Shown piece after piece: positions 1 through 64,000 of a stretch of 64,000 nt of DNA (position 1 is its first letter; the number at the start of each line of letters is the position of its first letter). This DNA comes from Nitrospinota bacterium. Its GTDB lineage: Bacteria > Nitrospinota_A > UBA7883 > JACRLM01. The translations under genes and the position numbers were made by a program. Under the pieces are notes generated by a model, which was given only the letters and a program-made list of their open reading frames with translations, was not told where the DNA came from and made no database searches. The stretch spans positions 931,015 through 995,014 of the forward strand of contig JACQXA010000004.1 in assembly GCA_016208975.1 (NCBI GenBank), in the 5' to 3' direction.

Positions 1-84
1 AAGCGTCAACTGGCGGACTCCCGCCGGAGTGACGGCCACCCGGTATTCGTCTGGTTTGACTTCTTTTGGAACGCCTATGATCAC
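1..84 (-). CDS. ald: Alanine dehydrogenase, N-terminal fragment (runs off window)
   Basis: Only the first 28 codons lie in the window. Read on the minus strand from a GTG at 84-82, they give VIIGVPKEVKPDEYRVAVTP and onward into AGVRQLT, the characteristic start of alanine dehydrogenase, an NAD-dependent enzyme interconverting alanine and pyruvate plus ammonia. An AGGGG ribosome site lies 7 nt upstream of the GTG (complement of 92-96) and a perfect TATAAT at 117-112. The N-terminus is diagnostic but the catalytic residues lie outside the window. A diverged copy of the same start is found at 3897-3969. Confidence 0.85.
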   Translation of the reverse strand, partial: MIIGVPKEVKPDEYRVAVTPAGVRQLTL

Positions 85-91
85 CTATGTT

Positions 92-117
92 CCCCTAAAA
101 AGCGATTAGGGATTATA
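92..117 (-). promoter_or_regulatory. ald leader: -10 box and ribosome site
   Basis: On the minus strand a perfect TATAAT occupies 117-112 and AGGGG occupies 96-92, followed after 7 nt by the GTG start. I see no convincing -35 hexamer at the usual distance. Between here and the first MITE (118-277) no gene was recognised. Confidence 0.5.
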
Positions 118-277
118 GCACTCGTGAACGCTTTTAGGATTGCGGCGGTAATTGAAGTGACGCCGCAGTCCGGCTGATCCGGCCCCGCAGGCAATAAGCG
201 CGAACCCTTCACTCCAGCCTTCTGCCATTACCAGAAACGCGCGCTTTAATTTCACTGACCCGTTACTACGCAACCTT

Positions 278-428
278 GGTAGTGTCTCAGTTTGAAAGTA
301 CAGGGGAGATTCTTCACTTACGCTCAGAATGACAATATAAAAGCAGTTGATAACATTGTCATCCTGGGCAAAGCGCCAGCGAAGTGAAGGATCTGTCTGT
401 TATTTGAGATTCAAACTGAGACACCACC
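278..428 (+). mobile_element. 151-bp MITE-like palindromic element, copy 1
   Basis: It begins GGTAGTGTCTCAGTTTGAA and ends with the complement of GGTGGTGTCTCAGTTTGAA, giving 19-bp terminal inverted repeats with one mismatch. The interior also folds back on itself (GATTCTTCACTT near the left end, AAGTGAAGGATC near the right). Flanks GCAACCTT (270-277) and GCAACCCT (429-436) look like an 8-bp target duplication with one change. It carries no transposase, so it must be mobilised in trans. Confidence 0.9.
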
Positions 429-473
429 GCAACCCTCATTGACTTTCCCTGTAAACTGCGCCACAATTAAATC

Positions 474-553
474 GAAAGTATAGCGAAAATACTTTCAAGA
501 GGTGGTGGCAACGAAGATAGCAGATTGTATTTGCATGACTTATATTTTCGCTA
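474..553 (+). promoter_or_regulatory. Inverted-repeat motifs upstream of split dnaE
   Basis: GAAAGTAT (474-481) and ATACTTTC (489-496) form a perfect 8-bp inverted repeat with a 7-nt spacer. The core TAGCGAAAATA (481-491) recurs inverted as TATTTTCGCTA at 543-553. Both lie within 110 bp of the polymerase start, as an operator pair would. Accessory DnaE-type polymerases are often SOS-controlled, but this is not a LexA box that I recognise. Confidence 0.4.
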
Positions 554-581
554 TTTGTTCGATATATTGGAGAGTGGTGGT

Positions 582-2978
582 ATGAACCGGGGTTTTATCC
601 ATTTGAACAGTCATTCCTGCCATTCGCTGATGGCGGGGGCAGACACCTTTGAAACCCTGTTCAAACGCGCCGGGGAACTGGGCATGGAATCCTTGGCTAT
701 AACGGAAACCAACGGCGTTTACGGGATGATAGCGGCCCAGAAAATTGCCGGGGAAACCGGCGTGCGGCATATCGCCGGGGCGCTGGTGGACAGCCCGCAG
801 GCGCCAGCCTACTCCCCCGATCCGCAATACGCCCTGTTGTTGCCGCTTACTTTGGAAGGCTATGGCGAGATGTGCGGCCTGATAACCGCCCGCCACCTGG
901 ATGAAAGGTTCAAACTGGCCAAAGCCGTTTCCACCCTGTCGCCGGACGTGATAGTCATCTCGCCGGACCACTCGGTGATAGAGGCTGGAAAACTGGCGGG
1001 ACGCGACGGCGCGATGTACGTGGGGCTTGTGAATCATGACGACACGGCGTCCCGCAGGAAAATCGCCGGGGGGCTGAAACTGGCCCGCCGGTTCGGCGTC
1101 CCTTGCGTGGCAACGAACAACGTCCATTTCGCCATGCCGGAAGGATATGAGATCCACCGCGTGCTGGCCGCCATCCGGGAGAACACCACCGTTACCAGGT
1201 TACCAGCCGGGGCGGCCGTCCACAAAGAGTCGTGGCTCAAACCGGCGGAAGCCATGCGGAAACTTTTCGCGGAGGTTCCGGAAGCCGTGGAAAACGCCAT
1301 GGCCATAGCGGACATGGCCCGGTTCCGGCTGGAGACGGGAAAGACCCGGTTCCCCAAATTCCCCGTACCCGGCCGGGAGACGGCCCCGGGCATGTTGCGC
1401 AGGCTGGCCCATGAGGGCGTCCCGCGCCGTTACGGCGAAGCCGCGGAAGAAGTGACCCGCCGGATGGAATACGAACTTTCGATAATCGAGGTCATGGGTT
1501 ACGCGGACTACTTTCTGGCCGTGTGGGACATAGCCCGCGAGGCCAGACAGCGCGGCATCCCCACCTGCGGGCGCGGCTCGGCGGCCAACTCCATCGTCTG
1601 CTACCTGCTGGGGATAACCGACGTGTGCCCCATCACGCTCAACCTTTATTTCGAGCGGTTCCTCAACCCGGAGCGCACCGACCATCCGGACATAGACCTG
1701 GATTTCCCCTGGAACCGGCGGGACGAGATAATAAACTACGTCTATGAAAAATACGGCGCCGCCAACGCCGCCATGATATCCACCTACAACACGTTCCGGG
1801 GCCGCTCCATAATCCGCGAGGTGGGCAAGGCCCTGGCCGTCCCCATCGAAAAGCTGGACTGGTTCACGAAGAAAATGCCCGGCTACTACCGCCTCTCCGA
1901 CATAGAGGAGGTGAAACGCCAGATACCCGAATGCCGCAACCTGCCTCTCAACGAGGAGCCGTACAGGACCATCATAGCCACGGGAAAGAAGATAGAAGGG
2001 TATCCCCGGGGTCTTTCGATCCATTGCGGCGGGATTGTGATAGCCCCATGCCCGATCACAAGGCTGGTTCCGCTCCAGCGTTCGGCCAAAGGGTTCAACA
2101 TCACCCAGTTCGACATGTACCCCGTGGAGGACATGGGCCTTGTGAAGATAGACCTGCTGGGGCAGAAAGGGCTGGCCGTGATAGCCGACACCATGGAGGA
2201 CGCGGAAAAACATTACGGCCACCACATTGACTGGCGCGTCATAGATCCCGTTGCGGACGGCCCAACCCGGCGGATCATGCGGGAGGGGCGGGTCATCGGC
2301 TGTTTCTACATAGAGTCGCCGGGAATGCGTAGCCTGCTTCGCAAGCTGAAGGTTGGCGATTTCGAGACGCTGGTGGCGGCCAGCTCCATAATCCGCCCCG
2401 GCGTGTCCGATTCGGGGATGATGAAAGCGTACATCAACCGCGCCCTGGGTCTGGAGAAACCGTCATACCCCCATCCTGTCATGGAGCGCGCCCTGGGAGG
2501 CGCCTACGGGGTGATGATATACCAGGAAGACGTTCTGAAAGTGGCCAACGCCGTGGCGGGAATGGGGTTGGGCGAGGCCGACAGCCTGCGAAAATGCATG
2601 AGCAAGAAACGCAACTGGGAGCGCATGGAGAAATACCGGGAGCGGTTCATCGAAGGCGCCGTGGAGCGGGGGGTGGAGATGGGCGTGGCCGAAGAGATAT
2701 GGAGGCAGGTGGAGTCTTTCGGCGGATACGCCTTCTGCAAGGCCCACAGCGCATCGTTCGCGGTGTTGTCCTGGCGTGCGGCCTATCTGAAGGCCCATTA
2801 CCCGGCGGAGTTCATGGCGGCGGTCATAAGGAACCGGGGCGGCTTCTACGACACAGCGGAGTACATAGAGGAGGCGCGGCGGCTGGGCATCAGGATATTG
2901 CCGCCGGACGTGAACGAAAGCGGGGCGGAATGCAAAAGCGTCCGCGTGAGGGAGGATGGGCCATGCGAAGCGGCGTGA
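582..2978 (+). CDS. dnaE: DnaE-type DNA polymerase III alpha subunit, N-terminal and catalytic part (split gene)
   Basis: 798 residues from ATG 582. The PHP domain comes first and looks degenerate: HLNSHS where metal-binding members have HLHxH, and AITETN where they have ALTDH, so proofreading is doubtful. The C-family polymerase core follows with GRGSAANS (about residue 330), the catalytic pair in PDIDLDF (about 370) and the third aspartate in KIDLLGQ (about 520), so polymerisation should be intact. The reading frame stops just after LPPDVNESG, where intact alpha subunits continue into the helix-hairpin-helix region; that remainder is in the next gene. The combined length of about 1,075 residues fits the accessory DnaE2/ImuC class better than the ~1,160-residue replicative DnaE1. 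An in-frame upstream start at 525 is possible but lacks support. Confidence 0.85.
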   Translation: MNRGFIHLNSHSCHSLMAGADTFETLFKRAGELGMESLAITETNGVYGMIAAQKIAGETGVRHIAGALVDSPQAPAYSPDPQYALLLPLTLEGYGEMCGLITARHLDERFKLAKAVSTLSPDVIVISPDHSVIEAGKLAGRDGAMYVGLVNHDDTASRRKIAGGLKLARRFGVPCVATNNVHFAMPEGYEIHRVLAAIRENTTVTRLPAGAAVHKESWLKPAEAMRKLFAEVPEAVENAMAIADMARFRLETGKTRFPKFPVPGRETAPGMLRRLAHEGVPRRYGEAAEEVTRRMEYELSIIEVMGYADYFLAVWDIAREARQRGIPTCGRGSAANSIVCYLLGITDVCPITLNLYFERFLNPERTDHPDIDLDFPWNRRDEIINYVYEKYGAANAAMISTYNTFRGRSIIREVGKALAVPIEKLDWFTKKMPGYYRLSDIEEVKRQIPECRNLPLNEEPYRTIIATGKKIEGYPRGLSIHCGGIVIAPCPITRLVPLQRSAKGFNITQFDMYPVEDMGLVKIDLLGQKGLAVIADTMEDAEKHYGHHIDWRVIDPVADGPTRRIMREGRVIGCFYIESPGMRSLLRKLKVGDFETLVAASSIIRPGVSDSGMMKAYINRALGLEKPSYPHPVMERALGGAYGVMIYQEDVLKVANAVAGMGLGEADSLRKCMSKKRNWERMEKYRERFIEGAVERGVEMGVAEEIWRQVESFGGYAFCKAHSASFAVLSWRAAYLKAHYPAEFMAAVIRNRGGFYDTAEYIEEARRLGIRILPPDVNESGAECKSVRVREDGPCEAA

Positions 2979-3796
2979 GGGTGGAGCGGAACGCGGCTTT
3001 TTCGCCGGGAAGGCATAACGCCATCCGGGTGGGATTGTCCCACGTAAAGGGGCTTTCGAAAACGCTCATCGGGGCCACAACCGGGAACCGGCTGGCGGGG
3101 CGATACTCGACGGTGGAGGATTTTTTGAGCCGCGCCCGGCCGGACATGGCGGAGGCCGAGGCGCTGATAAACAGCGGCGCGCTGGACTGTTTCGGCCATA
3201 CCCGGCCGGAGCTTTTATGGATAGCCCGGCTGTGGCGGGCCGCCGGACGTAACCGCCCTGCCCCGCATGACGGGCTTTTCGCGGAAACCGGCCAGCCCCC
3301 CTTCGCGCCGGACATCCCCCGTATTGCGGATTATCCCGCCGCCGAAAAACTCCGGATGGAGCGGGAAACGCTGGGCTTCACCGCCAGCGCCCATCCGTTG
3401 CGGATGTTCAGGCTCCATCCGGCCGACAGGATCATCCACGCCGCCGACCTCATTAACCACGTGGGCGAAACCGTAACGCTGGCTGGCTGGCTTGTTACCG
3501 CCAAACGGACCCGGACCGTCCACGGGCAGTTCATGAAGTTCCTCACGCTGGAAGACGAGACGGACATTTTTGAGGCCACGCTGTTCCCATCGGTTTACGC
3601 CCGTTACGGTCACCTGCTCACGGGCCGCGGGCCGTACCTTGTCACCGGCGTGGCGTCGCAGGATCACGAGGACCTGACCGTGACCGTTGAAAGCGTAAAA
3701 CCGGCCGGACACGGGACAGGCGCATGGCAAGCCTGGGATTCGGTAGTGTCCCAGTTTGAAAGTACAGGGGAGATTCTTCACTTACGTTCAGAATGA
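2963..3796 (+). CDS. dnaE: DnaE-type polymerase, C-terminal part (HhH and OB-fold), separate overlapping gene
   Basis: 277 residues in a different frame, overlapping the catalytic part by 16 nt. It picks up where the first gene stops: IRVGLSHVKGLS, a helix-hairpin-helix segment ending in ALINSGALDCFG, then LGFTASAHPLRMF and an OB-fold (FMKFLTLEDETDIFEA). A strong GGAGG (2951-2955) lies 7 nt before ATG 2963, which supports independent, coupled translation rather than only a sequencing frameshift. The last 18 or so codons lie in a MITE (3742-3892); without the insertion the frame would have run through WDSSGLTSFGTP to a stop at about 3961. A true frameshift in a single gene remains possible. 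Confidence 0.75.
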   Translation: MRSGVRVERNAAFSPGRHNAIRVGLSHVKGLSKTLIGATTGNRLAGRYSTVEDFLSRARPDMAEAEALINSGALDCFGHTRPELLWIARLWRAAGRNRPAPHDGLFAETGQPPFAPDIPRIADYPAAEKLRMERETLGFTASAHPLRMFRLHPADRIIHAADLINHVGETVTLAGWLVTAKRTRTVHGQFMKFLTLEDETDIFEATLFPSVYARYGHLLTGRGPYLVTGVASQDHEDLTVTVESVKPAGHGTGAWQAWDSVVSQFESTGEILHLRSE

Positions 3797-3892
3797 CAAT
3801 ATAAAAGCCGTTGATAACATTGTCATCCTGAACGAAGCGCAAGCGAAGTGAAGGATCTGTCTATTATTTGAGATTCAAACTGGGTCACCACC
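3742..3892 (+). mobile_element. 151-bp MITE-like palindromic element, copy 2
   Basis: Same element as at 278, with the tips changed in concert (GTGTCCCAG at the left, CTGGGTCAC at the right). Perfect 8-bp direct repeats TGGGATTC flank it (3734-3741 and 3893-3900). It lies across the 3' end of the polymerase C-terminal gene, supplying its last codons and stop, and it also cuts into an alanine dehydrogenase remnant on the other strand. Confidence 0.92.
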
Positions 3893-3896
3893 TGGG

Positions 3897-3969
3897 ATTC
3901 GTCCGGTTTGACTTCCTTTGGAACGCCTATGATCATGTGGTATCCATACGAAAACGAATAGGGATTATA
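3897..3969 (-). pseudogene. ald: Alanine dehydrogenase 5'-end remnant
   Basis: Aligns without gaps to 45-117 over 73 bp with 58 identities. It holds a TATAAT (3969-3964), a leader, an ATG (3936-3934) and codons reading MIIGVPKEVKPDES before the MITE. In the coding part both early differences are synonymous (AAA/AAG and CCA/CCG), while the leader is much more diverged. This implies that both copies once evolved as functional gene starts. Beyond the MITE no further alanine dehydrogenase sequence follows. Confidence 0.75.
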
Positions 3970-4044
3970 ACCCCGGCGCGGGATTTTCAGCTTGATGGTG
4001 GTAATCTTGACAATCAGCCAACAATCAACCCGGAGTCGTCCATC

Positions 4045-4488
4045 ATGAAAAGCCGCATGGCCCTGTTTCTGGTTTCAGCCCTTTTATTGATTAACGGGAT
4101 TCCAGCCTGGGCGGATACCATCGCCAGCCCGGAGCCAGCGTTCGATAATCCCCGGAAACTGGTTATCCAGCTGAACACCGGCGACGTAAAACAGCAGGAG
4201 GCCGTATTCAACAATGTGTCGAACCTGCTCAAGTTCTACGAAAACAATGTAAGGATGGCGGTGGTGGTGTTCGGGCAGGGGATAGACGTGGTGTTGAAAG
4301 GCTCGGCGTTCAACGAACGTATCCAGTCCTTAAAAGCTTACGATGTGGAGTTCATCGCCTGCGGAAACACCCTGAAAGTCCGGCAGAAAACGAAAGACGA
4401 CCTGCTTCCCGGCGTGGGGTACGCCACGGCGGGGCTGGCTGAAATAGCGGAACGCCAATTAAGCGGATGGGTATATCTGCGGCCATAA
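4045..4488 (+). CDS. Exported DsrE/DsrF-like family protein
   Basis: 147 residues from ATG 4045, preceded by GGAG at 9 nt spacing. A signal peptide (MKSRMALFLVSALLLI, cleavage near AWA) is followed by a DsrE-like fold: KLVIQLNTGD, VVVFGQGIDVVLKG and a conserved-looking cysteine in EFIACGNTL. Periplasmic DsrE-like proteins are common near sulfur and redox genes but mostly uncharacterised. No sulfur-oxidation genes are nearby. An upstream in-frame extension to 3868 exists but would start inside the MITE. Confidence 0.7.
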   Translation: MKSRMALFLVSALLLINGIPAWADTIASPEPAFDNPRKLVIQLNTGDVKQQEAVFNNVSNLLKFYENNVRMAVVVFGQGIDVVLKGSAFNERIQSLKAYDVEFIACGNTLKVRQKTKDDLLPGVGYATAGLAEIAERQLSGWVYLRP

Positions 4489-4523
4489 AAACCAGCCAGT
4501 TACATGCAACTGGGCCAAAGAAG

Positions 4524-4574
4524 TTGACACAATCAACAATGGAGGGATATATTTAAACATTACAATATATTGTA
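4524..4574 (+). promoter_or_regulatory. amiC promoter with adjacent palindrome
   Basis: TTGACA (4524-4529), an 18-nt spacer and TATATT (4548-4553) form a good sigma-70 promoter. The perfect 14-bp palindrome TACAATATATTGTA (4561-4574) lies across the expected transcription start, which is where a repressor would bind. Confidence 0.55.
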
Positions 4575-4589
4575 CGCATTGGTTTAACA

Positions 4590-6299
4590 ATGTACTTAAA
4601 GCTGTTTTCGGGTATTTTGACTGGCGTCGTACTCTGTTTTGGAACGGCGTTCTCCGGCCATCCTAACACCGAGGCGATGTATAAGAACGCCAAACAGCAA
4701 TATCTTGCCCTCTTCTCATCCCCGAAAAAAATATCCAACCGGGCGGAGTGGGAGAGCGTTATAAGCCGGTTCAAGCTTATCGTAAAAACAAATTCCTCCT
4801 CCCCCAGGGCCGATGACGCGCTGTACACAATTGGGGTGATGTATAAAAACCTTTATCGCCGGTCCGGCTCGTTGGCGGACAAGAACGAGGCCATTGGAAG
4901 TTTCAACACCCTCGCAAGCCGATACCCTAAAAGTAGTCTGGCGGGGGAGGCGCGAAAACAGGTTGGCGATATCGAGTTTATGGCCAGGAACAACACCAAG
5001 GCCAAATACGCGTATAAAAGCGCCATGAAGCAAAAGGTGGACTCCCGGTACAAGGTAGCCAAGGCGCAAAATGCCCCATTGGAAACCAGCATAAAATCGC
5101 AGGCGCTGACACCCGCCAGGAAACCCGATGAACAGCTTGCCGCCAAAAAACCGGAGGTAAAGGGGGATGGCGCCCAGCCAGTGGCCACTTTAACCAACGT
5201 GCGCCGGTATTCCACCGACGGATACACCCGGGTGGTGCTGGATTTTTCCGACCGCACCGCCTTCCGCGTTGAGCCAGCCGGTGAAAAGGGCAAAGTTTAC
5301 ATTGACCTTATGGACACAAGCCTGGCCTCCAACCTATCCCCGGTGATGGCTTTCGACAATGGGTTGGCCAAAGGGTTGAAGGTGGGCAATGGGCCCGATG
5401 GGGTAAAGAGGGTGACTCTGGATATGGATGCCGGGGCCGAAAGCGCCGTGATGGCCTTAAACTCGCCATTCCGCATAGTAATAGATTTAAACCGCGCCAA
5501 ACCCATGCCCGCCGTGGCAATGAAAGGGCCGGAGCCACAACCAAAACCTTCCATGGCAAGTTCATCAGTTAAGCCCGCCACGACTGTGGCGCGGGGTGGT
5601 TCGCTACGGACCATCGTGATAGACGCCGGGCATGGCGGGAAAGACCCTGGCGCCATAGGCCCCACAGGGCTTATGGAAAAAGACGTGGCGCTGGCTATCG
5701 CTAAAAAACTGAAGACCAGGCTGGAGAACCGGTTACGATGCAAGGTGGTTCTCACCCGGTCCACCGACAGGTTTTTGGAGCTGGACGAGCGGACGGTGTT
5801 CGCCAATTCGGTGAACGCCGATCTTTTTGTGTCCATCCATCTCAACGCCAGCCGGGACTCGCGCGCCAAAGGTGTGGAGACATATTTCCTCTCCCCCGCA
5901 AGGAGCAAAGACGAGCTTGAGACCGCCGCGCGGGAAAACATGATAGCCCACGGCGGACGCAACGAAATAGAGAACGACATCACCTACATAATGAGCGACC
6001 TGCAGAACACTCAGAAAGTGAACGATTCGTCCACGCTGGCCGGCGTGGTGCAACGGTCCGTGGTGGGCGGCCTGCGGGAAGACAACGTGCCCGTTAAAGA
6101 CAAAGGGGTGAAACAGGCCATGTTCTATGTGTTGTGGCGCGCCTCCATGCCCAGCGTGCTGGTGGAAACCGGGTTTATATCAAACCGGGAGGAGGAACGG
6201 CGGTTCAGAGACGGAAAATACCTGGATACGCTGGCGGACTCCATCGCCGAAGGTTTGGAAAAATACGACCGCACATATATGGTGGCCGCGCGGGAGTAG
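4590..6299 (+). CDS. amiC: N-acetylmuramoyl-L-alanine amidase (AmiC type, AMIN plus Amidase_3)
   Basis: 569 residues. A signal peptide precedes an N-terminal helical repeat region (about 30-150, TPR-like), then an AMIN domain (about 195-305, RRYSTDGYTRVVLDFS) that binds envelope targets, a linker, and a zinc-dependent Amidase_3 domain (about 345-560). Catalytic motifs are visible: VIDAGHGGKDPGAIG (zinc His), SIHLNAS (second His) and VLVETGFISN (catalytic Glu). It cleaves the bond between MurNAc and the stem peptide in periplasmic murein for daughter-cell separation. The TPR-like N-terminus is an addition to the E. coli layout. It has its own promoter. Confidence 0.9.
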   Translation: MYLKLFSGILTGVVLCFGTAFSGHPNTEAMYKNAKQQYLALFSSPKKISNRAEWESVISRFKLIVKTNSSSPRADDALYTIGVMYKNLYRRSGSLADKNEAIGSFNTLASRYPKSSLAGEARKQVGDIEFMARNNTKAKYAYKSAMKQKVDSRYKVAKAQNAPLETSIKSQALTPARKPDEQLAAKKPEVKGDGAQPVATLTNVRRYSTDGYTRVVLDFSDRTAFRVEPAGEKGKVYIDLMDTSLASNLSPVMAFDNGLAKGLKVGNGPDGVKRVTLDMDAGAESAVMALNSPFRIVIDLNRAKPMPAVAMKGPEPQPKPSMASSSVKPATTVARGGSLRTIVIDAGHGGKDPGAIGPTGLMEKDVALAIAKKLKTRLENRLRCKVVLTRSTDRFLELDERTVFANSVNADLFVSIHLNASRDSRAKGVETYFLSPARSKDELETAARENMIAHGGRNEIENDITYIMSDLQNTQKVNDSSTLAGVVQRSVVGGLREDNVPVKDKGVKQAMFYVLWRASMPSVLVETGFISNREEERRFRDGKYLDTLADSIAEGLEKYDRTYMVAARE

Positions 6300-6374
6300 G
6301 CGGGGCGGATAACTCCCCGTTCGCCAGGTCAACACCGTTCCCAATCCCGCCCGCTCATGCTAAACTTCAAAACC

Positions 6375-6632
6375 ATGAGCGAAAAAGAAAACACAGGATT
6401 AAAATTCGAGGCGGCCATTAAACGCCTTGAGGAAATCGTGACCAAACTCGAAGGGGGCGACCTGGAGCTGGAAAACTCCATAGCGCTTTTCGAGGAGGGT
6501 ATCCGCATGTCGAGGCTTTGCCAGAAAAAACTGGACGAGGCGGAGAAAAAGATAGAAAAACTCATCCGCGACAAGGAAGGGGCGCTGGCCACCGAGCCGA
6601 TGGAAGACCCCACCCAGGACGCTCCCATCTAG
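6375..6632 (+). CDS. xseB: Exodeoxyribonuclease VII small subunit
   Basis: 85 residues, typical for the family: FEAAIKRLEEIVTKLEGGDLELENSIALFEEG is the XseB helical-hairpin signature. It partners XseA (not in this window) in a nuclease that degrades single-stranded DNA. Start chosen at ATG 6375 by comparison with the family; ATG 6357 is in frame and neither has a clear ribosome site. It sits 3 bp upstream of ispA, as in many bacterial xseB-ispA-dxs clusters. Confidence 0.88.
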   Translation: MSEKENTGLKFEAAIKRLEEIVTKLEGGDLELENSIALFEEGIRMSRLCQKKLDEAEKKIEKLIRDKEGALATEPMEDPTQDAPI

Positions 6633-6635
6633 CCA

Positions 6636-7532
6636 ATGCCCCTTACCGCATATTTCAACGAAATCCGGTCCATGGTGGAGCGGGAAATGGACAGGCTGGT
6701 TCCAGCCGCCACGGCGTATCCGCCCCATCTGCACGAGTCCATGCGGTACTCCCTTTTCGCCGGGGGCAAACGGCTTCGCCCGATTTTAGCCGTGGCCGCT
6801 TGCGACACGGTTAAAGGAAACCGGGCGAAGGTTATCCCGTTCGCCGTGACGCTGGAGGTTGTACATACATATACCCTCATCCATGACGACCTGCCCGCCA
6901 TGGACAATGACGACCTGCGGCGGGGCATGCCAACGAACCATATCAAGTTCGGCGAGGCGGCGGCCATCCTTGCGGGGGATGGCCTATTAACCCTGGCGTT
7001 CGAGATTTTGGCGGATGCGAAAAATTTCCCCGGCGTGGACCCGGAAACCTTGCTTGATGTAACCCGCCGCACGGCCCGGGCCATAGGTTCGCTGGGAACT
7101 GTGGGGGGCCAGATGGCAGACATCCAGTTTGCTGGCGACAAGGTGGAGGCGGACCTGGCCACCCTTGAATACATCCATACCCACAAGACCGGAAAACTTA
7201 TCGAAATATCGGTGAGGGGCGGGGCCCAGTTGGCCGGGGCGCGGGAGGACGAAATCGAAGCGTTGGCGGAATATGGACGGAGCATCGGCCTGGCTTTCCA
7301 GGTGGTGGATGACCTGCTGGACATCGAGGGTAGCAGGGAAAAGCTGGGCAAAACCCCCGGCTCCGACGCGAAGAACAAGAAACTTACCTACCCGGCGCTT
7401 TTAGGGGTGGAAGAGTCGCGCAGACTGGCCACCAGGCTTACCGACAGGGCCATAAAGTCGCTGGAGATGTTTGGCGATTCGGCGGAACGGTTGAGCGACC
7501 TTGCCAAATACGTCATCGCCCGGGCTTTTTAA
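6636..7532 (+). CDS. ispA: Polyprenyl (farnesyl/geranyl) diphosphate synthase
   Basis: 298 residues, the normal length. The first aspartate-rich motif DDLPAMDNDDLRRG and the second VVDDLLDIEG bind the magnesium-diphosphate substrates; GGKRLRP near the N-terminus binds isopentenyl diphosphate. It condenses IPP with allylic diphosphates, producing precursors for undecaprenyl phosphate and quinones. It belongs with dxs downstream, although a toxin-antitoxin pair lies between them. Confidence 0.93.
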   Translation: MPLTAYFNEIRSMVEREMDRLVPAATAYPPHLHESMRYSLFAGGKRLRPILAVAACDTVKGNRAKVIPFAVTLEVVHTYTLIHDDLPAMDNDDLRRGMPTNHIKFGEAAAILAGDGLLTLAFEILADAKNFPGVDPETLLDVTRRTARAIGSLGTVGGQMADIQFAGDKVEADLATLEYIHTHKTGKLIEISVRGGAQLAGAREDEIEALAEYGRSIGLAFQVVDDLLDIEGSREKLGKTPGSDAKNKKLTYPALLGVEESRRLATRLTDRAIKSLEMFGDSAERLSDLAKYVIARAF

Positions 7533-7629
7533 GTGGCATGTAGAACCCGGGAAGCGACGAGATTGAAACGCGTCGTTGAAAAGCGCAGAATAAGAAACGG
7601 TTGAAAGAATCCGCGATTGGGGATTTGGC

Positions 7630-7884
7630 ATGAGTGAAGCGGCCATAAGGTTACATGTGGAACGGCTGGAGGAAGGCGGCTTTTTGGCCACAAGCCCGGA
7701 CGTGCCCGGTTTGGTGGCCGAGGGACGCACAATCACGGAAACCGTCGAAATAGCTCAAGGGCTGGCGCGGAAGATACTGGAATCCTGCCTGGATCATGGA
7801 GATGAAATACCGGCGGCCCTGATGAAAATGGTGGACGAGGGGGTTTCGCCGACGGATTTTACTATTCCCGTCCCGGTCAGATAA
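7630..7884 (+). CDS. hicB: HicB-like antitoxin
   Basis: 84 residues with the HicB N-terminal fold: LHVERLEEGGFLATSPDVPGL, then a helix with ETVEIAQGLARKILE. HicB neutralises the HicA ribonuclease and usually autoregulates the pair. I see no separate helix-turn-helix or ribbon-helix-helix tail, so this may be the minimal form. Its stop codon abuts the ATG of hicA. The antitoxin-first order is the less common arrangement. Confidence 0.8.
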   Translation: MSEAAIRLHVERLEEGGFLATSPDVPGLVAEGRTITETVEIAQGLARKILESCLDHGDEIPAALMKMVDEGVSPTDFTIPVPVR

Positions 7885-8109
7885 ATGGGGCGTCTGGCCG
7901 GTTTTAAATACCGTGAAGTGGCCAGAAAACTTCGTTTATTCGGCTTTATTTTTGACAGGCCGGGGCCAGGAAGCCATGAAATATGGCGTAACCCCAATAC
8001 TGGCAAAAAAGTTACCCTCCCACATCACGGCAAGGATTTCGCCGAGGGCACTTTAAGGGCAATCCTGCGTGAATCCGGCATTGATGTGGATGAATTCCTC
8101 AAGGCATAA
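7885..8109 (+). CDS. hicA: HicA-like mRNA interferase toxin
   Basis: 74 residues with the double-stranded-RNA-binding-like HicA fold: a KYREVARKLRLFGF helix, then GSHEIW holding the conserved catalytic histidine, then KKVTLPHHGKDFAEGTLRAIL. HicA cleaves mRNA when released from HicB. It is translated immediately after hicB with no gap. All key residues appear intact, so the pair is probably active. Confidence 0.85.
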   Translation: MGRLAGFKYREVARKLRLFGFIFDRPGPGSHEIWRNPNTGKKVTLPHHGKDFAEGTLRAILRESGIDVDEFLKA

Positions 8110-8227
8110 CATTTCAACCAAGATACGGCTCCGCAGGCCGAGGGTATTAATAAACCGTTGATAGCCCGTAGGAATTGTGCGAATATCAACAAGTTAATTG
8201 AATCTTAATGACAACCGGGGCGCGTGG

Positions 8228-10165
8228 ATGGGCCCAAAGGTCGATTACAATATATTAAAAACGATTTCAAGTCCTAAGGACTTGAAATCACTAAGCATAA
8301 ACGAGCTTAACCAGCTCGCCGCCGAGATACGCCAGAGAATCATCGAAGTGGTCTCCCGGAACGGGGGGCACTTGGCGTCCAGCCTGGGTGTGGTGGAGCT
8401 TACCCTGGCCTTGCACTATGTGTTCGATGCCCCGGACGACAAAATTGTCTGGGACGTGGGGCATCAATGTTACGCCCATAAGATAATCACCGGCAGGAAC
8501 GACCGGTTCGACACGCTCCGCCAGAGCGGCGGGGTGTCCGGTTTCCCCAGCATAAGCGAAAGCCCTTACGATTGCTTTAGCACCGGCCATGCGGGCACCT
8601 CCATTTCCGCCGCGCTGGGTTTCGCCCAGGCCCGGGACCTTGCGGGGGATAGCAATCGCGTGCTGGCGGTTATCGGGGATGGCTCCATGACCGCCGGGCT
8701 GGCCTTTGAGGGTTTGAACCACGCGGGCTCCATGCACACCAACCTTACGGTAGTGCTGAACGACAACAAAATGTCCATCTCCCGCAACGTGGGGGCGTTG
8801 TCTCAACATCTAAACCGCATCATCACCGGTAAATGGTATGTCCGGCTGAAAGAGGATATCGGCCAGACGCTCCAGCATTTGGCGGGGGACCAGGTGGCGC
8901 AGTTCACCCGGAGGTTCGAGGAAGCCATAAAAGGCATCATCGTGCCGGGGAAGCTTTTCGAGGATTTGGGTTATAAATACATCGGCCCCATCGAAGGGCA
9001 CGAGATATCGTACCTGATAGAAACTTTCCAGGCCGCCAAGGAAATTAAGGGGCCCAAACTCATCCATGTGGTCACCACCAAGGGTAAAGGCTACGGCCCG
9101 GCGGAAGAGAAGGCCCAGTCTTTCCACGGGGTATCCTCTTTCCATCCGGCCACGGGAGACCTGCCTCAGGCCAAACGCACATATACAGACGTATTCGCCG
9201 ACACGCTTATAGAACTGGCCGCCGAGGACGAGAAGATAGTGGCCATAACCGCCGCCATGCCCGAGGGCACCGGCCTGGCCCGGTTCGCAAGGGTGTATCC
9301 GGAGCGGTTTTACGACGTGGGCATCGCCGAACAGCACGCCACCACATTCGCCGCGGGCCTTGCCGCCGGGGGCATGAAACCGGTGGTGGCCATATATTCC
9401 ACATTCCTGCAAAGGGTGTTCGACCAGATAGTGCACGACGTTTGCCTGATGAACCTCAACGTTACCTTCGCTGTGGATCGCGCGGGGCTGGTGGGGGAAG
9501 ACGGCGCCACCCATCAGGGGGTGTTCGACATGACATACCTGCGGTGCATCCCCAACATGGTATTGATGGCGCCTAAAGACGAGCAGGAACTGAGGCGGAT
9601 GCTAAAAACCGCCATCGAATACCAGGGTCCGGCGGCGGTAAGGTATCCGCGCGGCGCGGCCGTGGGCGTGCCAATCACAAAAGATATAGAGCCGCTACCC
9701 ATGGGCAAGGCGGAGGTTGTGGCCGACGGGTCGGACATCTGCATAGTGGCGGTGGGGCATCCGGTTTACGCGGCCATGGAAGCGGCGGAACGGCTGAGGA
9801 AAGACGGATACTCGGTGGCGCTGGTGAACGCCCGGTTCGTAAAACCACTGGACGAGGAGACGCTGGAGACCATGGGGCGCAAATGCGGCCTTATCCTCAC
9901 GGTGGAGGAAAACGCGCTGGCGGGCGGGTTCGGCTCGGCGGTGCTGGAGCTTATCGAGTCCCGCAGGTTACCCCATGTGGCCGTGCGCCGCATAGGCATA
10001 CCGGACGCGTTCATCGACCACGCCGACCAGAAGAAACAAAGAACCTTCGCCGGGCTGGACGCCGACGGTATCGAGCGGGCCGCGAGGGAATTCATCAAGG
10101 AAGCCAAATCCACCGGAGCCGGCCATGTCGCAGACCAGGAAACGGTTGGATATCATTCTCGCTGA
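8228..10165 (+). CDS. dxs: 1-deoxy-D-xylulose-5-phosphate synthase
   Basis: 645 residues from ATG 8228, which has GGGG 7-8 nt upstream; a TTG at 8198 is in frame but less likely. Thiamine-diphosphate motifs are clear (WDVGHQCYAHKIITGR, VIGDGSMTAG, LNDNKMSIS), as is the transketolase pyrimidine half (VGIAEQHATTFAAGLA). It condenses pyruvate and glyceraldehyde 3-phosphate, the first step of the MEP isoprenoid pathway. Its 3' end overlaps tlyA by 41 nt, indicating a shared transcript. Confidence 0.95.
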   Translation: MGPKVDYNILKTISSPKDLKSLSINELNQLAAEIRQRIIEVVSRNGGHLASSLGVVELTLALHYVFDAPDDKIVWDVGHQCYAHKIITGRNDRFDTLRQSGGVSGFPSISESPYDCFSTGHAGTSISAALGFAQARDLAGDSNRVLAVIGDGSMTAGLAFEGLNHAGSMHTNLTVVLNDNKMSISRNVGALSQHLNRIITGKWYVRLKEDIGQTLQHLAGDQVAQFTRRFEEAIKGIIVPGKLFEDLGYKYIGPIEGHEISYLIETFQAAKEIKGPKLIHVVTTKGKGYGPAEEKAQSFHGVSSFHPATGDLPQAKRTYTDVFADTLIELAAEDEKIVAITAAMPEGTGLARFARVYPERFYDVGIAEQHATTFAAGLAAGGMKPVVAIYSTFLQRVFDQIVHDVCLMNLNVTFAVDRAGLVGEDGATHQGVFDMTYLRCIPNMVLMAPKDEQELRRMLKTAIEYQGPAAVRYPRGAAVGVPITKDIEPLPMGKAEVVADGSDICIVAVGHPVYAAMEAAERLRKDGYSVALVNARFVKPLDEETLETMGRKCGLILTVEENALAGGFGSAVLELIESRRLPHVAVRRIGIPDAFIDHADQKKQRTFAGLDADGIERAAREFIKEAKSTGAGHVADQETVGYHSR

Positions 10166-10862
10166 GCGGGGCCTGGCCGAAAGCCGCCAGCGCGCCCAGG
10201 CGCTCATCCTGGCGGGGCTGGTTTCGGTAAACGGCGCCCCGGCGCAAAAAGCCGGAGAACGGTATGCGGACGATGCGGAAATCGCCGTAAAAGGCAAAGA
10301 CCATCCTTATGTCTCCCGGGGCGGCGTGAAGCTGGCCCACGCCATGGACATTTTCCACATCAACCCCGGGGGGTATGTGTGTGTGGACGTGGGCGCCTCC
10401 ACCGGCGGTTTTACAGACTGCCTGCTTCAGCGCGGCGCGGTAAAGGTGTACGCCATAGACGTGGGGGAGAACCAGCTGGATTACAGGCTTCGCTCCGACC
10501 CAAGAGTTATCAGCATGGAGAAGGTGAATGCGCGCAACATGGATATGACACCCATTGTTGAACCTTTGGACATGCTGGTGGCGGATGTCTCTTTCATATC
10601 GTTAAAACTTGTCATACCGCCATTCCTGGCTTTGCTCCGGCCCGGCGCCCATCTTATCCTGCTGGTGAAACCCCAGTTCGAGGCCGGGCGGGACAAGGTG
10701 AACAAGGGAATAGTCCGGGATGAGAGTGTCCATGAGGAAGTGTTGAAAGAAATTACCGGTTTTTTTGAAAACCTGGGTTTGAAAACCACTGGAACGGCGG
10801 AATCCCCCATCCTGGGCAGAAAGGGGAACAAGGAATTTTTGTTAGGATTATCAAAAAGTTGA
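10125..10862 (+). CDS. tlyA: TlyA-family 2'-O-methyltransferase (hemolysin A family)
   Basis: 245 residues. An S4 RNA-binding domain (RLDIILAERGLAESRQRAQ, about residues 6-65) is followed by an FtsJ-like Rossmann methyltransferase domain with VGASTGGFTDCLLQRGA, DVSFISLKL and KPQFEAGRD. Family members methylate 16S and 23S rRNA riboses; the haemolysin name is historical. The overlap with dxs is the usual bacterial arrangement. Confidence 0.88.
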   Translation: MSQTRKRLDIILAERGLAESRQRAQALILAGLVSVNGAPAQKAGERYADDAEIAVKGKDHPYVSRGGVKLAHAMDIFHINPGGYVCVDVGASTGGFTDCLLQRGAVKVYAIDVGENQLDYRLRSDPRVISMEKVNARNMDMTPIVEPLDMLVADVSFISLKLVIPPFLALLRPGAHLILLVKPQFEAGRDKVNKGIVRDESVHEEVLKEITGFFENLGLKTTGTAESPILGRKGNKEFLLGLSKS

Positions 10863-10920
10863 CCGGCTGAACAAATCCTCATCGTTGCGCCCAGGTGGCG
10901 CATGGTGTAAACTTTTCCCC

Positions 10921-11265
10921 ATGGTGGACTGTATATTTTGCAAGGTGGCGGCGGGGCTCATACCTTCGCAAAAAGTGGCGGAGACAGAGGAACTGTTTGC
11001 CTTCGAGGACATCAACCCCCAAGCCCCCACCCATGTGCTCATAGTACCCAAAAAACACATGTCTTCCAGCCTGGACATTACCGCTCATGAGGCGGAGCTT
11101 ATGGGCAAGATAATAATGATGGCCAACGACATAGCCATAGACCGTGGATTGGAGAAAAGCGGGTTCCGCATCTTGACCAACACCGGCAGTCACGCGGGGC
11201 AGTCGGTATTCCATCTCCATTTCCACCTGCTGGGCGGAAGGCGGATGGAATGGCCCCCGGGTTAA
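10921..11265 (+). CDS. HIT-family (HINT-like) nucleotide hydrolase
   Basis: 114 residues. CIFCKVAAGLIPSQKV and the histidine triad HLHFHLLGGRRMEWPPG mark the HINT branch, which hydrolyses purine nucleoside phosphoramidates. ATG 10921 was chosen because it starts directly before the conserved CIFCKI-type block; an upstream in-frame start at 10885 adds unconserved residues. Confidence 0.9.
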   Translation: MVDCIFCKVAAGLIPSQKVAETEELFAFEDINPQAPTHVLIVPKKHMSSSLDITAHEAELMGKIIMMANDIAIDRGLEKSGFRILTNTGSHAGQSVFHLHFHLLGGRRMEWPPG

Positions 11266-11290
11266 ACCCTCCTTTGCCGCCACACAGCCA

Positions 11291-12670
11291 TTGAGCGATC
11301 CTTTCAGACGCGCCGCCTTCGAAATCCTCAGGAAATCGGAGAGCTCTAAAACGCCGCTGGATATTCTCCTGACAGAGTGGCGCGCGAAAAAGAAACACGA
11401 AGAGCGGGACAGGGCTTTTGTTTTCGAGCTTACCCTTGGCGTCACCCGGTGGAAAATGTCGCTGGACTATATCATCGGCAAGTTTTCGGACAGGCCGGTG
11501 GAAAAGCTGGGAACCGCCCCGTTGATTTTGCTGAGAATGGGGGTTTACCAACTGGCCTCCATGGACAAGGTTCCACCTTACGCCGCGGTGAACGAAATGG
11601 TGAACCTGGCCAAATCCAATCCCGACACGCGCAAAGCGGCGGGTTATGTGAACGCCATCCTGCGAAACCTGATCCGGCGCGTAAAACTTGGGTCCCCAAG
11701 GCCCTCAATAGCTGAAATAGTAAAATCGCTGTCTGGCGGGAAAACCACCCCCGCCGGGCTTCTGGCCGAGGCTTATTCATTTCCGGCGTGGCTGTGCAAC
11801 CGGTGGGTTGACCGGTTCGGAAAGCAGATGGCCGAATCGGTAATAGCCGCCAGCAACGAGCAGGCTCCGGTGTTTTTCAGGATGAACCCGTTGAAGGCGC
11901 CCGAGGCGGATAACGAAAAACTCATGGGCCGGTGGGGTATTTCCGCGGAAAAGTTCCCCTTAGCCCCCTGGGGGTACCGGTTGACCTCCGGCAAAATCAC
12001 CCCCGGCCTGGGATTGTTCGATGAGGGGTACGCGCAACCGCAAGACGGCTCTTCCATGATAGCCGCCAGCCTACTGGAGATTAAACCGGGACAGGTAGTG
12101 GCGGACATCTGTTGCGGCAAGGGGATAAAGAGCGGATTTTTCGCCGCCCGCATGGAAAACCGCGGCCTGATTTTCTCTATGGATTCCTCGACCCGCAAAT
12201 TCTCCGCCTTCGCCGAAAACATGGCCCGCCAGGGGATTACTATCTGCCATCCCGTAGTGGCGGACGCGGCGGAGCATTGGCCCCTTAAAAAACCCGCGCA
12301 GGCCGTATTTATAGACGCCCCCTGTTCGGCCACCGGCGTGTTCCGCCGCCACCCCGAAGGGAAATGGAACAAGACCCCTGCCACGGTGGAAAGAATGGCG
12401 GAGCTCCAAGGAAGAATGTTGGACAGCGCGGTTAAGTCATTGGCCCCGGGAGGTGCGCTGGTGTACGCCGTTTGCTCGATAGAGCCCGAAGAGGGGGTGG
12501 ACCAGGTTGAACGTCTTATAGCCTCAAATCCGGCCATCACCAGGGATGATATAAAATCCGGCAGACCGGAGCTGGAGCCGTTTATCACCGACCAGGGGGA
12601 CCTTTTTATCCTGCCGGGGCAGGGGGGGATGGACGGGTTTTTCGCCACGCGCCTGGTGAAGGCCCTTTAA
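11291..12670 (+). CDS. rsmB: 16S rRNA m5C967 methyltransferase
   Basis: 459 residues from a TTG start, the only start that keeps the whole N-terminal NusB-like RNA-binding domain (about 1-140). The C-terminal methyltransferase domain has the SAM site VADICCGKG, motif IV with DAPCSATGVFRRHPEGKW and motif VI AVCSIEPEEG, whose cysteine is the catalytic nucleophile. The SAM site has ICCGKG where most members have ACAAPGGK, a modest departure. It methylates C967 of 16S rRNA. It forms a run with HIT and rsmI. Confidence 0.88.
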   Translation: MSDPFRRAAFEILRKSESSKTPLDILLTEWRAKKKHEERDRAFVFELTLGVTRWKMSLDYIIGKFSDRPVEKLGTAPLILLRMGVYQLASMDKVPPYAAVNEMVNLAKSNPDTRKAAGYVNAILRNLIRRVKLGSPRPSIAEIVKSLSGGKTTPAGLLAEAYSFPAWLCNRWVDRFGKQMAESVIAASNEQAPVFFRMNPLKAPEADNEKLMGRWGISAEKFPLAPWGYRLTSGKITPGLGLFDEGYAQPQDGSSMIAASLLEIKPGQVVADICCGKGIKSGFFAARMENRGLIFSMDSSTRKFSAFAENMARQGITICHPVVADAAEHWPLKKPAQAVFIDAPCSATGVFRRHPEGKWNKTPATVERMAELQGRMLDSAVKSLAPGGALVYAVCSIEPEEGVDQVERLIASNPAITRDDIKSGRPELEPFITDQGDLFILPGQGGMDGFFATRLVKAL

Positions 12671-12683
12671 AACATCCAGCGGC

Positions 12684-13409
12684 ATGGAAGGTCATCCGGA
12701 AAAAGGCGTCCTGTACATGGTGGCCACCCCTATCGGCAACCTGGAAGATTTTTCGATCCGCGCCGCCGATACGCTAAAATCCGCCGACATCGTGGCCTGC
12801 GAAGACACACGCCACGCCAGCATATTGTTGAACCGGCACGGCATCTACGCGAAAAAACTGGTCTCCTACCATTCGCATAACATCGAGCGGCGGTCTGCGG
12901 AACTATTACGGGCTCTACTGGATGGACAGAACGTGGCGCTTATTTCTGACGCTGGCTCTCCCGGTGTCAGCGACCCTGGCGCGGCCCTAACCCGGATGGC
13001 GGCCATGGAAGGGATAATAGTGCGGCCCATACCCGGCCCATCGGCGTTCCTTTCGGCGCTCATCGCTTCCGGGTTCCCCACGGCGCGCTTCGTTTACGAA
13101 GGGTTCCTGCCCCGCAAGAAAGGAAGAAAAACCAGGCTCCTCTCCTGGCAAGGCGAGCAGAGGACCGTTGTGTTCTACGAGTCTCCCCACAGGCTCATAA
13201 AAACCCTGGTGGAAATAGCGGAACTGCTGGGGGACAGGCTTGTGTGCGTCACCAGGGAGCTTACGAAAATCCACGAAGAGGTGGTCCGGGGAACAGCGGC
13301 GGAGCTGGCGGCGGAGTTCTCCGCCCGGGGCCAGGTGAAAGGGGAGATAACCGTGGTGGTGGCCCCTCAAAACTTCACCTGGGGCGCCGTGGAGAAGGAA
13401 GAGGATTAA
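12684..13409 (+). CDS. rsmI: 16S rRNA 2'-O-ribose C1402 methyltransferase
   Basis: 241 residues; E. coli RsmI is about 286, so the C-terminal extension is missing while the tetrapyrrole-methylase-like core is complete. Motifs: LYMVATPIGNLEDFSIRA at the start, CEDTRHAS, LISDAGSPGVSDPG and PIPGPSAFLSAL. It methylates the 2'-OH of C1402 in the ribosomal P site. It converges with and overlaps the next minus-strand gene by 4 nt. Confidence 0.92.
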   Translation: MEGHPEKGVLYMVATPIGNLEDFSIRAADTLKSADIVACEDTRHASILLNRHGIYAKKLVSYHSHNIERRSAELLRALLDGQNVALISDAGSPGVSDPGAALTRMAAMEGIIVRPIPGPSAFLSALIASGFPTARFVYEGFLPRKKGRKTRLLSWQGEQRTVVFYESPHRLIKTLVEIAELLGDRLVCVTRELTKIHEEVVRGTAAELAAEFSARGQVKGEITVVVAPQNFTWGAVEKEED

Positions 13410-14179
13410 ATATAGGGGCCGCTATCCCTGATAAACGGGCTGTCCATCTCCGGGTCGTACCCCATGTCCATCATTTCCCGGAAATTTATCGCATCCGCTT
13501 TTTTACGCGCCAGCTCCCGCAACACGCTTTCAATCTTTTCGATCCTGTACCTCCTGATTAGATGGATGAGAACCCCCAGGATGGAGCAGGCAAACGCCGT
13601 GTCCACTATATGCCCCATCCCGCGGCTCATGGCGTCAAGCTTCACGTTTTCCACTTCCGGGGATAGGGTTAGAAGCATCTTCCCTTTATGCTCCAATGGA
13701 GTGTAGTTGCCGTACGCATCGGATACAGACACCACCATCCTGTAAGAAGCGGTGGAAACGATAACCATGGTCAGCAGGCCGGCCCCCCTCCTGCCGAATA
13801 TGTAGTACTGGTCGTTGGCGTTGGGCGGGATAGTGTAAAGAACCTGGTTGGTCTGCGCGTCGTAGAAGCGGATATTCAGGTCCTCCTCATCCAGGGGAGA
13901 CACCACGATATCCTTCCCGTTCAACGAGGTGTGATGCTCGTGGTACAGCGTCCACCGGCCCGGAGTGACGGTGACCATCCTCTCGCCCGGGACCATCAGT
14001 TCCTGCATGTCCGTGCGCACTTCCCATACGTTTAAGGCGGCGGATATGAAACCGTAGGGGATGCTGAGAGAGGCAATGATAAAGAGGAAGATGTAATTTC
14101 TGGCCTTGGGGAAAATGTCCCCCCGGCCTTTTATTACATAAATCAGCTCCGCCCTGAGGTTCGGGTCAAAGAACGGCAT
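13406..14179 (-). CDS. Membrane-anchored protein of unknown function
   Basis: 257 residues, not recognised. A membrane segment near residues 28-48 (YIFLFIIASLSIPYGFISAA), a central extracytoplasmic beta-rich domain with many aromatic and Gly/Asn turns (about 50-200), and a second membrane segment near 205-222 (TAFACSILGVLIHLI) before a basic, helical cytoplasmic tail. It overlaps the upstream gene (14166-14573) by 14 nt, so the two are probably co-translated. Confidence 0.6.
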   Translation of the reverse strand: MPFFDPNLRAELIYVIKGRGDIFPKARNYIFLFIIASLSIPYGFISAALNVWEVRTDMQELMVPGERMVTVTPGRWTLYHEHHTSLNGKDIVVSPLDEEDLNIRFYDAQTNQVLYTIPPNANDQYYIFGRRGAGLLTMVIVSTASYRMVVSVSDAYGNYTPLEHKGKMLLTLSPEVENVKLDAMSRGMGHIVDTAFACSILGVLIHLIRRYRIEKIESVLRELARKKADAINFREMMDMGYDPEMDSPFIRDSGPYI

Positions 14180-14573
14180 CCGCGCTTTTTCTCCTCAACC
14201 TTACGGCGGTGACGGTCAATAGGGCCAACAACACTGCCGCGTTGCCGCAAACCCCCGTAACGAGCATATTCTCCGCCGAATTATCCCGGTCCAAAAAACC
14301 GGCCATCAACGGCGGCGCCGTTACCGACACAACCCCAAGGAAAGGGACAAGCATGTTAATGGCGGAAACCCGGTACCGCCCGCTTATTATTATCAAACCA
14401 ACTCCCGAGGCCAAAAAGAGCGGATTGAATGAAAATATAAGCACCACGAGCAGAAACGGGAAAATGGGGACAAGCGCGTATGAAATGGAGGAAAACAGGG
14501 CCGAGAAAATGGCGATACCGGAAAGAACCAGGTATGTTACGCGGTTCTTTTTCTCTTTTTCCACTTCGTTCAC
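14166..14573 (-). CDS. Small polytopic membrane protein
   Basis: 135 residues with a charged N-terminus (MNEVEKEKKN) and about four hydrophobic segments: VLSGIAIFSALFSSISYAL, FPFLLVVLIFSF, MLVPFLGVVSVTAPPL and AAVLLALLTVTAV. No family recognised. Overlaps the downstream membrane gene, with which it forms a two-gene unit. Confidence 0.55.
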   Translation of the reverse strand: MNEVEKEKKNRVTYLVLSGIAIFSALFSSISYALVPIFPFLLVVLIFSFNPLFLASGVGLIIISGRYRVSAINMLVPFLGVVSVTAPPLMAGFLDRDNSAENMLVTGVCGNAAVLLALLTVTAVRLRRKSADAVL

Positions 14574-14644
14574 CCCATTAACCCCGCCAGAATTGTTACG
14601 ACGACCCGCAGGTGGAATTATACAATCTAACCGGGTACAGGAAT

Positions 14645-14671
14645 AAAAAAAGGGGATCCCTTGGGATCCCC
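14645..14671 (-). terminator. Intrinsic terminator for 14703-15155
   Basis: GGGGATCCC-TT-GGGATCCCC forms a perfect 9-bp stem (14652-14671), followed on the minus strand by seven T (complement of 14645-14651). Confidence 0.85.
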
Positions 14672-14702
14672 GGATCCGGCAAGCGGATTACCCCGCCCGG
14701 CG

Positions 14703-15155
14703 TCAGGCCAACGCGTTTTGCTCCTCGTTTTGCCCTTCGTAAACGTGATAGTTCTTCCAGTCCCTTTTAGTTTCAAAAAGGCTCCAGGCCATCAACGCCA
14801 CGGAAATGCCCAACCCTATCCAGCCCACGGCATTGTCCGACACGGGGCCGGTAAAAGGCTCGTAAGCCATTTTTATGGATGGCAGGGTTTGAAGGGGGAT
14901 GGTTATGAACGCCAGGACCTTGTTGGAGAAGGCTATGGGGTGGCTCCTGCCGATTATAAGATACCCAACGCCGATAGATGCGTAAGCCAGGTCAGAGAAA
15001 AGCACCAAAGTTGAAGCGACCACCAGAATGTATGTTTCATCGTAAACCACATCGTAAAACATTCCAGCGTAGAACAAGGCGGAAAAGAAGATCATGAAGA
15101 ACATGCACAGATCGAGAATTATCACCACTGCTTGCCTGTTGGACAACTGATTCAT
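14703..15155 (-). CDS. Small membrane protein of unknown function
   Basis: 150 residues with four likely membrane helices: VVIILDLCMFFMIFFSALF, ILVVASTLVLFSDLAYASI, VLAFITIPLQTL and WIGLGISVALMAWSLF, then a polar tail. Resembles the neighbouring gene at 14166 only in being hydrophobic. It ends just before a strong terminator, so it is separate from the pair at 13406-14573. Confidence 0.55.
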   Translation of the reverse strand: MNQLSNRQAVVIILDLCMFFMIFFSALFYAGMFYDVVYDETYILVVASTLVLFSDLAYASIGVGYLIIGRSHPIAFSNKVLAFITIPLQTLPSIKMAYEPFTGPVSDNAVGWIGLGISVALMAWSLFETKRDWKNYHVYEGQNEEQNALA

Positions 15156-15274
15156 GACTACCCCAAAAAAAATTTTACGGCTTTGAAATTTTAGATGCGG
15201 CTGGCGGGCAAAGGTTTCCGGGAATCGGCGAACTTCATGTATAATGAGGGGTTATTAGCTCCGATTACGCGCAA

Positions 15275-17194
15275 CTATTTAGGCAGGTCGTAAACGTAAT
15301 CCCAACCGGCCGTCGCCGGGGCGTTGAAGATGGATTCTATCCTCATCATATAAATCCTAGATGGCTTATCGCCGCCGGTGTCGCCGTCAATCCGCTTGAA
15401 CAGGCTCATGGCCGCAGTAAAATCCTGGCCCCTGAAACATCGCAACGCCTCTCCAAACTCGTTGGATAACGCCAATTGATCTTGTGTAGCCCCCTCCCGG
15501 TCCGCCAAAACCTCGAACACCCGGATGGCCTCGGTTTTTCCCGCCACCCTCACCTTGTCCAACTCCCGGCAAAGAAATATTTTTTCTACATTTCTCAGGG
15601 TGTTCTCCGAGATCAGGATGGTGGTTCCGTAATACTTGTTGGCCCCCTCCAGCCGGGAGGCCAGGTTTACCCCGTCGCCGATTACCGTGTAATTCAACCT
15701 GTTGGTGGAGCCTATATTCCCGGCCACCACCACATCCGTGTTCACTCCTATGCCTATGTTTAGGGGCGGCAAAGCGCGCCGGGCCAGGTTTTCGTTCAGT
15801 TCCTTCATGGCCCGCATCATGTCCAGCGCGGCGCTCACGGCCTGTTTCGGATGGTCCGCCATGTCCAGCGGCGCGCCGAAAATGGCCATAACAGCGTCTC
15901 CCATGTATTTATCCACCACGCCGTTGTGGTTTTCTATCACCTGGTTCATGCTGGTGAAATGGCTGTTAAGCACGTTTAAAAGGTTCTTTGGCGACATATC
16001 CTCCGACCGGGCGGTGAATCCCCTTATGTCGGAAAAAAGCACTGTAACCTCCCTTTCCTCGCCCCCCAACTCCATCTCCTTGCTCAACAATTTCTCCGCG
16101 ATGGAGTGGGACACCACCTTGCCCAGCAGGTTCCGCACCCGGTCTTTCTCCATTAACCCCCTGGCCATATTGTTTATGGCCGTGGCCAGCTGGGCCAGCT
16201 CGTCATCCTGGTTTACCACGGCATAATGGCTATAGTCCCCCGAGTCTATCCGGCGAACGCTATCCCCCAGGATCTTCACAGGCTTGGTGACGGTCCTGGC
16301 GATGAAAACGCCTGCTATGGAAGAGAGGGCCAACCCCGCGCCGCCGAGGATGTAAAGGACCATCCGCAACCTGTTGTAGGGCTCCATGGCCTTTGTGAAA
16401 GAGCGCTGGAGCAGGGCGATAACCTTATAACTGGAGTTTTCCTCCAGTGAGATGGAGGTAATGGTGTATTCATCTCCGCCGATGTTGGCCGAAACGCTTT
16501 TACCCATAAATTCCGGTGGCGCGGAACGGAGAAAGTCCTCCACGCTCCGCCTCATCTCTCCGGCGCCGGTGGAGGCGATAATCCGCGTTTGCCCGGCGCT
16601 AGTTTGAAGGGCGAAGGTTATATTGAGCAGGGTCAGGTTCTCTATGTCGGCCACAAGCCGGTCATCAATAATGAACCCCAGGCATATCCAGGCTATGGGC
16701 GTTGGCGCCAGCAACGGCACCACCACCATCTGGTAAGGTTTTTCATCTATGGAAACGATGGAGAACGACTCCCCTTTCTCCTCCGCCTCGGCGATAACCG
16801 AGGGAAGTGAGAATGGGGTATTCCGGTTTTCCTCGTGAAGCGTGTCGGCTATTACGCGCCCATCCAGAGAAACGATGGTGAAAAAATCCGCCTGCACCCT
16901 CTCTTTGTGGTTGGCCACAACCGACAGGATAGTCTCGAAATCGTTGGTGGCCATGGCCTGTTTAAGAGCGTAATCGCCGGAGAGCAGAACCGCCGCGTCC
17001 ACCAACTGCTGGGCCCTGGCGGTCATGACCTTGCTGAACACCCTGGAGCCTACCAGTAGCCCTTCCTCTATCTGCCGTTTGGCGCTGTTGTAATTGGCGA
17101 TATCAACGAGAAGGAAGGTGGCGAGGGCGAACGCAAGAAGAAGGCCGAGGAAGAAAACCAGTATCCTGGTCTGGAAACTTTTAAAACGTAGCAA
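15275..17194 (-). CDS. Membrane-bound class III adenylate/guanylate cyclase with periplasmic sensor and HAMP
   Basis: 639 residues. Membrane helix 1 (about 11-31), a large extracytoplasmic Cache-like sensor (about 35-280, with DFFTIVSLDGRVIAD), helix 2 (about 282-304), HAMP (about 305-357, ending ATAINNMARGLMEKD) and a class III cyclase domain (about 385-560). Both metal aspartates are present (VLFSDIRGFTAR and DKYMGDAVMAIFGAP), and the substrate positions Lys (VVDKYMGD) and Thr (LNYTVIGDGVNLASRLE) favour ATP. It should turn a periplasmic signal into cAMP. It lies 6 nt downstream of the cupredoxin-like gene and is probably co-transcribed with it. Confidence 0.88.
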   Translation of the reverse strand: MLRFKSFQTRILVFFLGLLLAFALATFLLVDIANYNSAKRQIEEGLLVGSRVFSKVMTARAQQLVDAAVLLSGDYALKQAMATNDFETILSVVANHKERVQADFFTIVSLDGRVIADTLHEENRNTPFSLPSVIAEAEEKGESFSIVSIDEKPYQMVVVPLLAPTPIAWICLGFIIDDRLVADIENLTLLNITFALQTSAGQTRIIASTGAGEMRRSVEDFLRSAPPEFMGKSVSANIGGDEYTITSISLEENSSYKVIALLQRSFTKAMEPYNRLRMVLYILGGAGLALSSIAGVFIARTVTKPVKILGDSVRRIDSGDYSHYAVVNQDDELAQLATAINNMARGLMEKDRVRNLLGKVVSHSIAEKLLSKEMELGGEEREVTVLFSDIRGFTARSEDMSPKNLLNVLNSHFTSMNQVIENHNGVVDKYMGDAVMAIFGAPLDMADHPKQAVSAALDMMRAMKELNENLARRALPPLNIGIGVNTDVVVAGNIGSTNRLNYTVIGDGVNLASRLEGANKYYGTTILISENTLRNVEKIFLCRELDKVRVAGKTEAIRVFEVLADREGATQDQLALSNEFGEALRCFRGQDFTAAMSLFKRIDGDTGGDKPSRIYMMRIESIFNAPATAGWDYVYDLPK

Positions 17195-17200
17195 GGCGCT

Positions 17201-17857
17201 CTAGTACCTCTTGGCTCCTATCACCGGGGCGCGCCGGGGCCTAAACTCCGGGGTAAGCTTCAATTGCGCCTCCACCTGCATGGCGGCGGCTCCGATTTTA
17301 ACTTTTTTTATCAGTTCCCCCTCAACGGCGGCTTTCATCCTGGGGTGCCAGACGTAGATGTTGTATTCGTCTTCCGGCATGCCTTTTACTGATGCCTGCC
17401 CATCTTCCCCGGTCTTGCCGAAATAGGGGGTTTCCACCACCAGCACGTAGGCTATCATCCAGTCGTGGATGTTGCATCCCAGCGCCACCACCCCCGGTTT
17501 GTCGAACACCACCGGCTCCGACGGTGAACCTATATATAACGGCAATTCGAAAGTCTTCGGTTTGGATAACGAATATACATGGTGCCGGATATTGTCGGAG
17601 TTGGGGAATTTCACCGGGGTGTTCACCAACAACGGGGTGACGTGGTCTATAAAAGTCCTGTCCACCTGATCCACCACTTTGGCTTTCGGGCTTGGGACCG
17701 CGGGGGTTTTGCCCGACGCCGGAACGGCGTAGATCACGGCGTCCTTCACCGGCTTGCCAAAGGCGTCTTTCACCACCGCCATCAGCTCTCCAGCGGAGGA
17801 TGGCCCCGCGAAGGTGAGCAGTATCAATAGCGATACAATAGTTTTACCCGGTTCCAT
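17201..17857 (-). CDS. Periplasmic cupredoxin-like protein ('methylamine utilization'-type)
   Basis: 218 residues from ATG 17857; a GTG two codons upstream has a better spaced GAGAG. A signal peptide (IVSLLILLTFAGPSSAGE) precedes a beta-rich domain. Histidines and a cysteine sit in copper-site-like positions: DNIRHHVYS, then GCNIHDWMIAYV and VWHPRM. Proteins of this kind are commonly annotated 'methylamine utilization protein' although their role is unknown. No methylamine dehydrogenase genes are present here. Its position between an outer-membrane barrel and a sensor cyclase suggests a signalling or redox-sensing role. Confidence 0.65.
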   Translation of the reverse strand: MEPGKTIVSLLILLTFAGPSSAGELMAVVKDAFGKPVKDAVIYAVPASGKTPAVPSPKAKVVDQVDRTFIDHVTPLLVNTPVKFPNSDNIRHHVYSLSKPKTFELPLYIGSPSEPVVFDKPGVVALGCNIHDWMIAYVLVVETPYFGKTGEDGQASVKGMPEDEYNIYVWHPRMKAAVEGELIKKVKIGAAAMQVEAQLKLTPEFRPRRAPVIGAKRY

Positions 17858-17897
17858 GATCACAAGCGCTCTCTTCTCATGCGGATCATTTCGCTTT

Positions 17898-18854
17898 TCA
17901 CCATGAGTACAGGAAAGCAAGCCGAATAACGTTGTTAATGTAGTTTAGCCCCCAATCACCCTTGATATTCTGGTAATCGTAACCAAGGTTTATGGAGGAC
18001 CGGTCCGCCACGGCGTGGCTTACGCTAACGGTTGCCGTATGGGTGGTGGCCCCTATCCGGTACGCCGCCAAGCCATCGAACACGTCGGATTCGGTGATGG
18101 CTTTCGACCATTTCACCACGCTTTTGCCGGGGGTAGCTTCCGATACCACATCCCCACCGCGGATGGAATAGCCAAGGCTTAGCGCGTCATCCGGTGTGAG
18201 CAGGTAAATGGCGTTTATTCGCCCGGTGTTCCCGTCCAGCTCGTAAACGTTGCTGGGCCTGTGGTACAGGAGGTAATGGACATCTATGTCCTCCATGTAG
18301 TAATGGACCACTGCGGCCTCGTGGATAGGCATACGCCTGTCGTACAGCCATCCGGCGGAAAGCTCCAGCCTGTCGGTGAACCACTTGGAGACCTCCAGTC
18401 CGGCCTCGCCAATCCATGAGTCCCGGTAGCTTTCCTTGAAAACCACCTGGCCATACGAAACATGGGCCCGCAACGATGGGGCTTCCGTTCCCACGCCGAA
18501 CCTGTGGATCAGGGTCACGGCTCCGGTGGCTTCAATATTGTTAAGCTGGTCGTATTTTGACAGGAAATCGGCTTTCAGGTTTGCCGTGGCGGTTAGGCCG
18601 GTATGCGCCCCCACTCCGAAATATCTGCCGAAAACCATGGATGGCGTTAACGTAAAATCCCCTTTTTTATCGGCGCTGTACGGGGACCTGCTGATGTTGT
18701 CCTGGTAATTGGCTTCCACCCCGAAATCGGCTATCCACATGGAGTGGGCCGGCGATGGTAATAAAACAGCCGCCGAAAGGATAGCGAGGGGAATTGTCCA
18801 CAAGTTGGGCCGGAAGGTGTGTAAGAGACGCGGAAAAAGTCTTTCGCCTGTCAT
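17898..18854 (-). CDS. Outer-membrane beta-barrel protein
   Basis: 318 residues. A basic start and hydrophobic segment (IPLAILSAAVLLPSPAHS) form a signal peptide. The mature part is rich in alternating aromatic strands (FGVEANYQDNISRSPYSAD, YIMEDIDVHYLLY-like blocks, SLGYSIRGGD) and ends in FLYSW, an aromatic terminus typical of barrels inserted by the BAM complex. No named family recognised. It lies 40 nt upstream of the cupredoxin-like gene and is the first gene of this three-gene unit. Confidence 0.65.
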   Translation of the reverse strand: MTGERLFPRLLHTFRPNLWTIPLAILSAAVLLPSPAHSMWIADFGVEANYQDNISRSPYSADKKGDFTLTPSMVFGRYFGVGAHTGLTATANLKADFLSKYDQLNNIEATGAVTLIHRFGVGTEAPSLRAHVSYGQVVFKESYRDSWIGEAGLEVSKWFTDRLELSAGWLYDRRMPIHEAAVVHYYMEDIDVHYLLYHRPSNVYELDGNTGRINAIYLLTPDDALSLGYSIRGGDVVSEATPGKSVVKWSKAITESDVFDGLAAYRIGATTHTATVSVSHAVADRSSINLGYDYQNIKGDWGLNYINNVIRLAFLYSW

Positions 18855-18954
18855 CGCCCATCCCCCGTGGCGTGTTGCCAGTTAGACCCATTATAATCTT
18901 TTTTCCCGAACATCCAAGTCTTAACGGCCTGTTGCACAAACCGTTTCCCGCAAT

Positions 18955-19085
18955 GTCACCCCGGCCAAGCGAAGCGCGAGCCGGGGCCGCGACCTTATAT
19001 GTATTTGGAAAGAGGCCCTGATCCCGGGTCTCCGCTTGCGCTACGCCCGGGACGACATCGCTGAAACGGCGCTAAACTATTTGGG
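18955..19085. repeat. REP-like palindromic repeats
   Basis: Two GC-rich fold-backs with imperfect loops: CACCCCGGCC...GCCGGGGCC and TCCCGGG...CCCGGGA, both with AAGCGAAGC/CGCTTGCGC-like loop sequence. Such GTCACCCCGG...-type intergenic repeats are common in bacterial genomes. They lie between the 3' end of the oxidoreductase (19096) and the start of the outer-membrane protein (18854). The rest of the gap holds nothing recognised. Confidence 0.6.
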
Positions 19086-19095
19086 CAACAGCCCG

Positions 19096-20076
19096 TTAAT
19101 GCCTGAAGTATTTTCTGCGGGAGATTTCCACCACTATTTTCCCCCAGCCGTGGCGGGTTTCCAGCCTCCGGTGCCCCTCGGCCACATTTTCCATGGAGAT
19201 AACGCTTTCCACCTGCGGTTTAATGAAACCGCGTTCGGCTAGAGTCGCCACAAAATCCAGCGCGCGCAAGTCCGGCCGGGCCAGCTCGAAAAATATGGAG
19301 AGATTTTTTAACCGGGCGGCATTAAAGAGGGTGGCGGGCGCGTCTCCTGCGAAGGCGTTAAGGAAAACCAGCCTGCCGAATGGTTTTATGCTTTTAAAAC
19401 TTTCGAAAAACACATCGCCTCCGATGGTTTCCAGCGCCACGTCGGCCCCGGCGCCACCGGTTATCTCCATCACAGCTTCCGGAACGCTGGCCTTCTGGTA
19501 ATCAATTACGTGATTGGCGCCCAGGCGGGCTACCCGCTCCGCGTTCGCCCCGGAGCATACCGCTATCACATTGGCCCCTGCCCAGGCGGCCATCTGTACC
19601 GCCATGGAGCCTACGCCCCCCGCCGCGCCATATATAAGAACCGTCTCGCCGAAAGCCAGCTTGGCCATTTCAAACAGCCCCTGCCACGCCGTGGTTCCCG
19701 CCAAAGGTAATGCCGCCGCCTGGACGTGCGTCAGCCCTGTCGGTTTTTTATGAACTATACTGGCGCGAACCGCGTGATATTCCGCGTATGCGCCCTGCCG
19801 GGAGAGGTCTGCGTAATAAAACACCTCGTCGCCGGGGGCAAATCCCTCCACGCCTTCACCCGCCGATTCCACCACGCCGGACACGTCATACCCGTAAACG
19901 GTTGGATAGACCCTGCTATCGGAAAGGTACCCGGCGCGGATTTTGGTGTCCACCGGATTTAAGGCGCAGGCACAGACCCGGACAAGTATTTCACCGCTAC
20001 CCGGCGAAGGTTTGGGAATATCGGCTAATTTCAAAACCTCCGGCCCGCCTGGCCCGTTCGCCACCAACGCTTTCAT
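19096..20076 (-). CDS. Zinc-independent quinone oxidoreductase/medium-chain dehydrogenase
   Basis: 326 residues from ATG 20076, which has GGGGGAG 7 nt upstream; a longer upstream frame is unsupported. GroES-like N-terminal fold (MKALVANGPGGPEVLKLADI, ALNPVDTKIRAG) and Rossmann NADPH site (VLIYGAAGGVGSMAVQMA). The cysteine and histidine ligands of zinc alcohol dehydrogenases are absent, which fits the QOR/zeta-crystallin branch that reduces quinones or enones. Divergent from the hydrolase at 20149. Confidence 0.85.
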   Translation of the reverse strand: MKALVANGPGGPEVLKLADIPKPSPGSGEILVRVCACALNPVDTKIRAGYLSDSRVYPTVYGYDVSGVVESAGEGVEGFAPGDEVFYYADLSRQGAYAEYHAVRASIVHKKPTGLTHVQAAALPLAGTTAWQGLFEMAKLAFGETVLIYGAAGGVGSMAVQMAAWAGANVIAVCSGANAERVARLGANHVIDYQKASVPEAVMEITGGAGADVALETIGGDVFFESFKSIKPFGRLVFLNAFAGDAPATLFNAARLKNLSIFFELARPDLRALDFVATLAERGFIKPQVESVISMENVAEGHRRLETRHGWGKIVVEISRRKYFRH

Positions 20077-20148
20077 GGAACATCTCCCCCACTTGACGGA
20101 AAGGTTATACTGGCCATTAAGAAAGCCTGTCACCGGATTATACACATT

Positions 20149-21000
20149 ATGGCCAAAAAACTTCTCCTGGCGCTCCTGGGGCTTATATTCGCTTTCACCG
20201 CCAGCCGGGCGGTTGTAAAGATCATGGAGCCCGGATTTCTTTTCCACCCCGTAATAGGCCTGGAGGCCAACCCCGGTTTTTACGGCATGAAATACATGGA
20301 CGTGGTCATGCAGTCCGGCGGGGGGCGAATCCATGGCTGGTACCTGCCAAAACCGGAGGCTTACGGGTTCATCGTTTATTTTCATGGTAACGGCGGTAAC
20401 CTGGCCCATAGCCTGGGGTTCTTGAAATTTATCGAACCAATGAAAGCCCACGTCCTGGCCATAGACTATAACGGGTATGGCAAAAGCGAGGGGGAGCCTT
20501 CCATCGAAAAAGTGGCTGAAAACGCCGTGTCCGCGGTGGAATGGCTTCACAAGGGGAAAAACATTCCGCTGGACCGGATAATTTTATGGGGATGGTCGTT
20601 GGGGGCTGGGGCGGCCCTGGAGGCGGCGGAAAAATACCCGGGCGTGGCGGGGATAATTCTAGAGTCATCCTTCGTTTCCATGCGGCGGATGGCGCTGGAG
20701 ATATACCCATGGATGCCGGTGGCGCTGGTGACAGGCGCTTTCGACAACGGCCAGGCCGTGTCCACCCTGAGCGCCCCGAAGCTTTTTATCCATGGCGCCC
20801 AGGACAGGGTAATCCCTTTCAGCCATTCCCGCCAGCTTTTCGAAATGGCGTTAGAGCCTAAAGCCTTTATCGCGGCGCAAGGAGCGGGGCATGCCAATGT
20901 TTACCAGGCCGGGGGACAGGACTATTTTAAGGCTGTGGAAGCCTGGGTGTATGCCCGGTTCGCTGATTCGTGGAAAAAACCGGAGGGCGGGAAGCCATAA
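20149..21000 (+). CDS. Membrane-anchored alpha/beta hydrolase (BEM46-like)
   Basis: 283 residues. An N-terminal hydrophobic anchor (LLLALLGLIFAFTASRAV) is followed by an alpha/beta hydrolase domain: oxyanion HGNGGN (about residue 80), nucleophile elbow GWSLGAG (about 150), acid GAQDRVIP (about 220) and base GAGHANVY (about 248). It resembles the COG1073/BEM46 group, serine hydrolases of unknown substrate. A 72-bp gap separates it from the divergent oxidoreductase. Confidence 0.82.
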   Translation: MAKKLLLALLGLIFAFTASRAVVKIMEPGFLFHPVIGLEANPGFYGMKYMDVVMQSGGGRIHGWYLPKPEAYGFIVYFHGNGGNLAHSLGFLKFIEPMKAHVLAIDYNGYGKSEGEPSIEKVAENAVSAVEWLHKGKNIPLDRIILWGWSLGAGAALEAAEKYPGVAGIILESSFVSMRRMALEIYPWMPVALVTGAFDNGQAVSTLSAPKLFIHGAQDRVIPFSHSRQLFEMALEPKAFIAAQGAGHANVYQAGGQDYFKAVEAWVYARFADSWKKPEGGKP

Positions 21001-21007
21001 AGCCCAT

Positions 21008-21040
21008 AAAAAAAGGCGGCCAGGTTGAGCCGGCCGCCTT
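21008..21040 (-). terminator. Intrinsic terminator for fadL-like gene
   Basis: AAGGCGGCC (21013-21021) pairs with GGCCGCCTT (21032-21040). The A-run at 21008-21014 becomes a T-run on the minus strand, directly after the stop of the FadL-like gene. Confidence 0.8.
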
Positions 21041-21059
21041 GTAAAGCTTAAAGTATGGA

Positions 21060-22367
21060 CTAGAACTGGTAGCCCACCGACAGACCGAAGATGTTGGCGG
21101 TGGTCTTGTAATCCCCATCCACGGTGGAGTACACCTCCGCGCCCACGTTGTTGTCCACCGTCCTGGTGGCGGACCACAGATAGGCGTATGAAATGTCCAT
21201 GGTGAAGTTGTCACCCGCCTTGTAACCATAACCGATGGCCACCAGGTTCCTGTCTGCGTCCGGCAGACGCGGGTCAACGGTTTCATCCGGAACCGGCGTG
21301 GGGTCGAAATAATACCCGGCGCGCAACGTGCCATTGGCGGTGAGCTTGTATGAGCCGCCCACGCGCACGGCGGTCACGTTCTTGTAATCCTTGGTCTGCG
21401 TGGAAGTGGAAGGCAGGATCGGCGCTCCATTGGACAACACCATCGGATCGCTGAAGGTGAACGTCAGCTTGTCATAAGAAGACCAGCCGGTGTAGTCCAC
21501 ATCCGCCTCCAGCGTCAACCGCTCGGAGGGGCTGTATGAAATGGCCAGCACCGCGATGTCCGGGTAGGTGATGTCCACCTCGGCGCCGCTGGTGTAATCC
21601 CCGCCGGTACCGCCCACCAGCGCCCCCATGGTTCCGGGGAAATTAAGGATGTCCATATTGCCGCTCACCTTTGTCTTGATGCGCGAACGGTAGGTGACCG
21701 CCACGTTTACGCCTTTCACCGGCTTGAACAGCAGGGCCGCGTTGAACCCGATGCCGTTGCCGGTTCCCTTCAATATCCTGTAACCGTCGGTGGCGCCCGG
21801 CTCGAAAAGATAGAAGGGGTACATGGAGTCGTACCGCACATCGGTGTTCATGTAGCTGATACCGGCGGCGGCGGAGAACGAGTCGTTTATTTTCTTGGCC
21901 ACGTTCAGGTTATAGGTCTGTGTGCGGAGCTGTGTGTCTGTGGCGCTGTACCGGATCCTGCTGTAGTTGGACCAGGTGGTGCCCAGCCCGAAGTTGGTGA
22001 ACTCGCCGAAGCCCACGGCCCAGCCGGTGTCGCCCAAACCTTTCACCAGGTAAACATGGGGCGAGGCGAAGGTGGTGTTTGCGGTGGACTCGTTCCTGTT
22101 CTGGCCGGAATACTCTGTGGTGGCGGCGGTATATTCGGTTCTCGGGTCGATAAACTGCATACCCACCTTGGCGGAGTACCCGCCCAGGTCCGTCATGGCG
22201 GCGGGATTGTAATAAACCGCGGCGGCGTCATTCACCGACGCTGTAATGGCATGAGCCTGGCCCTGACCGCCGTTGTCCGTTTCCACCAGGCGGAAGCCCG
22301 AGGCGTGGGCGGAAAATGGGGTAGTGGCGAAGATAAATGTCGCTAACGCTCCAACCAGTCGTTTCAT
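21060..22367 (-). CDS. FadL-family outer-membrane transporter
   Basis: 435 residues with a signal peptide (MKRLVGALATFIFATTPFSA) and then ASGFRLVETDNGGQGQAHA and NDAAAVYYNPAAMTDL, the NPA signature of FadL/TodX barrels. These admit long-chain fatty acids or hydrocarbons through a 14-strand outer-membrane barrel. It ends in VGYQF, a BAM recognition terminus. AGGGA sits 8 nt before the ATG. It has its own promoter and terminator and is monocistronic; no acyl-CoA synthetase is adjacent. Confidence 0.88.
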   Translation of the reverse strand: MKRLVGALATFIFATTPFSAHASGFRLVETDNGGQGQAHAITASVNDAAAVYYNPAAMTDLGGYSAKVGMQFIDPRTEYTAATTEYSGQNRNESTANTTFASPHVYLVKGLGDTGWAVGFGEFTNFGLGTTWSNYSRIRYSATDTQLRTQTYNLNVAKKINDSFSAAAGISYMNTDVRYDSMYPFYLFEPGATDGYRILKGTGNGIGFNAALLFKPVKGVNVAVTYRSRIKTKVSGNMDILNFPGTMGALVGGTGGDYTSGAEVDITYPDIAVLAISYSPSERLTLEADVDYTGWSSYDKLTFTFSDPMVLSNGAPILPSTSTQTKDYKNVTAVRVGGSYKLTANGTLRAGYYFDPTPVPDETVDPRLPDADRNLVAIGYGYKAGDNFTMDISYAYLWSATRTVDNNVGAEVYSTVDGDYKTTANIFGLSVGYQF

Positions 22368-22417
22368 ATGGACATCCCTTTTAAAAAGAGGCGAGTTACC
22401 CAGTGTTTACTTTTGAA

Positions 22418-22446
22418 TTTTTATCAGTTTTGGTTGGGCGCGTCAA
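22418..22446 (-). promoter_or_regulatory. Promoter of fadL-like gene
   Basis: On the minus strand TTGACG (22446-22441), a 17-nt spacer and TAAAAA (22423-22418). Transcription would start about 45 nt before the ATG. Confidence 0.5.
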
Positions 22447-22492
22447 TACACAACTGGCCTTGACTTGTTTGGTTTGTCTGTTAATTTAAAGA

Positions 22493-22553
22493 GGCGCGGG
22501 GCGGGGGAGCCCCGCGCCTTGGGGTGTTCTTCCTGAAAGGGGGTTTCAGGAAG
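22493..22553. terminator. Two strong hairpins, probable terminator
   Basis: GGCGCGGGGC...GCCCCGCGCC (22493-22518) has a perfect 10-bp stem and, on the minus strand, is followed by a short T-rich stretch. A second perfect stem CTTCCTGAAA...TTTCAGGAAG (22529-22553) has a G5 loop. They probably end the transcript of the secreted protein at 22789-23223. Confidence 0.55.
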
Positions 22554-22788
22554 GAGGGAACTTGTGAATGAGCCGTCTGGCCCGTCCCGGAAATTTCTAT
22601 CGCGCTATTGGTCCCCGCAAAAAGGGGATGGCGATGACAGTGCGTTTCCGGGTTTTCCAGAGAGGCTTTGCCGCCGGGGTCTCGAAGGACCTGTAAAGGT
22701 GAAGCCAAGATACAGCTTTGGCGCGCCTTTATTGTCACTCGGGAGGCGATAACCAGCCGCGAAGCCGCCCTGGAAAAGGGACGACGGC
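22554..22788. other. Intergenic stretch without a supported gene
   Basis: About 235 bp between the hairpins and the secreted-protein gene. A short frame begins at GTG 22564 with a good AGGAGG upstream, but its 62-residue product looks random. Several small fold-backs are present (for example GCCAA...TTGGC near 22702-22721), but no RNA family was recognised. Confidence 0.35.
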
Positions 22789-23223
22789 TTAAAGGGCTAT
22801 CGGAGGGGGTGTGCCGGGTTTGGCCGCGCCGCTGATAACCAGTTCGGCTTCCGTAAAAGCGGAACCTGCGGCCTGGCCCATGTCAGGCATTTCGTATGAT
22901 ACGGGGATGAACAGTAATTCCCCCCCGTTCAATGTAAGATCGGTTTGCTCCAGCCCGTTGCCAACACAACAATGAAACGTGTGGGTTCTCGACCCGGCAT
23001 GGCAGATGTTCATCCCGCAGGGGGTGGCAGTGGAATCCGCCCCGTATTCATTTATGTAATCCTGCCCGCCATCCATCGCCACCATCTCGGCGGAGCCTGA
23101 ATCGGGGTTTACTATACGCTCCAACCCGCAGATAATGTCTGCAGGAGACGCAGGTATAGCGGCCCGGGATATGGCCGGGAAGGTTATGATGAGCGAAATT
23201 GTTACAAGAAGTATGCGAATCAT
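22789..23223 (-). CDS. Small secreted cysteine-containing protein, unknown
   Basis: 144 residues. A clear signal peptide (MIRILLVTISLIITFPAIS, cleavage near SRA) and a polar mature part with five cysteines (DIICGL, ATPCGMNICHAG, HCCVGNG), suggesting disulfides. Ends with a Pro-rich tail. No family recognised; no co-directional neighbours. Real by its clean signal peptide and end at a terminator. Confidence 0.5.
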   Translation of the reverse strand: MIRILLVTISLIITFPAISRAAIPASPADIICGLERIVNPDSGSAEMVAMDGGQDYINEYGADSTATPCGMNICHAGSRTHTFHCCVGNGLEQTDLTLNGGELLFIPVSYEMPDMGQAAGSAFTEAELVISGAAKPGTPPPIAL

Positions 23224-23358
23224 TTTGAAATCAATTTTACATGGTTTTGATGCTGGATTCCAGACAAAGGCTCAATGTTTCTACAATTATTTTATAATGC
23301 CACACGTTAGCCCATTTAATACAACAAGATACACCACCATAAAACCTGGTATAAAAAA

Positions 23359-23607
23359 ATGGAACTAGACATGCAAACGGCGAAAATCCTTACAACCCTG
23401 GTGGTTGGAGGGGTGGCCACGCTTATTATGTCCCTATTCTGGGGGCCTCTTTCCAAGGTCTCGGAACGCTTCTTTAAAGACCCGGAAAAAGGTTTTAAAA
23501 AACTGGTTATTGGCGGGATAGCCTTGTGGGTTATAGTTGGAATCATTATGTCCATTGCAGTGATGCTAAGGTTTCTGGGGGTCATTCCCGTGGAGAAAGC
23601 TTTATAA
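23359..23607 (+). CDS. Small two-helix membrane protein upstream of lipA
   Basis: 82 residues with two hydrophobic segments (ILTTLVVGGVATLIMSLFW and LVIGGIALWVIVGIIMSIA) separated by a charged loop (ERFFKDPEKGFKK). Not recognised. ATG 23371 is an alternative start. It stops 1 nt before the lipA ATG, so the two are almost certainly co-transcribed. A perfect TATAAT lies at 23293-23298. Confidence 0.6.
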   Translation: MELDMQTAKILTTLVVGGVATLIMSLFWGPLSKVSERFFKDPEKGFKKLVIGGIALWVIVGIIMSIAVMLRFLGVIPVEKAL

Positions 23608-23608
23608 A

Positions 23609-24481
23609 ATGACCATCAAGCCAGCCTGGCTCCACAAGCAATCTGCCATTAGATATCAAACATCCTCCGCCGGGCAGGTTTTGAGGCAATGGTCGCTCCA
23701 TACCGTTTGTGAGGAGGCCAGGTGCCCCAATAAGGGGGAATGTTTCCAGAACAAAGTGGCCACGATCATGATATTGGGCTCCACCTGTTCCCGCGCCTGC
23801 CGGTTTTGCTCCGTCACGCCGGGGAGGGATCTGCCCGCCCCGGACCATGATGAGCCGGAACGGGTGGCGCAAGCGGCGTTGAACCTGGGGCTGTCCCATG
23901 TGGTAATAACCTCCGTCACCCGGGACGACCTGCCGGACGGGGGAGCATCCCATTTCGCCCAGACCATTTCCGCGGTGCGCCAAAAACTGCCCGGCGCCAC
24001 GGTGGAAGTCCTCACCCCGGATTTCCAGGGGAACACGGACGCCATCGAAACGGTGATCGCCGCCGGGCCGGATGTGTTCAACCACAACGTGGAAACCGTG
24101 CCAGCGCTATACGCCAAAGTGCGTCCCCAGGCAAACTATCCAAGGTCTTTGGCCTTTTTAGCCCATATAAAAAACATGGCCCCCGACATGCTGACTAAAA
24201 GCGGAATCATGGTGGGGCTGGGTGAAACTTTCGAACAGGTGGTAAAGGTGATGGAAGAGCTGGCCGGTATCGGGCTGGACATGATGACCATAGGCCAATA
24301 CCTGCAACCCACCCGCCGCAACCTGGAAGTGGCCGGATACATTGAACCCGGGTTGTTCGAGGAATACGCCCGGGCGGGTGAAAACCTGGGCATACGGAAA
24401 GTTTTCGCCGGGCCTTATGTGCGTTCCTCATACCAGGCCGGGGAGGCGCTCTTGAAAACCCGGTTAGAACCTGTTGAATAA
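23609..24481 (+). CDS. lipA: Lipoyl synthase
   Basis: 290 residues, normal length. A radical-SAM enzyme inserting two sulfurs into octanoyl groups on lipoyl domains. Both iron-sulfur clusters are visible: the auxiliary cluster cysteines in CEEARCPNKGEC and the radical-SAM CSRACRFC, plus SVTPGR, the GG-type segment DLPDGGASHF and the C-terminal RSSYQAGE with the conserved serine. lipB is not in the window. Confidence 0.95.
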   Translation: MTIKPAWLHKQSAIRYQTSSAGQVLRQWSLHTVCEEARCPNKGECFQNKVATIMILGSTCSRACRFCSVTPGRDLPAPDHDEPERVAQAALNLGLSHVVITSVTRDDLPDGGASHFAQTISAVRQKLPGATVEVLTPDFQGNTDAIETVIAAGPDVFNHNVETVPALYAKVRPQANYPRSLAFLAHIKNMAPDMLTKSGIMVGLGETFEQVVKVMEELAGIGLDMMTIGQYLQPTRRNLEVAGYIEPGLFEEYARAGENLGIRKVFAGPYVRSSYQAGEALLKTRLEPVE

Positions 24482-24530
24482 GAACCGCATCTAAATAAAG
24501 AACTGATAGTTATAAGGCGCAAAACTGCTT

Positions 24531-24731
24531 ATGCCAATGTACGAATATGTCTGCAAATCCTGCGGACACACGTTTGAAAAGCTTACTCCGCTGGCGCTGG
24601 CCCACGCCGCCCAGGATTGCCCCAAATGCGGTAAACCTGCGGGGGAGAGGGTGATGTCCGCCCCAAGCCTGGGCCACTCGGCCACAGGATCATCTTCAGG
24701 CCACTCCTGCGGCTCGTCCCGGTTTGGTTGA
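24531..24731 (+). CDS. FmdB-family zinc-ribbon regulatory protein
   Basis: 66 residues. MPMYEYVCKSCGHTFEKL and QDCPKCGK give two CxxC pairs forming a zinc ribbon, followed by a Ser/Gly/His-rich tail. FmdB-like proteins were named from a regulator of formamidase and acetamidase, but their general role is unclear. Complete and of typical length. Confidence 0.8.
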   Translation: MPMYEYVCKSCGHTFEKLTPLALAHAAQDCPKCGKPAGERVMSAPSLGHSATGSSSGHSCGSSRFG

Positions 24732-24794
24732 GCCCATTGATCTTGAAACCCGTGGGGTTTCTTTAAATCAAAGCTGTGGAGTTGTAAAACAATC

Positions 24795-24875
24795 ATGTCC
24801 TGGGGCGATTTCCTTGTAGCCGGGATTTTTGTGGTCCTGATATTCCTGGTCAATTCCGGCGGCGGGGGTGGCTGA
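24795..24875 (+). CDS. Possible 26-residue membrane peptide
   Basis: ATG 24795 to TGA 24875 encodes MSWGDFLVAGIFVVLIFLVN and then SGGGGG: one membrane helix and a Gly tail. A GGAG lies about 12 nt upstream, which is far. It is followed directly by terminators, so it lies within the fmdB transcript. Could be chance; no family known to me. Confidence 0.3.
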   Translation: MSWGDFLVAGIFVVLIFLVNSGGGGG

Positions 24876-24898
24876 AGCCCAAAAAGCGGATGCTGACG

Positions 24899-24963
24899 CC
24901 GGCCGGGGGCCGGTTTGTTAAAATACATTGAGTTTGGCGCCGTAATCACCGGCGCCGTTTTTT
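24899..24963 (+). terminator. Tandem intrinsic terminators after fmdB
   Basis: CCGGCC-GGG-GGCCGG (24899-24913) followed by TTTGTT, then GGCGCC...GGCGCC (24936-24956) followed by G and six T (24958-24963). MITE copy 3 begins immediately after the second T-run. Confidence 0.75.
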
Positions 24964-24964
24964 A

Positions 24965-25115
24965 GGTAGTGTCTCAGTTTGAAAGTGCAGGGGAGATTCT
25001 TCACTTACGCTCAGAATGACAATATAAAAGCCGTTGATAACATTGTCATCCTGGGCGAAGCGCCAGCGAAGTGAAGGATCTGTCTATTATTTGAGATTCA
25101 AACTGAGACACCACC
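24965..25115 (+). mobile_element. 151-bp MITE-like palindromic element, copy 3
   Basis: Same orientation as copies 1 and 2. Perfect 8-bp target duplication GTTTTTTA (24957-24964 and 25116-25123), which is the T-tract of the preceding terminator. Lies 34 bp upstream of the deacetylase-like gene and so could affect its expression. Confidence 0.92.
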
Positions 25116-25149
25116 GTTTTTTAGCGACCGGGAGAAGGGACGAATACCC

Positions 25150-26106
25150 ATGGGTTCCACGGCCATTTTTTACGACCCCGTCTTTCTCTCGCACGACACC
25201 GGCCCGGGCCATCCGGAAAACCCAAAACGGCTTGAGGCCATCGTAAACCGGCTGTCCAACGCCCCGTTCCATCAAAACCTCACCTGGATAAAACCGGAAC
25301 CCGCCACCCCCACCGACGCGGAGCTTGTCCATTCCGTCCCATACGTCCGGGGGCTGGAGGAGTCTATCCTGCGCGGCGTGACTTATCTGGATGCGGACAC
25401 GGTGGTGTGTCACGACTCCTGGGAGGCGGCGCTGATGGCCGCCGGGGCTGTGACAGGGGCGGTAAAAGATGTGGCCGAAGGGCGTTTCTCCAACGCGTTC
25501 TGCGCCGTGCGGCCGCCGGGGCATCACGCCGAGCGTTCCAGGGCCATGGGGTTCTGCCTGCTCAACAACGTGGCCATCGGGGCCCGTTACGCCATTCAAA
25601 AGCTGGGCATGAGAAAAGCCGCCATCGTGGATTTCGACGTGCATCACGGCAACGGGACGCAGGACATTTTTTACGACGACCCGTCGGTTCTCTACATATC
25701 CCTCCATATGTGGCCCCATTATCCCGGCACCGGATTGGCGTCGGATCTGGGCGAAGGCGCGGCCATTGGGACAAACCTGAACTTCCCCATGAACGCCGGG
25801 GCGGGGGACGCGGACTATCTAAATATCTTCGATGGCGCCATCATCCCGGCCTTACGCGCCTTCGGGCCGGAAATAATCCTTGTGTCCGCCGGGTTTGACG
25901 GCCACCGGGAAGACCCTTTGGGCGGGCTTGAGCTTACCGAAAAGGGCTATGCGGCCATGACTTCGAGGATATGCGGCCTGGCCTGGGAACTGGGGCATGG
26001 CAGGGTGGTTTCGGCCCTTGAAGGGGGGTACAACCTTTCCGCTCTGGCCCGGAGCGTGGAGGCGCATGTGGGTGAACTGGTTCGGGCCGCCCGGATAAAG
26101 AAATAA
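25150..26106 (+). CDS. Histone-deacetylase-superfamily amidohydrolase
   Basis: 318 residues, complete. Arginase/deacetylase fold with the catalytic histidine pair RPPGHHAE, zinc ligands in DFDVHHGNGT and the last aspartate in SAGFDGHREDPLGGL. Bacterial members include acetoin-utilisation AcuC-like, acetylpolyamine amidohydrolase and class II HDAC-like enzymes that deacetylate lysines or polyamines; GFCLLNNVAIGA and LGGLELTEKGYA match the class II side. Substrate unknown. A MITE lies in its upstream region. Confidence 0.88.
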   Translation: MGSTAIFYDPVFLSHDTGPGHPENPKRLEAIVNRLSNAPFHQNLTWIKPEPATPTDAELVHSVPYVRGLEESILRGVTYLDADTVVCHDSWEAALMAAGAVTGAVKDVAEGRFSNAFCAVRPPGHHAERSRAMGFCLLNNVAIGARYAIQKLGMRKAAIVDFDVHHGNGTQDIFYDDPSVLYISLHMWPHYPGTGLASDLGEGAAIGTNLNFPMNAGAGDADYLNIFDGAIIPALRAFGPEIILVSAGFDGHREDPLGGLELTEKGYAAMTSRICGLAWELGHGRVVSALEGGYNLSALARSVEAHVGELVRAARIKK

Positions 26107-26133
26107 TCCATACCCCCCCCTGAACGCCACCAG

Positions 26134-26162
26134 TTGACTTGAAACGGTTCATGACATATTCT
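26134..26162 (+). promoter_or_regulatory. Promoter of the Pro-rich small protein
   Basis: TTGACT (26134-26139), a 17-nt spacer and TATTCT (26157-26162). The start would be near 26169, about 22 nt before the ATG. Confidence 0.5.
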
Positions 26163-26190
26163 TAATAGTAGGAAAGTGGGGATTATTGTT

Positions 26191-26406
26191 ATGCCCACAG
26201 TAGATACTGTAAGAGAAGCGCCCCCGGCAAGACGGGTGCGGGAACGGCCTCCTCCCCGAGAGGAAGCTCCACCGCCTCCGCCACCAGAGGAAAATGCGCC
26301 TCCTCCGCCTCGTGAAGCGCCTCCTCCTCCCAGGGAGGAAGCCCCGCCGCCTAACAGGCCGGTGGCCGAAAAAGAGGTGGGAGGAACTGTAAACGTGGAA
26401 ATTTGA
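26191..26406 (+). CDS. Proline-rich low-complexity small protein
   Basis: 71 residues from ATG 26191, with GTGGGG 9 nt upstream. The middle consists of tandem PPPPREEAPPP-like units (three to four copies), flanked by MPTVDTVREAPP and a polar end KEVGGTVNVEI. Pro/Glu/Arg repeats are probably extended and disordered. It has its own promoter and terminator, which argues for a real gene. No family or function recognised. Confidence 0.55.
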   Translation: MPTVDTVREAPPARRVRERPPPREEAPPPPPPEENAPPPPREAPPPPREEAPPPNRPVAEKEVGGTVNVEI

Positions 26407-26417
26407 TTATTGGGTTT

Positions 26418-26443
26418 CCCGTTTAAAGGGGACGGGTTTTTTT
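26418..26443 (+). terminator. Intrinsic terminator
   Basis: CCCGT (26418-26422) pairs with ACGGG (26432-26436), followed by seven T (26437-26443), 12 nt after the stop of the Pro-rich gene. Confidence 0.7.
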
Positions 26444-26506
26444 GCTCTTTAATCTACTTATATAACTCGTTAAATTTCAATCGGCAATCCTACGGAAGGG
26501 AATATC

Positions 26507-26737
26507 ATGGCTAATGTCATTAAAGTGAAAACTCCGTCTTTAAAAACTCTGGCCTCTCCCCCGGCCATGTCTAAAAGCAAATTGAACGCCATTGTGGACA
26601 GTTCCAGGGCAAAGGCGATTGCCAAGCCGAAAATCCCCGCCAAGGCCACGCAGGATATGAACCCGGCGGAAATAAACCCGGTAAAAGCTGGAGCCTCCGC
26701 ATCCAGTTCGGGCGGGAAGATCAGCGCAAAAGGGTAA
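26507..26737 (+). CDS. Small Lys/Ala/Ser-rich protein, unknown
   Basis: 76 residues with GGAAGGG about 7 nt before the ATG. Composition is basic and simple (MANVIKVKTPSLKTL, AKAIAKPKIPAKATQ), with no cysteine, signal peptide or membrane segment, so probably disordered and cytoplasmic. Follows the Pro-rich gene but after a terminator. Converges on the lipoprotein at 26762. Confidence 0.45.
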   Translation: MANVIKVKTPSLKTLASPPAMSKSKLNAIVDSSRAKAIAKPKIPAKATQDMNPAEINPVKAGASASSSGGKISAKG

Positions 26738-26761
26738 CAGGCTATTTAAGGCAGGTGGTGG

Positions 26762-27328
26762 TCAGCGGAGCATTTGCACCGCCGGGGCCACGTGGGTTAC
26801 CTGGAACCGGAAAGCGTAAGCGCGCCATTCGTCTTTCACTTTAACCGGCAAATCCACCCCCAGGGTTTTCCCTTTATTATCGTAAGCCTCTTCGTCTTTC
26901 AGGTTGAAAAGGGGGTAGACGTACCAGGTCCACTCCTCCAGTTTCTCCACGTTCTTCACCGGGGCCATGAAACTTATCATGGTTTTGCCCGGCTCCACGG
27001 TGGTGGGGGTTGGGTCTTGCCCCCGGGAGGAGAAAAGGGATTTGTTGTCCGCCAATGAGTGTTTCACCCCGTCCACATTTACGAACACGGCCCTGCCCCA
27101 ATCGAAAACCAGCGGCTTGTCCGTAAGGTTTCTCACTTCGAAATGGATCTTCTTTTCATCTATCCAGAAGTTTATTTCCATGGCGTCGTCCATGAACGAC
27201 CTGTCGGACGAGGGTTTTGGGGCAGTCATGGTGTAAACGTTCTGGTAACGGTACGCCGAGATGTCCGCGCAGGAGGCGGTAAACAGCGCCACCGGCGCCG
27301 CCATGGCAATCATGATCCAGCGTTTCAT
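26762..27328 (-). CDS. Lipoprotein of unknown function
   Basis: 188 residues. Signal peptide with a lipobox-like ALFTASC, cysteine at residue 20. The mature part has a beta-rich Ig-like feel (KIHFEVRNLTDKPLVFDW). It overlaps the metH stop by 4 nt, so it is translated as the second gene of the metH transcript, though no functional link is evident. Confidence 0.65.
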   Translation of the reverse strand: MKRWIMIAMAAPVALFTASCADISAYRYQNVYTMTAPKPSSDRSFMDDAMEINFWIDEKKIHFEVRNLTDKPLVFDWGRAVFVNVDGVKHSLADNKSLFSSRGQDPTPTTVEPGKTMISFMAPVKNVEKLEEWTWYVYPLFNLKDEEAYDNKGKTLGVDLPVKVKDEWRAYAFRFQVTHVAPAVQMLR

Positions 27329-29748
27329 CTGACTATCCCCCGGATTTTGTCCATGAGCCCCTCGGTGACCGGCACCACATCCCCTACGTCTTTGCCATAA
27401 GCGTCGGCCCCTATCTCTTCGGCAAATGTGTGGGTGACCACCGCGCCTCCCACCATTACCTTATAGGGTAACGAGCTTTTCCTGATTTCGTCCACCACCA
27501 CTTTCATCTGCATCATGGTGGTGGTCATAAGCGCCGACAGGCCGATGATGTCGGCGTTGTTGGCCCGGGCGGCGTTCATTATATCCTCGGCGGGCACGTT
27601 GCGCCCCAGGTCAATCACGTTGAACCCGAAGTTCTGGAGCATGATGACGCAAACGTTCTTGCCGATGTCGTGGATATCCCCCTTCACCGTGGCGAAAACT
27701 ATTGTGCCTTTGCCCTGCCCCGCGCTCCGCTCTTTCAGGATGGGATCCAGCACCGCCACGCCCCGTTTCATGGTGTCGGCGGCGGCCACCAGGTGGGGGA
27801 TGAATTTTTTGCGCTGGGCGAACAGATCACCCAAATGGCGGATGGCCGGGGTCATCACGTCCACAAACAGGTCCATGGCGTCGACCCCTTCGGTCAACGC
27901 CTGTCTGGTGAGGCCTTCGATGGAGTCCTTATCCCCCTCCACAATCGCTTCATTTATTTTTTGCGCGGTGGTTTTCGGAGCCGCAGGCTCCCCGGCGGCT
28001 TTTTGCCTGTCTGGCTCCGCCTTGTCCTGCATCATGTCTATGTAAACCCTGCAACCCGGGTCCCGCCCGCTGAACAGCGAAGCGGCGGCCACGGTTTTCC
28101 CCATCTCCTCGTCATAAGGGTTTACGATAGCCGCGTCCATCCCGGCGCCCATGCACATGGCCAGGAATGCGTTGTTTATTGATTTGCGCTGGGGCAGGCC
28201 GAACGACACGTTTGAGACCCCCGCCATGGCCGGGCATCCGAAAACCCGGTGGATTTCGCTTATAGTGGTAAGGGTTTGTCGGGCTCCCTCCTGCATGGCG
28301 GACACCACCAGGGCCAGACAGTCGAATATAACCCTGTCCTTGGGAATCCCATGGTCTTCCAGATGGCGCAAAATCTTTTCGGCTATCTTCAGCCGGTCCA
28401 CCGCCCGCTCCGGAATAAAATCCGCCGCCAGCAGGGCCACCACAGACGCGCCGTAGCGTTTTATTATGGGCGTTATCTCCTCCAGCCGCTCCCGCTCACC
28501 GTTGATGGAGTTCACCAGCGCCCGGCCCGGATAAACCTTGAGCCCCGCCTCTATGGCCGATGCGTAAGAGCTGTCTATCACCAGAGGCAGGGGCGTTACG
28601 TTCTGCACCGCCACCACCGCTTTTTCCATCATGGCCGCCTCGTTGATGAGCGGCACCCCAACGTTCACGTCCAGCGCCATGGCGCCGTTCTCGAACTGTT
28701 TGCGCGCGTCGCCCACCACCATGTCCATACGGCCTTCCTTGATGGACTCGGCGAAGGCTTTACGGCCGGTGGGGTTTATCTTCTCGCCGATCTTCACGAA
28801 AGGCTGGCCCTCTCCGGCGAAAACGGTCATCATCCGGCTGGAGAACGCCATGCCCTGCCCGCCGCCGTCCCTCGACTTGGGTTTTACGCCTTTGAGCGAT
28901 TGCGCTATCAGCCTGATATAGTCCGGCGTGGTGCCGCAACAACCGCCCACGATGTTGGCCCCGGCGTCCACGAACGGCTTTGCGAAAGATGCCACTTTTT
29001 CCATGGGCATTTCAAACACCGTTTTGCCGCCCCGGTTCACCGGCAGGCCCGCGTTGGGCTGGGCGGCCACGGCGCGCCCGGTGGCGGCGGCCAGAAGCTC
29101 CACCACCTCCACCATGGCCTCGGGCCCGGTGGAGCAGTTGACGGCGATTATCTCCACCCCCAGCGCGTCCAGCGTGACTGCGGCGGTGACAGGATCGGTC
29201 CCCGTATCCGTCAGCCCGTCGCCGGTAAATGTCATGGAGGCCATCAGCGGAACGCTACCCCGCACGTCGTTGGCGGCGATAACGGCGGCCTTCATCTCCA
29301 TAAGGTCGAACATGGTCTCGATGACAATAAGGTCCACCCCGGCTTGCACCAGGGCGCTTATCTGCTCCCGGAATATGGCCACCCCTTCATCGAAGGTTAT
29401 TTCGCCCGCCGGGGCCATGATGCCCCCCACCGGCCCCACATCGCCAGCAATAAAACAATTGGGCGCGGCCCTGCGCGCAATGCCCACCGCCGCGTGGTTT
29501 AACTCTTTCACCCGGTTCTGGGCTCCATACTCACCCAGCCTCAACCGCGACGCTCCGAAGGTGTTGGTAAGGATGATGTCCGACCCGGCGTTGGCGTATT
29601 CCCTGTGGACCTCGGCGATGGCGCCGGGATTTTCGGTGTTCCAAAGGTCCGGCGCGTATCCGGCCGGCAGGTTCCTGTTCTGGAGCAAGGCCCCCATGGA
29701 GCCGTCCAGTATCAGTATCCTCTTTTTAATTTCGTCAATCAGCGCCAT
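27325..29748 (-). CDS. metH: Cobalamin-dependent methionine synthase lacking the reactivation domain
   Basis: 807 residues against about 1,220 in E. coli. Domains in order: homocysteine methyltransferase (about 1-290, zinc cysteines in VNCSTGPEAM and GGCCGTTP), pterin-binding methyltetrahydrofolate domain (about 310-570, with GEKINPTGRKAF), cobalamin cap (about 590-680) and B12-binding domain (about 690-807) with DIHDIGKNV, whose histidine ligates cobalt. The C-terminal SAM-binding activation domain is absent, so reactivation must use a separate protein or not occur. It regenerates methionine from homocysteine, complementing ahcY and metK at the far end of the window. Confidence 0.93.
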   Translation of the reverse strand: MALIDEIKKRILILDGSMGALLQNRNLPAGYAPDLWNTENPGAIAEVHREYANAGSDIILTNTFGASRLRLGEYGAQNRVKELNHAAVGIARRAAPNCFIAGDVGPVGGIMAPAGEITFDEGVAIFREQISALVQAGVDLIVIETMFDLMEMKAAVIAANDVRGSVPLMASMTFTGDGLTDTGTDPVTAAVTLDALGVEIIAVNCSTGPEAMVEVVELLAAATGRAVAAQPNAGLPVNRGGKTVFEMPMEKVASFAKPFVDAGANIVGGCCGTTPDYIRLIAQSLKGVKPKSRDGGGQGMAFSSRMMTVFAGEGQPFVKIGEKINPTGRKAFAESIKEGRMDMVVGDARKQFENGAMALDVNVGVPLINEAAMMEKAVVAVQNVTPLPLVIDSSYASAIEAGLKVYPGRALVNSINGERERLEEITPIIKRYGASVVALLAADFIPERAVDRLKIAEKILRHLEDHGIPKDRVIFDCLALVVSAMQEGARQTLTTISEIHRVFGCPAMAGVSNVSFGLPQRKSINNAFLAMCMGAGMDAAIVNPYDEEMGKTVAAASLFSGRDPGCRVYIDMMQDKAEPDRQKAAGEPAAPKTTAQKINEAIVEGDKDSIEGLTRQALTEGVDAMDLFVDVMTPAIRHLGDLFAQRKKFIPHLVAAADTMKRGVAVLDPILKERSAGQGKGTIVFATVKGDIHDIGKNVCVIMLQNFGFNVIDLGRNVPAEDIMNAARANNADIIGLSALMTTTMMQMKVVVDEIRKSSLPYKVMVGGAVVTHTFAEEIGADAYGKDVGDVVPVTEGLMDKIRGIVR

Positions 29749-29765
29749 GTGTCCTGTAATGGAAT

Positions 29766-29785
29766 CGCCAGCCTTCAGGCTGGCG
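29766..29785. repeat. Isolated perfect inverted repeat
   Basis: CGCCAGCCT-TC-AGGCTGGCG, a 9-bp stem with 2-nt loop and no T-run, just upstream of metH. Could be a REP-type unit or affect the metH leader. Confidence 0.4.
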
Positions 29786-29878
29786 GGGTTGATTTTCGTG
29801 AATGGCTATTATAACCGCTGGAAAACGCCGGGTCATGCGGAATCAGCCCGGCCGACTCGGCAAAGTTTTCTTAAAGGC

Positions 29879-30268
29879 TCACCTTTTAATCACTACGTCC
29901 GCTCCGTCTCCAGACTGCCGCTTCAAGATTAACTGGGCTATCTCGCGGACAAAGGCGCATTCGCACATGGCGTCACAGCGCGCAAGCTGTTTTTCGTCCA
30001 CGCAATACCGGGGGCAATCAGGGCCGAGGGTTTTGCGTTCGGTATATCTCACGCCTGTGTAAAGGTCGTTGAAGTCATTCACCTCAAAGGCCAAAGTTGA
30101 ATGACAACCATCCGCCCCATGGGTGATAAAGAACATCCCGTATTCCAGGCGCTCAAAATCGGCCTTGTACCCATTGAGCTTAAGAGAGGTGTCGTTAAGA
30201 AAATCGTCCCTCGACTGCCAGACTTGTCCGCATGTCGAACAGACCTTGAACGCTTTTTTAGTGTCCAT
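29879..30268 (-). CDS. Cysteine-rich putative metal-binding protein
   Basis: 129 residues. Eight cysteines, including CSTCGQVW near the N-terminus (zinc-ribbon-like CxxC) and DCPRYC, ARCDAMCECAF later. The middle has a PilZ-like or beta-barrel feel (ERLEYGMFFITHGADGC), but no family is certain. It is cytoplasmic by absence of a signal. Stand-alone between metH and the pyruvyl transferase. Confidence 0.5.
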   Translation of the reverse strand: MDTKKAFKVCSTCGQVWQSRDDFLNDTSLKLNGYKADFERLEYGMFFITHGADGCHSTLAFEVNDFNDLYTGVRYTERKTLGPDCPRYCVDEKQLARCDAMCECAFVREIAQLILKRQSGDGADVVIKR

Positions 30269-30413
30269 TACCCGGCTTCCTTATTTTCCCGTCAATGACG
30301 CTAGAATTTTTCCGTTAAAAACCCCAACTTCGCTTTCCTGCCCTTGCTTTCAGCGCTGGATAACTTCTTGCCGGATTATATCCGATGAAATGGGTAAAGT
30401 GGCAAGACAGGCA

Positions 30414-31511
30414 TTAAGAAACGCCGGAAAAGATTTGTCCCGCCGCGTCCATCAGCCTGGCTCTGTAAATGCGCCTGAATGCCGACAGCCGCTCCACTAT
30501 CTCCTCCCGCCGGGCTACTGCCCTGGCGGTCAATTCCACCACACGCCCGGCCAAATCCGGGTCTCCGGTGGACAGCGTATAATCCATGGAGTCTGTCGAA
30601 GCGGCGAAATCGAAACATTTCGCCCGGTACGCCAGACCCACAAAAGGCGCGCCCGCCGTGGCCGCCAGTACCTGGGCGTGGAGCTTGCGCCCGATAACCG
30701 CCACGCTTTTGGACATCAGCCCCGCCACCCTGGAGGCCGGGCCCACCGTTTCATCCACCTCCACCTGGGCGCCTTGCGCCGAAAGCTCTTGCGCCCAGCG
30801 TTCATGAAGCTGGTTGTCCCTGGGTATCATCGGGAACAGGAGCAAGGCATATTCTCCCGCCAACCGGCGCAGGGCTTCAAAAAACCTTTCCGCCTGTACC
30901 AGTCCATCGCCGCCGCCATACCCTGCGCCCTCGTTGTCTATAACGCCCCAGTTGACCATCAGGACGGGCCTGCCTGCATGGAATATGGGGTGGTCCGCCG
31001 AGCGCTCAGGTTCCACAAGAAAACCGGGGTCTCCCGCTATACGCGCCCGGATAAACGATGGGTGAATGAGGGTAAGGATATCTCTTGTAACAGGGCCGCG
31101 CACGAAAATGCCCGTGGCGTTATCCACGGCGGTTTTCAACAGCTCCACATTAACCGCCCCGATGGACGCGTCTTCTAGCCTGTCGCCATTGGCGATGCTC
31201 ATTGCCGTGTTTTCGGAAGCGCCGTCTATACCCGATCCCCAGAAATAAACAGGCTTGCCCTGTTTCCCGGCCTCCACGGCCACGGTTAGGTAGAAATCGT
31301 AGGTTAGAAGCGAGCCGCCGCCAACCACCACCGCGTCCGCGCCAGCCACGTTCTCCACTATGAACCGGCGCTGGTCCGTCCCGGCGCGATCGGGAACCAA
31401 TGGCATGACCTCCACACCGCCACGGTTATTTGCGATAGAGGCGAATTCTTCCAGGCACAGGTCGTCCCCCAGGTTGGAAAACCCGAGGTATGAGGTGTAA
31501 AGAATCCGCAT
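30414..31511 (-). CDS. Polysaccharide pyruvyl transferase family protein (CsaB-like)
   Basis: 365 residues. Family features: NLGDDLCLEE at the N-terminus, VVVGGGSLLTY, an arginine-rich FVRGPVTRDIL and a C-terminal IGRKLHAQVLAATAGAPFVGLAY with the conserved histidine. CsaB-type enzymes attach pyruvate from PEP to surface sugars. It follows the DUF115 gene by 37 nt on the same strand, so it may modify flagellar or surface glycans. Confidence 0.78.
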   Translation of the reverse strand: MRILYTSYLGFSNLGDDLCLEEFASIANNRGGVEVMPLVPDRAGTDQRRFIVENVAGADAVVVGGGSLLTYDFYLTVAVEAGKQGKPVYFWGSGIDGASENTAMSIANGDRLEDASIGAVNVELLKTAVDNATGIFVRGPVTRDILTLIHPSFIRARIAGDPGFLVEPERSADHPIFHAGRPVLMVNWGVIDNEGAGYGGGDGLVQAERFFEALRRLAGEYALLLFPMIPRDNQLHERWAQELSAQGAQVEVDETVGPASRVAGLMSKSVAVIGRKLHAQVLAATAGAPFVGLAYRAKCFDFAASTDSMDYTLSTGDPDLAGRVVELTARAVARREEIVERLSAFRRIYRARLMDAAGQIFSGVS

Positions 31512-31548
31512 TTGCGTTACCCTTCGCGCGCTTTTCCCGTGGAAAAGC

Positions 31549-32466
31549 TCATTTGCGTTTTTTCTGCAGGGCTTTTTTTACCTGCCATTCGATGTTCTTT
31601 TTCTCCCCGGCGAACCGGGCCGCCCATTCCGCCAGCGGAACGATATTACAGTTTTTCGTGACAATACCCCCCTCGGTGCAGTTATAGAACCTGGCGGGGC
31701 CTTCGTCACGTTTGAGATTCGTGAACGCCCACTCCATCCACTGTTTGGTCACGTGGAAATTCTTCCTGGTGGGCATGTTCCGTCCGAATATGTCCGAGTC
31801 TGTCACCATCTCGCCGGAGTCCTGCCCGGCCACGCCCGCGCTGTTTCCATATATGGTTCCACCGGCGTATGACGGAGTGTTCGCCGGGAAACAAAGGTCT
31901 TGCCCAATAAAGGCCACCTGCGGCGCGCCCATGCGAAACGCCAGGTCCAGCCCCACGGACAGCACCGACCCGCCGGGTATGAGGTATCCCGCCGCCGGCT
32001 CCATTTGGGCGATCCTTGTGAGGGCGGGAATGTCCGGCGCGAACTTGTTGTAGAACATCACATCGCCTTTCCACTGGCCCAGCGCCTTGGGATGGGCGAT
32101 GGTTGGCGCCACTAATATGCGGCGCGATGTGTCCACCCCGTGGAAAAAATGGCCGATGTCCTCCTGCGGATCGAGAGTCACGGTAAGGGTGGGTGGAACC
32201 CCCTGCATTTCCAGCGCGCGATGTATGGTGTCCACCGCGATGATTATCACCCGGCCATGAAGGGCGTCCAGCCAATGGATGTTCTTGTCCAGCGACGGCC
32301 CCGCGCCCACCACCAGCGCCGGAATCCCGGTAAACCGGCCGAACAGCCGGGACACCCCGGGCGACCTGGCTATGACAGGTTTTATATTTTGGTAGTTCCC
32401 CATCCACAACCGCTCGAAGTTGTGGATGGTGGCGGTTTTGACTTCGTAGATCCGCTCCAGATCCAT
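31549..32466 (-). CDS. DUF115 / MAF_flag10-like protein
   Basis: 305 residues. The signature PALVVGAGPSLDKNIHWL, then IIIAVDTIHRAL, LTVTLDPQEDIGHFF and VAFIGQDLCFP, matches the DUF115 family (MptE-like fold, motility accessory factors). Family members are implicated in transferring nonulosonic acids to flagellin. Upstream of a pyruvyl-transferase gene and downstream of a diguanylate cyclase (6 nt gap), all minus strand. The length is short for a full MAF protein (often over 600), so other domains may be separate. Confidence 0.82.
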   Translation of the reverse strand: MDLERIYEVKTATIHNFERLWMGNYQNIKPVIARSPGVSRLFGRFTGIPALVVGAGPSLDKNIHWLDALHGRVIIIAVDTIHRALEMQGVPPTLTVTLDPQEDIGHFFHGVDTSRRILVAPTIAHPKALGQWKGDVMFYNKFAPDIPALTRIAQMEPAAGYLIPGGSVLSVGLDLAFRMGAPQVAFIGQDLCFPANTPSYAGGTIYGNSAGVAGQDSGEMVTDSDIFGRNMPTRKNFHVTKQWMEWAFTNLKRDEGPARFYNCTEGGIVTKNCNIVPLAEWAARFAGEKKNIEWQVKKALQKKRK

Positions 32467-32472
32467 CGGCGG

Positions 32473-33873
32473 TCAGGAATCCTGGAGGGTTACCACCCTG
32501 TTGCGCCCCTGCCGCTTGGCCTCGTACAGGCCCTTGTCGGCCTTTTGAATCAGGCTTTCGGGCGAGTCGCCGGGTTTAAATTCCGCCACGCCGAACGACG
32601 CGGTAACGCTTATGGTTTTGGCCTGGCCCTCGCTTTTAAGGACAAACTCGTGGGCGTGCAAAGCCTCCCGGATGTTATCCGCCGCTTTCACCCCGGCGTC
32701 CAGCGCCGTTTTATAGGCTATAACGGCGAACTCCTCCCCGCCGTAACGCGCCACGGTATCGGCGGCCCGCACGGTTTCCTTGCCAACCGCGGCCACGGTG
32801 GCCAGCACCTTATCCCCCACCTGGTGGCCATAGGTGTCGTTGAATTTCTTGAAATGGTCAATATCGAACATGATCAGGCAGAAAGGCTCCTGGTAACGAC
32901 TATAAGCCCCCGCCGCCTCTTTAAGTTTTTCATCGAAATAAGCGCGGTTGTAAACCTTGGTCAGATGGTCCACAAACCGGGCGCTCCGGGCCATTTCCAG
33001 CTCCACCTCCAGCTTGGCTATGCGCTCGGCGGACTCCAAAAGCTTCTTCTCCGAATCCGCCAGCCGTACCCGCGTGGCGGCGTTCTCCTTCTGGATGCTC
33101 ATGGTCTCGCTGATGATGGCCCGCTGTATCTTCTTTATTTCGTCTATGCTTTCTGCGGCGGCCACCTGGCGGGAATAACTTTCCAGTTTCACGCCGAAGG
33201 TCTCGCTGGAGATGGCCAGGGATTTAAGCTGGTTCGTCAGGGCGCTGATGACCTTCTTTAACTCCTCCCGCTCCCGCCCCACTACAACAGACTCGTTGCT
33301 CTTGTTGATGAAGAAGTTATAAAGCGAGTGGCTCAGGCTCTCCACATCGGGGGATCTCAAGTCGGCGTATTTCCTGTCCCGGAGCGTGCTTAGGGTTTCG
33401 TAGAAAGGCTCCTTCTCGTCCGCCAGCACCAGCACACCCTTGGAGAAACAATCTATCAGCGCCATATATGGCGTCATCAGTTCCCGCGTCATCTCCTCCA
33501 CGTCGCCCGCCATCGCGGACTGGCCGCCGGTAGCGCCCTGCTCGCCCTTGGAGAAAAGCGAGCCCAGGCTGGAGAGGAACCCGCCGCCTCCGGCTCCCCC
33601 AGGCGCGCCTTTGGCTCCCCCTTTTTCCCGGATGAAATAATCCACATGTTTTATCAGGGCGGCGTATTCCTTGTTGATTTGCTGGATCTGGAACAGGTTG
33701 TTGGCGCCCTTGATGCGCTGGAGCAGAACGTCCATCGCCTTGTCCAGGGTTTCGTTTTCTTTAACGTGGCCGCGGACCTGGCTGATCAAGGCGCCGGACA
33801 GCGTCTTGTAACCCTCTATCACCTGCTGGAGGATTTCGGCTTTTTCGCGGTATCGCTGGAGAAGCTCACTCAT
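32473..33873 (-). CDS. Cytoplasmic diguanylate cyclase (GGDEF) with helical N-terminus
   Basis: 466 residues without membrane segments. A helical/coiled-coil N-terminal part (about 1-300, with a Gly-rich linker near 85-120) leads to a GGDEF domain (about 305-465) with active-site YGGEEFAVI, metal-binding FDIDHFKKFND and an RxxD inhibitory site (RAAD) five residues before the GGEEF. It should make c-di-GMP and be product-inhibited. The long helices suggest dimerisation or partner control. Adjacent flagellar-type genes fit a motility role. Confidence 0.9.
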   Translation of the reverse strand: MSELLQRYREKAEILQQVIEGYKTLSGALISQVRGHVKENETLDKAMDVLLQRIKGANNLFQIQQINKEYAALIKHVDYFIREKGGAKGAPGGAGGGGFLSSLGSLFSKGEQGATGGQSAMAGDVEEMTRELMTPYMALIDCFSKGVLVLADEKEPFYETLSTLRDRKYADLRSPDVESLSHSLYNFFINKSNESVVVGREREELKKVISALTNQLKSLAISSETFGVKLESYSRQVAAAESIDEIKKIQRAIISETMSIQKENAATRVRLADSEKKLLESAERIAKLEVELEMARSARFVDHLTKVYNRAYFDEKLKEAAGAYSRYQEPFCLIMFDIDHFKKFNDTYGHQVGDKVLATVAAVGKETVRAADTVARYGGEEFAVIAYKTALDAGVKAADNIREALHAHEFVLKSEGQAKTISVTASFGVAEFKPGDSPESLIQKADKGLYEAKRQGRNRVVTLQDS

Positions 33874-33939
33874 GCTTAAATCCCGTTTTCAATATTGGGA
33901 GCGCCTGTTCGGCCGGTTAAGGATTATATCACCACGACG

Positions 33940-35520
33940 TTATGCGGTTATCACCCGGCCCGGGCGCCGCTCGGTGGGCGCTCCGTCCAGCACCGCGAAA
34001 ACCCCGTTCACCATGACATGGGCGATTCCGGAGGGATAGGCCAGCGGCTGGGAGTAAGTGGAGTTGTCGCCGATGGTTTCCGGGTTGAACGCCACGATGT
34101 CGGCGAAATAACCCTCTTTCAATTTGCCCCGGCCCGCGATCCCGAAAAATTCGCAGGCTTGCGCGGAGGTTTTCCGCACAGCCTCGGGAATGCTGACAAG
34201 TTTCTTCTCAAACACGTATTCCCGGAAAAACCTGGGGAACGAGCCGAAGGTGCGTGGATGGGGTTTACCCAGGGCCAGCGGCCCGTCCACAGCCCGGGCG
34301 CCCGCGTCGGAACCCACCACCACCCATGGCTTGCCAAGGATTCTTGAAAGGTTGTCTTCACTCATGCAGAAATATATGGCCTCCACATCGGTTTTCTCTT
34401 CCAAAAGAAGGTCGAACACGAATTCCAGCGGCTCTTTGCCCCTTTTAACGGCGCCTTCGGCCACGGTGAGCCCTTCGATATCCTTGTTTTTCTCCGTCAC
34501 CACCTGCGACACCATCACCGTTTGCCAATATTCCGGTTCGGGATGGTTGCGCAATATCTCCTCGCGGAAAGAGGCCCGCTCCCGCTTGTCACCCAGCATG
34601 GCCACCAGGTTGTCTTTGCCCCCGTCGAAAGCCCTGTCGGGCAGGATAACCTGCAACCCCGTGTTGGACGCCAGGTATGGATAACGGTCCGCCATGATCT
34701 GTACCCCTTCCGCCATGGCGCCCTCCAGTATCCCGAAGGCTTTGTCCAGCTTGCGCCAGTTGTCTTTACCGGCGGTTTTCAAATGGCTCACCTGAAGCTT
34801 TGCCCCGGAGCCTTTTGCGATGGCCGTAACCTCCTCCAGCGACTCCAGCAGGCGCGGCCCTTCCGACCGGATATGGGACGTGAACACCTTGCCCCGCTCG
34901 GCCACTGGCCGGAAAGCTTCGATAAACTCCGCCGTCTCGGCGAAACAGGCTGGCGGATAAACCACCCCCACAGACATCCCCAGCGCGCCGTGATCCAAAG
35001 CCTGCGCCACGGTCTTCTGGATCTCTGTCATCCGTTCCGGGCCGGGTTTGCTGGAGTTGAACCCCAACACCGAGCCCCGCACGGTATTGTAACCAATAAG
35101 AGCTCCGTAATTCACCGCGGGCCGGGCCCGGTCCAGCGACTCGAAATACTCGTCCATGTTGGCCCAGTCCACCCGGACGCCGAACTGCTCCTCGTAATCC
35201 TTCGCCCGGCGGGCCAAAACCTCGCCGCCCATGGGCGCCGCCGAATAACCGCAGTTGCCCCCCACCTCGGTGGTAACCCCCTGCAGGACCTTGGAGCGGG
35301 CGCGGGGGTCTATTATCAGGTAATAGTCGGAATGGGAATGGATGTCCACAAAACCGGGGGCCACCACAAGGCCCTCGGCGTTTACCACTACATCCGCGCC
35401 CCGGCTGATATCAGGGGCAATGGCTGAGATTTTGTCCCCTTTCACCGCCACGTCCATTTTCTTCAGCTGGGGCGATTCCCCGTCGGCCACCAGGCCGTTT
35501 TTGATGATTGCGTCGTACAC
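33940..35520 (-). CDS. N-acyl-D-amino-acid deacylase (D-aminoacylase family)
   Basis: 526 residues, normal for the family. Amidohydrolase fold with the metal motif GFVDIHSHSD, the D-aminoacylase cysteine-containing EVGGNCGYSAAP, IGYNTVRG, HIRSEG and VVGSDAGARAVDG. Releases D-amino acids from N-acyl-D-amino acids or cleaves related amides. It lies 2 nt downstream of slt on the same strand; murein recycling is a plausible theme but is inferred. Confidence 0.87.
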   Translation of the reverse strand: MYDAIIKNGLVADGESPQLKKMDVAVKGDKISAIAPDISRGADVVVNAEGLVVAPGFVDIHSHSDYYLIIDPRARSKVLQGVTTEVGGNCGYSAAPMGGEVLARRAKDYEEQFGVRVDWANMDEYFESLDRARPAVNYGALIGYNTVRGSVLGFNSSKPGPERMTEIQKTVAQALDHGALGMSVGVVYPPACFAETAEFIEAFRPVAERGKVFTSHIRSEGPRLLESLEEVTAIAKGSGAKLQVSHLKTAGKDNWRKLDKAFGILEGAMAEGVQIMADRYPYLASNTGLQVILPDRAFDGGKDNLVAMLGDKRERASFREEILRNHPEPEYWQTVMVSQVVTEKNKDIEGLTVAEGAVKRGKEPLEFVFDLLLEEKTDVEAIYFCMSEDNLSRILGKPWVVVGSDAGARAVDGPLALGKPHPRTFGSFPRFFREYVFEKKLVSIPEAVRKTSAQACEFFGIAGRGKLKEGYFADIVAFNPETIGDNSTYSQPLAYPSGIAHVMVNGVFAVLDGAPTERRPGRVITA

Positions 35521-35522
35521 TT

Positions 35523-37676
35523 TTATTTCTTTCCCGTATCCGCGGCGGCCAAAGCGCCGGTTCCCGAATAGATACGCCGGTACATCACGGCGTTCCGGGT
35601 TACTTTTTTCACGTAATCCCGCGTTTCGGCGTATGGGATGAGTTCAACGAACTCGTCGTCTTCCACGCCGGCGAAACGCGTCATCCAGCGGTTTGCCACG
35701 GCGCCCGCGTTATACGCGGCCACAAGATATACAAGTTTACCATCGTATTTGCGCGCCAGTTCCGAAAGATGGGCCACGCCCAGCGTAATATTCACCGCCG
35801 GGTCGAAAAGCAATTCCTCGTCGAACCGGTTCTGCCCATCCTTCTCGGGCCCGAACAGCCCCTCATACATCGTCTTTCCGGTGGCGGGCATCAACTGCAT
35901 GAGTCCCCTAGCCCCAGCCGGGGAAAGGGCTGAAGGGTTGAAGGCCGACTCCTGCCGGATAAGAGCCAGGGCCAGATACTGGTTCATACTATCGCGGGTG
36001 GCGGCGCAAAGCTCATCCCAATACCCCGCCGGGTAAAGAAGCCGCCACACCTCCCCGTTCATCCCCTCGCCTGTCTCCGCCTGTATCAATCTGGCCCGGC
36101 TGGCCAGCCGCATTGCCTCTCCGGCGTTACCCGCCTTGACGGACATCCAGCCCGCCCAAAGCATCCTTTCCGCGCTGGGTGGAGCGGCGTTTATAAAATA
36201 ATCCAGTTCCGCTTTCACTCCCGGGCCGTGCCCTACCTCCAGCAGGGCCATTACCCGGTTAATCCTGTCCTCTTCCAGCTTATCCGTAGCCTGTGGGGTG
36301 GGGACATCCGGCATGGGCGGCGGCTGGGTTGCGGCCTCTTCCCAGCCCGCCGAAACCGCCGATACTTCGCCAGACAACAGAACCCCGTAATATGAGTTGG
36401 GGAATTTCCTTGATGTCTCCCCTCGCCATTGTTCCGCCTGCGGCCCGGCGCCAGCCCTGGCCCAGGCCCTTGCCGCCCAATACGTAAATTTTCCGTCTTG
36501 CCGGGTTAAAGGTATTTTTTGATGGGCTTCAATGAAATTTGCCGCGGCGTTTTCAAAACTCCCCCGCCGGTACTCCAGCCAACCCAGCCGCCATAACAGG
36601 TCATCATGCTCGTTGTCTGAAGGCGAAAGTTCCAGCGCTTTGCGATAATGGGCGGCGGCGGTTTCCCATTCGGCATTGGCTTCGGCTATCTTGCCCGCCA
36701 ATATATGCGCCTGCCTTGCGATGGCCGGTTCTTTACCATCTTTCACCAATGTGTCCAGCCGGGCCCGCGCCTCGTCCGCCCGGTCGAAATTCCAGTCAAT
36801 AACCGACATCTGCCGCAGGGCCATCTCGCCAAGCTGGCCGGACTCCGGATCCTCCGACAACATCGCAAAGGTGTTTTTAGCTTCTTCCCGGTTCCGGGCT
36901 TTGTATTGGGCCATGCCCAGCTTGTACATGATGTCCGCCTGGTCGCCCGAAGGGTTCTGGAGCATTAATTTCAGCTCGGCCTCCGCTTCTTTGTACCGGA
37001 ACGCCGCCATCAGCTTTTGCGCGCGCCGCTCCAACATCTGCCGGTCCGGTTCGGGCGCTGTTTGTTCATGCTCGTAAAGTTTCTGGGCGAGCCTTTCCAT
37101 GTTTTCCCGGGCGCGCCACGCCGAAGCGGCCGTGGGATAGTCGTAATACACCCTCTGATATCCCGCCGCCGCCTGCGCCAGCGCCCCTTGCGCCTCATGC
37201 CGGGCCGATTCGATCATCACCCGTTCCGGGATGAATTGGGGATTAACGTCGCTCTCGCTTATCTTTTCCAGCTCAACGCCGCACGCCTCCGGCGCCGGGT
37301 CCGCGCAGGCGGCCCGCAAAGTTTGCTCTTTGAGTTTTTTGATGATTGGCGAATCCGGGAACCGGGCTGTTACGGAATTTAATACTGTTTTTGCGAAGCC
37401 GGGTCTGCCATCCAGAAACTCCATTTGGGCCAGATCCAGCGCCGCATAGTCTTCCAGAATATAATCCCGCCCGATTAGCGGTAGCAGTTTTTCCCGCGCC
37501 TTCACTCTGTCGCCGGATTTCACATAATGCCTGGCCTCTTTATAAAGAAGCTGGTATTCCCCATGGGTAAGCTTTTGGGGCGCTGAGGGCGCAACCTGGG
37601 CGCCTGGCGCGCAAGCCCCCAAAATAATGCTAGCCGACGCTAACGCCGTGGCTATGTAAAAACCTGACCACTTCAT
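35523..37676 (-). CDS. slt: Soluble-type lytic murein transglycosylase (lipoprotein, TPR superhelix plus SLT)
   Basis: 717 residues. A lipoprotein signal (ASIILGAC), a long alpha-helical TPR-like superhelix (about 35-540) and a C-terminal SLT domain (about 555-690) with catalytic glutamate in ALIRQESAFNPSALS and GARGLMQLMP, then AYNAGAVAN. It cleaves glycan strands with anhydromuramoyl formation. The lipidated form is unlike E. coli Slt70. Its 5' end overlaps miaA by 47 nt. Confidence 0.88.
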   Translation of the reverse strand: MKWSGFYIATALASASIILGACAPGAQVAPSAPQKLTHGEYQLLYKEARHYVKSGDRVKAREKLLPLIGRDYILEDYAALDLAQMEFLDGRPGFAKTVLNSVTARFPDSPIIKKLKEQTLRAACADPAPEACGVELEKISESDVNPQFIPERVMIESARHEAQGALAQAAAGYQRVYYDYPTAASAWRARENMERLAQKLYEHEQTAPEPDRQMLERRAQKLMAAFRYKEAEAELKLMLQNPSGDQADIMYKLGMAQYKARNREEAKNTFAMLSEDPESGQLGEMALRQMSVIDWNFDRADEARARLDTLVKDGKEPAIARQAHILAGKIAEANAEWETAAAHYRKALELSPSDNEHDDLLWRLGWLEYRRGSFENAAANFIEAHQKIPLTRQDGKFTYWAARAWARAGAGPQAEQWRGETSRKFPNSYYGVLLSGEVSAVSAGWEEAATQPPPMPDVPTPQATDKLEEDRINRVMALLEVGHGPGVKAELDYFINAAPPSAERMLWAGWMSVKAGNAGEAMRLASRARLIQAETGEGMNGEVWRLLYPAGYWDELCAATRDSMNQYLALALIRQESAFNPSALSPAGARGLMQLMPATGKTMYEGLFGPEKDGQNRFDEELLFDPAVNITLGVAHLSELARKYDGKLVYLVAAYNAGAVANRWMTRFAGVEDDEFVELIPYAETRDYVKKVTRNAVMYRRIYSGTGALAAADTGKK

Positions 37677-38607
37677 CTTTCGTCAATATTGCCTTGGCCA
37701 CATCTTCGGCCCCCTGATTTTCGCCAACTGATATTTTTACCGCGCCCCGGATACCGTTGAACCAGGTCACCTGCCGTTTGGCGTAGGCGCGGGTTTGCTG
37801 TTTTATTATACGTTCCGTCTCGCCGGGTTCTATCAGCCCGGCCAGCTCCTCGCATATCGTGCGGTACCCAAGGGAACGCATGGGCTTGATGTCCATATTA
37901 TACCCTCTGCCCAATAGCCGCCTAACCTCTTCCCGCCACCCGGTAGCCATCATGGCTTCCACCCGGGTATCTATCCTCAAATTAAGGATGTGCCGGGGAA
38001 CGTCCAGCGCCACCATCAGTGTGTCCCACTCGGGCCTGTTGGGATTCTCCCTGTAAATGTCCGACAGTTTGCGCCCCACGGTCCAATAAACCCCCAACGC
38101 CCGGCGAACCCTGAACCGGTCATTGGGATGGATTTTTTGCATCCATTCAGGATCGGCCTCCGAAGCCAGCCGGAACAACGTGGTAAGCCCATCCGTTGCC
38201 TCCACCTCGTCCATCTTCAATTCAGCCTCGTGGCTGGTCTTGGCGCCACAGTGCAACCCTTCCGTCAGCGCTTTCAGATATAGCCCCGTGCCACCCACCA
38301 CCAGCGGCAGACGTTTTGCGCTCCACAGCTTTGCGGCTATGGCGCCCGCGTCGGTTTTATAACGGGACACGGTGTAATCCTCCTCCGGCTCCACGGCGTC
38401 CATCAGGTGATGGGGGACGCGCTGGAGAAGCTCTTTCGGCGGTTTGGCGGAACCGATGTCAAAATGCCTGTACACCTGCACCGAATCGGCTGAAATCACA
38501 TGGGTATTAAGCCGCTCGGCCAGTATCACGCCGGTCTCGCTTTTACCCGAGGCGGTAGGCCCGGCCAGGATTAAAAGGGGGGGGAGGTTTTCGACTATGG
38601 CGGTCAT
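37630..38607 (-). CDS. miaA: tRNA dimethylallyltransferase
   Basis: 325 residues. P-loop GPTASGKSETG, then DSVQVYRHFDIGSAKP, VGGTGLYLKAL and the C-terminal QQTRAYAKRQVTWF. Transfers dimethylallyl to A37 of tRNAs reading UNN codons, using DMAPP from the pathway served by dxs and ispA. Overlaps slt by 47 nt and follows the methyltransferase gene by 15 nt. Confidence 0.94.
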   Translation of the reverse strand: MTAIVENLPPLLILAGPTASGKSETGVILAERLNTHVISADSVQVYRHFDIGSAKPPKELLQRVPHHLMDAVEPEEDYTVSRYKTDAGAIAAKLWSAKRLPLVVGGTGLYLKALTEGLHCGAKTSHEAELKMDEVEATDGLTTLFRLASEADPEWMQKIHPNDRFRVRRALGVYWTVGRKLSDIYRENPNRPEWDTLMVALDVPRHILNLRIDTRVEAMMATGWREEVRRLLGRGYNMDIKPMRSLGYRTICEELAGLIEPGETERIIKQQTRAYAKRQVTWFNGIRGAVKISVGENQGAEDVAKAILTKDEVVRFLHSHGVSVG

Positions 38608-38622
38608 GGGTTCACTTTTCCC

Positions 38623-39330
38623 TCACGGCCCCACGAACCGGGCCATGATGGCGTTAAACTCTTCCGAGTCTCCACCATCGGTGGATTTTAAGATCATCGG
38701 CGGTTCTTCCACTACTGTTCCCGGAGCCGGGGAGAGCCGCGCTTCACTAAGAAACAGGGACGGGGCGCTAAGGGGAAATGAACATACCAGCCGGTACCGC
38801 CGTTCGCTAAACCCGTAGGCTTGAATGAGCGCAAGGTATTCGTCCCTTCTCTCGTACAGCATGGTTATGTACAGCGCCCCCTCGTTTTTCAGGATGGCGG
38901 AGGAGGCTTTCACCAATCCTTCCAGTGTCATTTTTATCTCGTGCCGGGCCATAGCCTTTCCGGGATCAGGGTTTATCCTGCCCGTGCCGGCTTTTCTGTA
39001 TGGCGGGTTTGAGATTACCGCATCGAACGCCCTTCCCGGAAAAAGCCTGTCCGCTTGGGTCATGTCCCCAGCTACCGCGTAGAACCTTTTGATTCTGTTG
39101 CTCTCGGCGTTTTTCCTGGCTGTGGAAAGAAGTTTGTGGTCCAGTTCCAGCGCCACAATAGAAATATCCGGCTGGCTCAACCCGGCCAGGATGGATAGCG
39201 CGCCAACTCCCGCGCCCATGTCAATTACACTACTGCCGCCCTTGATTTGTAAAAAACCCGCCAGAATAAAGGAATCCCGGTTGTACCTGTAACCGGCCTT
39301 GTCCTGATCCAGCCTGGTGATCTTGCGCAT
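38623..39330 (-). CDS. tRNA1(Val) m6A-methyltransferase-like (TrmN6/YfiC) protein
   Basis: 235 residues from ATG 39330 (a longer frame to 39375 is possible). Begins with DKAGYRYNRDSFILAGF, the N-terminus typical of YfiC-like enzymes, followed by VIDMGAGVGALSI (SAM site) and ISNPPYRKAG, the NPPY motif of N6-adenine methyltransferases. Acts probably on tRNA or a related RNA. It is the first gene of the miaA-slt-aminoacylase run. Confidence 0.82.
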   Translation of the reverse strand: MRKITRLDQDKAGYRYNRDSFILAGFLQIKGGSSVIDMGAGVGALSILAGLSQPDISIVALELDHKLLSTARKNAESNRIKRFYAVAGDMTQADRLFPGRAFDAVISNPPYRKAGTGRINPDPGKAMARHEIKMTLEGLVKASSAILKNEGALYITMLYERRDEYLALIQAYGFSERRYRLVCSFPLSAPSLFLSEARLSPAPGTVVEEPPMILKSTDGGDSEEFNAIMARFVGP

Positions 39331-39379
39331 GGGAGCATTGTAACGGCGGGCGCCGGAAGGAAGCAATCGGCGCAAAACG

Positions 39380-39406
39380 AAAAAAGCCCGGCTTTTACAG
39401 CCGGGC
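39380..39406 (-). terminator. Intrinsic terminator of flaG
   Basis: GCCCGGCT-TTTAC-AGCCGGGC (39386-39406) with a T-run on the minus strand (complement of 39380-39385). Confidence 0.85.
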
Positions 39407-39431
39407 GTATAACCTTCGGCAAGCTACCTGG

Positions 39432-39926
39432 TCATTTCTTGGAGCCTGACATGATGTTTCCGCCGGAATCGATGTATTTCTGCACCGTGTCCCGGATGTG
39501 CCGCTCCTGCTCGGCCGGGATTTCCTTCACCACCTGGGAGTCCTGCCTGTTGACCACTTTTATGACCAGTTCCTTGTTCTCCACCAGGTAATCCATTTTC
39601 AGGTTTGGGTTGGACACGGCGTAATTGGCCTGGATGGCCTGGGCCGCCAGATCGTCTCCCGCCTGCTGGTCGTTCCCCTTGGCGCGCTCTTTGGCCTGGG
39701 CGGTTTTTTCCTGGGCGGTGCGCTGGGCCTGGGCGGAATGGCTGGCGGAGCCATGGTTTTCCACCACGCTTCCGGCGTCAGTGGATATGGAAACCTTGTA
39801 GTCCGCCGAAGAGCCGGAAGACTCCCCCATAACCGGAGCTTCCTGCCTTGGAGCAGGAGCCCGCTTGGGCGCAGACGCTCCCCTTGCAACCGCTGGAGCA
39901 GGCGCTGTTACATTCGGGGTTTCCAT
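39432..39926 (-). CDS. flaG: FlaG-family flagellar protein
   Basis: 164 residues from ATG 39926. An Ala/Pro- and Ser-rich N-terminal half, then the FlaG core MDYLVENKELVIKVVNRQD and VVKEIPAEQERHIRD. FlaG influences filament length or assembly and is usually next to fliD or flagellin; here it stands alone. A near-consensus sigma-28 promoter lies about 140 nt upstream and a terminator follows, so it is a single-gene late flagellar unit. Confidence 0.85.
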   Translation of the reverse strand: METPNVTAPAPAVARGASAPKRAPAPRQEAPVMGESSGSSADYKVSISTDAGSVVENHGSASHSAQAQRTAQEKTAQAKERAKGNDQQAGDDLAAQAIQANYAVSNPNLKMDYLVENKELVIKVVNRQDSQVVKEIPAEQERHIRDTVQKYIDSGGNIMSGSKK

Positions 39927-40064
39927 GATATATGCGCACCCACCTTTCAACCGGGCCAAGGCCTTGTGTTACCGCATGGCCTTTATGGCCCATATCTTGT
40001 CATCATCGTATTGCTTACGCTTGTTATATCGCAATACCTTTTATAAACACTATCGCTAATTGTC

Positions 40065-40091
40065 TTATCGGTAGCCATAACTTAAACTTTA
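40065..40091 (-). promoter_or_regulatory. Sigma-28 (FliA) promoter upstream of flaG
   Basis: On the minus strand TAAAGTTT (40091-40084), exactly 11 nt, then ACCGATAA (40072-40065). The sigma-28 consensus is TAAAGTTT-N11-GCCGATAA, so only one position differs. Predicted start near 40058, leaving a leader of roughly 130 nt in a markedly AT-rich region (about 39975-40190). No gene was seen in that region. Confidence 0.85.
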
Positions 40092-40268
40092 GCCATTTTA
40101 CGAATTTTTTATGGCGTTTTCAGTTTGCGTAAAATCCTACTTAAAATATCAATCAAATCAATCAAATAGGCAAGATCATCTGTAAAAATATTTTCAGCGG
40201 CTTGGGCTTGCGGCCCGGAGAATGGGATTAAACAGGTCGTTTTACGAGGCTACCCGCTATGTCGGGGC

Positions 40269-40313
40269 AAAAAAATCTTCCGGCGCCGTCAGGAACCTGG
40301 CGGCAACCGGAAG
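40269..40313 (-). terminator. Intrinsic terminator of the Ala/Pro-rich secreted protein
   Basis: CTTCCGG (40277-40283) pairs with CCGGAAG (40307-40313), with further internal pairing. The A-run 40269-40275 supplies the T-run on the minus strand. Confidence 0.75.
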
Positions 40314-40348
40314 TGTAGTACGTTGGTCGAAGTAGCTGAAAAGAAAAG

Positions 40349-40594
40349 TTATTTCTTGGTCTCTTCTTTCTTGGGCTCTTCTTTCTTCTTGGAATCTTTC
40401 TTCTTCTCCTCTTTCTTCGGAGCTTCGGCGGCCGGAGCGGCAGCAGGAGCAGCGGCAGGAGCGGCGGCGGCCGGAGCGGCAGCAGGAGCGGCCGGAGCGG
40501 CGGCTTTCTTCTCTTCAGCGGAAGCGAAAGAGCTACCAGCCACGGTGAACATAAAACCAGCAACCATCAACGCAACAACAGTCCGAATAGTCAT
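40349..40594 (-). CDS. Exported Ala/Pro repeat protein with Lys/Glu tail
   Basis: 81 residues from ATG 40594, which has GGGGG 5 nt upstream. A good signal peptide (VVALMVAGFMFTVAGSSFA) precedes an AAPAAAP-repeat region (about 30-52) and a highly charged KKEEKKKDSKKKEEPKKEE end. Probably a disordered periplasmic protein. It has its own terminator, and a MITE lies 85 bp upstream. Function unknown. Confidence 0.6.
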   Translation of the reverse strand: MTIRTVVALMVAGFMFTVAGSSFASAEEKKAAAPAAPAAAPAAAAPAAAPAAAPAAEAPKKEEKKKDSKKKEEPKKEETKK

Positions 40595-40678
40595 CTTGAC
40601 CCCCAAAAAGGTGTTAAGGAAAAACATGGAATAGAAGATTAGCAAAATTGCAGGAAAAATCCAGCTTTTTTATTTTTC

Positions 40679-40829
40679 GGTGGTGTCTCAGTTTGAATCT
40701 CAAATAACAGACAGATCCTTCACTTCGCTTGCGCTTCGCTCAGGATGACAATGTGATCAACGGCTTTTATATTGTCATCCTGAGCGTAAGTGAAGAATCT
40801 CCCCTGTACTTTCAAACTGAGACACTACC
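40679..40829 (-). mobile_element. 151-bp MITE-like palindromic element, copy 4 (inverted)
   Basis: The only copy inserted in the opposite orientation. Perfect 8-bp target duplication TATTTTTC (40671-40678 and 40830-40837). It lies between the Ala/Pro-rich gene and the DegT-type aminotransferase; the remaining ~90 bp to 40922 holds no recognised gene. Confidence 0.92.
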
Positions 40830-40922
40830 TATTTTTCGCGGTAAAAGGCGCCATTTTTTTTCCGGGGAAGGTTTATACCAACTCCGGTCCGGAAAGGGTA
40901 AGCAATGTTTTACTTCGGAGTA

Positions 40923-42065
40923 TCACCTGCCGTTCAGCGCTTCCTTAAGCGAGACTGATACATATTCAATCTCCGCGGGTTTTAACGTGGGGTAGAAGGG
41001 AAGCGTGATGGTTTTGCGCCCGATGGCCTCGGCCACGGGGAACATGCCCTTGTGGAACCCGAAGTTCTTTTGATAAAAGCCCATCAGGTGGATGGGCTTG
41101 AAATGGACCGACACGCCGATGCCACGGGCGGCCAAGCCAGCCAACGCCACGTCCCGTTTTCTTTCTGGAACCCACACCGTGAAAAGGTGCATTGCGGACC
41201 GGGATCCGGGCGATATGGTCGGAAACCCCACTCCCTGAGCCCCTTCCAGCTTCTTTAAATATGTTTTCCAGAGCCGCGCCCGTTTTTGAAGGTTGTCCTC
41301 CACCCTGTCCAGCTGGTTCAGCAGAAGTGCCGCCTGGATGTTGGACATGTTGTATTTCCAGCCATACTCTTTCATGTCGTACTGGCTGAAGGTGACACCG
41401 TACCTTTTAGCCGCGTCTTTGGTCATCCCATGGGCTCGGGTGCGCAATAGTATGTCCCGGACCTTTTTGGACTTCACCACCAAGGCTCCCCCCTCGCCGC
41501 AAGTTACGTTTTTCGTGGCGTAGAATGAAAACGCCGCCGCGTCCGCCAGCTGGCCCGGGCCGTACCCGTCCCGTTTTCCTTCCAGGGCGTGGGCCGCGTC
41601 TTCCACTATCTTCAGTTTCCGTCCTTTTGCTATGGAGGCGATGGCGCGCATGTCGCAAAGCTGGCCGTATAAATGGACCGGGATGATGGCCCGGGTGCGT
41701 TTTGTGATGGCTTTTTCAATTTGCGCGGGGTCTATGTTACCGGTATCCGGCTCCACGTCGGCGAACACCGGTTTGGCCCCGGCGTGCAATATGGCGTTGG
41801 CCGTGGCGATGAACGACATGGGGGTGGTTATAACCTCATCCCCCCTGCCCACGCCCAAAGCCTCCAGGGCCAGGTGGAGGGCCGCCGTGGCGCTGGTGAC
41901 CCCCACGGCGTACGGGGCGCCCATGTGCCGCGCCAGTTTTTCCTCGAAAACCGCCACTTCGGAGCCGGTGGATATGAAAAGCCCCCTAAGGGTTTTATCC
42001 AGCGCCCGCCGGTCCACCGGTGTTATGTTGTGACGGCAGAACTCCACTTTCATATAATCGCTCAT
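40923..42065 (-). CDS. DegT/DnrJ/EryC1/StrS-family sugar aminotransferase
   Basis: 380 residues. PLP-dependent fold type I: TSATAALHLALEALGVGRGD, VEDAAHALEG and AFSFYATKNVTCGEGGA, where the lysine binds PLP. These enzymes aminate keto-sugars for surface glycans or nonulosonic acids (PseC/ArnB-like). No dehydratase is adjacent, so the product is open. Divergent from bioH with 39 bp between them. Confidence 0.85.
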   Translation of the reverse strand: MSDYMKVEFCRHNITPVDRRALDKTLRGLFISTGSEVAVFEEKLARHMGAPYAVGVTSATAALHLALEALGVGRGDEVITTPMSFIATANAILHAGAKPVFADVEPDTGNIDPAQIEKAITKRTRAIIPVHLYGQLCDMRAIASIAKGRKLKIVEDAAHALEGKRDGYGPGQLADAAAFSFYATKNVTCGEGGALVVKSKKVRDILLRTRAHGMTKDAAKRYGVTFSQYDMKEYGWKYNMSNIQAALLLNQLDRVEDNLQKRARLWKTYLKKLEGAQGVGFPTISPGSRSAMHLFTVWVPERKRDVALAGLAARGIGVSVHFKPIHLMGFYQKNFGFHKGMFPVAEAIGRKTITLPFYPTLKPAEIEYVSVSLKEALNGR

Positions 42066-42104
42066 TAAATACTTTATCGAATCATAACAGGGTTTTCTTT
42101 AAAC

Positions 42105-42905
42105 ATGGTTTGGACAAAAGGGGATGGCCCCGGCAAACGCCATAATATATTAATGCTCCATGGATGGGGAGGCACAAACCTGTCTTTGGCTCCCCTCAAG
42201 GAGGCGCTGGGGCCTGCATTCAATGCAATAACGCCGGACTTCCCCGGGTATGGGGAGAACCATTCCGGCCCGGGCCCATATACATTCGAAAGGTATCGCG
42301 CTTTCATCCGCGAAACTGTTTTGAAAGAGGGGCCGGATAGTTTCCATCTCTTGGGCTGGTCCATGGGAGGCGCCGTGGCGGCCTCGTATTGTCTTGAAGG
42401 TATCACGCCTCAACCCAGGTCGTTAATCCTTCTGGACGCTACACCCCGGTTCGTGTGCCCGGAGAAAAACCTGGGGATAGGGCAACATCCGGCGGCGGTG
42501 ATGAAACTGGAAAGGATGATACGGGAGAATCCGGAAACCGGCCTTGAGGATTTCATAAGCCGTATTTTCAAAGCCGGGGAAGAGATACCCGAAGAGAATA
42601 GGACGATGATAGAGCGGCATTTGAAAGGTGTGCCTTTCCCGCCGGGTAAACAGGCGCTAGTGGAAAGTTTGAAAGAGCTGGCGCGCGCCGATCTTCTTGC
42701 ATATGAAAAGCGGCTGGGCTTGCCCGTGTTGATAATATATGGCGCCATTGATAAAATTACCCCTAGTGGCGGGCAGAGGCTGTGGACCTGCCTGTTTGAA
42801 AACATCACGGAAGCCCCGGTATCTTCCGCCGGGCATGCCCCGCACCTCACCAGGACGGGCGAAGTGGCCGGGCTGGTGACCGATTTTCTTGATTCGTTGG
42901 AGTGA
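42105..42905 (+). CDS. bioH: Pimeloyl-ACP methyl ester carboxylesterase
   Basis: 266 residues. Alpha/beta hydrolase with LMLHGWGGTNLS, nucleophile GWSMGGAVA, acid in YGAIDKITP and base in SAGHAPH. GWSMGG and the location next to bioC support BioH, which frees pimeloyl-ACP from its methyl ester. bioC begins 6 nt later, so they are co-transcribed. Confidence 0.85.
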   Translation: MVWTKGDGPGKRHNILMLHGWGGTNLSLAPLKEALGPAFNAITPDFPGYGENHSGPGPYTFERYRAFIRETVLKEGPDSFHLLGWSMGGAVAASYCLEGITPQPRSLILLDATPRFVCPEKNLGIGQHPAAVMKLERMIRENPETGLEDFISRIFKAGEEIPEENRTMIERHLKGVPFPPGKQALVESLKELARADLLAYEKRLGLPVLIIYGAIDKITPSGGQRLWTCLFENITEAPVSSAGHAPHLTRTGEVAGLVTDFLDSLE

Positions 42906-42911
42906 CTGTCC

Positions 42912-45814
<2,903 letters not shown>

Positions 45815-45817
45815 TAA

Positions 45818-46264
45818 ATGGGCAGGATACTGGCCCTTGACCTGGGCGAAAGGCGCACCGGCGCGGCGGTGAGCGACGAGCTGGGGTACACCGCCCAGCC
45901 TGCCGGTATGTGGGAGCGGGTGGGTTACAAGGACGATCTGGCCGGTGTTAAAAAACTGATGGCGGAATACCAGATAGAACGCATAGTGGTGGGGCATCCT
46001 CTGAACATGGATGGAACCCGTGGAGAACGGGCCATGGCCTGTGAAAGGATCGCCGAAAAGCTTAAAAAAGATTTGGGGATAGAAGTTTCCCTGTGGGACG
46101 AGCGGATGACCACCATGGGCGCCGAACGGATGATGATAGACGCCGGGGTGCGCCGGGATAAAAGAAAAAAGGTGATAGACCAGATGGCCGCGCAACTTAT
46201 CCTCTCCGGCTGGCTTACCGCCCGGCCAGACAAAAAACCGGGAAAGGATGTTTCCGGAGAATGA
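45818..46264 (+). CDS. ruvX: Putative pre-16S rRNA nuclease / RuvX (YqgF)
   Basis: 148 residues. LALDLGERRTGAAVSD, IVVGHPLNMDG and LWDERMTTMGAERMM give the RNase H-like aspartates and glutamate. Involved in 16S rRNA 5'-end maturation. It overlaps mltG (ATGA). Confidence 0.9.
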   Translation: MGRILALDLGERRTGAAVSDELGYTAQPAGMWERVGYKDDLAGVKKLMAEYQIERIVVGHPLNMDGTRGERAMACERIAEKLKKDLGIEVSLWDERMTTMGAERMMIDAGVRRDKRKKVIDQMAAQLILSGWLTARPDKKPGKDVSGE

Positions 46265-47244
46265 ACAAGGCCGGGTTTTTCGGGCTAATAGCCCTCGCCA
46301 TCTTCGCGGTGATTTTTTATGAGGAGGGGGTTTCCACCCCGAACGCCGGCGAAGGTGAGGCGGTGGTGGAGATTCGCAAAGGTGAGTCGGTGAAAACCAT
46401 AGCCACCGCCCTGGAAAAGGCCGGGGTCATTTCCAGCCCGGCGCTATTCCGGCTGGAATCGCGGCTTGCGGGGACATCGGGTAAACTGCGGGCGGGTGAA
46501 TACCTTTTGAGGCGAGACCAGTCCATACGGCAGACCATTCTGGCGCTGGTGGAAGGGAAAAGCATGCTACGCAAGATAACCATCCCCGAAGGGCTCAGCG
46601 TCCGGCAGATAGCCCAGCTGTTGGAAAAAGAGGGGGTGGCTTCCGCCAAGGATTTCGAACAGGCGGCCATGAACCCGGAGTTGCTGAAAAAGCATAACGT
46701 GCCCGCGGTATCGGCCGAAGGGTACCTTTTCCCGGACACGTACCATTTTGTGAAAAACACTTCCGCCGGTATGGTGGCCGGAGTAATGGTGGAAACGTTC
46801 TTCGAGAAGATACCCACAGCCTTGCCAGAAACAGTATGGAAAGACCCGGAGAAGCTTCACAAGACGCTGACCTTGGCTTCCATCATAGAAAAGGAGACCG
46901 GCGCGGACGCCGAAAGAAGCATGGTGGCGGCGGTTTTCATGAACCGGCTGGAAATGGGGATGCCCTTGCAGTCCGACCCCACGGTGATATACGCAATCCC
47001 GGATTTCGACGGGGACATCAGGAAGAAAGACCTGCGGCATGACTCGCCATACAACACATATACCCGCCGTGGTTTGCCGCCGGGGCCCATTGCAAATCCC
47101 GGCCTGGCCAGTTTACAGGCCGTTTTAAATCCGGCGCCGGGGGGGTATCTTTATTTTGTTTCTAAAAATGACGGGACCCATAAGTTCTCCGAAACGCTCG
47201 ATGAGCATAATTCGGCGGTGCGCAAATACCAGTTGGCTAAGTAG
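46261..47244 (+). CDS. mltG: Endolytic murein transglycosylase
   Basis: 327 residues. One N-terminal membrane helix (GFFGLIALAIFAVIFY), then a LysM-like subdomain and the YceG catalytic domain with the key glutamate in LASIIEKETG and SDPTVIYAIPDF, YNTYTRRGLPPGPIANPG. It cleaves nascent glycan strands inside the chain. ruvX-mltG adjacency is common. Confidence 0.93.
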   Translation: MNKAGFFGLIALAIFAVIFYEEGVSTPNAGEGEAVVEIRKGESVKTIATALEKAGVISSPALFRLESRLAGTSGKLRAGEYLLRRDQSIRQTILALVEGKSMLRKITIPEGLSVRQIAQLLEKEGVASAKDFEQAAMNPELLKKHNVPAVSAEGYLFPDTYHFVKNTSAGMVAGVMVETFFEKIPTALPETVWKDPEKLHKTLTLASIIEKETGADAERSMVAAVFMNRLEMGMPLQSDPTVIYAIPDFDGDIRKKDLRHDSPYNTYTRRGLPPGPIANPGLASLQAVLNPAPGGYLYFVSKNDGTHKFSETLDEHNSAVRKYQLAK

Positions 47245-47290
47245 AACCCCGGTGTAAAATAGTTTACTGTCATCATTTTCATAATCCCCT

Positions 47291-48421
47291 ATGGCGAATA
47301 TCCTTGTAGTTGACGACATCGAAGACAACGTTTTCCTCCTGCGGCTTATTTTGGAAAAACTGGGCCACAGCGTCATCCCCGCGTATAACGGGCTGGAAGC
47401 CCTTGGCGTGGCCATGAAGGGAGGGGTGGACCTGGTCCTGCTGGACGTGATGATGCCGGTGATGAACGGGCTGGAAGCCGCCGCGCGCTTGAAAGGCTCC
47501 GAGGTTACAAGGCACATCCCCATAATCCTGCTCACGGCGAAGAAGAACGACGTTAAGGACATCGTGGAAGGGCTGGCCGCCGGGGCCAACGAGTACATCA
47601 CCAAACCCTTCCATGAAACGGAGCTGGTGGCCCGGGTAAATTCCATGCTCCAGATGAAAGCGTTGTATGATGAAGTATCATCCGCCCGAACCCTCATGAT
47701 GGAGGAACTGCGTATGGCCCAGGCGGTCCAACAGTCTTTATTGCCCTCGAAATTCCCCTGCTCAGACAGGGTGAAATACGCCGCCAAATATGAGGCCACT
47801 TCGTCGCTGGGTGGGGATTTCTACGATTTTATCGATTACGGCTCGGGCCGCGTGGGGCTTGTGTTGGCGGACGTGTCGGGCCATGGGCCGTCGGCGGCGC
47901 TGATCGTGTCTATGATAAAGGCCATCCTCGGCGCCGTGGAAGACAAAGACGGCTCGCCGAAAGCTGTGCTGGAGAAGCTGAACGAAACCCTTCTTAAAAT
48001 GATTCCCGAGGAGCGGTTTGTGACCATCTTCTACGGGATTCTGGACTCCAGGTCCGGAAGGCTGGTTTATTCCCGCGGGGGGCATCCGCACCCGATGGTG
48101 CTAAGAAAAAAGGATAAGGCGGTGGTTCCGCTGGACGCTCCCGGAGACATAGTGGGCATGTTCGAGACGATATACATGGACGAGGTTGAAATAACCCTGG
48201 AGAAGGGGGACAGGCTGTTAGCCTATTCCGATGGGCTGGTGGAGGCCATGAACGCCGGAGGAGACCAGTACGGGGTGGCCAACCTGGTAAATCACATAAA
48301 ATCCAGCTGGAGCATGGATGGCGATGCGCTGGTGAACGGCATCTTCGATGGCGTGCGGGAATTCCTGGCCGGGGAACCCATCACCGATGACGCGGCGCTT
48401 TTCGTAGTGGAGATGATGTGA
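47291..48421 (+). CDS. Response regulator with SpoIIE/RsbU-type phosphatase output
   Basis: 376 residues. Receiver domain (about 1-120) with phospho-acceptor in VLLDVMMPVMN and the lysine in ITKPFHETELV; a helical linker; then a PP2C SpoIIE domain (about 170-375) with SLGGDFYDFI, VLADVSGHGPSAAL and DRLLAYSDGLVEAM. This architecture usually controls anti-sigma antagonists. No partner kinase or anti-sigma gene is adjacent. Its stop overlaps the GTG of the next gene. Confidence 0.88.
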   Translation: MANILVVDDIEDNVFLLRLILEKLGHSVIPAYNGLEALGVAMKGGVDLVLLDVMMPVMNGLEAAARLKGSEVTRHIPIILLTAKKNDVKDIVEGLAAGANEYITKPFHETELVARVNSMLQMKALYDEVSSARTLMMEELRMAQAVQQSLLPSKFPCSDRVKYAAKYEATSSLGGDFYDFIDYGSGRVGLVLADVSGHGPSAALIVSMIKAILGAVEDKDGSPKAVLEKLNETLLKMIPEERFVTIFYGILDSRSGRLVYSRGGHPHPMVLRKKDKAVVPLDAPGDIVGMFETIYMDEVEITLEKGDRLLAYSDGLVEAMNAGGDQYGVANLVNHIKSSWSMDGDALVNGIFDGVREFLAGEPITDDAALFVVEMM

Positions 48422-49341
48422 CGCCCCGCCCGGGTCCCGGCGCCGCTTCGCGCATCACCGGCGTGCCGGGGGTGCATGTGGGCCACTGGGGTTCCGCCCA
48501 GTTCCATACCGGATGCACGGTGGTGATATTCGACAAACAGTCCACCGCCTCTTGCCATGTGGCTGGCGGGGCGCCTGGCTCGCAGGAAACAGACCTGTTA
48601 GACCCTTCTTGCCTTGTGGGCGGGGTGGACGCCATTCTGCTCACCGGAGGTTCGGCCTTCGGGCTGGCCGCCGCTGATGGGGTGCGGCGTTATCTGCTGG
48701 AGCGCGGCCGTGGGTTTGACGCGGTGGGATACAAAGTGCCCATTGTGCCCGCCGCGGTGATTTTTGATCTGGCCGTAAGCGGCGGCGTTAAAAAACCCGG
48801 ACCGGAGGAAGGGTATCTTGCGTGCGTGGATTCCGAGCGCTTTTCGGACCAGGAAGGGCGCGTGGGCGTTGGGGCTGGCGCCAGCGTGGGAAAATACATG
48901 GGGCAGGACAAAAGAAGTCCCGGCGGGCTGGCGTCCTGTTCGGTTCCATTGCCCGGCGGGGCCATGATCGGGGCGCTGATGGTGGCTAACTGTTACGGGG
49001 CCGTAATTAATCCGGCTGATGGCCAGCCGGTGTCCGGCCCCATAGGGGCCGATGGAAAGCATATCCCGTATCTTGAATGTGAACCCGCCCCAGTCACTTT
49101 CGGCTCCACCGCCATAGGCGTTGTGGCCACCGATTGCAAACTGTCCAAGGCGGACGCCAAGAGGGTGGCCATCATGGCCCACGACGGGCTGGCCCGGGCC
49201 GTCTCGCCATCCCATACCCCTTATGACGGCGACCTGATTTTCGTCGTCTCCACCGGGGATAAGGAGGGGGACATCACCCGGCTTGGCGCCTGGGCGGCGC
49301 GGCTTGTGGAAGAGTGCATCGTGGCCGCCGCCCTGGGATGA
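48418..49341 (+). CDS. P1 (S58/DmpA) family peptidase
   Basis: 307 residues from GTG 48418, overlapping the phosphatase stop. ITGVPGVHVGHW and GGVDAILLTGGSAFGLAAADGV are typical, and GSTAIGVVAT marks the expected autocleavage and nucleophile region. DmpA-like enzymes are N-terminal nucleophile aminopeptidases, some acting on D-amino acids or beta-peptides. The usual NTTxGVVAT is here GSTAIGVVAT, so activity is likely but unproven. Confidence 0.85.
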   Translation: MTPRPGPGAASRITGVPGVHVGHWGSAQFHTGCTVVIFDKQSTASCHVAGGAPGSQETDLLDPSCLVGGVDAILLTGGSAFGLAAADGVRRYLLERGRGFDAVGYKVPIVPAAVIFDLAVSGGVKKPGPEEGYLACVDSERFSDQEGRVGVGAGASVGKYMGQDKRSPGGLASCSVPLPGGAMIGALMVANCYGAVINPADGQPVSGPIGADGKHIPYLECEPAPVTFGSTAIGVVATDCKLSKADAKRVAIMAHDGLARAVSPSHTPYDGDLIFVVSTGDKEGDITRLGAWAARLVEECIVAAALG

Positions 49342-49420
49342 AGCGGCGCCCGCCTTGCCTTGCGCCTTCGCTATGAAGTAAGATTGACCGCCAATTGCCC
49401 GTAACTAACGATAGAGGCCA

Positions 49421-50371
49421 ATGACCGATAGCCCCAGGATTTCCCTCGTGGTTCCCATATACAACGAGGAGGACAATATAGAGCCTTTCATGGCGGAAGT
49501 TGTCTCCGTTCTCGAACGCCTTGAAGGCGGATTCGAGATTGTGGCCGTGGACGACGGCTCCAAAGACGGCACCTACGAAAAGCTCGTGGCGCTTCATAAG
49601 AAAGACAGGCGCATCCGGGTGATAAAGTTCCGGGGCAATTTCGGGCAGACCGCCGCTTTCGCCGCCGGGTTCGACCATGCCCGGGGTGAAATAATCATCA
49701 CCATAGACGCCGACCTGCAGAACGACCCGAAAGACATCCCCGCCATGGTGGCCAAACTGGAGGAGGGGTTCGACATTGTGGCGGGGTGGCGCAAGGACAG
49801 GAAAGACAAGTTTGTAAGCCGCCGTCTTCCTTCGATAATCGCCAACCGCATAATCTCCAGCACCACAAACGTGCATCTGCACGATTACGGGTGTTCCCTG
49901 AAAGTTTTCCGCCGCGAGGTGATAAAGAACATAAAACTTTACGGCGAAATGCACCGGTTCATCCCGGCCATAGCCTCGTGGATGGGGGTGAGCGTGGCGG
50001 AAATGCCGGTGAACCACCGCCCCCGGGTGGCGGGCAAGTCCAAATACGGCATCGGCAGGACCATCAGGGTTTTGCTGGACCTTTTAACGGTGAAGTTCCT
50101 GCTGAGTTACTCCACCAGGCCAATCCAGATTTTCGGCCTTATCGGAATGATTTCCGGCCTGATGGGTTTTCTTATAGCCCTGTGGGTGACGTACCAGCGG
50201 CTTTTTATGGACATCCCGCTTTCCAACCGGCCCATCCTGCAACTGGCCATCCTGCTGATCTTCATCGGGGTCCAGTTCGTTTCCATGGGGCTGTTGGCGG
50301 AACTGCAGTCGCGCACCTATCACGAGTCACAAGGGAAAGCCATCTATGTCATCAAGGAAACGCTGGGCTAG
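49421..50371 (+). CDS. Family 2 glycosyltransferase (polyprenyl-phosphate type)
   Basis: 316 residues. SLVVPIYNEEDNIEPF, VDDGSKDGT and TIDADLQNDPKDIP are GT-A motifs; two C-terminal membrane helices (FGLIGMISGLMGFLIALWV and LAILLIFIGVQFVSMGLL) fit the DPM1/ArnC group that loads sugar onto undecaprenyl phosphate. First gene of a polysaccharide run. Confidence 0.9.
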   Translation: MTDSPRISLVVPIYNEEDNIEPFMAEVVSVLERLEGGFEIVAVDDGSKDGTYEKLVALHKKDRRIRVIKFRGNFGQTAAFAAGFDHARGEIIITIDADLQNDPKDIPAMVAKLEEGFDIVAGWRKDRKDKFVSRRLPSIIANRIISSTTNVHLHDYGCSLKVFRREVIKNIKLYGEMHRFIPAIASWMGVSVAEMPVNHRPRVAGKSKYGIGRTIRVLLDLLTVKFLLSYSTRPIQIFGLIGMISGLMGFLIALWVTYQRLFMDIPLSNRPILQLAILLIFIGVQFVSMGLLAELQSRTYHESQGKAIYVIKETLG

Positions 50372-50395
50372 CCGCCTGCGGCTGATGGTCTGGCG

Positions 50396-51640
50396 ATGCT
50401 CCTTGTGAACAGGGTCACCAGAAACCTGGCATTCAAAGCGCTCACGGAAATCTTCAGCCGGGCGCTCTCTTTCTTCTTTTACATGGCCATGGCCCGGTGG
50501 CTGGGCGCCGAGCCTTTCGGACTGTTCTCCACGTTAAACTCCCTGGCGGCCATCGCCGTGTTCCTGGTGGATCCGGGCCTGAACCTGTTATTGGTCCGCA
50601 ACGGGGCCAGGTCTCCCGAATACCTGGAACAGGCCGCCGGCGCGGCGTTAAAACTGAAACTTATCCTTTCAGCCCTCACAATAACCCTGCTTATCCTGTA
50701 CGGCATGGCCGCCGGGTACGAAGGGGGCCACATGGCCCTGCTGGCCCTTATGGGTGTTTACATGGCCGGGTTTTCCCTTATGGAATACGCCGGGGCGCTT
50801 TTCCAGGCGCGGCAGGAACTGCACGTGGAAACTTTCCTGCTGACCATCGGCAAGGTGGCGGTGACGGCGCTGGCCATAGTCTCCATGTACCTGGGGGCGG
50901 GGCTGGGCCCCACCCTGGCGGTGATGGCCACGGCCCAGCTGGCCGCCGTGGCATGGGGGTTCACCTGGGCCATGGGCCGGGGCATAAAGCTGGGCGGCGG
51001 ATGGGACCTTTCGCTGTGGGGCTACATGCTGAAAGAATCGGCCCCGCTGGCGGCGGTGACGTTTTTGACCATAGCCTTCTACCGGCTGGACGTGGCCATG
51101 GCGCCCCTTCTGGGGTTGACCCTGGCCGACGTGGGGTATTACTCGGCTGGCATAAAAATACTGGATGTGTGGCTTGCCGCGCCTACGCTTATTTACTCCG
51201 CGGTTTTCCCGGCCCTGTCGGAGCTTGCCGGGCGGGACAGGGCCGCGTTCCGCTCCTGGGCGTGGCGTTCGGCCATGCTGGTGGGTCTGCTTGGGGTAAT
51301 CGGGGCTTCGGCCGGTGTTGCGCTGGCGGGGGATATCGTCCGTCTCATTTATACGGAATCGTTCGAACCGGCCATAAGCTCCTTGCGGTGGCTATTGGTG
51401 GCGTCGGTGGCCATGTTCTTGCGACATGCGCTGATGATGGCGTTCATCATAGACGGCAAGGCCAGAATAGCCGCCCGGCTTCTTTCGGGGGCCATAGTGA
51501 TAAATATCCTGCTCAACATCTTTCTGGCCCCGGCGTTTTCGGGAACCGGAATGGCTCTGGCGAAACTCATTTGCGACGGAGCCCTTTGCGCGGGTTTTGC
51601 GTACCTGTGGCTTTCCGCCGGGAAAGAAGAGGCGGCATGA
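50396..51640 (+). CDS. Oligosaccharide/polysaccharide flippase (Wzx-like)
   Basis: 414 residues with about 12 hydrophobic helices and the N-terminal FFYMAMARWLGAEPFGLFS typical of RfbX/Wzx-type MATE-fold exporters. Should flip lipid-linked oligosaccharides to the periplasm. Stop overlaps the next ATG by 4 nt. Confidence 0.87.
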   Translation: MLLVNRVTRNLAFKALTEIFSRALSFFFYMAMARWLGAEPFGLFSTLNSLAAIAVFLVDPGLNLLLVRNGARSPEYLEQAAGAALKLKLILSALTITLLILYGMAAGYEGGHMALLALMGVYMAGFSLMEYAGALFQARQELHVETFLLTIGKVAVTALAIVSMYLGAGLGPTLAVMATAQLAAVAWGFTWAMGRGIKLGGGWDLSLWGYMLKESAPLAAVTFLTIAFYRLDVAMAPLLGLTLADVGYYSAGIKILDVWLAAPTLIYSAVFPALSELAGRDRAAFRSWAWRSAMLVGLLGVIGASAGVALAGDIVRLIYTESFEPAISSLRWLLVASVAMFLRHALMMAFIIDGKARIAARLLSGAIVINILLNIFLAPAFSGTGMALAKLICDGALCAGFAYLWLSAGKEEAA

Positions 51641-52176
51641 GCCTGAAACCCGCGCTGGACCTGGGATGCGGCCGGGCCAAAAGACCCGGCGCCATTGGTA
51701 TGGACAAACATGGCCGCACTATGGCCGACGTGGTGGCCGACATGGACGCGCCCCATTTGCCTTTCGCCGACGGGTCGTTCGGCTCGGTGTATCTGACGGA
51801 CTCGCTGGAGCACGCCGGCGACGTATGGGCGCTTATGGCGGAGGTGGAGCGGATTCTTGAGGATGGGGGCGAGGTTTTCGTGAGGGTGCCCCATTTCTCG
51901 TCGCTCCACGCTTTTTCAGACTTTACGCACAGGCATTTTTTCTCCTACGAGTCCATAGCCGGCCTTACGGGCGCAAGGGAGGTTTACGGCCATTACCAGC
52001 GGAGCGGGTTTGAGCTGAAAAGCGCCAGGATATTGATGTGGCGCGCCTGGCGGGTGATGGGGCTGGAGTGGCTTTTTAACAAGGTTCCCGGCGTTTACGA
52101 GAAGCTTTTCGCCTTCAGGTTCCCCGCGATGGCGCTGGAATTTTGTTTGACTAAACGGGGTAAATCGTATATTTAA
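51637..52176 (+). CDS. SAM-dependent methyltransferase (type 11)
   Basis: 179 residues; a much longer open frame upstream in the same phase is a shadow of the flippase. ALDLGCGRAKRPGAIG is the SAM site, followed by LTDSLEHAGD and VPHFSSLHAFSDFTHRH. Similar small methyltransferases act on sugars or lipids in O-antigen clusters. Confidence 0.8.
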   Translation: MSLKPALDLGCGRAKRPGAIGMDKHGRTMADVVADMDAPHLPFADGSFGSVYLTDSLEHAGDVWALMAEVERILEDGGEVFVRVPHFSSLHAFSDFTHRHFFSYESIAGLTGAREVYGHYQRSGFELKSARILMWRAWRVMGLEWLFNKVPGVYEKLFAFRFPAMALEFCLTKRGKSYI

Positions 52177-52305
52177 TCAAGTGTCCATCAGGTGTTCAAT
52201 TCATCCGATTAAAAGCAAGCCACGGCAATTAAAACCAGTTTCTTGAAACTTGGCGTCACTCCGGGGACATGGCGGCACTGTTGGTGAGACGCGGGGGAAT
52301 AAAAT

Positions 52306-53433
52306 TTGAATATAGCCATTGATATTCGCACGATTAATAAACCCAGGTCGGGTGTTGGCTATTACGTAACAAATTTGATCAAAAAGCTTCAGGACATAGA
52401 CCTGGAGAACAATTACTGCCTCATCTCCAACAACGGCGAATACGAGCATACTTTCCGGCAACAGCCCAATTTCGAGAACCACCGCACATGGGTTTCCAAT
52501 GAAAACCATTTAATCGGGGATTTTTGGGAAAATTTCTGTTTGCCGTCGGTCCTGAAAAAAAAGGGGGTGGACGTGTTCCACGGCCCGGCATTCATGGTGC
52601 CGCTGAAAAAATACCCCAAAACCGTGGTTACCATCCACGACATCGTGTCGTTCATAATGCCCGACACCATCCCAAGAAAATACGCCTTTTACATGCGTAT
52701 GCTCATAAGCCTTGTGGCCCGGAGGGCGGACAGGATCATATCGGTGTCCGAGTCCACCAAGAAGGACCTTATGGAGTGGCTCAGGGTTCCCGAAAACAAA
52801 ATATCGGTGGTGCACCAGGCGGTGAGCGACCGGTTTCGACCCCCGGCTCCCGGCGAGGACAGCCTGCGGGGTTTGCGGGAAAAATTCGGCATCCGCGGCA
52901 AATACATGCTTTTCGTTGGCAACCTGGAGCCGCGCAAGAACCTTACCCGGCTCATGGAAGCCTTCGCTTCCTCCAAAAACAGGCTGGGGGACGATTATCA
53001 GCTTGTGATATGCGGCAAAAAGGGCTGGTTGTATAACGACATTCTGAACGCCTGCGACCAGCTTAAGGGCGCCAACGACATCGTTATTACAAACTACGCC
53101 AGCGAAGATGACCTGCTCCACCTTTACCAGAACTCAGACATGTTCGTTTTCCCTACCCGTTACGAGGGGTTCGGCCTGCCGGTGCTGGAGGCCATGGCCT
53201 GCGGGGCGCCGGTGATAACCTCCAACATTTCCTCTTTGCCCGAAATCGCCGGAGACGCGGCCCTGCTGATAGACCCTTTGAGCGTGGATGAAATAAGCCG
53301 GGCCATGATAAAGCTTTCCAACAATCCCGGCCTCCGGGCGGAGATGAGGGAAAAAGGCTTTAAACAGGCCGCCAAATTCTCATGGATGGACACCGCCAGG
53401 CAAACCCTGGAAGTCTATCGCTCCATAGCCTGA
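52306..53433 (+). CDS. Family 4 (GT-B) glycosyltransferase
   Basis: 375 residues from TTG 52306 with GGGGGA 8 nt upstream. Donor-site motifs FVGNLEPRKNL, PTRYEGFGLPVLEAMACG and PVITSNISSLPEIAGDAA are those of mannosyl/glucosyltransferases. Continues the polysaccharide run after a 129-bp gap holding no recognised gene. Confidence 0.9.
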   Translation: MNIAIDIRTINKPRSGVGYYVTNLIKKLQDIDLENNYCLISNNGEYEHTFRQQPNFENHRTWVSNENHLIGDFWENFCLPSVLKKKGVDVFHGPAFMVPLKKYPKTVVTIHDIVSFIMPDTIPRKYAFYMRMLISLVARRADRIISVSESTKKDLMEWLRVPENKISVVHQAVSDRFRPPAPGEDSLRGLREKFGIRGKYMLFVGNLEPRKNLTRLMEAFASSKNRLGDDYQLVICGKKGWLYNDILNACDQLKGANDIVITNYASEDDLLHLYQNSDMFVFPTRYEGFGLPVLEAMACGAPVITSNISSLPEIAGDAALLIDPLSVDEISRAMIKLSNNPGLRAEMREKGFKQAAKFSWMDTARQTLEVYRSIA

Positions 53434-53447
53434 CTTCCATCCCCCCC

Positions 53448-54512
53448 ATGGGCGCCATCAGAGCCGCTATTTTGCTCCTGGCGCTGAGCGCCGGAATGTC
53501 GTGGGGAGAGCCTGCATTCACCACGTCCCTGGTGTTCCCTCCGAAATCTTTCGGAAGGCCCCACGGCGCGTCCCTGGTGGAGCTGAAAAACGGGGACATC
53601 ATGGCCAGCTGGTTCTCCGCCAAAGAGGAAACCCACGCCGACGCGGAAATATACGGCGCCGTGTTAAATAAAAAAACCGGGGTGTGGGGCGCGCCTTTCA
53701 CCATAATCCCCAAGGGGTATTCCAAATCCGTGGGAAACACGGCCCTGTTCCGGGATGACGACGGGTTGATATGGATGTTTTTCGCCTCGGTGCGCATCGG
53801 GGGGTGGAGCGGGGCGATGGTGGACTATGTCACCTCAGCCGATGAGGGGAAAACCTGGACCAGCGGCGCCACTTTCACCGCATGGCCCGGCAACCTGCCG
53901 CGAAACATCCCCATAAAAACCGGCGACCACCAGATGCTCATCCCTCTATTCGTGGATTTCTGGTACGAGGCCAACCTGGTGGGGGCCTATACCGCGCTGG
54001 TGGATTACAGGGATGGGGCGGTTGTCTCCAAAAAATACGCCTCGCTGGAGGATACCGACGCCATCCAGCCCACCCTTGTAAAACTGCCCGATGGAAAAAT
54101 CTTGATGCTGGCCCGGGACAAGTCTGACCGGTTCATCCGCCGGGCTTATTCATCGGACGGGGGGTTAACCTGGGGTCCCTCCACCATGACAACCCTGCCC
54201 AACCCCGGCGCGGGGATATGCGCCATTTATGTAGAGGAGCTAAAGGCCGTCCTTTTGGCGTACAACCATTCCCGCAAGGGGCGCAACCCGTTGTCGCTGG
54301 CGGTGTCCACCGACAACGGCCGCCGGTTCAGGAAAATAACCGACCTGGAGAGCAAGCCCGGGGATACGGAGGCCTCTTTCGACTACCCGGCCATGATAAG
54401 AGCGGCGGATGGGACCATACACCTGATATGGACCCACGACAACCGCGCCACCCTGAAACACGCCCGGTTCAACGTGGAATGGCTCCGCTCACGGATTTCC
54501 GGGGCGCGGTAA
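53448..54512 (+). CDS. Exported sialidase-like (BNR repeat) protein
   Basis: 354 residues from ATG 53448. Signal peptide (IRAAILLLALSAGMSWG), then a six-bladed propeller: FGRPHGASLVELKNGDIMA, TSADEGKTWTSGAT, SSDGGLTWGPS and STDNGRRFRK are Asp-box (SxDxGxxW) units. Two of the four units seen have the full SxDxGxTW. The arginine triad of true sialidases cannot be assigned safely, so it may be a glycan-binding or other glycoside hydrolase. Starts 12 nt after the GT4 gene. Confidence 0.75.
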   Translation: MGAIRAAILLLALSAGMSWGEPAFTTSLVFPPKSFGRPHGASLVELKNGDIMASWFSAKEETHADAEIYGAVLNKKTGVWGAPFTIIPKGYSKSVGNTALFRDDDGLIWMFFASVRIGGWSGAMVDYVTSADEGKTWTSGATFTAWPGNLPRNIPIKTGDHQMLIPLFVDFWYEANLVGAYTALVDYRDGAVVSKKYASLEDTDAIQPTLVKLPDGKILMLARDKSDRFIRRAYSSDGGLTWGPSTMTTLPNPGAGICAIYVEELKAVLLAYNHSRKGRNPLSLAVSTDNGRRFRKITDLESKPGDTEASFDYPAMIRAADGTIHLIWTHDNRATLKHARFNVEWLRSRISGAR

Positions 54513-54545
54513 AAATCGGGCGGAGGAATTGGAAATTAGTTTTCT

Positions 54546-54569
54546 ACACCGGGCGGTGTGAATTATAAT
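54546..54569 (+). promoter_or_regulatory. HU promoter with palindromic spacer
   Basis: A perfect -10 TATAAT at 54564-54569; the -35 is poor (TTTCTA at 17 nt). In the spacer lies a 14-bp palindrome ACACCG-GG-CGGTGT (54546-54559), placed where a factor bound there could compensate for or block the weak -35. Confidence 0.5.
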
Positions 54570-54639
54570 AGTTCAACGCGCCGAGTGGTGGTTCGGCAAT
54601 GAGAAGTTTCCCATGAAATTCGATATGAGGTGATCAGTC

Positions 54640-54933
54640 ATGACCAAGATTGACATAATCAACCGCGTCGCGGAGACGACAGGGCTCTCCAAACAGGATG
54701 CGGACATGGCGGTGGAAACTATCATTGCGCTCGTAAAAGAGTCGTTGAGCAGGGATGAGGAAGTCATCCTGCGCCGGTTCGGCTCGTTCCAGACCAAGGC
54801 GAAACGGCCCCGGGTGGGGCGCAACCCGAAAACCGGTGAGGAAGCGGAGATCACCGCGCGCACAGTGGTCCGGTTCAAGGCGGGCAAAAGGTTCAAGCAA
54901 ATGGTTGACGGCCAGCCTGTGGATGAGGACTGA
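54640..54933 (+). CDS. HU/IHF-family DNA-bending protein
   Basis: 97 residues, complete. TKIDIINRVAETTGLSKQDA and the signature GSFQTKAKRPRVGRNPKTGE cover the DNA-binding arm with the intercalating RNPKTG. GAGGTGA precedes the ATG. The sequence alone does not decide HU or IHF alpha/beta. Confidence 0.92.
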   Translation: MTKIDIINRVAETTGLSKQDADMAVETIIALVKESLSRDEEVILRRFGSFQTKAKRPRVGRNPKTGEEAEITARTVVRFKAGKRFKQMVDGQPVDED

Positions 54934-55004
54934 TATCCCAATTTAACCCAGGCCGCGCTTTTATTGGCCCCTCCCCGCCGCAAACCATCGGCGTCTGAAA
55001 CCTT

Positions 55005-55029
55005 CGGCTGTTAAGCCGGCCTCTTTTTT
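55005..55029 (+). terminator. Probable terminator after HU
   Basis: CGGCT-GTTA-AGCCG (55005-55018) then GCCTC and six T (55024-55029); the T-run is set back by 5 nt. Confidence 0.5.
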
Positions 55030-55059
55030 CACGCGGGAATTAGGAGTTTTACCCAGAAG

Positions 55060-55605
55060 ATGAAAGCCGCCGTTTACGAGCTTCTTACGGAAATAGGTGA
55101 AGACCCGAAACGGGAAGGTTTGAAAAAAACCCCTGAACGGGTGGAGCAATCCCTGCGCCAGCTCACCGCCGGTTACAAGATGGACCCCATGAAGGTGATG
55201 GAAGGGGCCATATTCCACGAAGCCTGCGACGAGATGGTCATCGTGAGGGACATAGACATATTTTCCCTCTGCGAGCATCACATGCTCCCCTTTTACGGCA
55301 AAGCCCACGTGGCCTACGTTCCTTCGGGCAAAATTGTTGGTTTGTCGAAAATACCAAGGGTTGTGGAGGTTTTCGCCAGGCGGCTTCAGGTGCAGGAGCG
55401 GCTCACAAACCAGGTGGCCAACGCCATTATGGACGCCCTGCATCCAAAAGGGGTTGGGGTTGTGGTGGAGGCTTTGCACCTTTGCATGGCCATGCGCGGG
55501 GTGGAGAAACAAAACTCTGTGACAGTCACATCATCCATGCTGGGTAATTTCAAGACAGACCCGCGGACGCGGCAGGAATTTTTGTCGCTCATAAGAAAAG
55601 CGTAG
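55060..55605 (+). CDS. folE: GTP cyclohydrolase I
   Basis: 181 residues. [16 protein letters not shown] supplies the zinc cysteine and histidines, [15 protein letters not shown] the second zinc cysteine. First step of tetrahydrofolate/pterin synthesis, needed for methyltetrahydrofolate used by MetH. AGGAG lies about 12 nt before the ATG. A terminator follows. Confidence 0.95.
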
Positions 55606-55612
55606 CCGGGCG

Positions 55613-55652
55613 GCCCATCCGGGCCAACGTTTCCGGATTGGGCTGTTTTTTA
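55613..55652 (+). terminator. Intrinsic terminator of folE
   Basis: GCCCA-TCCGG (55613-55622) pairs with CCGGATTGGGC (55633-55643) with one bulge, followed by a T-run to 55652. It overlaps the stop codon of the convergent subunit IV gene. Confidence 0.7.
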
Positions 55653-56138
55653 AGTAACGGCGCCCAATATCGAAAACAGCACAACAATAAACGCTCCCAC
55701 GCCGCCTATTATCATGGCCACCGGGCGTTTGCGATAGTCCCGCTCCTTGCCGCCCCGGTCTATGAAGGGCGCCGCCAGCAACACCATCACCGCAACCCCT
55801 TGCATCACGATGCCTAAAAGCTTGGGAGCCCACGACCCCAGGAACTCCAGATACTGGGCCACTTTCAGGCTGTAGAAAGCCGCCAGAAAATACCATTCGG
55901 GCTTGATGTGGGCTGGCGTATCGAAGGGGTCGGCCTTTGGCCCCAAATGGGCTGGAACCACCGTGGAAAGGGTGACCAGTATCATCAGCACCACACCGCA
56001 GATTATCACCTGCTCCAGCACGTGATGGGGGAAGAACCAATGCGCCTTACCCTCGGCTATAAGGCGCTTTTTCTCCTCCATGGGGAGAGCCTTCACCTCG
56101 AACTCTTTCTTCTGGGAAAATCCGCTTTCGCCGCTCAT
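55650..56138 (-). CDS. petD: Cytochrome b6f-type subunit IV (C-terminal half of cytochrome b)
   Basis: 162 residues. The Qo-site PEWY is present in DTPAHIKPEWYFLAAFY, with three membrane helices (VIICGVVLMILVTLSTV, LLGIVMQGVAVMVLLAA, MIIGGVGAFIVVLFSIL). Separate from the heme-binding half, as in b6f-like complexes. Last gene of the operon, 44 nt after cytochrome b. Confidence 0.85.
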   Translation of the reverse strand: MSGESGFSQKKEFEVKALPMEEKKRLIAEGKAHWFFPHHVLEQVIICGVVLMILVTLSTVVPAHLGPKADPFDTPAHIKPEWYFLAAFYSLKVAQYLEFLGSWAPKLLGIVMQGVAVMVLLAAPFIDRGGKERDYRKRPVAMIIGGVGAFIVVLFSILGAVT

Positions 56139-56182
56139 GGCAATGCAGTCCTAATCAACGAGTGTCTCCATTCAATCAACTG

Positions 56183-56884
56183 TCATAGGGGGCCGGATAT
56201 GCCCTGTCTTCTGATCTGCAAAAGATGCAGGCCCACCACCCCGGCGGTCACTATGGGTAAAATCATAATGTGGATCGCGAAAAACCTGGTAAGTGTAACC
56301 TGTGAAATCTCCTCGCCGCCCCGCATGGCGTACCTTAATGACTCCCCGATATAGGGCAGGGCCGCCGGTGTCTCCGTGCCCACCACGGTGGCCCAATAGG
56401 CCAGCTGTGTCCATGGAAGCAGGTAGCCGGTGAACGACAGCCCAAGGGTAAGAAGCAGAAGGGTAACCCCCACCACCCAGTTCAGTTCCCTTGGCGCCTT
56501 GTATATGCCGTAAACGTATATCTTCGCCATGTGGATAATAATGGCGATTATCATCAGGTTGGATCCCCAGGCGTGCAAGCCCCGGATAAGCCAGCCGAAC
56601 GGCACCTCGTTCATGACCTGGGCCACCGAAGCGTGGGCGCTTTCTATGGTTGGCTGGTAGTAAATCAGCAATAGCGCTCCGGTGACAATCTGGTTTAGGA
56701 ACAGGAAAAAGCTTATCCCCCCGAAACACGACCACAGCCCAAGATACGCCGGGGATATTTTTTCAAATACCTCATCGTTCATTATCTCTTTTATGGCCAG
56801 CCTGTCGTCCACAGCCGAAAAAAGCCGGATTGCCAGCTTGTTGCGGATCTTGATGGGCCCCAGTTTCAGAACGCTTATTTCCAT
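56183..56884 (-). CDS. petB: Cytochrome b6-type subunit (N-terminal half of cytochrome b)
   Basis: 233 residues from ATG 56884 with four membrane helices. Heme-ligand histidines in GLHAWGSN, IIHMAKIYVYG, FFAIHIMILP and VGLHLLQI; the spacing of the last two is close to the b6 type. Transfers electrons from quinol across the membrane. A long upstream extension in the same frame is unsupported. 8 nt after the Rieske gene. Confidence 0.9.
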   Translation of the reverse strand: MEISVLKLGPIKIRNKLAIRLFSAVDDRLAIKEIMNDEVFEKISPAYLGLWSCFGGISFFLFLNQIVTGALLLIYYQPTIESAHASVAQVMNEVPFGWLIRGLHAWGSNLMIIAIIIHMAKIYVYGIYKAPRELNWVVGVTLLLLTLGLSFTGYLLPWTQLAYWATVVGTETPAALPYIGESLRYAMRGGEEISQVTLTRFFAIHIMILPIVTAGVVGLHLLQIRRQGISGPL

Positions 56885-56892
56885 AACGGCCT

Positions 56893-57354
56893 TCAGGCCT
56901 CCTCTATCACTATGTATTCGTTTTCCAGCCGCGCCGAGTACGAGGGGAGCGGCTTGGGGGGCGGGCCGCCGAGCACCACACCTTTGGTGTCGAACCTGCC
57001 GCCATGGCAGGGGCACAGAAGCTCTTGGGTGGAGTCGTTCCATTTCACCACGCAACCCAGGTGGGTGCAGATGGCGGACAAGGCGTAAAGCTCCTGCTCG
57101 TTGGGGCGGATAATCACCGCGGGTTTGTTGAGGAACCGCACGAACTTGGCCTCGCCAATGGGCACTTCGGCCGATGATATCTTCATGGACTTGGCGGCGG
57201 CCTCTTTCTTCCCCTCCCGTGGCCACAGGAACATCCCCAATGGGTAAACGAAGCCGAATGCCGCAAGCGCGCCAGACACCCACAGGCTTATGTTGAGAAC
57301 CCTGCGGCGGGTCTCGCCGTTTCCGTCGGCCGCAAGGCCGGTTTGCGTGGTCAT
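56893..57354 (-). CDS. petC: Rieske iron-sulfur protein of a bc/b6f-type complex
   Basis: 153 residues. Membrane anchor (VLNISLWVSGALAAFGFVYPLG) then the 2Fe-2S binding motifs CTHLGC and CPCHGGRFD. Carries electrons from quinol at the Qo site to the next carrier. The N-terminal RRRVLN may be part of a Tat signal. Second in the operon, 26 nt after the pentaheme gene. Confidence 0.92.
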   Translation of the reverse strand: MTTQTGLAADGNGETRRRVLNISLWVSGALAAFGFVYPLGMFLWPREGKKEAAAKSMKISSAEVPIGEAKFVRFLNKPAVIIRPNEQELYALSAICTHLGCVVKWNDSTQELLCPCHGGRFDTKGVVLGGPPPKPLPSYSARLENEYIVIEEA

Positions 57355-57380
57355 TACCCTTTTAAACCTCTTTACCGCCG

Positions 57381-58550
57381 CTATTTATAACCTTGAGAGG
57401 ATTCCGCCTGGTCCCGGTTCATTTCAACCCGCATCTCGGTTTCCTGCATTATGACCGGTGTGTAAAGGTAGTCCACCCATACCGATAAGGAAACTTTTTT
57501 ACCCTCTGGCACGTAGAAGGTGAACCGCTCCTTGCGGGTCTCTTTCGGGTAAATGCGGTTGTCCTTGGCCACGGTGAAGCCATAGCCCAGCATTATCTCC
57601 GCGTCGGAAGTCAGCTCCGCTCCGCTTTTGTCGAATATGGCCTTTTCGTAAACCACCTTGTCTTTATAAACCTTGCCGCCGGGCACCCGCACCTCGCAAT
57701 ACAGTATCAGCTTCCTGGTGGGAATCCCGGTGGGAACCCGGTGGCCGGAACCCACGTTGGTCACATCCACCAATACCGTCATCCTGTCGGCGGAACGCTC
57801 AACCTTGGCGATCTTCAGCGCCAGCGCTTTCTGGAGCTGGGTCAATGAATGCGCCCCGGCCAGATGGTGGCTGAATATCTTCGGCCCCCGCTCGCTAATC
57901 ACGTTGTTGGATATTTCTCCGGGGGCCTCCTGCATGTGGCAATACTGGCATGGCCTGCCTTCTTTGGAATAGGAGCTTTCCATCCACTCGCTGTAGGTGG
58001 ATATGATGGGCACGCCGTTCAGCGAGTACTCGTGGCAAGTGGCGCAGAACGCGGCCTCCCCCTGTATTTTTGAATAGGCCACCTTGTGCTGTTTTACATC
58101 GCCTTTTTTGTTCGGGCCGTATTTGACAGGCCCGGCGTCCACCACAAACGGATTGTCCTTCTTCTTTAAATCCACACTTTTAACGCTGTGGCAGAAGTCG
58201 CAAGTGATGCCTTCGGAGGTGGGAGCCTCGTCAAGATTCAGTATATTGTTCCCTTTGGCGGATGGGGCGTGGCATCGCAGGCATATCTTCGCCGCGCCGC
58301 CGCCGCTTTTATAGTGGGCCTCCAGGTATGAAGCGCGGAATATGGGGTCTTCCGTGGCCTTGGCGTGCATGGATTCCTTCCACATGTTGTACAGCCTGGT
58401 GTGGCATTTTCCGCACACCTCGCTCCCGGTGAACCCCTTTTCGTTTATCTTTATGGATTCCGGGGCCGCCTGCCCCACAGCCTGCCGCATTGGAAACAGC
58501 GTGACCGCCAACCCCAGGGCTATCAAAGACAGAAGCTTTAAACCGCGCAT
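57381..58550 (-). CDS. Exported pentaheme cytochrome c
   Basis: 389 residues from ATG 58550. Signal peptide (LKLLSLIALGLAVTLFP), then five CxxCH heme sites: CGKCH, CLRCH, CDFCH, CATCH and CQYCH, all in the N-terminal half, followed by a beta-rich C-terminal domain with NVGSGHRVPTGIPTRK. The heme part resembles cytochrome c554-like multihemes. First gene of the Rieske/cytochrome b operon, so it probably receives electrons from the complex in place of cytochrome c1 or f. Confidence 0.85.
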   Translation of the reverse strand: MRGLKLLSLIALGLAVTLFPMRQAVGQAAPESIKINEKGFTGSEVCGKCHTRLYNMWKESMHAKATEDPIFRASYLEAHYKSGGGAAKICLRCHAPSAKGNNILNLDEAPTSEGITCDFCHSVKSVDLKKKDNPFVVDAGPVKYGPNKKGDVKQHKVAYSKIQGEAAFCATCHEYSLNGVPIISTYSEWMESSYSKEGRPCQYCHMQEAPGEISNNVISERGPKIFSHHLAGAHSLTQLQKALALKIAKVERSADRMTVLVDVTNVGSGHRVPTGIPTRKLILYCEVRVPGGKVYKDKVVYEKAIFDKSGAELTSDAEIMLGYGFTVAKDNRIYPKETRKERFTFYVPEGKKVSLSVWVDYLYTPVIMQETEMRVEMNRDQAESSQGYK

Positions 58551-58764
58551 AAATCCCGGAGCTTTAGGCAAACCTGGCCCCCCTCTTTTGTAGATTGTCC
58601 CCACGACTATATGGCCGCGTATACCCGGATTATCAGGAAAAGCCCCAATGCTGTCAATCCCGTTGAAAATTAAAGGCGGCAATCACTCAAAAAGGCTTCC
58701 GCCGCCATACCCCATGTTACAATTACCGTTCAATGCAGTTAATGATGCTTTTGGAGTGAAAAGG

Positions 58765-60804
58765 ATGCCGGATTCCCCGCTGGTGATAACCGCCGCCTTG
58801 CCATACGCCAACGGCTCCATCCACTTGGGGCACATGGTGGAGTATATACAGGCGGACATTTTCGCGCGGTATCACCGCATGGCCGGTCACAAGGCCCTGT
58901 TCTTCTGCGCCGACGATACCCACGGCGCCCCGATTATGATCCGCGCCCGCAACGAGGGAACCACGCCGGAAGCGGTGATAGAGCGTTTCCATAAGGAACA
59001 TCTGGAGGATTTCTCCGCGTTCAACATAAAGTTCGACAATTACCATTCCACAAACTCCGAAGAGAACCGCGTGTTGTCCGAGGAGATTTATCTTAAATTG
59101 AAATCCGGCGGCCACATCACCACCCGCAACGTGGAGCAGGCCTATTGCGACACGGACAAGATGTTCCTGCCGGACAGGTTCGTGCGCGGCGTGTGCCCCC
59201 GCTGTGGCGCGGAGAACCAGTATGGGGACTCCTGCGACGTGTGCGGCGCCCACTACGCCTCCACGGAGCTTAAAGAGGCCAGGTGTTCCCTTTGCGGCGC
59301 TCCGCCGTCACGGAAAATGTCGTCCCACTATTTCTTCAGGGTGTCGGATTTCATCCCGGCCCTGGAAAACTATCTGGAGGGGGACGCGCTCCAGCCGGAG
59401 ATTAAGAACTTCCTGGCCACCTGGCTTAAGGAAGGATTGAGGGATTGGGACATCTCCCGCGACGGGCCTTATTTCGGGTTCAAGATACCCGGCGAGGAAG
59501 ACAAATATTTCTACGTGTGGCTGGACGCGCCCATCGGCTATATCTCCGCCGCCAAAAACTGGGCCGGTAAGACCGGGGGGAACTTTGACGCGCTCTGGAA
59601 ATCCGGTGACGCCAAAATCCACCACTTCATCGGGAAGGATATCGTATATTTCCACACGCTGTTCTGGATACCCATGCTGGAAGGCTCCGGTTATAAGAAA
59701 CCGGACAAGATCCACGTGCACGGTTTCCTCACCATCAACGGCGAGAAAATGTCCAAGTCCAAAGGGACTTTCCTGAATGCGCGGGACTATTTGAGCGCTG
59801 GCGTCAACCCGGAGCTTTTACGCTACTATTACGCCACCAAGCTAAAACATACGGTGGACGACCTGGACCTGAATTTTCAGGATTTCGTTTTCCGCGTGAA
59901 CGCCGAACTGGTGAACAAGGTCGCAAACCTGGGCTCCCGGACCATCACCATACTCAACAAGAACGCCACGCTGGACAACCGGCTGGCCGGTGAACTTGGA
60001 GAATCGCAACGGGGGTTTTTAAACGAGTTCATCGCCGAAAGCGGGGACATCGCCAAAGAATACGAGGCTTGCGATTTCTCACTGGCCATAAAAAGGGTCT
60101 GCCGCCTGGCGGACAAGGCCAACCAGTATATTGACGAAAAAAAACCCTGGGATTTGAAGAATGACCCGGCGGCGTTGAGCGAAGTCCTGGCCGTTGGGAT
60201 AAACGCGTTCCGCCTGCTGGCCATATATTTAAAGCCCGTGGTTCCCGCCTTTGTGGAGAAGGTGGAGCGGATATTGAAAGTGGAGCCTTTCGAATGGGCC
60301 GACAGCCTGCGATACCTTACAGGGCATCAAATCGGCCAGTTCGAACGGCTGATGGATAGAGTGGACATGAAAGACGTGGAGAAGGTTATGGCCGCCGCCC
60401 AGAAGGTTGAGGCGCCAGCCAAACCCGCTCCCGCGAAAAAAGCCAAAGAGGTAAAAGTGGAAGAGAAACCGGAAGAAAAAGGGCTGATAGATTTTGACGA
60501 TTTTTCGAAAGTGGACCTGCGCACGGCAAAAGTGGTGGCCGCCGAAAAAATCGAAAAAGCCGAAAAGCTGTTAAAACTCACCATAGACGTGGGTGGCGTT
60601 CAGCGGCCGCTGGTGGCGGGCATCGCCAAACATTACACCGCCGAGGAAATGGTTGGAAAGACCATCGTTATAGTGGCGAACTTGAAACCCCGGAAGCTGA
60701 TGGGTATTGAATCGCAAGGGATGTTGCTTGCCGTGAATGACGGCGAGAGGCTGGCGATAGTGTCGCCGGTATCGGAAATGCCCAGCGGGATCAAGGTGTC
60801 GTAA
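58765..60804 (+). CDS. metG: Methionyl-tRNA synthetase
   Basis: 679 residues from ATG 58765, with GGAG 9 nt upstream. Class I motifs: the HIGH-like SIHLGHMVE and KMSKSKG. Zinc-knuckle cysteines in CPRCGAENQYGDSCDVCG, and a C-terminal EMAP/Trbp111-like tRNA-binding domain (about 570-679, DLRTAKVVAAEKIEKAEKL). Joined by a Lys/Glu/Ala-rich linker. Complete. Confidence 0.95.
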   Translation: MPDSPLVITAALPYANGSIHLGHMVEYIQADIFARYHRMAGHKALFFCADDTHGAPIMIRARNEGTTPEAVIERFHKEHLEDFSAFNIKFDNYHSTNSEENRVLSEEIYLKLKSGGHITTRNVEQAYCDTDKMFLPDRFVRGVCPRCGAENQYGDSCDVCGAHYASTELKEARCSLCGAPPSRKMSSHYFFRVSDFIPALENYLEGDALQPEIKNFLATWLKEGLRDWDISRDGPYFGFKIPGEEDKYFYVWLDAPIGYISAAKNWAGKTGGNFDALWKSGDAKIHHFIGKDIVYFHTLFWIPMLEGSGYKKPDKIHVHGFLTINGEKMSKSKGTFLNARDYLSAGVNPELLRYYYATKLKHTVDDLDLNFQDFVFRVNAELVNKVANLGSRTITILNKNATLDNRLAGELGESQRGFLNEFIAESGDIAKEYEACDFSLAIKRVCRLADKANQYIDEKKPWDLKNDPAALSEVLAVGINAFRLLAIYLKPVVPAFVEKVERILKVEPFEWADSLRYLTGHQIGQFERLMDRVDMKDVEKVMAAAQKVEAPAKPAPAKKAKEVKVEEKPEEKGLIDFDDFSKVDLRTAKVVAAEKIEKAEKLLKLTIDVGGVQRPLVAGIAKHYTAEEMVGKTIVIVANLKPRKLMGIESQGMLLAVNDGERLAIVSPVSEMPSGIKVS

Positions 60805-60843
60805 AAATACTGGAGGGGCCGGTTCGCTTGCGCCTTGATTGCT

Positions 60844-61082
60844 TGTCACCCTGAGCTTGTCGAAGGGTGACAAAAAAAGGGCGGGTTTGAAACCCGCCCC
60901 TATGAAGATAGTTGCTTCCCCCCGTCACCCTGAGTCCCGCCTTACGGGACGAAGGGTCTCCCACTTTGTCACCCCGGACTTGATCCGGGGTCTTCTTTTG
61001 TCATGCCGGGCTTACCTGGCATCTCGATAAAAAAAGCGATCCCGGATATCCCTACTGCGTCGGGATTCCGGGATGACAGGAA
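60844..61082. repeat. Cluster of REP-like palindromes
   Basis: Consecutive fold-backs: GTCACCCT...AGGGTGAC (60844-60871), GTCACCCTGAG-TCCCG...CGGGAC-GAAGGGTC (about 60934-60959), CACCCCGGAC-TTGA-TCCGGGGTC (about 60970-60993) and a diverged GTCATGCCGGG...CCGGGATGAC-type unit to 61078. These are intergenic repeats of the kind dispersed in many bacterial chromosomes; only the third recalls the MITE interior, in its GTCATCC core. Confidence 0.65.
60872..60899 (-). terminator. Intrinsic terminator for ahcY/metK
   Basis: GGGCGGGTTT-G-AAACCCGCCC (60879-60899), with seven A at 60872-60878 giving the T-run on the minus strand. It lies about 215 bp past the ahcY stop, after other repeats. Confidence 0.6.
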
Positions 61083-61115
61083 AGATTGCTTCGATACGCT
61101 CAGAACGACGATAAA

Positions 61116-62393
<1,278 letters not shown>

Positions 62394-62416
62394 TTAAGTT
62401 TGTTCCTTTCCGCCTT

Positions 62417-63589
62417 TTAAATTCCGGCGGCCTTGCGCAGGGTTTCGGCCATGTCGGTTTTCTCCCAGTGGAATTCCGGAAGCTCCCTGCCGAAATGCCC
62501 GTAAGCCGCTGTCTTGCGGAATATGGGTTTGCGCAGACCCAAGGTCTTTATGATGCCGTAGGGGCGCAGGTCGAAATGCTCCCTCACGATCTTCTGTATC
62601 TTTTCCTGGTCTATCTTGCGGGTGCCGAAAGAGTCCACCAGCACCGAAACAGGCTCCGCCACGCCGATGGCGTAGGCCAGCTGGACCTCGCACTTGTCCA
62701 TAATCCCAGCCGCCACCAGGTTCTTGGCGATGTAACGGGCCATGTAGGAGGCCGACCGGTCCACCTTGCTAGGGTCTTTCCCCGAGAAAGCTCCGCCGCC
62801 GTGGGAGCCCACGCCGCCGTAGGTGTCCACTATAATCTTGCGCCCCGTCAACCCCGTGTCGCCGTGGGGGCCGCCGATAACGAACCGCCCGGTGGGATTG
62901 ATATGGAACTTCACCTTTTTCTCGTCGAAAAGGTTATGGGGCATGATAGGTTTTATTATTTGCTCGATGACCTCTTTTTTCAGATCGGCCTCGGAAACGT
63001 CCTCGCTATGCTGGGTGGAGAGGACCACCGTGTCTATCCTGTGGGGGTTGCGGTTGACGTATTCGATGGTCACCTGCGCCTTGGCGTCGGGCCTAAGGTA
63101 GGGCATCTTGCCGTTCTTGCGAAGCTCCGTGGTGCGCGCCATCAGCTTGTGGGCCAGCAGGATGGGCATGGGCATATATTCCGGGGTCTCGTTGGTGGCG
63201 AAACCGAACATAAGCCCCTGGTCGCCGGCGCCCTGGTTCTCCGGTATTTCCCGGACAACGCCCATGGCTATATCCGCCGACTGGCCGTGCATCACGTTGA
63301 GCACGCCGCAGGATTTATAGTCGAACCCCATGGCCGACTCGTTATAGCCGATATCCTTCACCACGTCGCGAGCTATCTGGGCCACATCCACTTTCACGGA
63401 GGGGTCGCAGGTAAACTCGCCGCCGATAAGCACAAGGCCGGTGGTGCAGAAGGTTTCACAAGCCACGCGGGCCATAGGGTCTTGCCCTATGATGGTGTCC
63501 AGCACCGCGTCGGATATCTGGTCGCAAATTTTATCGGGATGACCTTCCGAAACTGACTCGGAAGTGAACAGGTAATTGATCCGGCCCAT
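62417..63589 (-). CDS. metK: S-adenosylmethionine synthetase
   Basis: 390 residues. [32 protein letters not shown] and [16 protein letters not shown] are the family signatures with the active-site Asp, Lys and P-loop. Makes SAM from methionine and ATP. GAGGA lies 8 nt before the ATG. Transcribed with ahcY from the promoter near 63654-63681. Confidence 0.96.
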
Positions 63590-63653
63590 ACAAAGTCCTC
63601 AAAAATGACGGTTTACAAAGACTTCCCCAAAATAAACAAGAAAGTGATATTTC

Positions 63654-63704
63654 AGTATAACCCACTGCAATGCTATTACAAAGGCATTTTTGCACCGCGG
63701 TGCA
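63654..63704 (-). promoter_or_regulatory. metK promoter with upstream 14-bp palindrome
   Basis: On the minus strand TTGTAA (63681-63676), a 16-nt spacer and TATACT (63659-63654) make a fair sigma-70 promoter. Just upstream lies a perfect palindrome TGCACCGCGGTGCA (63691-63704), 9 bp from the -35, suited to an activator or repressor. The leader is only about 57 nt. Confidence 0.55.
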
Positions 63705-63760
63705 TCGGCGCCTTGGGGCGGAAAAGCCCATGTGAAAGCGCATAAACGGGCAAACGCGGT

Positions 63761-63910
63761 GGTAGTGTCTCAGTTTGAAAGTGCAGGGGAGATTCTTCAC
63801 TTACGCTCAGAATGACAACATAAAAGCCGTTGATAACACTGTCATCCTGGGCGAAGCGCAGGCGAAGTGAAGGATCTGTCTGTTATTTGAGATTCAAACT
63901 GAGGCCCACC
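63761..63910 (+). mobile_element. 150-bp MITE-like palindromic element, copy 5
   Basis: Right end changed to GAGGCCCACC, otherwise as copies 1-3. Flanks AACGCGGT (63753-63760) and AACACGGT (63911-63918) differ at one base of the 8-bp duplication, suggesting an older insertion. It lies about 57 bp upstream of the palindrome in the metK promoter region. Confidence 0.88.
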
Positions 63911-63985
63911 AACACGGTGGCGGTCATGCCGACTTGGCAGGGTTATGTTATCATTTAATATGTAGTCCAATTTGGCCGGATAAAA

Positions 63986-64000
63986 ATGAAACCATTTATC
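63986..64000 (+). CDS. Possible gene start at window edge
   Basis: ATG 63986 begins MKPFI and runs off the window. A GGCCGG precedes it at 9 nt or so. Too little sequence to judge. Confidence 0.2.

What the first reader, a model, noticed from the sequence alone, without database searches (positions are those of the whole stretch)
55650..58550. b6f-like complex with a pentaheme cytochrome in place of c1 or f
The operon order is pentaheme cytochrome, Rieske, cytochrome b6 and subunit IV. No c1 or f gene is present, while a cytochrome with five CxxCH sites and a separate beta-rich domain is the first gene. It probably takes electrons from the Rieske centre and hands them to several partners.
Basis: partly seen in the sequence, partly recalled or inferred. 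Interest (0 to 1): 0.55.

Follow-up and report, generated by a model that had tools for sequence, protein, structure and literature searches.

The report
Five-heme respiratory complex, a b6f variant
This bacterium's quinol-oxidising respiratory complex, a relative of the photosynthetic cytochrome b6f complex, appears to pass electrons out through a five-heme protein instead of the usual one-heme cytochrome; related multiheme versions are already known, but this particular four-gene set recurs in several bacterial phyla and I found no description of it.

Summary
On the minus strand, 58550-55650 holds a tight four-gene operon: a pentaheme cytochrome (PHC, 389 aa), a Rieske protein, cytochrome b6 and subunit IV. 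No canonical c1 or f gene was found in the genome, which is rated complete.

PHC is a known fold. Its AlphaFold model (pLDDT 91) matches Thermochromatium tepidum penta-heme cytochrome c552 (Z 30.4, 320 residues aligned) and ends in an Ig-like beta domain. Five extra conserved histidines beside the five CxxCH histidines predict five bis-His hemes: a wire, not a reductase.

In 24 genomes of the phylum (relatives are named Nitrospinota), all 19 with this type of Rieske/b6 carry PHC next to it. The same gene order occurs in MAGs named Nitrospirota, Acidobacteriota and Dadabacteria. Two homologues in that position carry a C-terminal membrane helix, as c1 and f do.

Best reading: PHC is the electron exit of a menaquinol-oxidising b6f-like complex. 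Whether it is a bound subunit or a soluble partner here, and whether it serves "several partners", is untested.

The general idea is published (Nitrospina, Kuenenia, ANME-2d, Geobacter ext). This is a new variant of a known kind.

The parts
57381..58550 (-). Pentaheme cytochrome (PHC), 389 aa: signal-like N-terminus, five CxxCH motifs (residues 46-50, 90-94, 117-121, 169-173, 201-205), C-terminal Ig-like beta domain from about residue 241
   Evidence: Pfam PF13435; NCBIfam ExtKL NF040886 at 78.8 bits, below its cut-off of 250; AlphaFold pLDDT 91; matches 5ze8 with Z 30.4, rmsd 2.4, 320 aligned
56893..57354 (-). Rieske [2Fe-2S] protein, 153 aa: twin-arginine-like N-terminus and one hydrophobic helix (by eye and by the simple scan on relatives), CTHLGC...CPCHGG (no Ser at the usual CPCHGS position, Phe at the usual Tyr position)
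   Evidence: PF00355; nearest PDB relatives are b6f Rieske proteins; motif table
56183..56884 (-). Cytochrome b6, 233 aa: four heme-ligand His, 14 residues between the two His of the last helix, Cys aligned with the heme c_n (c_i) cysteine position of b6
   Evidence: PF00033 E 3.5e-55; best PDB match is cyanobacterial b6, E 2.4e-62, with a Cys aligned to Cys
55650..56138 (-). Subunit IV (PetD-like), 162 aa, with PEWY quinol-site motif
   Evidence: PF00032 E 3.9e-14; TIGR01156 54 bits, below its cut-off of 127; PEWY

Best explanation
The operon encodes a menaquinol-oxidising Rieske/cytochrome b complex of b6f build whose high-potential electron leaves through a pentaheme cytochrome instead of cytochrome c1 or f. 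Inferred steps: menaquinol is oxidised at the site made by cytochrome b6 and subunit IV; one electron goes to the Rieske cluster and from there to PHC, which spreads it over five bis-His hemes and passes it to periplasmic acceptors, probably cytochrome c oxidases or their carriers; the other electron recycles through the b hemes and the probable heme c_n. Shown here: the genes, motifs, linkage, predicted fold and absence of canonical c1/f. Not shown: binding, direction, redox potentials and partners. In this lineage PHC is probably exported and held peripherally; in some other lineages it has its own membrane anchor.
For: 19 of 24 phylum genomes have the type-1 Rieske/b6; PHC lies next to the Rieske gene in all 19 (in one, G009, the contig ends inside the Rieske gene). 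On the PHC tree linkage is clustered: 9 changes against 25.8 for shuffled labels, 0 of 500 shuffles as low. Five non-CxxCH His are conserved in the 28 bc-linked rows examined (27 of 28 for H234), enough for one distal ligand per heme. Three of 37 bc-linked PHC rows have a C-terminal membrane helix; two of these (L107, L112) stand directly before Rieske and a fused cytochrome b. No canonical c1 or f. A gene of the menaquinone-pathway family PF02621, a COX1/COX2 oxidase and a cbb3-type oxidase are present.
Against: PHC of this genome has no membrane anchor beyond its signal-like segment. PHC relatives often stand away from any Rieske gene (45 of 84 rows, with L077 corrected), and one membrane-anchored PHC sits beside an NrfD-like gene instead (L106), so PHC is also a general module. 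In L101 the Rieske/b genes lie on the opposite strand to PHC. Starred branches of the tree force at least 5 changes of the link, against a single origin. The search for a c1/f substitute covered PF02167 and PF01333 only; other cytochromes c of the genome were not surveyed. No complex was modelled.
Confidence: 0.7

Rival explanations
1. PHC is a soluble general-purpose electron carrier that merely shares an operon; the Rieske protein passes electrons to several soluble cytochromes, or to another c-type cytochrome encoded elsewhere, and PHC is no fixed c1/f substitute.
For: Only an N-terminal signal-like segment and no anchor; two further PHC paralogues in the same genome without Rieske neighbours in the stretches seen; PHC relatives stand beside other membrane modules such as NrfD; other cytochromes c of the genome were not surveyed.
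Against: Linkage in 19 of 19 genomes with the type-1 complex; the window's PHC falls in a group of 19 rows, all linked (support 94/92); membrane-anchored homologues in the same gene position.
Confidence: 0.17
2. The complex runs backwards: PHC receives electrons from outside donors and drives menaquinone reduction (reverse electron transport).
For: Nitrospina gracilis, of the same phylum name, is a nitrite oxidiser in which reverse flow through its bc complex is proposed (PMC3578206 passages); the PHC family includes cytochromes proposed for extracellular electron transfer (PMC11976967 passages).
Against: A cbb3-type and a COX1/COX2 oxidase are present and would need electrons from cytochrome c (recalled; CuA ligands not checked); dsrA is present, so sulfur electrons could enter at the quinone level, though the direction of Dsr was not tested; of 6 molybdopterin-enzyme frames the largest is 993 aa, shorter than the 1235 positions of the narG model.
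Confidence: 0.08
3. PHC is a reductase (for example of selenite) fed by the complex, as suggested for its relative ExtKL.
For: NCBIfam ExtKL is the best named match; a related structure is a selenoprotein, MccSep.
Against: The Sec position of MccSep is Ile in the window, and neither Cys nor Sec in any of the 56 aligned rows; each heme has a conserved candidate distal His, leaving no open iron by prediction; the ExtKL score is far below its cut-off (78.8 against 250).
Confidence: 0.05

Closest known systems
ext gene cluster of Geobacter sulfurreducens (ExtKL 5-heme, ExtM, ExtN, Rieske ExtO, cytochrome b ExtP, ExtQ; PMC5877670, passages read)
   Same: A pentaheme cytochrome related to PHC in one cluster with a Rieske protein, a short b-type cytochrome and a small membrane protein
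   Different: There a 12-heme and a 10-heme cytochrome lie between the pentaheme and the Rieske gene, with porin, rhodanese and lipoprotein genes besides, and ExtKL is a predicted selenoprotein; here four genes only and no Sec/Cys at that position
Rieske/cytochrome b complexes of anammox bacteria, Kuste4569-4574 and Kustd1480-1485 (PMC12954380, passages read)
   Same: b6-like cytochrome b, separate subunit IV, multiheme cytochrome instead of cytochrome f
   Different: Hexa- or octaheme with membrane helix, five-helix subunit IV and an NAD(P) oxidoreductase; the window operon has none of these. The second complex of this genome (outside the window) does resemble them
bc-like operon of Nitrospina gracilis with an octaheme cytochrome (PMC3578206, passages read)
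   Same: Same phylum name, b6f-like Rieske plus split cytochrome b; [quoted passage not shown]
   Different: Atypical octaheme instead of this pentaheme; homology between the two was not tested here
Rieske/cytochrome b cluster of Methanoperedens with two pentaheme cytochromes (PMC4683180, passages read)
   Same: Pentaheme cytochromes encoded with Rieske and cytochrome b
   Different: The authors also list a c1/f-type cytochrome; both pentahemes carry an extra CxxxCH; homology to PHC was not tested here
Penta-heme cytochrome c552 of Thermochromatium tepidum (5ze8) and the cable-bacteria pentaheme family (PMC11976967, passages read)
   Same: For c552, the fold of nearly the whole PHC: Z 30.4, rmsd 2.4, 320 residues aligned
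   Different: No Rieske/b partner was mentioned in the passages read ('Rieske' does not occur in the main text of that paper)

Membership tests
Rieske/cytochrome b (bc/b6f) superfamily | Rieske protein with two Cys and two His cluster ligands, and diheme cytochrome b | tested here: met
   PF00355 and PF00033 over cut-off; CTHLGC...CPCH; four His in b6 visible in the sequence
b6f-type (not bc1) core | Split b6 + subunit IV, 14 residues between the ligands of the last b6 helix, heme c_n cysteine (features recalled) | tested here: met
   Two genes; spacing and Cys read from the sequence and from its alignment to b6 chains. Heme c_n itself was not shown
Cytochrome b6f complex proper | Cytochrome f | tested here: not met
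   No PF01333 match in the genome; 2 of 14 control genomes ring
Cytochrome bc1 complex proper | Cytochrome c1 | tested here: not met
   No PF02167 match in the genome; 1 of 14 control genomes rings
Pentaheme c552/ExtKL fold family | Five CxxCH plus C-terminal Ig-like domain with the overall fold of 5ze8 | tested here: met
ExtKL equivalog | Score over the curated cut-off; Sec or Cys at the selenoprotein site | tested here: not met
   78.8 bits against 250; Ile at the site aligned with U325 of MccSep
Anammox-type Rieske/b complex | Five-helix subunit IV and NAD(P) oxidoreductase gene in the operon | tested here: not met
   Subunit IV 162 aa; the operon ends at 55650 next to folE on the other strand
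Any Rieske/b complex | PHC reduced by Rieske, stable complex, Q cycle | not testable with these tools
   Needs biochemistry or a complex model

The most novel reading that the evidence does not exclude
PHC is a further, phylum-crossing class of electron-exit subunit for Rieske/cytochrome b complexes, beside c1, f and the anammox type: one pentaheme module with an Ig domain that has been swapped between Rieske/b and NrfD quinol-oxidising complexes, sometimes soluble and sometimes given its own membrane helix or lipid anchor, and that shares its fold family with extracellular electron-transfer cytochromes.
Probability: 0.4. Interest if true: 0.6.

Novelty: new variant of a known kind. Interest (0 to 1): 0.42.

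Why it matters
Cytochrome c1 and f are unrelated proteins that fill the same seat in otherwise homologous complexes (recalled). Another, multiheme occupant that recurs in several phyla, and whose anchoring differs between lineages, offers a natural series for asking how a soluble acceptor becomes a fixed subunit. It also suggests how Nitrospinota and some Acidobacteriota may connect menaquinol to oxidases without c1/f, which annotation by c1/f models would score as an incomplete complex III.

Tried and rejected
Rejected: chance CxxCH motifs (family score, fold and conservation say otherwise). Rejected: a canonical c1 or f elsewhere in the genome; other c-type partners were not surveyed. Rejected: PHC as an ExtKL selenoprotein. 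Rejected: detectable sequence similarity of PHC to the multiheme cytochrome of the second Rieske/b complex (BLAST best E 0.59). My ORF picker masked some genes by longer antisense frames, and the b6 reference was in the wrong frame; gene order was therefore taken from tblastn with corrected references. The first alignment A1 held one row on the wrong strand (L007) and was replaced by A2. L077 was first labelled 'not linked' because its genes overlap by a few bases; it was corrected. Rows left out of the tree: 6 of 84 (L120 twice, L062, L095, L118, L084; long, truncated or at a contig edge). A3 used the window plus 55 of the 73 locus proteins listed as suitable; its 28 bc-linked rows are 28 of 37. 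Signal peptides and membrane helices were judged by hydrophobicity alone. Plasmid search: 18 records with distant matches only, not followed. Absences in VIA-align are not used as evidence. Literature searches: (25 of 97 papers listed); I saw no description of this four-gene set in those listings or in the passages read. Most listed papers were not opened, and most subscription papers are not held, among them Ten Brink et al. 2013 (cited inside PMC4683180, not read).
Full report
What is there. The minus strand from 58550 to 55650 carries four genes in a row: pentaheme cytochrome (PHC), Rieske protein, cytochrome b6 and subunit IV, separated by 26, 8 and 44 bases. A long ORF that reads like methionyl-tRNA synthetase (by eye, not scanned) starts divergently upstream; folE (PF01227) faces the operon downstream. 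Pfam names all four operon genes above its cut-offs. At E 0.001 NCBIfam has no model above cut-off for any of them; the best for PHC is the (seleno)protein ExtKL (78.8 bits, cut-off 250), and for b6 a general b6 model and ExtP.

The genome. The window lies in a 2.97-Mb genome in four contigs, rated 100% complete. Relatives carry the names Nitrospinota, Nitrospinales and Nitrospirae, so I take it as Nitrospinota-like; no tool names the organism. It has no match to cytochrome c1 (the control rings in Caulobacter) or cytochrome f (the control rings in Synechococcus and, unexpectedly, Thermotoga). Other cytochromes c were not surveyed. It has a gene of the menaquinone-pathway family PF02621, a COX1 gene with a COX2 gene beside it, a COX1 gene followed by FixO and FixP (cbb3 type), and dsrA over its cut-off (572 bits against 392.85). 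The direction of the Dsr pathway was not tested.

The core is b6f-like. Cytochrome b6 aligns over nearly its whole length with cyanobacterial b6 (E 2.4e-62), Cys on Cys at the place that holds heme c_n (c_i), and with 14 residues between the last two heme-ligand histidines. That these two features mark b6 against bc1 is recalled. Subunit IV carries PEWY. The Rieske protein reads CPCHGG followed by RFD, so it lacks the Ser and Tyr that raise the potential in classical Rieske proteins (recalled). Among the rows whose Rieske motif can be read only L104, whose neighbours are of another type, has Ser there. A lowered potential, fitting menaquinol, is inferred and not measured.

PHC. The AlphaFold model from 56 sequences has mean pLDDT 91.0 and pTM 0.85. 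Foldseek finds T. tepidum penta-heme cytochrome c552 first (5ze8, E 2.4e-18). The second aligner gives Z 30.4, rmsd 2.4 over 320 residues, 24% identity; the other 49 rows shown match only the Ig-like part, within residues 231-389, at Z 11.3 or less. Besides the five CxxCH histidines, H62, H155 and H270 are kept in 56 of 56 rows; H228 in 28 of 28 bc-linked and 23 of 28 unlinked rows, H234 in 27 of 28 and 21 of 28. Five distal candidates for five hemes predict bis-His coordination and an electron-transfer role; which His serves which heme was not determined. The position of selenocysteine in MccSep (U325 by the entry name, alignment) is Ile here.

Linkage within the phylum. PHC relatives were found in 23 of 24 genomes at E 1e-10. 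The closely related type-1 cytochrome b6 (57-100% identity) is in 19 genomes and the type-1 Rieske in the same 19. In all 19 the PHC gene lies next to the Rieske gene; in G009 the contig ends inside the Rieske gene and part of b6 is on another contig. Of the other five genomes, G001, G002, G003 and G008 have PHC relatives and G023 has none; none of the five shows the type-1 pair, though G001 has a 44% cytochrome b near a contig end without a Rieske match.

Linkage beyond the phylum. The genome-contig scan gave 254 loci with a PHC relative; the best 80 were kept, as 79 distinct loci, so the rest were not seen. In 31 of 79, PHC stands directly before Rieske on the same strand, with cytochrome b following in 30 (L070 ends first). 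In L091, L122 and L124 the PHC lies downstream of the complex instead; in L101 the complex lies on the opposite strand; in L104 the neighbours are of the second, anammox-like type. In L107, L112 and L089 cytochrome b and subunit IV are fused, and further multiheme cytochromes follow.

Tree. With 78 of 84 PHC rows, the linked label needs 9 changes against 25.8 in shuffles (0 of 500 as low). The window's PHC falls among 19 rows that are all linked (support 94/92). Starred branches force at least 5 changes, so linkage was gained or lost several times. That speaks against a single origin and for a module that can move.

Anchoring. Of 37 linked PHC rows, 32 have a hydrophobic N-terminal segment at the threshold used; two of the other five are truncated. 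One of 37 matches a strict lipobox (L091); three more acidobacterial rows (L088-L090) have a Cys at a similar place without matching it. A C-terminal membrane helix occurs in 3 of 37 linked rows (L104, L107, L112) and in 1 of 43 unlinked rows (L106, beside an NrfD-like gene by eye). So an anchored PHC in the c1/f position exists, but anchoring is not exclusive to Rieske/b clusters, and the window's own PHC has no anchor beyond its signal-like segment.

Mechanism. The most likely working is a menaquinol-oxidising complex with Rieske-to-PHC transfer and delivery to periplasmic acceptors. Shown: genes, motifs, predicted fold, linkage, absence of canonical c1/f. Inferred: the Q cycle, direction, contact and partners.

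Known background. Nitrospina gracilis: b6f-like operon with an octaheme (PMC3578206, passages). Kuenenia: hexa- or octaheme instead of f (PMC12954380, passages). Methanoperedens: two pentahemes in the Rieske/b cluster (PMC4683180, passages). Geobacter: ExtKL 5-heme with ExtO Rieske and ExtP cytochrome b (PMC5877670, passages). Cable bacteria: a pentaheme family with Ig-like domain related to ExtKL and c552, and through c552 to an archaeal nanowire cytochrome (PMC11976967, passages). The general kind is therefore known. What I did not find in the searches made is this minimal four-gene arrangement and its spread.

Noticed in passing
L033:5355-10938 (G000:C4 about 67.9-73.4 kb, outside the window): A second Rieske/cytochrome b cluster: Rieske, b6, five-helix subunit IV, a cytochrome with five CxxCH and a hydrophobic N-terminus, and a GltD-like NAD(P) oxidoreductase with ferredoxin domains, as described for anammox complexes. 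Similar sets by tblastn in L076 (Aminicenantes), L104 (Armatimonadetes) and, without the multiheme match, L101 (a Proteobacteria bin); a b6 of this type (43-47% to the window's) is in 12 of 24 phylum genomes.
   Followed up: partly
L141:4378-6015 (G000:C1 about 336.4-338.0 kb): One protein joins cytochrome b, ferredoxin and FlpD/MvhD domains, next to a SCO1-like gene and a COX1 gene.
   Followed up: no
L039:5262-9384 (G015): Behind the same operon a second PHC (38%), a tetraheme protein, an unidentified 299-aa ORF and an NrfD protein follow.
   Followed up: partly
L107:4913-8463 and L112:5340-8889: PHC with C-terminal membrane helix, Rieske, fused cytochrome b-subunit IV, then a multiheme cytochrome with a C-terminal hydrophobic stretch.
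   Followed up: partly
L144 (G000:C1:212000-226000): A bd-oxidase-like protein between one-CxxCH and two-CxxCH cytochromes, beside a molybdopterin enzyme and DsrO/DsrP-like genes (DsrP over its cut-off); recalls the bd-like oxidase set described for Nitrospina (PMC3578206 passages).
   Followed up: no
L052:6040-8801 (G004): Another PHC (36%) stands before a 377-aa cytochrome b of a different kind that carries one CxxCH.
   Followed up: no
window 53382-54512: A BNR-repeat (sialidase-like) protein, PF13088 E 5.4e-54.
   Followed up: no
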